DNA from: Spirogloea muscicola
Taxonomy: Eukaryota > Streptophyta > Zygnematophyceae > Spirogloeales > Spirogloeaceae
Assembly (NCBI GenBank): GCA_009602725.1
Contig: WELB01000329.1
Coordinates: forward strand, 81,781 to 108,097
Direction of reading: 5' to 3'
DNA: 26,317 bases
The notes below the pieces were generated by a model, which worked only from the letters and a program-made list of their open reading frames with translations, made no database searches and had not been told where the DNA came from. The position numbers and the translations under genes are program-made. Position 1 is the stretch's first letter. Each line of letters starts with the position of its first letter. Below, piece after piece: positions 1 to 26,317 of the stretch.

Positions 1-59
1 CCGTGGTGCTCGCGCAGCGCGGCCGCCACGGCGCGGGCGGGCGGCGCGGCGGCGGGCAT
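1..59 (-). CDS. possible 5' end of a gene cut by the window edge
   Basis: On the minus strand an ATG at 59 in a good context (cgccATGcccgcc) opens a frame that stays open to the window edge and encodes an Ala/Pro-rich start (MPAAAPPARAVAAALREHHG). The GC-rich style resembles the starts of the other genes here. Only 20 codons are visible and the ATG sits in a palindromic CATG, so a plus-strand start at the same place is equally possible. No function can be assigned. Confidence 0.2.
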   Translation of the reverse strand, partial: MPAAAPPARAVAAALREHH

Positions 60-133
60 GGCGACGAAGGCGGGCCCGCCTGCAGGAAAGGGCGGGACTG
101 GCGCCGAGGCGGAGGCTCGCGGGGCGCGGAGGA

Positions 134-330
134 AGTGCCCGCCCATTGAGAAGAGGGGCTGGCAAAGCCAACCCAAAAAGGGTGGACAATGTTGAAAGCC
201 AAAGAAAGAAGTGCCGAAAAAGGACTACACCACAACAGGCGAGACGATGCACACGAAGTGGCACTCTCCAATGGGGGCAAGGGCTGCGAAAAGCCAGCCC
301 AACGACAATGTACAAAGCCTACAAGCTCTG
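134..330 (-). repeat. two LINE 3' UTR remnants (hairpin type)
   Basis: Two copies of the dispersed hairpin repeat lie head to tail, both in minus (element-sense) orientation. The first, about 134-250, has the terminal block GCCCATTGAGAAG, a slightly decayed stem (GGGGCTGG..CCAACCC) and a GGAC-AAT-GTTg second arm. The second, about 255-318, has the block GAAGTGGCACTCTCCAATGG and the stem GGGCTG..CAGCCC. Related copies elsewhere in the window are joined to a LINE C-terminus, so these are read as 3'-UTR-only, heavily 5'-truncated insertions. No coding sequence remains. Confidence 0.6.
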
Positions 331-417
331 GTTGGTGGCAGAAGGGCTTCGCATCTGACATCTAGTATTCAGGCGTCGATTAGCGACCTTCATGTGTTGA
401 CCCGTGGTTACTGAGCG
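330..417 (+). mobile_element. LINE family A, 3' coding end only (copy A0)
   Basis: Encodes the last ~28 residues of the family A protein, including SISDLHVLTRGY and the TGA stop, about 80% like residues 1228-1255 of the intact element at 12190-15957. It starts abruptly at the sequence CTCTGGTTGGTGGCAG, the same internal point where copy A2 starts. The normal 3' UTR is missing: two or three bases after the stop the sequence switches to another part of the element, so a rearrangement followed insertion. Confidence 0.75.
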
Positions 418-1625
418 GCCTGTTTGCAGCGTGCTCGGGCTAATGCCTTGCACCGGAAAGCTGGGCGAGCTCTGGTTAGTTTTGTGGAGGAAGGCTCCTT
501 CCCCTTCCAAGCGGATCTGAGGAGCATCCGCGACTCAGCCATCAGCTCTTTCCCCTCTCTCCAACCCCTACTTCACGCCATTCTCCACCCTCGCCCAAGC
601 TTCTGATAGAGGGGCACAATCCAGACTGGTTACGGCAGTGGAAGACGAACGCCGCAGAAGGTTGAGGAGGCTGCCAGGGATTCAGAACAATCCGAGGAGC
701 TTGGCAAGACTCACTTCTCTGGCCACACCTGGTGCCACTGACTGGATCACCTCTCCCCCCGTCGCCAACGCCTTCAGCATCAGCTCCGAGGCCTTTCGGA
801 CATCGCTTCAACTCTTCCTCGGCCTCCCACCTAATTGCCTGATTGGGGTGCGCCAATGCGAGTGCGGCTTCCGTGCAGAGGGTGCTGTGCTCGCCACTCA
901 CATGCTGAGATGCCCCACTGGACCAGAAGTGGTGGGCATTCACAACCTCCTTCGCGATGCCCTGGCGGGCTTGATGCGCGACGCCGGCTACCGTGCGGTC
1001 GTGAAGGTCAACAATATCATGCCTATCACCACGGACGCCCAGGGACGTCATCATCGCCGCACACTTGACATTGTGGGCGTGCAACCTGGTGGAGGACCAC
1101 GGGCCCTGGTCGACGTTGTTGTTACGGAGGCATATAAAGGCCCAGCATCAACACACATTGCTGGGCACGCAGTGGGCGGAGCAGAGCAAAGAAAACTGCG
1201 TCATTACTCCGATTACCCCCAATGCGATCAACTCCTGCCAGCTGCAATCGATATCTTTGGCTGTCTGGGTCCTCGCTTCCACACTCTGCTTCAAAACATT
1301 GCCAATCTAGGCTACACTCGACGTGCAGATGTGTTTCCGGCTGAGATGGGCTTGCCAGCTGCATATCTGTCGCTCTTGCGACGACGAGTTTCGGCCTGTT
1401 TGCAGCGTGCTCAGGCTAGTGCCTTGCACCAGAAAGCTGGGCGAGCTCTAGTAGGTGGCAGAAGGGCTCCGTTCCTGGCATCTAGTATTCATGCATCGAG
1501 TTGTGACCTTTATGTTTTGACCCGTGCTTATTGAGCGGGTCAATCTGCTGTAGGTTATGTAGATTTTAAGATGTGCTTGCCTTTGTACCTGGCCATTTGG
1601 CCTACATTTCTTTCTAATACACGAA
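418..1625 (+). pseudogene. LINE family A, 5'-truncated copy A1 with CCHC and RLE domains
   Basis: Corresponds to residues ~907-1255 of the intact element. Bases 418-483 carry residues ~1208-1228 out of order, then at ~484 the sequence jumps back to residue 907 (VEEGSFPFQADLRSIR). One extra base near 566-600 relative to the intact copy shifts the frame and makes a TGA at 604-606. From about 612 to the stop at 1534 the frame is open and keeps the zinc motif (CECGF..H..C), the RLE residues (TLDIVG..ALVDVVVTEAY) and the terminal LTRAY. A 3' UTR of ~90 nt follows, with the TGGCCA-tt-TGGCC hairpin and an ACACGAACTCTTCC end. It cannot encode a functional protein because the RT domain is absent. Confidence 0.85.
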
Positions 1626-1632
1626 CTCTTCC

Positions 1633-1815
1633 CTCTGGTTAGTGGCAGAAGGGCTTCGTATCTGACATCTAGTATTCAGGCATCGATTAGCGACCTTCAT
1701 GTGTTGACCCGTGGTTACTGAGCGGGTCAATCTGCTGTAGAATATGTAGATCTCTATATGTGCTTGCCTTTGTACTTGGCCATGTGGCCTACGATTGTTC
1801 CAAACACACGATTTT
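1633..1815 (+). mobile_element. LINE family A, 3' end (copy A2)
   Basis: Begins at CTCTGGTTAGTGGCAG, runs through ISDLHVLTRGY-stop at ~1721, then has a full 3' UTR with the conserved GATGTGCTTGCC-like block and the hairpin TGGCCA-tg-TGGCC, ending near ACACACGATTTTTCC. It abuts the 3' end of copy A1 head to tail and starts at the same internal point as copy A0. Confidence 0.75.
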
Positions 1816-1837
1816 TCCCGCTACAAGCGTTTAGCAG

Positions 1838-2016
1838 CTACAAAGACAGTGCTTACTACAAAGGGGCCTGAACATGCCATGTCAGAACAGGGGGAGGATG
1901 GATCACTCAGTAGTAACGAGTGAGGAGCCCAAGATCCGACAGACTAGCTGCCGGGAAACTATCCTAATGCAGAGGGAAGCTCAGGACCCGCGAGTGAGCA
2001 CCATCAGGTCCGAGTG
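1838..2016 (-). mobile_element. two LINE C-terminal ends with 3' UTR, minus strand
   Basis: Read on the minus strand, 2016-1981 encodes DLMVLTRGS-stop, and near 1930-1902 a second end reads LLTRYY-stop. The 3' UTR below 1902 shares about 80 bp with 9152-9232, where the same block follows LLTRTY-stop and precedes the hairpin. These are C-terminal stubs of families related to A-D. Each is only 10-12 codons long, and family assignment rests on the shared UTR. Confidence 0.55.
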
Positions 2017-2023
2017 GAAAGCC

Positions 2024-2180
2024 GAGAAGTGGCACTCCCAATGGGGGCAAGGGCTGTGTGAAAGAACCAGCCAGCCCGAAAAGAATTGACAAAAATTCGA
2101 AGGGGCCAAAAACGCGAAGCAGCTAAGAATGGCGCGCCCAGTGAGGGTAGGGGCTGGGAAAGCCAGCTCAAAAACTACTG
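2024..2180 (-). repeat. two LINE 3' UTR hairpin copies
   Basis: The copy at about 2025-2101 has the terminal block GAAGTGGCACTCCCAATGGG and a stem with an extended loop (GGGCTG..CCAGCCC). The copy at 2137-2178 has GGGCTGG-GAAAG-CCAGCTC. Both are in minus element orientation. The second is cut off where family B copy B1 begins on the opposite strand. Confidence 0.6.
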
Positions 2181-2207
2181 TTGTCCATCCTCCCCCCGTT
2201 CTGTTTG

Positions 2208-2570
2208 TTGGCCTCTCAAGCTGACCAGCGGCGCTGGGAACAGGGTGCAGCCCTTCCCGGTGGCTCGGTGCCTGTGGGTCTTGTGTTCTGCTACCGAATG
2301 CGTTTAACTACGTGCCTACAGCGGTCCCAGGCGATTGCTTTGCATCGCCGGGCTGGTCGCGCCCTTGCAGCAGCCTCGGGTTTGCGCAGCGGGGTTGCTC
2401 TTCCTCCCTCAGCTCGTCCTGACATCCTACTGCTGACACGGGGGTATTGAGGGCGCCCTGTCTGCCTAGCCTTTGGCTCCGTCATGAACACCTGTATGCA
2501 TCTGGCTGGCAATTTACAGCCGATTGTGTAATATCAGCAGCCGCTTTATTCTGACATAGCTTCTTCAGGC
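2208..2570 (+). mobile_element. LINE family B, 3' end (copy B1)
   Basis: An open frame to the TGA at 2448-2450 carries the shared C-terminal tail: TCLQRSQAIALHRRAGRAL followed by LLLTRGY. It is about 90% identical to copy B2 at 11713-12085, from GGCCTCTCAAGCTGACC through the 3' UTR (GGCTCCGTCATGAACACCTG) to ATCAGCAGCCGCT. It keeps only about 80 C-terminal codons. The tail matches family A in layout (Leu-Gln-Arg...Leu-His-x-Arg/Lys-Ala-Gly-Arg), but the 3' UTR is unrelated, so B is a separate family. Confidence 0.8.
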
Positions 2571-2745
2571 AGAAAATAAAGAACAAAGTACGAGAAGGGG
2601 GCCAGGGGAAGCGCCAACAACAACAAGCACAATAAGAACCCAAGCAGCTACGTATCACTCAGTAACCCCTGCTAAGCTGCCTCAGGTCAGAGACGCTAGG
2701 CTCCTGGAAGCGGGTCCCCTGGCCAGAGCCGCCAGCTCAAGCCGT
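2571..2745 (-). mobile_element. LINE family C, 3' end (copy C1)
   Basis: Minus-strand frame ending SVSDLRQLSRGY-stop at 2659, with the upstream peptide GSGQGTRFQEP nearly identical to copy C2 at 9373-9666. The 3' UTR (2658 down to ~2575) holds the family C block GCGCTTCCCCTGGCCCCCTT and then TACTTTGTTC, but it breaks off before the hairpin at the junction with B1. Confidence 0.75.
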
Positions 2746-2879
2746 ACACTGCTTCGGGCCCAGCTAGCGCGAAACGTGGGGTCGCATACATCGAAGCCCC
2801 ATGTGAAGGGTTTCGCTTCACGTGTAAAGGGGGGCTGAGGTGACTGCGTAAACGCAGGCTGAAAGTATGTGAGCTCTTC

Positions 2880-3140
2880 ACATAGCGCTGCTCTTTACCA
2901 AAGGGGGCGGGGGCTGTAAACGAACGTGTGAAAAGCTAGCCCAGAAAGAACGAACAAGGTCCAAAAGGCCCCATAACCACACAGCTATGCACGAGACTAT
3001 AGCGTACGAGAGCTTAGTGACCCCGAGTCAGCCGCAAGTGGGAGTAATGTGCAGCTGGGAAATAGATACCACAACGGAAAGCAGAAGCAGCAGTCAAAGC
3101 GTGGCCTGCCTGCAAGTGCACTGCGTGAGCCTGGGAACGC
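2880..3140 (-). mobile_element. LINE family D, 3' end with hairpin UTR (copy D1)
   Basis: Minus-strand coding remnant from ~3140 to the TAA at 3014-3016, ending HYSHLRLTRGH-stop and preceded by a decayed SQAHAVHLQAG segment like copy D2 (10781-10930). Below the stop come the linker and the hairpin region at ~2965-2899 (GGAC-CTT-GTTC, then a decayed main stem). This is one of the places where the hairpin is physically continuous with a LINE stop codon. Confidence 0.7.
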
Positions 3141-3254
3141 TGCAAGGAAATATTGAGCAGCATGCAGAACTCCTGGGCGAGCGCCCGCCGTCGTTGAAGC
3201 CGGGCAGCTCACCTAGCTGTACCTGACGACGAATGATGGCCAGCCGTGCATCTT

Positions 3255-3320
3255 CCAGACGGGCGGGGGCTGTGAAAGACAGCTCGGAAAGGGAATTGAC
3301 AAGGTCCAAGGGGGCCGCAG
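3255..3320 (-). repeat. LINE 3' UTR hairpin copy with compensatory stem change
   Basis: At 3267-3285 the stem reads GGGCTGT-gaaag-ACAGCTC. The closing pair is T-A instead of the usual G-C, changed on both sides, so pairing is kept. GACAAGGTCC follows at ~3298-3307. No coding sequence is attached. Confidence 0.6.
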
Positions 3321-3384
3321 CTCCAAGGGGCCGCAGCTCCTCTGACGGAGGAGGAGCTGCGTCTTCGTATAGGTCCACTCTCTT

Positions 3385-3500
3385 GAGTCGCTGTGCGCTT
3401 TAACGCTGCGTGCCAGTCCCGCTTTGGCTGCAGCTATAGCCAGAGGACCCGCTTACTTGGAGACTAGTGACCTGCGGCTGCTCAATCGGGAATATTGAGC
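3385..3500 (+). mobile_element. LINE C-terminal fragment, plus strand
   Basis: Plus-strand frame with the conserved tail layout: LQRCALTLRASPALAAAIAR, then ETSDLRLLNREY and a TGA at 3496-3498. The RGPAY segment and the SDLRLL motif place it near families C and D. Frames upstream are scrambled, and no hairpin UTR follows before the next fragment. Confidence 0.55.
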
Positions 3501-3552
3501 ACCTAGAGCACCTATCCGCAATGGGCGAGCCTTCTCCTAGTGGCCACTTGTT

Positions 3553-3612
3553 CATGACGGAGCCAAAGGCTAGGCAGAAAGGGCGCCCTCAGTACCCGCG
3601 TGTCAGCAGTAG
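3553..3612 (-). mobile_element. LINE family B, 3' stub (copy B3)
   Basis: On the minus strand it reads LLLTRGY-stop followed by GGGCGCCCT..GCCTAGCCTTTGGCTCCGTC, nearly identical to copy B1 at 2430-2486. It is fused at ~3612 to a family A fragment running the other way, so two different LINE ends meet head to head. Confidence 0.7.
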
Positions 3613-3852
3613 GAGTTGCACCAGAGAGCTGGGCGAGCTCTAGTTGGTGGCAGAAGGTGCTTGGAATGCTTGCCATCTGGTATTCAGGCATCGGTCAGCG
3701 AAACTTATGTGTTGACCCGTAGTAGGTACCCGTAGCGAGTATTGGCAGTGGGTGATGTACGTCATCAGATGTGCTTGCCGGGTGTAGTGGGCATTTCGGC
3801 CTTCGCCTTGCCCTCTCTTGCCCAAAGACACGAAAGAGTTTTCCTGTCGACG
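3613..3852 (+). mobile_element. LINE family A, 3' end (copy A3)
   Basis: Begins within LHQRAGRAL (TTGCACCAGAGAGCTGGGCG) and continues through the tail to a decayed end (VLTRS; the Gly-Tyr-stop is lost). The 3' UTR keeps the GATGTGCTTGCC block and the ACACGAAAGAGTTTTCC terminus, but the TGGCCA hairpin has degenerated. It is the most diverged family A copy here. Confidence 0.65.
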
Positions 3853-3874
3853 CGCTCAGCTGGCTCTCGCAGCG

Positions 3875-3995
3875 GAGAAGAAGGGCTCGCCCATTGAGAA
3901 TGTGGGCTGGAACAGCCAGCCCAAAAAAGAATGAACAGAGTACAAGAAGAGGGGGGGGGAAGCCAGGCGAAGCCCTAAGGCGAAGCAGCAGAAAA
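3875..3995 (-). repeat. LINE 3' UTR hairpin copy upstream of the hydrolase gene
   Basis: Terminal block GGGCTCGCCCATTGAGAA, perfect stem at 3904-3922 (GGGCTGG-aacag-CCAGCCC), then AAAAAAGAATGAACAGAGTAC and the family C UTR block (AAGCCAGGCGAAGCCCTAAGG). It lies within 200 bp of the presumed hydrolase start and may overlap its promoter. Confidence 0.6.
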
Positions 3996-4024
3996 GGGGG
4001 CGGCTGGCTCTCGCAGCCGCCCCC
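3996..4024. promoter_or_regulatory. perfect 11-bp inverted repeat before the hydrolase start
   Basis: GGGGGCGGCTG, a 7-nt loop (GCTCTCG) and CAGCCGCCCCC, about 50 bp upstream of the ATG at 4076. If transcribed it would form a very stable hairpin in the 5' UTR. The core GGCTCTCGCAGC also occurs at ~3862. Whether it regulates anything cannot be told from sequence. Confidence 0.4.
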
Positions 4025-4075
4025 TGCATGTGGGCAGCCGCTCCACGTCGCCCACATCCCCCCCCCCCCGCGGCC

Positions 4076-5493
4076 ATGGCCCTGGCCGCGCCNTCCTACA
4101 CGACGCTCTTCCGATCTCGCCGCTCCGCTCCCGCGCGCGGGGCCTCTGCAGCGACGGAGCAGCTGCAGGCCGCGCCGCCCGAGGCCCGGGAGTGGCAGTG
4201 GCGGCACGGCGGGCGCGAGCTGCGCATCCACCACGTCGTGCACGGCGGCGGCGGCAGCAGCCCGGCGGTGGTGCTGCTGCCGGCGCTGTCGGACGTGAGC
4301 ACGGTGGAGGAGTGGGAGGCGGTGGCGCGGGGGCTGGCGGGCTCCGCTGTGGCGCTGGACTGGCCGGGCTTCGGCCTCTCGGACCGCCCGCCGCTGGACT
4401 ACACCGCCGACGCGCTGGAGCAGTTCCTGGCCGACGCCCTGCGCCCCGGCGCCGGCCTGCTGGGTGCCGGCGCTGCCCCCGTGGTGGTCGGCGCGGGCCA
4501 CGCTGCGGCGCTGGCCATCCGCGCCACGGCCAAGGGCCTGCTCAAGCCGCGGGCCATCGTGGCCGTGGCCCCCACCTGGGGCGGCCCGCTGCCCATCGTC
4601 TTCGGCAACAGCCCCAAGATGCAGGGCCGGTGAGAGCTGCGCCGACGCGCCGCCCTGCAGCGGCTTGCATGCAGTAGGCAGAGTGGCCCATTGTTGGTGG
4701 GGGCGCCGCTGACTGTTCCTACTGACCCGAGACGGTGGTCCTTCGCTCCGCGCGGCTTGATCTTCCGACGGTAGCTTGTGATCACCGGTGGCCGACTGGC
4801 AGGCCAGTTCTCTGACCCACTCGTCATCTGGTTTGCAATGCACCTGTGACAGGTATGCACTTCTCCGCAATGCGCTGCGCTTGCCAGGCCTGGGGTGAGA
4901 TGTCCCGCTGCTCCAGTCGACTGTCATGGCGGCCTGCCACTTCCGGGGCCAGCTGCTCGATATGCCCTGTTTCTTGCCTACCACTGAGCACGTCGAAGCT
5001 CTGGGGCACAAGCCCCACAAGGTGGTTACCTGCTTCAGTGGCCCTTCTCATCCACCATGATGTGACACTTGGCAGGTGGGCTTTGTACAACTTTGGTCTG
5101 GCCACGCCCCGCAACGTGGAGAGCCAGTACAGGAGCCACGTGTACGGGAGCAAAACAAATGTGACCCCTGAGCTTATCAGTAAGCGGGTGACTCTGACTC
5201 AACAGCCAGGTGCCCGCTTCGCGCCTGCGGCGTTCATCTCGGGCCGCCTCGACCCAGCTCAGAACCGGGAGGAGTTCCTGCAGCAGGTCGCGAATGTGGG
5301 CGTGCCACTGCTGGTTGTGAGCTCCCGCAACAGCCCGCGCCGGTCCAAGGGGGAGATGGAGGCCCTTCGAGACAGCCTCGGAGTATCCCAATTTTGCGAG
5401 GTCAATGGTGCACTGCTGGCTCATGAGGAATACGCACAGGAGGTCACTGATGCCATTGCCAAGTTCTTGGCGCAATTGCCACCTGCGGCTTGA
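4076..5493 (+). CDS. alpha/beta-hydrolase-fold protein, three exons, first exon damaged by an assembly fault
   Basis: Proposed exons: 4076-4629, 4853-4894, 5076-5493, all GT-AG and in frame; total 338 codons including the adapter-derived ones. The ATG at 4076 (gccATGgcc) was chosen for context. The start is Ala/Arg-rich like a plastid transit peptide but interrupted by an N and adapter sequence. The mature part has the hydrolase layout: VVLLPALSDVSTVEEW, VALDWPGFGLSDRP, then the elbow region VVVGAGHAAALAI, VAPTWGGPLPIVFG, and a C-terminal EVNGALLAHEEY. The nucleophile serine of the usual G-x-S-x-G is absent (Gly-Ala-Gly-His-Ala). As I recall, plant homologues of this group also lack it, so a non-catalytic or unusual role is likely. 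Exon 2 (YALLRNALRLPGLG) is only 42 nt. TGTAA at ~5610 may be the poly(A) signal. Substrate unknown. Confidence 0.8.
4093..4117 (+). other. ambiguous base followed by Illumina adapter sequence (assembly artefact)
   Basis: After the N at 4093, bases 4095-4117 match the 3' end of the standard Illumina TruSeq universal adapter for 23 bases (it ends GACGCTCTTCCGATCT). The forward frames give the familiar adapter peptides YTTLFRS, LHDALPIS and PTRRSSDL, and the reverse frames give SEERRVG and DRKSVV. It lies inside the first exon of the hydrolase gene just after a poly-C run, so real exon sequence is probably missing here. Confidence 0.95.
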
Positions 5494-6150
5494 TGCTTGT
5501 AGGGAAGCACTGTCGGCAGATTTTCCTGGTGTGCCGCAGGATTTAAACCTGCGGCATACAGTGGGGCGGATGCCTCCTGCCATTTAGCGCCTCGGGATCT
5601 GAGACTACGTGTAAGAGTAAATAAGAGCGTGGATAAGAACCCGAATCTGGTGCAAGACTGGTGTGACCCTCCATTGTGTATGTTGGACATCAGATGCTGC
5701 TGTGCGAGCTGACAAACACTCGCATACACAGGCACATCATTGTCAGACAAGCACAGTAGAAGTGCTGCTGGGAGGGGTCTTTCCTTAGTGCCACTTAACC
5801 ACCGACTTCACCAATGGTCTGGAAGCTGCAGCTCAAGGCCGCCCAAGTCCTCTCAATGTGCTCCTCTTGATGGCTTCTCACACTTGAGCTGAATGTCAGC
5901 AACAGTAACTTATTTCCAGCTTGCTAGTGAACACCGCACTGCTGAAACACAGGCATATCTGTAGCAAGGCTCCTCAAAGCTCTCATCCACACATCGATTC
6001 TGGGATGTTCCAGCGGCTGAACATAACAAGAGGAGCAGGCATCCACGATGGTGCACTGAGCTCTTTGTGTACCGCCAAGGCAGGACATGGGTAGGAGAGA
6101 CTAGGAAGTGGAGCAGCAGGGAATAGGCAGAGGGCGAGGTCCTCAGGTCC
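5494..6150. other. intergenic space between convergent genes
   Basis: Holds the 3' UTRs of the hydrolase gene (+) and the ArfGAP gene (-). TGTAA, the usual green-algal poly(A) signal, occurs at about 5610, ~115 nt after the hydrolase stop. No LINE fragment, RNA gene or convincing ORF was seen. Confidence 0.5.
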
Positions 6151-8706
6151 TCATCGGATACGATCCTGAAGGTCAGCTATGAAGGAAGACGCCATCGTGC
6201 TCAACTTTCGGCTTGTCTGACCAGCCAGGTTCTTGAGTGTGCTCATGTCCTGATCACGCTGCAGGCCAGCATTGTGATGGGTTTATGAGCTTGCGCTTCA
6301 GAGGTGGTCAGAAAGGCAGAAGAGTGCTAGAACTCCTGGACCTCAAGCAGAAGCCTGCTAACTCAGGCATAGCAGACACTGATTGCAACCAGCCTGCATG
6401 GTAGAGTGCTATACAGATACAGGTCAGCATCTAACCAAAAGGATGCAGGGTCGATTGAAGGCAGCCAGGAAAGAGAAGTCGCCGCCCAAAGTGAAGCAGG
6501 CCACAAAGCTCCATCAGCCATAAGTAGGTCAACTTGCACAGCTGTCTATGAATCATAGCCCAATCTACATCGACATGCTATGAAAAACAAACCATCGTAG
6601 ACTGTGTGAGCACACGACACAGCAAAAGTGGTGAAGACTCAAGGAGGCAGGCAAATGCAACACTGCAGTCTGTGCAACGACCTGCATGGTTAGACGCCCC
6701 ACCAGCTCGCTTGCCGTGACATCCAGGCTACCCCCCCCAGTGCCTTCATCGCGCTCAAAAAAATCGGCGCTAGATATTGACGCTGAATTCTGGCAAATTG
6801 AAGACTGAGGGTCAGAGAGCGTAGTCAAATGGCAGACGCTTGCCGATGCCTAGACACTTAAAAACATTCACTAGGTCCTGTGCACAGACCAAGAAATGTT
6901 GCCGCGTACCGAGAACCGCTGAAGTCGCTGTTGACCGTCTGCATCTGCACTCTTGTTGGGATCGTTAAAATATTGAGCGGAGGAGATCGACTTGGCATTG
7001 CCGTACTTCTTCTGAGCCTCATTGGTCTCTTCAATCTGCACAAGAGTGGCCAGGTGGGTGATGTCAGAGGGCTTGCAGGGCAGAATGTCGCTTCAAACAT
7101 AGTCTTCAAGAGGATCAGTTCCTGAAGGTCGCACAGCGCATGGACCAGGCCCGGACGATAGGCTGAATGCTTGTTCCACGCAGATGCCGGCTTTGAGAGC
7201 AGGAGGGTCCAAGTTACTGATGAATGAAGCCAGCTGGCAAAGGGGGCTGGCAGCTAGCTGTGGTTCGAGGACGAGGGTCCGCCGACGCATCACACGCACC
7301 TGCACCTTTTGGCGGGAACCATTCATTGAGCCACGAGAGGAGCCGCCACCGCCACCTCCAAAGTCGGAGAAGAAGTCGCCACCACTGGACGGGGCTGCGA
7401 TGTGGCCCCCCTGCCCGGCCCCAGAGCCCACCGGCGACGACTGGCCAAGCTCCTCACTGAGGCTGAACCGCGAAACCCTAGGTCCTGCACTAGCTGCTGC
7501 GCCAGCTGCCCCCGCCACCGTCTCAGAGGGCATAGGCATCTCCATCGGCTTCTGATCGTAAATGCTCTCTCCTGACTGCACAACAAGAAGAGTGAGGCAG
7601 CCTTTGAGCGCAGTGGCATCAGATGGCACCGACAGGACTCGAACGACGTCATCGGTGGACATCGTTCACCACAACCTGGTTACCGCACACAGTTGCTGTT
7701 TGAAGTATCGGATTGGTATCGCGCACATGGTATGAGACCTGGTTCAGAGGTTCAGAGGTTCAGAGGCTCAGCTGCCTTGCCATGACTCGAGGCTGCCATC
7801 GTGGCATAAGAGCGCGCCTCACCTTCACCTCCAGCTTCTTGATGCCGAGGCCGCCTGCCTTGCTGGTGGCGCCGACAGACTTCTTCGCACCCAAGCTCAT
7901 GGGCTTCCGGGCCGCCACGGCAGCAGGCCGGGGTGCTGGGGCAGTGGCTGTCGCAGGAGCAGCAGAGGCTGCAGGTGGGTCCTCGGACGAGGAGGCGGGT
8001 GCAGAAGCGCCGTTGATGGCGGCAGCGGTGGCGCTGGGCTGGGCGTGGGCGAGGCTGTTGCTCTTGGCCACCTCCTTGGAGAGCAGCTGCTTGTACAGCT
8101 CGGCAGCGCGCGACGTGTACTTGGCCTCGATCTTGCCGCCGTCCGTCCAGCCGTGCTGCTTGAAGAAGATGCGCGCGCGCCCGTTGCCGCCAAACGCCAT
8201 CATCTTCAGCTGGTCCACCGTCCACGAGTCCAGCGTCGTGGATCTGCCAGCCTCCTCCACCCCGCGGCGCTCAGCAGCGGCAACCGCGGGAGCTGGCACT
8301 ATCGCCGTGCAGCGCCTGTCTCGCAGGCCGGTGCCCGACGCGGTGCAGGCGCAGGAGGGGGGCCGCACCTGACGAAGCTGACGTGCACGCCGAGGCTGCG
8401 GTGCATGGCGGAGCAGTCGAGGCAGATGAAGACGCCGTAGGTGACGGACGCCCAGGTCGGGTTCTTGGCATTGCAGTCGAAGCACATCTGCGGCGGCGGC
8501 GGCGGTGGTCGTCAGATCCGGGGGCCTGCGGCAAGGCAGGCAGGCAGGCGGGCGGCGGGGCGAAGGAGCAACGAAGAGGAAGACTGCGGCTGCTGATGTC
8601 GAAGGACGAGCGGCGGGACCTTGTTCTCGCTCTTGGCCTTGAGGCGGCGGAACAGCGAGTCGCGCTCGAAGGCCTCGTCGCCGGGCGGCAGCGCGGCGGC
8701 GGCCAT
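6151..8706 (-). CDS. ArfGAP domain protein, AGD8/9/10 (GLO3/ArfGAP2-3) type
   Basis: Proposed exons in transcript order: 8706-8620, 8487-8369, 8243-7823, 7575-7300, 7035-6910, 6789-6682, 6258-6151, all GT-AG and summing to 415 codons. Residues ~30-70 form the ArfGAP zinc finger, C-x2-C-x16-C-x2-C ([17 protein letters not shown], then CLDC), followed by the [12 protein letters not shown] helix with the catalytic arginine. Exon 3 continues the domain ([20 protein letters not shown]) and leads into an Ala/Pro linker and [11 protein letters not shown]. The C-terminal half has [20 protein letters not shown] and [11 protein letters not shown], the repeated motif of the plant AGD8-10 and animal ArfGAP2/3 group, and ends [12 protein letters not shown]. 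The family activates GTP hydrolysis on Arf and works with the COPI coat at the Golgi. Donors GTGCGG and GTGCGT recur. A small extra exon between 7300 and 7035 is possible but not needed for frame. Confidence 0.9.
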
Positions 8707-8766
8707 GGCGGCGAGGGCGGGGCCGTTGCGCTGTCCGGGAGGGTCGTCAGGAGGGTGGGGGGGCGG

Positions 8767-8767
8767 C
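8767..8767. other. ambiguous base (N) in the ArfGAP 5' region
   Basis: A single N inside a G-rich run, ~60 bp upstream of the ArfGAP ATG. Unlike the N at 4093, no adapter sequence borders it, so it looks like an unresolved homopolymer. Confidence 0.9.
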
Positions 8768-8921
8768 NGCTGGGGGGCGCGGCGTCAGCGTCCGCAGGCG
8801 GGAGGCGTCAGCGTCATGCGTGGGGTAAAGGAATCTGGCGGCGATGGCACCAGGGCTGCGCGGGCGCCTGAGATAAGAGAATGAGAAAGATGTGAGCTCT
8901 CCTCCTCTCTCCTCCTCTCTG

Positions 8922-9030
8922 GCAGATGTCTTAGTCCTAGTCGTTCGCACTCAAGCTCCCTCAGACCTTGTCCATTCTTTTGGGCTGGCCTTTCCCAGCC
9001 ACCAGTCCATCTGGCCGCGCTTTCTCTCTA
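8922..9030 (+). mobile_element. LINE 3' UTR hairpin copy, plus orientation
   Basis: Read in element sense: AGACCTTGTCCATTCTTTTG, then GGGCTGGCCTTTCCCAGCC, then ACCAGTCCATCTGGCCGCGC. Its reverse complement closely matches 10165-10260 and 25286-25395, including the flank GACTAGGACTAAGACATC shared with the last. These three and the partial copy at ~10017-10090 form one young subgroup. It begins ~215 bp upstream of the ArfGAP ATG. Confidence 0.65.
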
Positions 9031-9065
9031 CTGGAGGAGTAGGTGTAGAACTGGACTGGACTGGA

Positions 9066-9250
9066 AGAAGTGGCACTCCCAATGGGGACAAGGGCTGCGA
9101 AAAGCCAGCCCAAAAAGAATTCACAAAGGTTCAGAGGGGCCTAAGAGCGGTGAGCAGCTACAAAGGGGCCTGAGGATGCAATGGTAAAACAGGGGGAGGA
9201 TGGATCACTCAATAAGTACGAGTGAGGAGCCTCACTGGAAGAGTCTTTCG
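9066..9250 (-). mobile_element. LINE fragment: C-terminal LLTRTY end plus complete hairpin UTR
   Basis: Minus-strand coding end LLTRTY-stop at ~9209-9226, then ~80 nt shared with 1838-1930, then GGGCTG..CAGCCC and the terminal block GAAGTGGCACTCCCAATGGG at 9066-9086. Stop codon, linker, hairpin and terminus are in order and unbroken. This is one of the best examples showing that the hairpin is a LINE 3' UTR. Confidence 0.7.
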
Positions 9251-9670
9251 AAGAAAGTGCTCGCCCATTGAGATCAGGGGCTGGAACAACCAGCCCGAAA
9301 TGGAATGAACAGAGTACGAGAAGGGGGCCAGGGGAAGCGCTAAGAAACAAAAACAAAGCAGCTACGAGACACTCAGTAACCCCTGCTAAGCAGCCGCAGA
9401 TCAGAGATGCTGGGCTCCTGGAAGTGGGTCCCCTGGCCAGAGCCAGAGGCAGCAGCGAGGGCTCTGCCGGCACGAAGGTGCAGCGCCCGGGCCATGGACC
9501 TCTGCAGCGAGACGGCCAGGCGCATTCGATACACTTGCGCCAGCGACCCGGCTGCAGGGAAGTCAACCGGCTCCCCATGGAAGCGCCGGGCGATGGTGTG
9601 GCGGGCGAGCTGGGTGAGCAGCTCGAGCCACCGAGCGCCCAGCGCCCCATGTGTGTCGATGGCCAACGGG
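9250..9670 (-). mobile_element. LINE family C, 3' end with hairpin UTR (copy C2)
   Basis: Minus-strand frame 9666-9373 of about 97 codons: ALGARWLELLTQLARH, VYRMRLAVSLQRSMARALHL, then the GRALAAASG tail and ISDLRLLSRGY-stop. The 3' UTR follows without a break: GCGCTTCCCCTGGCCCCCTT, then the perfect stem at 9278-9296 (GGGCTGG-aacaa-CCAGCCC on the plus strand), ending in CAATGGGCGAGCACTTTCTT. It joins copy C3, in opposite orientation, at ~9670. Confidence 0.8.
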
Positions 9671-9865
9671 AAGAACTCGTATTCCAGGAGCCTAGCGTCT
9701 CTAACCTGAGGCTGCTTACCAGGGGTTACTGAGTCATCCGTAGTTTCTTTGTGTGCTTGTTTTCTTAGCGCTTCCCCTGGCCCCCCTCTCGTCCTTTGTT
9801 TGATACTTTTTTGGGCTGGCTTTTCCAGCCCCTATTCTCAATGGACGAGCACTTTCTTCTTCCAA
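9671..9865 (+). mobile_element. LINE family C, 3' end with hairpin UTR (copy C3)
   Basis: Plus-strand coding end FQEPSVSNLRLLTRGY with the stop at 9730-9732. The UTR contains TTAGCGCTTCCCCTGGCCCC, the perfect stem GGGCTGG-ctttt-CCAGCCC at 9813-9831, and the terminus CTCAATGGACGAGCACTTTC. This is the cleanest plus-strand instance of stop, UTR block, hairpin and end. With C2 it forms a tail-outward inverted pair. Confidence 0.8.
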
Positions 9866-10340
9866 AGAAGTGGCTCTCCCAACAGGCAGGCAGGGGCTGG
9901 GAAAGGCCAGCCCCAAACGAATGGACCAAAGGGGGAGCGAGGGCTGTGAAAGTGGCTCTTTTGTATTGGAGAAACTGCTCCTTCAGATGGAAAGGCAATG
10001 GCTGTGAGAAGAGAGAAAGAGGAAGTACGGCCAGATTGACTGGTGGCTGGGAAAGGCCAGCCCAAAAGAATGGACAAAGTCTGAGAGAAAGGGCTCGCCC
10101 ATTGAGGATAGGGGCTGAGATGGTCAGCCCCAAAAGAATGAAGAGCTCACTTCTTTTCTTCTAAAGAGAGAAGCGCGGCCAGATTGACTGGTGGCTGGGA
10201 AAGGCCAGCCCAAAGGAATGGACAAGTTCTGAAGGAGCCGGAGTGCGAACGACACTCACTTCTTTTCTTCTAAAGGGGACGAGGACTGTGAAAAGCCAGT
10301 CCGAGAAGAATAGACAAGGTCCGAGAAGCAAGGGAATCAT
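9866..10340 (-). repeat. cluster of five LINE 3' UTR hairpin copies
   Basis: Minus-orientation copies at about 9866-9935, 10017-10090, 10091-10142, 10165-10240 and 10272-10335. Two carry compensatory stems: 10111-10131 reads GGGGCTGA-gatgg-TCAGCCCC, and 10283-10302 has GGACTG paired with CAGTCC. Those at 10017 and 10165 share the flank GCGGCCAGATTGACTGGTGG. Essentially no coding sequence remains, so these are extreme 5' truncations or recombination products. Confidence 0.65.
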
Positions 10341-10479
10341 AAGTAAGCAAGTACCATGAAGGAGAACCACTTGGAAATCTCTGCTTAATTCCGCACTGTG
10401 TCCCGCAGGCGGGGCGAGCAGGCCGACTTTAATGCCGCTGGCTCGCTAGCAAAAGTGTTCTGCATGGCGCCTGTCTACA

Positions 10480-10665
10480 TGAAGTATACAGCTCCTTCAC
10501 ATTGACAGCAATGGCCATATCCCTCCAACGTTCCATGGCCCACGCCTTGCATCTGCGTGCTGGCCGTGCTCTCGCTGCAGCCTCTGGCTTTCGTCAATGG
10601 GACTGCTTTCCGGCGACTTGTCTTTCTGACTCGCGGCTGCTTTCTGAGCTTACTTTGTGATACTA
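10480..10665 (+). mobile_element. LINE family C-like 3' coding end (copy C4)
   Basis: Plus-strand frame with AMAISLQRSMAHALHLRAG, then GRALAAASGFRQWD, and a decayed terminus SDSRLLSELTL-stop at 10658-10660. The LQRSMAxALHLRAG core is almost identical to copy C2. The UTR is interrupted within ~20 nt by a minus-orientation D-type end. Confidence 0.65.
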
Positions 10666-10674
10666 GTACCCTAC

Positions 10675-10930
10675 ATGGCACTTGCTTTGAAAAGCCAGCC
10701 CAGAAAGAATGGACACGGTCTGATGGGCAACAAGTCGCCACAAGCTCACAGCTGTGCAAGAGACTACAGCGAATGGGAGCTTAGTAATGCCGGGTCAGCA
10801 GCCGCAAGTCCGAGTGACTTGAAGCTGGTAAAGAGGCACCCCGACGAGACCCAGAAGTAGCATCTAAACCACGGCCTGCCCGCAAGTGCACTGCGTGAGC
10901 CTGGGAACAGTGGAAGTAGGTGAAGGCGAT
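10675..10930 (-). mobile_element. LINE family D, 3' end with hairpin UTR (copy D2)
   Basis: Minus-strand coding SQAHAVHLRAGRGLDATSGS, then SHSDLRLLTRHY-stop at 10781-10783. Below the stop are ~60 nt of linker, then GTGTCC and GGGCTGGCTTTTC at ~10722-10684, where the stem is cut by the junction with C4. It shares its coding tail with D1. Confidence 0.7.
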
Positions 10931-10984
10931 GTAGAGGGCAATGGCTGTTATCGGCCAGCCCATGCAAAGAGTGGGGCACATAAA

Positions 10985-11380
10985 ATGGATACGAAGTACG
11001 CTCTTCCGAGGGGCGAAGGCTGGGTAAAGCCAGCCAGAAAGACTGGACAAGGAGGCGAGCGGTGCGCATGAGATGAGAGAGGGGCCAGAGCGAGCCAGTG
11101 CTAGTCTCAGGCGAAAGCTAGTGGACTGCTTCTCTTCTCTTCTCTTCTCCCTCTCTATCTAAGAGAAAGGGGCCCTCCAAGAGGGGGCGAGGGCTGTGAA
11201 CAGCCAGCCCAGGAATAATGGACAAGGTTCAAGGCAAGAGCTCGCCCATAGAGAAGACGGGCTGGTTGGGCAAAGCCACCCCAAGAAGAATGGACAATGT
11301 CCAAAGCCAAAGATAAAAGGACTACACTACAATGGGCCGAAAGGCGCCAAATGCACTTTGCCATGCATGCAAGACACTAC
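10985..11380 (-). repeat. three LINE 3' UTR hairpin copies
   Basis: Copies at about 10998-11060 (GGCTGG-gtaaag-CCAGCC), 11178-11230 (GGGCTG..CAGCCC then GGAC-AAG-GTTC) and 11240-11380 (a decayed first stem but a perfect second hairpin GGAC-AAT-GTCC at 11292-11302). The third runs into a minus-strand C-terminal remnant reading SDLRLLPQGY, whose stop codon has mutated, so stop-linker-hairpin order is again visible. Confidence 0.6.
11128..11165 (+). repeat. pyrimidine microsatellite (TCTTC-rich)
   Basis: A run of CTTCT/TCTTC units followed by CCCTCTCTATCT between two LINE 3' UTR copies. It is a simple repeat with no further feature. Confidence 0.6.
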
Positions 11381-11389
11381 ACGGCGTAC

Positions 11390-11515
11390 GGGAGCTTCGT
11401 AACCCTGGGGCAGCAGCCGCAAGTCGGAGTAACTTGCAGCTGAATCACTGCGAGGTGACCAGCTGGCAAGTTACTCCGACTTGCGACTGCTGACTCGGGC
11501 TCACTAAGCTCGCAT
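11390..11515. repeat. inverted repeat made by two LINE C-terminal ends
   Basis: A perfect 20-bp arm (CGCAAGTCGGAGTAACTTGC from 11419) recurs inverted (GCAAGTTACTCCGACTTGCG, ending ~11485), with a spacer of ~27 nt and weaker homology extending each arm to ~50 bp. Both arms encode the LINE tail ASYSDLRLL, one on each strand, so two 3' coding ends face outward from a shared centre. Confidence 0.75.
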
Positions 11516-11615
11516 TCTGTACAGTCTCTGGCATGCCTGTGTGGACGTCGTTCACCAGTCGTGGGCTGGCGTTTCACAGGCCCCCGCCCCCATCGCGAGG
11601 GCCACTTGGTCTTCC
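11465..11615 (+). mobile_element. LINE family D-like 3' end with hairpin UTR (copy D3)
   Basis: Plus-strand LASYSDLRLLTRAH-stop ending near 11506, then ~50 nt of linker and the hairpin region GGGCTGG-cgttt-CACAGGCCCC, with the terminus CCCCATCGCGAGGGCCACTT near 11612. The main stem is weakened. This is a second plus-strand example of hairpin following a LINE stop. Confidence 0.65.
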
Positions 11616-11712
11616 ACAGCCCCCGGCCCCTTATGGAAAGAGAGAGCTCATACCCCCTGGCCATGGACATCCATGGATGTTACGGGGGTTGGTGGTCCTC
11701 GTTATATTCGCT

Positions 11713-12085
11713 GCTGGCCTCTCAAGCTGACCAGCGGCGCCGGGAACAGGGTGCAGCCCTTCGGCTGCACCCTGTCGGCGAGCACTTTCTTCTTTCCCGG
11801 TGGCTCGGTGCCTGTGGGTCTTGTGTCCTGCTACCGAATGCGCCTGTCCATGTGCCTACAGCGGTCCCAGGCGATTGCTTTGCATCACCGGGCTGGTCGC
11901 GCCCTTGCAGCAGCCTCTGGTCTGCGCAGCGGGGTTGTTCTTCCTCCCCTCAGCTCATCTGACTTGCTACTGCTGACACGGGGGTATTGAGGGCGCCCAG
12001 TCTGTTTGGCTCCGTCGTGAACACCTGTATGCATCTGGCTGGCAGTTGACAGCCGATTCCTTGAAATCAGCAGCCGCTCTCTTCA
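11713..12085 (+). mobile_element. LINE family B, 3' end with a 34-bp insertion (copy B2)
   Basis: About 90% identical to copy B1: GGCCTCTCAAGCTGACCAGC, the tail CLQRSQAIALHHRAGRALAA, LLLLTRGY-stop at 11988-11990 and the same UTR. Relative to B1 it carries 34 extra bases near 11764-11798. These begin with an inverted copy of the adjacent CAGGGTGCAGCC and continue with GCGAGCACTTTCTTCTT, the family C UTR terminus. The insertion shifts the frame. Confidence 0.8.
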
Positions 12086-12089
12086 TCTC

Positions 12090-15000
12090 CTGGCCCGCCC
12101 CCCGCCGCCGTCCGCGGCCGCCGCCGCCGCCGCCGCCGTCCGCTGCCCGCTGACTCGCGTGCGCCAGCGCCCCCGCCGGCCCCGACGCCATGCTGGGGGC
12201 TGCTAAGAGCCGAGGCGGCTCGCGCAGCTCTTCGCTTCGGCGCGCCGCTCGCTCTTACGGCACCCGCAGCACGACTGCTGCGTCGAGGGCCGCCACTGCG
12301 TCAGGGGCCACCCTGCCCATCCTCCCAGCGGCCCCTCCAGCTCCTCTCCCTCCCCCTGCTCCAGCGGGTGCGGAGGCCGCCGCGAGCGAGGGTCGCAGCC
12401 CTCAGATTGTGCGCACGCCTGTGGCGACCACGACATCAACGTCGACACCGGAGCCCGAGTTCCTTGGCGTCGGAGTGTCTGCGCCTGTCGAGCAAGCCCA
12501 GCTGCTTGCACATCCAAGCTCGGCCACCTCGGATGCAGACTCCGAAACTCCGAACATGGACCCGCGAGTTGGCATTGTCGTCAGCCCACCACGATCAAGT
12601 GATTCCCCCACCTGGCGGCCTTTGAGTTTGTTGGCTCTGCTCCGTCCCTCTCCCCCCCCAGCTCCACCCTTGCACTCTCCAGTTCATCCCCCAGTGCCCG
12701 CTCCGGAGCCGCCACCGTTGCTCCCTCTACCTCCTCTGTTACCTCTACCTCCGCCGCCGCCTGCGCGGGTTGTGGAAAGCTGTCATCAAGCCGGAAGCCG
12801 CCCTGGACCCGGTCGCCGTCGGCAGGGCCGCTCTTCTCAACAGCGCCCAGCCCGCACTGGCCTCGGAGAAGCCCCAGCCACGCGGGTCCCCTGTCCGGGC
12901 TGCCAGCGCCGTTACCGCCCAAGAGGATTGCCAGTCCATGCTCGATCATGCCAGAACCAACGAAACCGCGAAGAGCAGGCAGCAACGTCGCACCTGCCGG
13001 GCTCAGCCCGTCCTCCACCACCTCCCTCTCCCGAGAGCTGGCACTGGGCAGCAACAGTGGACCTCCTTCCCCTCCTCGTCCCCGACGGGCTCCACAACCT
13101 CCGCCACATTCCCAAGTGGGCACGACGTGGGTGCTGCAAGGTGCTGACGCCCATCCTCTCACGCGTGGAAGCTGACCCTCTGGACGAGGCGGCCTGGGCG
13201 CTGTACCTGCTCTTCCCCAAGCTCGTGCTTGGCCCTCTTCCCTCCTTTGGCGTTGGTGGCCGCAAATGCCTTCAGGACAGATTGGCTCGCTTCGCCAGCG
13301 GCAAGTGGGAGGAGCTGGCTCAGCAGCGTGCAGCAGCCGCTCGGGTCGCGCTCTCAGAACGACGTGCACGTGGAGGCACCCGCAACCAGCCCTCTCAACA
13401 GTCCATGATTGGCAACCTAGCGCGTGCAAGACGCTTTGGCAGAGCAGGAGAGCTCTCTCGAGCCGCTCAGGCCCTCTGCCCCGACCCCTTGGCAGCAAAC
13501 AATGAGGCCACTGAAGCCACCTTGCGCCAGCTGCATCCTCCTCCTCAGCACCCTCTTGAGCCCTGGGTTGGCGAGCTCCCCACTCCTCTTGAACTTTCAG
13601 CAGATGCGCTCCGCACGGCCCTCACCAAAGCCCCCCGAATGGTGTCTGGAGGCCCTTCTGGATGGCTCTTCGAGCACCTACGGGACATCTTCCAAAATGG
13701 AGACGAAAGAAGCTTCTCTCTGCTCCTCTCCACCTGCCGGCACATCACCAGAGCCACCATCCCCCCCCGCATCGCCGACGCTCTCAACTCCAGCCACCTG
13801 CTGGCCCTGGCCAAGCCGTCAGGTGGTGTCAGGCCCATCGCCATGACAGAAGTAATAATGCGGCTGGTGACCAAGGCTTTGTGCGGCGAGCTAAAGTCCC
13901 AGCTGTCCACCCATTTTGCACCCCACCAATTTGGTGCTGGCATGTCCTGCGGGGCAGAGGCCCTCGTCCACGGGATCCGCGCAGCGCTGGATGTCAACCC
14001 ATCACACATGGTCCTTGGATTGGACATAGCCAATGCATTCAACACTGTGGAGCGCAACGCCATCATGGAGGAGCTGCGTGATCACTTCCCCTCCTTAATC
14101 CCCTATTTCCTCATGGCCTATGGCCGGCCAGGGCGGCTGCTGTGGCGTTCGGAGGAGTCTTGGACGACCTTATGGTCCACAACTGGCACACGCCAGGGAG
14201 ATCCCCTCAGCCCCATACTTTTCGCCTTGGCACATTCCCGAGCACTACGGCGCACCCAAAGCCTGCACCCGAACCTCCTCTTCCCCTCCTATGCAGACGA
14301 CACACATATCGTCGGCCCACCGTCAGAAGTCATGGCGGCTTATCCCTTGCTCGTACACGAACTGAGCACAATGGGCCTGCGGGTCTGCCCCACCAAGAAC
14401 GTGGCATGGTCACCACGCCCCCTCCCCACCAACCTCCAGCTCCCACCAGGCTGCCAGACCCCTGCCAATGGGCTGGCTGTTCTCAAAGTTCCCCTTGGCA
14501 CACCATCCCACATTGCGGAGGACTTGCGTGAACGCCTGCAGCAACACCTTGCCCCCCTTCCCTCCCTTCCCCTCCTCGGAGATCCGCAGCTGGCGCTGGC
14601 CATCCTTACTCGCTGCATCGGTCAACGAGCTGGCTACCTGCAGCGGACAGTCGCCCCAACGGACATGGTGGGCGAGCTGTACAAGGAGTTCGACACCTCC
14701 CTCCGGCAAACCCTGGCTTCCCTGATTCAACACCCATCCTTCCCCTCACCTTCATCCTCCCTGCAGGCATCCCTTCCCACACGAATGGGCGGCCTGGGCT
14801 GCCGGTCACTTGAACAGACGGCGCAGGCAGCCTTTCTCGGTTGCTGGCACCAGGTTGCCTCCCTTCTTCCCTTGCGCTTCCCTTGCCTGGCCGGCCCTGC
14901 AGCCGAGGTGGAGGAAGGCTCCTTGGCATTCCAAGTACAACTGAGGAGCATCCGGGAGTCAGCACTCGGCTCCTTCCCGTCCCTACAACCCCTCCTCACC

Positions 15001-16065
15001 CCCTTCTCAGCGCTTGCTCAAGCACCAGACAAAGCGGCACAGGCCAGACTCGTTGCGGCAGTTGAGGACGAGCGTCGCAAGGCGTTGAGGACGATGCCGG
15101 ATATCAAGACCAATCCAAGGAGTCTGGCACGTCTCACATCGCTCGCAACGCCTGGGGCAACGGATTGGCTCACCACACACGCAATCCACAACGCTTTCAA
15201 AATCAGCCCTGAAGCATTCCGGACGCTTCTCCAGCTGTTCCTGGGCCTGCCCCCGACCTGCCTGATTGGAGTAACTCAGTGTGAGTGTGGCTTCCGTACG
15301 GAGGGCGGAGACCTAGCCACCCACATGCTGCGGTGTCCCACAGGCCCTGAGGTGGTGGGCGTCCACAATCTCCTACGGGACGCCCTGGCGGGCTTGATGC
15401 GCGACGCCGGCTACCGCGCCATCGTTGAAGTGAGCAATGTAATGCCCATCACCACGGATTCCCAGGGAGGCCATCACCGTCGCACCCTGGACATTGTGGG
15501 TGTACAACCTGGCGGAGGCCCACGAGCTTTGGTTGATGTGGTGGTGACTGAGGCATACAAGAGTTCCGCTTCCACACACATTGCTGGCCACGCAGTGGGA
15601 GGTGCTGAGCAGAAAAAGCTCCGACACTACTCAGACTACCCCCGCAGTGACCACCTCCTCCCGGCCGCAATCGACACTTTCGGCTGCTTGGGTCCTCGCT
15701 TCCATACCCTACTCGAGAACATAGCGAGTCTGGGATATGCACGACGCGAGGATATGCTCCCAGCCCAGATGGGTATGCCGGCAGCCTATCTGTCATTTCT
15801 GCGACGTCGAGTGTCAACCTGTCTGCAACGAGCTCAGGCGTATGCTCTGCATCAGAAAGCTGGTCGAGCCTTAGCTGCTGGCACAAGAGCTAGTCAATTG
15901 CCGTCCGGTATTCGAGCGTCAGCTAGCGAGCTCTATGTGCTGACTCGTGGTTACTGAGCGGGTCAGCTTAGCAGCAGGTGACGTACATTTGTCCAATGTG
16001 CTTGCCTTTGTACTTGGCCACACATGGCCTCCCCATCTCTTAATATACACGCATTTTCTTGCCCG
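12090..16065 (+). mobile_element. near-complete family A RLE-LINE element
   Basis: The ORF is preceded by at most ~100 bp of GC-rich leader with a CCG run (12105-12165) that begins where copy B2 ends, so the 5' boundary is uncertain. The 3' UTR (15958-~16065) keeps the family A block ATGTGCTTGCCTTTGTACTT, the hairpin GGCCA-caca-TGGCC and a terminus near ACACGCATTTTCTT, without a poly(A) tail. I could not define a target-site duplication. The element ends ~50 bp before the ATG of the next gene, in the same orientation. Confidence 0.8.
12190..15957 (+). CDS. intact RLE-type non-LTR retrotransposon polyprotein, 1255 aa (family A)
   Basis: Single uninterrupted ORF. Residues 1-230 are low-complexity Ser/Ala/Pro. 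A CCHC zinc finger follows (C235, C238, H250, C254), then a linker and the reverse transcriptase: KPSGGVRPIAM (~543), GLDIANAFNTV with D612, TGTRQGDPLSPILF (~666-678) and SYADDTHIVG with catalytic D703/D704. After the thumb region comes a second zinc motif (C1031, C1033, H1045, C1049) and a restriction-like endonuclease (D1101 in TLDIVG, D1116 in ALVDVVVTEAY, then EQKKLRHYSDY). It ends in the shared tail and LTRGY. This order, with the endonuclease C-terminal to RT and no APE domain, is that of the R2/NeSL-like group, which copies its RNA at a nicked target by target-primed reverse transcription. All catalytic residues seem intact, so it may be active. The clade needs a phylogeny. Confidence 0.93.
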   Translation: MLGAAKSRGGSRSSSLRRAARSYGTRSTTAASRAATASGATLPILPAAPPAPLPPPAPAGAEAAASEGRSPQIVRTPVATTTSTSTPEPEFLGVGVSAPVEQAQLLAHPSSATSDADSETPNMDPRVGIVVSPPRSSDSPTWRPLSLLALLRPSPPPAPPLHSPVHPPVPAPEPPPLLPLPPLLPLPPPPPARVVESCHQAGSRPGPGRRRQGRSSQQRPARTGLGEAPATRVPCPGCQRRYRPRGLPVHARSCQNQRNREEQAATSHLPGSARPPPPPSPESWHWAATVDLLPLLVPDGLHNLRHIPKWARRGCCKVLTPILSRVEADPLDEAAWALYLLFPKLVLGPLPSFGVGGRKCLQDRLARFASGKWEELAQQRAAAARVALSERRARGGTRNQPSQQSMIGNLARARRFGRAGELSRAAQALCPDPLAANNEATEATLRQLHPPPQHPLEPWVGELPTPLELSADALRTALTKAPRMVSGGPSGWLFEHLRDIFQNGDERSFSLLLSTCRHITRATIPPRIADALNSSHLLALAKPSGGVRPIAMTEVIMRLVTKALCGELKSQLSTHFAPHQFGAGMSCGAEALVHGIRAALDVNPSHMVLGLDIANAFNTVERNAIMEELRDHFPSLIPYFLMAYGRPGRLLWRSEESWTTLWSTTGTRQGDPLSPILFALAHSRALRRTQSLHPNLLFPSYADDTHIVGPPSEVMAAYPLLVHELSTMGLRVCPTKNVAWSPRPLPTNLQLPPGCQTPANGLAVLKVPLGTPSHIAEDLRERLQQHLAPLPSLPLLGDPQLALAILTRCIGQRAGYLQRTVAPTDMVGELYKEFDTSLRQTLASLIQHPSFPSPSSSLQASLPTRMGGLGCRSLEQTAQAAFLGCWHQVASLLPLRFPCLAGPAAEVEEGSLAFQVQLRSIRESALGSFPSLQPLLTPFSALAQAPDKAAQARLVAAVEDERRKALRTMPDIKTNPRSLARLTSLATPGATDWLTTHAIHNAFKISPEAFRTLLQLFLGLPPTCLIGVTQCECGFRTEGGDLATHMLRCPTGPEVVGVHNLLRDALAGLMRDAGYRAIVEVSNVMPITTDSQGGHHRRTLDIVGVQPGGGPRALVDVVVTEAYKSSASTHIAGHAVGGAEQKKLRHYSDYPRSDHLLPAAIDTFGCLGPRFHTLLENIASLGYARREDMLPAQMGMPAAYLSFLRRRVSTCLQRAQAYALHQKAGRALAAGTRASQLPSGIRASASELYVLTRGY

Positions 16066-16113
16066 GGCCCGGCCCGTTGCCCCGCCGTTCAAACTCCGCC
16101 CCGCGCCGCCGCC

Positions 16114-18543
16114 ATGCCGCCGCCGCCGCCCGCGGCCCCCGCGGACGTGGCCAAGCGCCTGAGCTTCGCCGCGGCCGCGCCAGCCCCGCCCTCGCCGCCG
16201 CCCCTGCGCGAGCCCGCGCTGCGCCTCGCCCAGTGCGCCCTCCCCTCACCCTCCGGCCTCCGCAGCGCGCTTGCCCTCCCTCCCCTCTGCCGCATCTCAC
16301 TTCCGACTGCCGACACGGGGGTTACCGAGGCCGTCCTGCCTGCCTGGCCTGCTGTGGCTCCGCCATGTACTCGTGAATACCTTTGTATGCACCTGCCAGG
16401 CTTCTACAGCTGCTCTTCCCTTATCAGCAGCTCACCCGGCAGCTCACCGCGCGCGCGTGGCCAGGGCCCTGGCAGAGCTCCACGGCGCACCCGCGCGCCT
16501 GCAGGCCCTGCAGCGCGGCAGTAGCGGAGGCCACGCACCGGCGCCGCCCGCCGCCGGCCCCGCCTGCCTGGCCGACCTCCAGGCCCAGCTGGCGGCCCTC
16601 ACGCGGCGCCTGGCGGAGCTGGACGCCCGCCAGCACTTTGCCCACCGCATGGTCGCCAACGGCGTCGGCCCCGCTGACGACCACCTGGACGCGCTCGGTA
16701 AGGGCAGCCCCCCGCACCGCCACCCGCTGCAACTGCACCCGCATGCCATGCCCACGCCGCGGCTGCCAGGGGCTGCTTGGTGGCAGAACGGTGCGTGGAG
16801 GACGACGAGGCGGGCCTGCGCGAGGCTCGGACCAGCAATGCTGCCCTGCGCGACAGCATGCGCCAGCTCTGCGATGGCCTCGCTGCAGGTTCGTGCCGCA
16901 CACAGCCAGGCGCCCCTCTTCCACCCCGGCTGGCGGCCCTGGCTGCTTGCTCACACTCTGCACCCCTCGTGCACCCCGGTACACGGCCGCCGGCTGCAGG
17001 CTCCCAGGAGTTGACGACGCAGTGGAAGGCGGCTCGCCAGAAGCTGGATGCCTGCCTGGAGCAGGTGCCCGCACGATCCGCGACAAGCCTGGCGTTTGTC
17101 ATGACCTGCCAATGGGCGTGCCACTCGCTGGCCGTCGGGCGGTCATCATTCCTTGCACGATGCTGTGTCTGACTTGGGCCCAGCGGGGACTCGATGGACG
17201 TTGGCGAGGACGTCTTGGGATGGCTCTGTATTGCTCTGGCCGAGGAAGCAGCAGTGGTCACTTGCTCGGCTGTGGGGGCTTGCAGCAGTCCACGATCCAC
17301 GACAGTGAGCATGGGCTCTTGGCCGCTCCTCCTTGGGCTGGCAGATTGCGGAGCTGGAGCAGCAGCACCAGGGCTCAGCTCATCCAGTTGAGGAGGCTCT
17401 CCGTCAGCAGGCGCGTACCTTTCGTCGCCCGTCTGTCTGCTGCGCTCGGGGCAGACGGCAATGCTGCCGTGAGGGCCGGGCTCATGCAGCCCAGCTGCCA
17501 CTTGCCATGCAGGAGCAGGTGGCGAGGGCGCTCGAAGCTGAGGAGGGTCAGATCGAGCAGCAGCTCCAGAGCAAGCGAGAGGTCCTCAAGATGCTGACGG
17601 CCCAGGTGCGCTTGTGGAAGCATCCTGGCCATCACCTGCAAGCAACCGGCCAGCTCCTGGTGCCGGCTCTGCTTCTCCCGTGAGGGGAATGCTCAGGCAT
17701 GCGTGCCGTGGAGGAGCACAGAGGCAGGAGCTGCAGCGGCGTGAGGATACCGTCACGGCGGAGCTGGAGCGCCTGGCCAAGCAGAACGATGCAACGCAGT
17801 CCTCAGCGCTGGCTACCGCCGACTGGTACAAGCTCGGCGCAGGCTAGGGTGCCTGTCTTCTCAAGCAGCATGGCAAGGCAGGCTGCTGACTGTGGTGGGC
17901 TCCTTTGAAGGCAAGCTGCACCTGCCTGTGGCTCAGGTGGCAGGCCCTGGTGTTGCTGCTGGAGCTGCTCAGCGGCTTCTCAGTCGAGAGAGCCGGTGAC
18001 GATGGGCTGCAGCTGAGACTCAAGACCAAAGCTGGCGAGCATGCCCTGCACATTGATTTGGATCGCGACAGAGGCACCATCACAACAGCCCGGGTAAGTG
18101 TTGCACTGCTGGCTGACATGCCCTCAGGAGCTCAATCAGCCACAGTCGGCAGAGTCCAGCCGCTGCTAGCCCAGGCTGTTCTCAGCAGTCCGTGCAGAGC
18201 CGATGACTGACGCCTCACGTGTGCTATCAATGAATGATGCAGCTGACGCCCATGAGCGTGCCCATCGACGACCTCGTGCAAAATATATGCGGCCCGCGGC
18301 ATGCCCCTGCCCACTGCCCTTGCGCTGACCAATGTACCACTGAGTGCCTCAGAGTCGTACAGAGCTTCCTGACCTGCTGCCCTCCCCTTTCTAGTCCCCC
18401 TGCATTTTCAGTGCTTCTGGGCGTCGATGGCCAGAGTCCTCTGCCAGGTCGATACTGATGGACGAGTGCCGCTTTGCAGGCAACTGCCAGGTCTGGTGCG
18501 GGAGGTGCGGCAGCGGATCATAGACCACTGTGTCTCCTTTTGA
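16114..18543 (+). CDS. coiled-coil protein with RWD-like C-terminus, tentative KNL1/Spc7-like kinetochore protein
   Basis: Proposed exons: 16114-16232, 16465-16697, 16787-16888, 17000-17064, 17345-17414, 17490-17605, 17722-17825, 17937-18093, 18243-18343, 18480-18543; these sum to 377 codons in frame. Exons 5-7 and 9 are the least certain. The start is Pro/Ala-rich with KRLSF at residues ~15-19, which fits the PP1-docking R-[VIL]-x-F pattern. The middle is heptad-rich coiled coil (LADLQAQLAALTRRLAEL, ELTTQWKAARQKLDACLEQ, GQIEQQLQSKREVLKML). The C-terminus has ADWWQALVLLLELLSGF, LQLRLKT, HIDLDRDRGTITTA, then LTPMSVPIDDLV and LVREVRQRI. I associate that pattern, from memory, with the RWD-containing C-terminus of plant KNL1-type proteins, which link centromeric chromatin to the Ndc80 and Mis12 complexes. 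The identification is tentative; 'coiled-coil protein' is the safe call. Confidence 0.55.
16245..16440 (+). mobile_element. LINE family B 3' end inside intron 1 (copy B4)
   Basis: Alignable to copies B1 and B2 from CCTCCGGCCTCCGCAGCGC through GACACGGGGGTTACCGAG (LTRGY region) and the UTR (GTGGCTCCGCCATGTACTCG) to TTATCAGCAGC. It fills about 195 of the 232 bases between the proposed donor (GTGCGC at 16233) and acceptor (ccag before 16465). It is the most diverged family B copy, consistent with an old insertion. Confidence 0.7.
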
Positions 18544-19193
18544 AGGTCTCCAGTACACGCAGGAGCCCCACAGAAATCTCAACGAGCTCTTGCTGCAGCC
18601 TGCAGCCTGCGGACTGCAGCCCTCATGGAGAGCGGCACATTTCCCTGGCAAGAAATCTCAAGCTCATACAGGCTTACGCTCTACTTCTTGTTGCGCCAAG
18701 CCCGCTAGGCCGCTTCAAGCACCATTTGGTGGATAGGCAGACATTCAGAACGGACCCGCGGCTGTTGCCAGCCTGGCCATGATGCCAAACGCAGCCAGTG
18801 ACTCAGACGCAACTCAACTCTTTGACCGTCAGAGCGTCAGCTCGGTGTTCTTAGCAGCCTGTCAGCAGGTCAACACCTACTAGCAGCTCCATTGGTAGCA
18901 TACTCTTCCTGTGCACCACAAGGGCCGCTCCTTTCCCCAGTCTTGTGGGAGGAGGGCATGTGTGGCCACCCACGCTTGCTATTTGAGCATGTGGGCTGGC
19001 AGGTGCCCTTGTGCAATGATCAGTGTCACACGCTGGTGCACAAGCGAGCAGGTTGCGCAGTGCTCTGCCTGCAACAGAGGATTGAAGGGAAATGTGGGAA
19101 GAAACCCTGTAACTGGATGCAAAGGCTTGTGTCTGAAAAGCTGGGTAGGGTGGAGGGTGATGATTGAGGAACTCATAGTGTTGCTCACAGGTC
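18544..19193. other. intergenic space between convergent genes
   Basis: Presumably the 3' UTRs of the coiled-coil gene (+) and the golgin gene (-). TGTAA occurs near 19108. Short ORFs here show no family resemblance, and no LINE fragment or hairpin repeat was seen. An extra 3' exon of the upstream gene cannot be excluded. Confidence 0.4.
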
Positions 19194-22100
19194 TCACTTG
19201 TTTCCTGCGATTGAGCTCAAGCGCTCGATCTGCACAACAATGGAGTCGCTGCTCAGTAAAGGCCAGGCTTCTTCTTCTTCTGCCACTGCTAGGTCTACAA
19301 TTCGGCATCCAGACAGCGACCACTGCAAAGTAGGGGCATTAACCTGCGAGACAAGCATGTCAATCTGCTCCCGGTACATCTGCTTCACATCGTGGAGGTC
19401 TGCTCGCAGCTCCTCCACCTGATCAAACACACGACGATTTGGCAGCGCCATCCTCATGAGCACCTGGCATACTGAGGCAGGCGTCCAATCAAATTCCCTG
19501 CAAGACACAGTAAACACATGCAGAGCTGCTCATCACCAGTCTAACGAGCCACCGAGGACAATTGGACCTGCTCATCACGCTCTCCCATGAGCTCCAGAGC
19601 AGACGAATGCCGCCGCCGGAGAGCTTCCAGCTCCGCTCGCAGGCCAGGGAGGGATGCCACCTCCGCACGTAAGCTTTCAGTCTGCAGGGAAAGGCAGGGC
19701 AAGGCAGTGGAGCATGACGGCGTCATCAGCAAAAGGTGGGCCAGCTGGGCCAGCTCATCACAAGGGAGGTCGACAGAGTAGAGAACAGCAACAGAGGATG
19801 AGGGGTTGACCAGGGTTGTAGAGTTGACGAGCTCCTCAGCCAGCGAGTCTCGAGTCGACTCCAACGCGGCCTGGAGAAAGACAATGTCTAGGCAGTCAGA
19901 AGTCTTGGCATTGCCCACAGCCCCCCTCCAAGCATCTGATTACAAGTCCAGGAGGTGGGTGGCAGCTTGACTGACAATGCGAGATGAGTAGGAGGCAAGT
20001 TCGCCCTCTTTCTGCCGCAGCAGCATATCCAGCTGCGCCTGCGTTGCGGCTCGCACGCCAAGGCCCGAGAATGACGGGGACGGGGAGAGGCTGTCTGGCG
20101 CTCCGCCAAGGGACTGGTGCAAAATTGAGTTCTCTTCGACGCTGGTCACGCTTCCACTTGACAGCCTCCGCAACAGCTTCGCAGCACCTGCCCAGCGCAG
20201 ACTAGCCATCAGCTAGGCATACTTCGTGCAGAAAAAGTGACGTTGACACCACAAAGTCATAGCTTGTCAACGATGCAGGGGGGAGCACTGACCAGATTCC
20301 ACCTGTACAGCCGCCTGGGCTGTGGCCACAGCCTTTTCAGCAGCATGTCTGCCCTCGTTTCGAATGCGCTTCTCGTAGTCTGCCAGGGCTGCCCTCTCGT
20401 GCTCAATCTCCTGCATTGAGTACAAGCAACAGTCTCATTAAGTAGCCCGTACTGCTTGAGGACCACTATCCGCGCAGAGGTTGGCAGACATCCCACTGAT
20501 CAACCTGCTCGAGCGCTTCGCGGCGGCCTCTCTCATTGGCCAGCTCCTGACGCGCTCGGGAGCGAGCATCACGCAGCTCCTGCTCCAACTGCGCTGCGCG
20601 GCCCTCATGCGTCGCAGCCGCCTCCGCAGCGGCCAAGTACTCCTGCCTACCCTCTGCAGCCCGCGCCCGCTCCTTCTCCAGCGAGCGCACCACCTGCGCG
20701 TGCTCCGCTCGGAGGCACGACAACTGCCACCCCCACAGCAGCGTTCTGCGCCCCTTAATCTCCAGGCCTAGCAAGAGAACATTCCACAAGAGGACCCCAC
20801 CATGCCATTTGCTGGTCAATCGAGGAAATGTTGGGTTCGACCTGTGCCTCCATGACGGCCAGGCGCGACAGCGCCTGCGTGAGTCGCTCGTTGGCAGCTC
20901 GCTCTCTCTCCTGCGCGCTAGCTGCTTTGACCTCCGCGTCCTGCCCGGCCAAGCAGAGATGCTGATGTCAGGCGGCACTGCCAGCACAACACCTGGACCT
21001 AGGTTCCGAAGGTCAGCAGTGACCAGCACCTGCAAGCGGGTGTTGAGGGCGCGCTCCACGCCTTTCCAGGCCTCCACGCGCATGTTTGTCGATTCCTGCC
21101 AAATTCCCACGAAAACCCAGGACTGCTCTGTCAGTCAACCACGACGCGCTTTTGATGAGGCACACCTGTAGGCCTTTGCATGTTTTGCAAGTGGGTAGTT
21201 CAGATGTTGGGCTGTTTTATGTGCCTGCATGGCCTCAATCTGGCGCAAAAGAGGCCGTGTGGAGTCTGGCATCCCTGCCACAAGCTCCTCATGCCGAGCT
21301 TCTGCAGCCTGCAGACAGGTGAAGGACGGCTATGAGCATGATCTGAGACAGCAGATCAGAGTGAGAGCAAGGACATCAGCAAAGTGAAGGCACTATTCAG
21401 TGCACATGTAGCAGTGGGCATATTGACCTGGCATCGCTTCTCCAGATCCTCAAGGTCCCTCTTGAGCATGTCCTCTCGAAAGGCTGCCTGCTCAAGCGAG
21501 AGGTAACAGTAGCAGGAGGTTGGTGGTGTAGGCTTGCGGGCCTGACATGCTCGGCACTGCTGCAACGATGTTTTTACATGGAACAGGCACTGACCTGCTC
21601 CTCACTGCGGGACAGGGCATGGCGGAGCTCGTCCAAGGAAAGCAGCAATTGGTGCTCACGATCCGCGGCCTCGCGTAGGCGTCGGTCCAAACCGGCGCGC
21701 TGCTCGCTGTCAGCCTTGGCCTCCGCCTTAGCCAAGGCGTCCCGCGCCTCGGAGAGTGCTGCCGTGTAAAACTCCTTCTGGGCGGCAAGCTCCGCCTGCC
21801 CGCGCTCCACTGCGTCGCTCAATGCCTTCTCGGTAGCTGCCTTGTCCTTGCGGCTGCTCTCGACCCGCGCCTCCTCCACCTGCAGCCGCCCTGCCAGCCG
21901 CACCTTCTCCTCCTCCAGCTCCCGTATCTGCGCCCGCAGCTTTTTCATTGCTGTCTCCTGCGCGCCACGCTTGCGGGAAAGCTCCTCGCCTTCCTCCATG
22001 ATCTGCTTGATCATCTCATCCTTCTGTTTGAGCAGCGCCGACGTGTCCGTCCGGCGGCTCTGCTCGCGCCGCAGCATGTCGCGCTCTCTGGTCAAAGCGT

Positions 22101-24617
22101 AGACCTGCGCGAAAGTCCAGTCCCGCGCGCAGCCAGCCGGTCAGGAAAGCACAGCAACGAGTCAGGTGATCCATGACTGGCTCGAGCAGGATCGTGAGGG
22201 TACACATGTGGACCAGCACAAGAACGCAGCTGCTTGATGCAGTTTCACCATCACCAGCACGTTTTGCGGACCTTGCGCTCAGCTGCTCCAACACGGGTCT
22301 GGAACTCCTCGCGCAAGGCCTCCAGCTCCACATTTGCTGCCCTCTTCATCTGGGTCTGCAATCAGCCACCAGCCGTGCAACTTGTATAAGGCAAGAGCAA
22401 AAGGCAAAAGCACGTACACCTGCTGGTGCAATGTGGCAGGCATGGGCGCCTGCTCTTTCAATATCAGCAGCCGCTTCCCCCATCATTGAGTGGGTGTGCA
22501 GCCAGCCATGTTTGACAAGGCAATGAGCAGGACGCTGCAAGTCACCTTCTCTTCCTCAGAACTGGCCTTGAGCTCGTCGTAAGCGGCCATGTACTTTGCT
22601 AATTCGTCTGCTTTGGTCTGCATGGACATCACCAGGTAGAGGAACCATTAAAGTTGACAGCCTAGCTGCTCTTCAGCGGCGAGCACTCCCTCCTTGCGCT
22701 TCCACCACAGCCCCAAGCCCTGGGTCTAGCTGTGTGTGCCAGTCCAAGCAAAGGCAAAGTAACAAGTATGCATGCACCACAGGCCGGCAGTCCACTGCCA
22801 CACGACAGAAGGAAGTGGGCTATGGGCAATTGTACAACGAGAGGTGGAGGCCTGGTGGAGCCTGGACTTGCTGTCATGCTGCAGGACAGCCTGCGCACCT
22901 GTGCCTGCTTGGCGGCGGCCTGCACGGCCACCTCCATCATATGCAGATCGTTTTGTAGCTTAGCCACATTGGTATCTTCTGGTGCGCCCTCAGGCTGCTG
23001 CTCTGCCTGGGCAGCAAGAAGCGAGTGCAGGGGTGCTTCAGGAGGCGGCCTGGGCTGCTCCAGCTTGACGGCCCCGCTCTCGTCCTCTACCTCTCCCAGG
23101 ACAGCAGGTCGGCCCTCCGTCCAACGCGCGTCCTCCTGGGGGCCAGCGCCGTTGCTGTCAGGAGGCTGGGCAACATCAGGCTCCGACATCAGCATCTGGA
23201 CTGGCCGCTCCTCCCACCGTTGCTCCTGATGACCACTTTGTGGAGCCTCATCGTCCAGGTCCACTTCGAGGGGTTTTGACCCGGCCACCTTCCGAGGTAC
23301 ATCACCCAAGGTCCTGCTGCCAAAGTCATCGGCAGCGTCCAATGTGCATGCAGCCCCCTCCGGCAGCGCGTCTGGCTTGCTCTCAGCTGGTAGCAGGTCA
23401 CTTATCTCAACCTCAATTGGCAACGACGCCACGGCGGCCTCTGCCTGGGAAGCAGCTCGACCATTCAGCAGCCCTGGCGCCACCTCCTCGTGCCCGGCGC
23501 TGCCGTCGGCCTGGGATGTCGGTTGTGGCCCTGCCTTTTCCTCATCTGCTATGCTCAAGGGCGATGCCTCTGCAGGTGACTGCATGTCCTGTAGGGCGGC
23601 TGGAGGCCCCAGTGCCTGACCGTTGGATGCTGTGGAGGGAGCCAAGGAAGTTTCAAGAGCAGCAGCGTCTGCGCTGGTGGCCATGGCCCGCGCAGAGTCC
23701 ACCAGCGGGCCTGCAGGTGGACTGCTGATGAGAACGGCAGCAGCCTTGGTAGCAGCGCCGCTGCTTTGAGCAGGGCTCTTTCTGCTGGACTGGCCTGTCT
23801 CTCCCTCAGCCCTGCTATCGCTGAGAGAGCCGTTCGCATCTGCAGCAGGGGAGGTCAATGGGAGGGGCCCATTGGTCGAGGCCTCCATCTGCTGCGCAGC
23901 GGCGGCGCGAGGGGGTTGCTGCACGCGCCCGGCGGCAGCCTGCTCCAGGCCCTTGCGCCGAATGGCTCCCAGGCGAGCGCTCCTAGACGATGCAGCCGGG
24001 ATGGGTGGAAGCCCGCTGGCGCTGCCAGCCGCTTGGGGCAGGTTCGCGGCCGCTGGCGCAGGCGACCCGTCGGCCTTGGCATCTGGGGCTGCATCTCCAT
24101 CTGGCGGCAGCGCGGGCGGGGGGCTCTTGCGAGCCTCTGCTGGCGGCGGCTGCAGTGACAGCGGTGCTGGCGGCGGCGGCGTCGTGGGGGTGGCGGGCGG
24201 GCCTGTGGGCAGGCAAGAGGGGGAGCGGCTGCTGACACTCAGGAGCCAGTCAAGGAACGCACACAGAGAGAATCGTGGCGACAGCAAGCGGAAGCAGCGT
24301 GCCGCAGCAATACAGACGGTGGGGAGGGAGGGGGCAAGGCGAGCAAAGGCTGCGGGCATCGGTGTTGAGTGTTGGAGGGCCCGATTAGCCAAAGTACCAA
24401 GGCAGGCGGGCGCACCGGGGGGAGCGGGCAGGGCGGCGTGGCTGGCGTCGCCGCCAGCGGCGGCGGTGGAGGTGGTGGCGGCATTGCCGGCGGCGGCGTC
24501 GAAGCCGAGCGCGGAGTCGAAGTTCTTTTCGAGGGACTTGACGGACTCGGAGAGCTTGGAGACGGCGCCGGCCAGGTCGCCCAGGTTGCCCAGGCTCACC
24601 TTGGGCAGCCACGCCAT
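19194..24617 (-). CDS. GC5: TMF/golgin candidate 5 homologue, Golgi coiled-coil tether
   Basis: Proposed exons in transcript order: 24617-24398, 24202-22899, 22617-22546, 22355-22272, 22104-21595, 21487-21428, 21308-21225, 21095-21030, 20940-20842, 20723-20505, 20410-20303, 20212-19976, 19870-19811, 19681-19568, 19418-19344, 19229-19194; 1116 codons in frame. The N-terminus MAWLPKVSLGNLGDLAGAV, then EKNFDSALGF, is the hallmark of plant GC5. Exon 2 is a long acidic, low-complexity region. From ~residue 500 it is coiled coil with family landmarks: ERKVYALTRERDMLRREQ, STRPLLRQIEAMQ, RVEAWKGVERALNTRLQ, LSCLRAEHAQVVRSLEKER and LRQKEGELASYSSRI. The TMF C-terminal domain follows (LRAELEALRRRHSSALELMG, ELRADLHDVKQMYREQID). 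The family tethers vesicles at the Golgi and binds Rab6. It is somewhat longer than Arabidopsis GC5 (~950 aa). The intron after 21225 starts with GC; exon 12's start is the least certain. Confidence 0.92.
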
Positions 24618-24796
24618 GGCGCGCCGCCGCCCGCCCTGGAGGCGGCCTGCCCCGCCGCGCCCCGCCTCCACGCCAAATCCGCCCACAACGCCACTCGGCG
24701 GGGCTTTCACACCTGCCGCTTGCTTTCAGGCTGCCGCTCTCGCTCTGAGGCGCGCTCTTCCCCCGAGCCACCAGAACGCGGCTGGCCGAAGCGGCC

Positions 24797-24870
24797 CCTT
24801 CTTCGGACTCTTTCTCACAGCCCTTGCTCCCGTTGGGAGAGCCACTTCTTCTGAAGCGGCCCCTTCGGTC
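24797..24870 (+). repeat. partial LINE 3' UTR copy upstream of the golgin gene
   Basis: Its reverse complement reads GAAGTGGCTCTCCCAACGGG, then AGCAAGGGCTGTGAGAAAG, matching the terminal half of the repeat at 9866-9935; the right stem arm is missing. It lies ~180-250 bp upstream of the golgin ATG. Confidence 0.5.
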
Positions 24871-24924
24871 AGCTCTCTCTTCTTCTTCGCTCTAGCTGCG
24901 CACATACTGAGGTGTGTTGAAGAA

Positions 24925-25125
24925 AGTGCTCGCCCATAGAGAAGAGGTGCTGGCAAAGCGAGCCCAAAATAGAAGGGACAATGTCCGAAGCCAAAGGAAG
25001 AGGTGCCGAAAAAGAAGAAGTGAAAAAGAGAAACAGGAGAGAGAGAACAGGGACTAAACTACCAAAGACGACAACGCACTAGGGAAGCTCAGTACCCGCG
25101 AGTGAGCAACATCAGGTGAAGGGGG
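24925..25125 (-). mobile_element. LINE fragment: LLTRGY end plus hairpin UTR
   Basis: Minus-strand coding end LMLLTRGY-stop at 25089. Below it lies an A-rich linker (plus-strand AAAAAGAAGAAG), then a perfect second hairpin GGAC-AAT-GTCC at 24976-24986 and a decayed main stem, ending in GTGCTCGCCCATAGAGAAG at 24926-24950. The UTR type matches 134-250 and 11240-11380. Confidence 0.65.
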
Positions 25126-25285
25126 TGAGCGCACTGCCTCCCAAGACTTACTCAGGGATACCATGTTTGGAAGTGTTTGAGAGGCGAGGTATCATCCGGG
25201 CGATGGAGGTGTCCGGCATCATGCCGATCTCCTCAAGGCGCGGCAAGCCATACGCGCGGCGTCTGGACGTGGTCGCCACCCCCCG

Positions 25286-25436
25286 GGAGAAAGCGCGGCC
25301 AGATTGACTGGTGGCTGGGAAAGGCCAGCCCAAAGGAATGGACAAGGTCTGATGGAGCCGGAGTGCAAAGGACTAGGACTAAGACATCAGCCAGGGAACG
25401 CTCAGTAACCTCTAGTCAGGAGAAGCAAGTCTGAGT
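25286..25436 (-). mobile_element. LINE fragment: SDLLLLTRGY end plus hairpin UTR
   Basis: Minus-strand SDLLLLTRGY-stop with the TGA at 25402-25404, then ~70 nt of UTR, GGAC-AAG-GTCT and GGCTGG-gaaag-GCCAGCC at ~25313-25331, and the terminus GAAAGCGCGGCCAGATTGAC. It is nearly identical in the UTR to 10165-10260 and to the inverse of 8922-9030, so it is probably a recent copy. Confidence 0.7.
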
Positions 25437-25799
25437 AGCTAGCCGGCGGAAAGACGTCCCTCAGATGCTAGCAGCTGTGCTCTCTCATTCAGCCCCTAGT
25501 AAGACCTCCTCAAGCCAACGCTCCTTTAGACTGTTGGACTCTTTTGGCTCCATGCTTTCTTCTCACAGCATCCGCATATAGCAGGCAATCTGCAATGCCA
25601 GCGCAGCGCATGCCCGCATGTGCCTCGGCTTCCTACCAATTGCACATATTCGCCCGACCCCGCAAGCCCGCACAACGTCGACTAGCCAGTTTACTGTTCC
25701 CATTCATTATAAGTGTGGAAAGGAATGGTCATAATCTAGGACCTGATTTCAGAGCGCTCCTCCCAACGCGCGGAAGGAGCTTCACAACCCCACGACCTT
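25437..25799. other. stretch without a recognised gene
   Basis: Lies downstream of the truncated TBL gene (its 3' UTR side) and before the last LINE fragment. No convincing ORF, hairpin repeat or RNA gene was seen. Confidence 0.4.
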
Positions 25800-26282
25800 T
25801 CATGGGCTCTGAGGTAGAACCGCAGGAGGGGGTGAGGCGCTTCTCCACCTTCGGCCCGGCTTGTGCATCCTTGGCGGAGGTGACGGAGGCCGAGGGGGCG
25901 GAGGAGGTGCAGGGGAAGGAGGAGGAGGAGGGGGCGGAGAAGGGGGAGGTCGTGGTGGGGGTGAGGGAGAAGGGGGCGACTGATCAAACAGGCTCGACTC
26001 TCGCAGCATGCTTGCATACAAAACGTCTGCCCAAGTGTCTGGCAGTCCAGGCACACACCAGTGCGTGCAGTCCAGAGCCCCAGGAGTGAGTCCGCGCTTC
26101 TGAGACTGGTAGTAAGGGCCCATATGGGCGTCCGCTCTGTATGCACTCAGGTCGGATACGTCAAGAAGTCGCACCATGCTGGCCGGATGGTTGAAGACCC
26201 GCCTTTCAGCACCATAATAACTGGAGATGCTCAGGAAAGGATATATAGCCTGGGTCTCGGCAGCAGACAGCGGAGTAGTAAC
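25800..26282 (-). pseudogene. TBL/PC-esterase family C-terminus, 5' part lost at the telomere
   Basis: Minus-strand frame open from the telomere junction (NVTTPLSAAE at 26285 downwards) to the stop at 25800-25802, ~161 codons. It carries the C-terminal signature of trichome-birefringence-like O-acetyltransferases/PC-esterases: RLLDVSDLSAYRADAHMG, then DCTHWCVPGLPDTWADVLY with the catalytic D-x-x-H. The last ~50 residues are a Ser/Pro-rich tail (SPPPRPPPSPPPPPPPS), typical of algal cell-wall proteins. The N-terminal half, with the GDS nucleophile motif and any signal peptide, would lie beyond the chromosome end. The family O-acetylates cell-wall polysaccharides in the Golgi. The remnant cannot encode a working enzyme. 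The frame has no stop, so the loss may be recent. Confidence 0.8.

Positions 26283-26317: not shown

Follow-up and report, generated by a model that had tools for sequence, protein, structure and literature searches.

A probable 3'-terminal stem-loop shared by several R2-group LINE families of Spirogloea muscicola

A 26,317-nt stretch of the Spirogloea muscicola genome, referred to here as the window, contains LINE 3' ends that repeatedly show the palindrome GGGCTGG/CCAGCCC. The original prediction took three copies changed on both arms as proof of a folded RNA, placed a second hairpin beside it, and suggested that an R2-type reverse transcriptase (RT) recognizes the structure. Is this stem-loop, named H1, an RNA signal, and what evidence speaks for it? 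H1 is probably a real and functional stem-loop, but the double-change evidence was invalid and the history of changes among its copies provides better evidence.

Copies of the module and the LINE families that carry it

All the quoted stems were found at their positions: GGGCTGG/CCAGCCC at 3904-3922, 9278-9296, and 9813-9831, GGGGCTGA/TCAGCCCC at 10111-10131, GGACTG/CAGTCC at 10283-10302, and GGGCTGT/ACAGCTC at 3267-3285. In the last of these, the plus strand has G-T at one of the seven pairs, which becomes A-C on the sense strand. A profile search identified 22 copies of the surrounding module in the window at E < 0.001, with the sense orientation on the minus strand in 20 and on the plus strand in two. 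LINE reading frames were compared with the hairpins, for example the frame 9373-9831 on the minus strand and the frame 9226-9732 on the plus strand, which is followed by the hairpin 9813-9831. Since the sense orientation is mostly the minus strand, the original prediction had viewed the antisense of most copies; the H1 stem is palindromic and, thus, looks similar on either strand. Twenty-three rows from the window entered the final alignment. The module copies are listed below.

9787..9862, plus (sense): family C' LINE 3'-end module, after the open frame 9226-9732 (+) ending ..LTRGY*
9246..9321, minus: family C 3'-end module, H1 9278-9296, after the open frame 9373-9831 (-); 7/7 pairs
3878..3946, minus: family C-like 3'-end module, H1 3904-3922; 7/7 pairs
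10083..10142, minus: C-like module, H1 10111-10131; double change (inner pair A-T) and an extra outer G-C
10266..10326, minus: module, H1 10283-10302; double change GGACTG/CAGTCC
3251..3311, minus: module, H1 3267-3285 (GGGCTGT/ACAGCTC); 6/7 pairs on the sense strand
10162..10235, minus: family E 3'-end module; 6/7 pairs
10017..10087, minus: family E 3'-end module; alignment row
8958..9029, plus (sense): family E 3'-end module; profile match and alignment row
25287..25355, minus: family E 3'-end module; an LTRGY* coding remnant (read by eye) precedes it
128..198, minus: family F module; stem GGGTTGG/CCAGCCC, with a U.G pair in sense
24916..24991, minus: F-like module with GGAC-AAT-GTCC at 24976-24986; preceded in sense by an LTRGY* remnant (by eye)
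11233..11306, minus: F-like module with GGAC-AAT-GTCC at 11292-11302; alignment row
9062..9135, minus: family G module; alignment row
255..320, minus: family G module; alignment row
2024..2100, minus: family G module with additional loop bases; alignment row
2125..2174, minus: 3'-end module copy; alignment row
2889..2967, minus: 3'-end module copy with a loop insertion; alignment row
9861..9926, minus: 3'-end module copy; 7/7 pairs
11162..11234, minus: 3'-end module copy; alignment row
10999..11052, minus: 3'-end module copy; alignment row
10933..10970, minus: weak 3'-end module copy; 5/7 pairs
11544..11606, plus: weak 3'-end module copy; 5/7 pairs
10670..10723, minus: module remnant with the 3' arm mostly gone, after the open frame 10781-11158 (-); outside the 23 window rows

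The copy at 9787..9862 consists of the upstream arm of an outer helix (see below), H1 at 9813-9831, and a tail ending ..GAGCACTTTCTTC; genomic matches of 9700-9870 stop at about 9853-9867. Within 9246-9862, this short family C' 3' end, which starts at about 9680 on the plus strand, adjoins the minus-strand family C copy. By eye, the open frame 9226-9732 is mostly antisense to that copy.

The stem was expected in LINE 3' UTRs, near the 3' end and common to several families, and this held for families C, C', E, and F, which have the same module with differing upstream sequence. Coding remnants ending TRGY* precede the C and C' modules and, as judged by eye, the E and F modules; several LINE-remnant reading frames in the window end ..TRGY*. 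Families G and H are known from the module alone. In family C, the 3' UTR comprises the 123 nt after the stop codon. All 12 non-window copies with a readable 3' UTR have H1 (one with a U.G pair), and three of them lie in open frames of 1271-1350 aa; a 13th match ran past the locus edge and is outside this count. The distance from H1 to the end is 28 nt in 11 of the 12, those with a complete tail, and the end reads ..GAGCACTTTCTTC followed by a variable count of TTC units. In general, the module ends ..CTTTCTTC plus a variable number of additional TTC units and, thus, carries a short 3'-terminal repeat.

The module is abundant in the searched genome (153 Mb, 471 contigs). The exact word CCTTGTCCATTC, from its upstream part, has 3,691 matches, compared to 12 for the word read backwards. 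The word TCAATGGGCGAGCAC, of families C/C'/F, has 3,209 compared to 1, and a family E 3'-end word has 1,850 compared to 0. Loci were fetched from the first 100 matches listed per word (60, 79, and 20 loci, nearly all on contig C1), together with 20 further regions picked for copy density; the sets partly overlap. In a search with the C-terminal peptide of family C, all 150 scored candidates matched and 19 lay in open frames of at least 1,200 aa, suggesting that family C is large and young.

Two further families end differently. H1 was missing in all 20 fetched 3' UTRs of families A/B, half of which (10/20) belong to copies with stop-free open frames of at least 1267 aa. Full-coding copies lacking the stem, which were to count against the original prediction, thus exist in families A/B and were not seen among the readable copies of family C. 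H1 is, therefore, not universal, and, since families A/B have another short hairpin, GGCC..GGCC, at a comparable place, the clade uses more than one kind of 3' end. The window holds one complete element of this kind, together with many remnants of related LINEs.

12154..15957, plus: family A LINE, complete, with a 1267-aa open frame; RT, C-terminal CCHC, and endonuclease-like motif; without H1
15958..16060, plus: family A 3' UTR, with GGCCA-CACA-TGGCC in place of H1

The family A and family C proteins share 44% identity across 1043 aligned positions. Nine full-length family A copies, including the one in the window, have 100% rounded identity across the whole query, suggesting recent activity.

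The proposed link to R2-type elements was supported by the RT. With a profile of families A and C, the closest RTs among solved structures, the only comparison set used, were three R2 sequences (2.9e-13 to 1.8e-11), followed by the next best at 0.00098 and LINE-1 at 0.0019. Family A by itself was less clear: it scored best with a group II intron RT (0.00029), slightly ahead of R2 (0.00071), and in NCBIfam it matched a group II model without reaching the cut-off. At the N terminus, PF13913 was found at E 0.00039 and 20.5 bits, under its cut-off of 27, and C2H2-like motifs are visible in both proteins. A Pfam scan of family A showed no endonuclease domain. After the RT, three sequences have conserved CxC..H..C and later D..D residues, which may represent the CCHC and restriction-like endonuclease motif. 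The model of the C-terminal region was of too low quality to be usable (pLDDT 43), and its best fold match was R2Tg at E 0.14. A tRNA search found none, and a search of viral contigs gave two pattern matches, neither of which is a relative.

Pairing, covariation, and neighboring helices

The alignment was built from 348 profile hits, a set that predates the fetching of the 20 copy-dense regions. The 72 hits lacking the H1 columns were dropped, leaving 276 that cover H1, 262 of them distinct, and 237 after trimming. The 262 copies come from the window and the fetched genome parts; L001 and L031 were excluded because they are window copies.

Among the 262 copies, double changes that keep a pair intact occur just three times in the seven stem pairs, and these are the three on which the original prediction relied. 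Shuffling the 3' letters within pairs gave a mean of 3.35 double changes, and 1370 of 2000 shuffles reached three. The three double changes are, therefore, no proof of structure. For the pair that holds T-A in 3267-3285, an A was already common on the 3' side, since 54/262 copies have G/A there. Six of the seven pairs are standard in 74-98% of the copies; the outermost is standard in just 60% because 95 copies, mostly of family E, have G/A. One-sided changes gave U.G and A-C equally often (28 each) when the family F change was left out. Where many copies have decayed, a handful of double changes can thus mimic proof of structure.

Covariation was assessed against a phylogenetic null with an R-scape-like script written for this analysis, using 237 rows and 60 null alignments. 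The seven stem pairs had E values of 471-1053 over 1891 pairs tested, and the best of all 1891 column pairs had 1.07; nothing was significant anywhere in the alignment. An outcome of this kind was to speak against the structure. The test was low-powered, since the stem core hardly varies between families. A set of 67 representatives (70 clusters minus window:2889-2967, L070:69-159, and L076:53-131, which have large insertions) gave a similar result, with 70.4% of cells paired compared to 70.1% with shuffled partners and 35-56% when slid. Cells changed on both sides numbered 17 (three in H1 and 14 in the outer helix, eight of these at one pair) compared to 14.3 in shuffles.

The second hairpin, GGAC-AAT-GTCC, is perfect at 11292-11302 and 24976-24986, as proposed, but it was rejected as a general feature. 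It pairs in 66.8% of cells across the 67 representatives, and its covariation is not above shuffles. It is absent from family C, in which the site reads GTACTCTGTTC, and by eye family E mostly has AGACCTTGTCC.

In families C, C', and F, the flanks of H1 could pair with each other, either UUGUYCAUU with AAUGGGCGA or CUCGUCC with GGGCGAG (upstream flank with downstream flank). In the 111 C/F-type rows, five pairs of this outer helix are 98-100% standard and the other five are 55-95% standard. Out of 500 shuffles, 3 for C, 1 for C'1, 9 for C'2, and 36 for F reached the energy of the sense flank duplex. For E, G, and H, it was reached by 166-378 of 500, indicating that the outer helix is absent there. 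The outer helix, therefore, likely closes over H1 in families C, C', and F only, with less support in F than in C and C', and lies outside any structure common to all the families. It showed no covariation. The energy cannot decide the strand, since for the antisense duplexes of C, C'1, and C'2 few shuffles did as well either (2, 6, and 15 of 500, compared to 199 for F). Folding of the 73-nt ends gave a similar picture: C and C' surpass their shuffles on the sense strand (z -3.4 to -4.9) and about equally on the antisense strand (z -3.8 to -6.0), F does so less on the sense strand (-2.1), and E, G, and H do not stand out from shuffled sequence.

Constraint on the stem core

Most LINE copies are dead on arrival. 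Changes in a single copy are, therefore, nearly neutral, and changes common to several copies date from lineages that were still jumping. Changes were counted on a tree of the 237 rows, with the stem core defined as five pairs (10 columns). The ratio of changes common to at least three copies to all others was 1:81 in the core, 144:358 in the flanks, and 19:84 in the loop (Fisher p of about 5e-10 for core vs flanks and about 8e-5 for core vs loop). Loci anchored by words outside H1, of which 143 of 159 gave a row, had ratios of 1:31, 79:155, and 17:36 at the same threshold (p 1e-4 and 2e-3, respectively). The count was repeated with three seeds and with sharing by 2, 3, or 5 copies as the threshold; core vs flank p was at most 6e-7 with all rows and at most 1.1e-3 with anchored loci. 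At the two-copy threshold, the core had five shared changes with all rows or six with anchored loci, most of them pair-breaking (p 5e-11 to 9e-11 with all rows and 1e-3 with anchored loci against the flanks). The C/F subset alone showed no significant difference between core (1:17) and flanks (25:112) at p 0.31, and p was 0.03 against the loop.

The core does mutate. Changes not common to three copies amount to 8.1 per column compared to 12.3 in the flanks, so that only inherited changes are missing, and all five core pairs are kept in 217/262 copies. The near-absence of shared core changes compared to flanks and loop suggests that the stem is needed in transposing lineages. The stem is, thus, kept in jumping lineages and freely lost in dead copies. 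Thousands of copies separate inherited from non-inherited changes in this manner and make required bases visible without covariation. Of the candidate structure, a strongly constrained stem in transposing lineages is retained, and the covariation and the second hairpin are not.

The constraint alone fits a folded signal or a sequence signal alike. The arms could be conserved as primary sequence for the LINE protein or a host factor, with their complementarity incidental to binding. Core letters that are near-invariant across families and the absence of covariation would be expected from this, but loop length and letters vary while the arms stay complementary, and families A/B have a different palindrome at a comparable place. 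Also, the sole core change common to at least three copies, C to T in column 29, which is the family F change, preserves pairing on the sense strand (C-G to U.G; it would be A-C on the other strand), though it is one event. We consider this explanation unlikely.

A further explanation, which appears less probable still, is that H1 is a signal for 3'-end formation by cleavage or termination, of the kind found in histone mRNAs, with RT recognition elsewhere. The nearly fixed short distance from H1 to the element end, 28 nt in family C, speaks for it. Against it, no Rfam family was found at gathering score in the whole window, and a relaxed threshold over 8900-11400 gave just two chance-level microRNA hits; the histone 3' stem-loop is an Rfam family, and histone mRNAs end only a few nucleotides beyond it. 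Least probable of all is that H1 has no function and its apparent conservation comes from young copies and a search profile that contains the stem: every row, including the anchored set, required a match to this profile, but loci picked by words outside H1 agree and unshared core changes are nearly as frequent per column as those in the flanks.

Insertion behavior, a candidate mechanism, and known systems

Seventeen of 72 short copies have at least 7 nt common to both flanks compared to 2.3 expected (maximum 7 in 200 shuffles), suggesting that the short pieces are true insertions. Truncation within 98-134 nt upstream of the 3' word was seen in 94/141 C-type, 72/96 E-type, and 31/32 G-type copies, counts that include some subfamily divergence and deliberately sampled dense regions. 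The 5' ends of these 141, 96, and 32 copies are spread over the whole stretch with no pile-up at H1. RT pausing at H1, raised by early counts near the H1 base (4 of about 38 copies in family C and 4/22 in family E), was rejected.

Ninety copies extend no more than 36 nt upstream of the 3' word and were classed as short; the 3'-end word of another copy lies at most 24 nt before the start in the same orientation in 21 of them and in the opposite orientation in one. As a control, random 24-mers of larger loci hold a 3'-end word in 280 of 20,000. Stricter tail words gave 5/101 nested copies but overlooked visible tails, and the shorter words were, therefore, used. New copies thus often land in older tails. 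In L103-L182 (set D) and L183-L202 (set E), insertions down to about 25-35 nt, made up of the last element bases only, were also seen; some are flanked by target duplications, and they could escape the usual repeat annotation.

The explanation that we favor, with moderate confidence, is that H1 is a 3'-terminal stem-loop recognized by the LINE's own protein in target-primed reverse transcription. On the observed side are the position of H1 near a nearly fixed 3' end, its presence in several families, and the frozen stem core in transposing lineages, along with target duplications, same-orientation insertion into older tails, and the R2-like RT. The sense RNA would end with GGGCUGG-loop-CCAGCCC and a tail of about 28 nt ending ..CUUUCUUC, and the LINE protein would bind this folded 3' end. 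Copying would begin at the short UUC tail, on a nicked target that is frequently an older copy's tail, and would mostly abort early and leave short pieces. H1 would have to fold in the cell and be bound itself, and protein recognition would be the source of the constraint.

More tentatively, a single 3'-end cassette may serve at least four R2-group LINE families as an interchangeable RT entry handle, a broader proposal that we regard as possible and rather doubtful. The cassette would consist of H1 and CTTTCTTC, with a G.U-rich sense-strand outer helix in some families. Its stem would be read by shape and sequence, and its tail would act as copying start and preferred landing site, seeding thousands of nested insertions, some of about 25-35 nt. 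If such a cassette is common to the families, it would be a compact substrate for studies of how R2-group enzymes choose RNA.

On the best reading, H1 belongs to a known kind of structure, the stringent-type LINE 3' stem-loop, and is carried in this case by R2-group LINEs. The LINE 3' stem-loop experiments found are from animals: ZfL2 requires its cognate stem-loop for retrotransposition and its protein binds this stem-loop, and the cognate loop decided protein binding in ZfL2-2 (PMC4176376). As in eel UnaL2 and zebrafish ZfL2-1 and ZfL2-2, the stem-loop lies near the 3' end, a short terminal repeat is present, and 3' ends are common to elements. In contrast to UnaL2 and ZfL2, the RT is R2-like and the Pfam scan of family A showed no endonuclease domain, and, in contrast to the decisive loop of ZfL2-2 (PMC4176376), the stem is frozen here and the loop is variable. 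A 3' UTR requirement is also cited for R2Bm and R2Dm (PMC4176376). Our elements resemble R2 in the closest RT domain (A and C profile) and in the presumed CCHC and endonuclease-like motifs after it. They differ in having copies on many contigs with unrelated flanks rather than at one rDNA site and in a shared module of about 70 nt without covariation. The 28S rDNA-site insertion of R2 proper was not found, as flanks vary among copies on many contigs; since the copies are dispersed, these elements are not R2 proper.

Zepp and Zepp-like LINEs of green algae form arrays mostly of truncated 3' ends by nested insertion into existing copies (PMC8226300, PMC3446292). The 21/90 short copies with a start in the tail of a like-oriented copy resemble this. 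Zepp is described there as L1-type with one cluster per chromosome (PMC8226300, PMC3446292), whereas the elements studied here also have dispersed copies and an R2-like RT. In Chlamydomonas, RandI/Dualen LINEs and SINEX elements offer a green-algal likeness, compared by description only, in which LINE 3' ends are common to other elements (PMC3747384). A partial literature search found no report of 3' stem-loops of R2-group LINEs in green algae.

Some minor observations concern the surroundings of these elements. A tandem duplication at 1455-1792, with a period of 187, holds the family B C-terminus and 3' UTR. At 4093-4117, an N followed by an adapter-like stretch, presumably from an Illumina adapter, lies within GC-rich sequence and is probably an assembly or library artefact. 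The window ends in TTTAGGG telomere repeats, and, at L070 (C1:1289518-1289728), a family E 3' end directly adjoins TTTAGGG telomere-like repeats.
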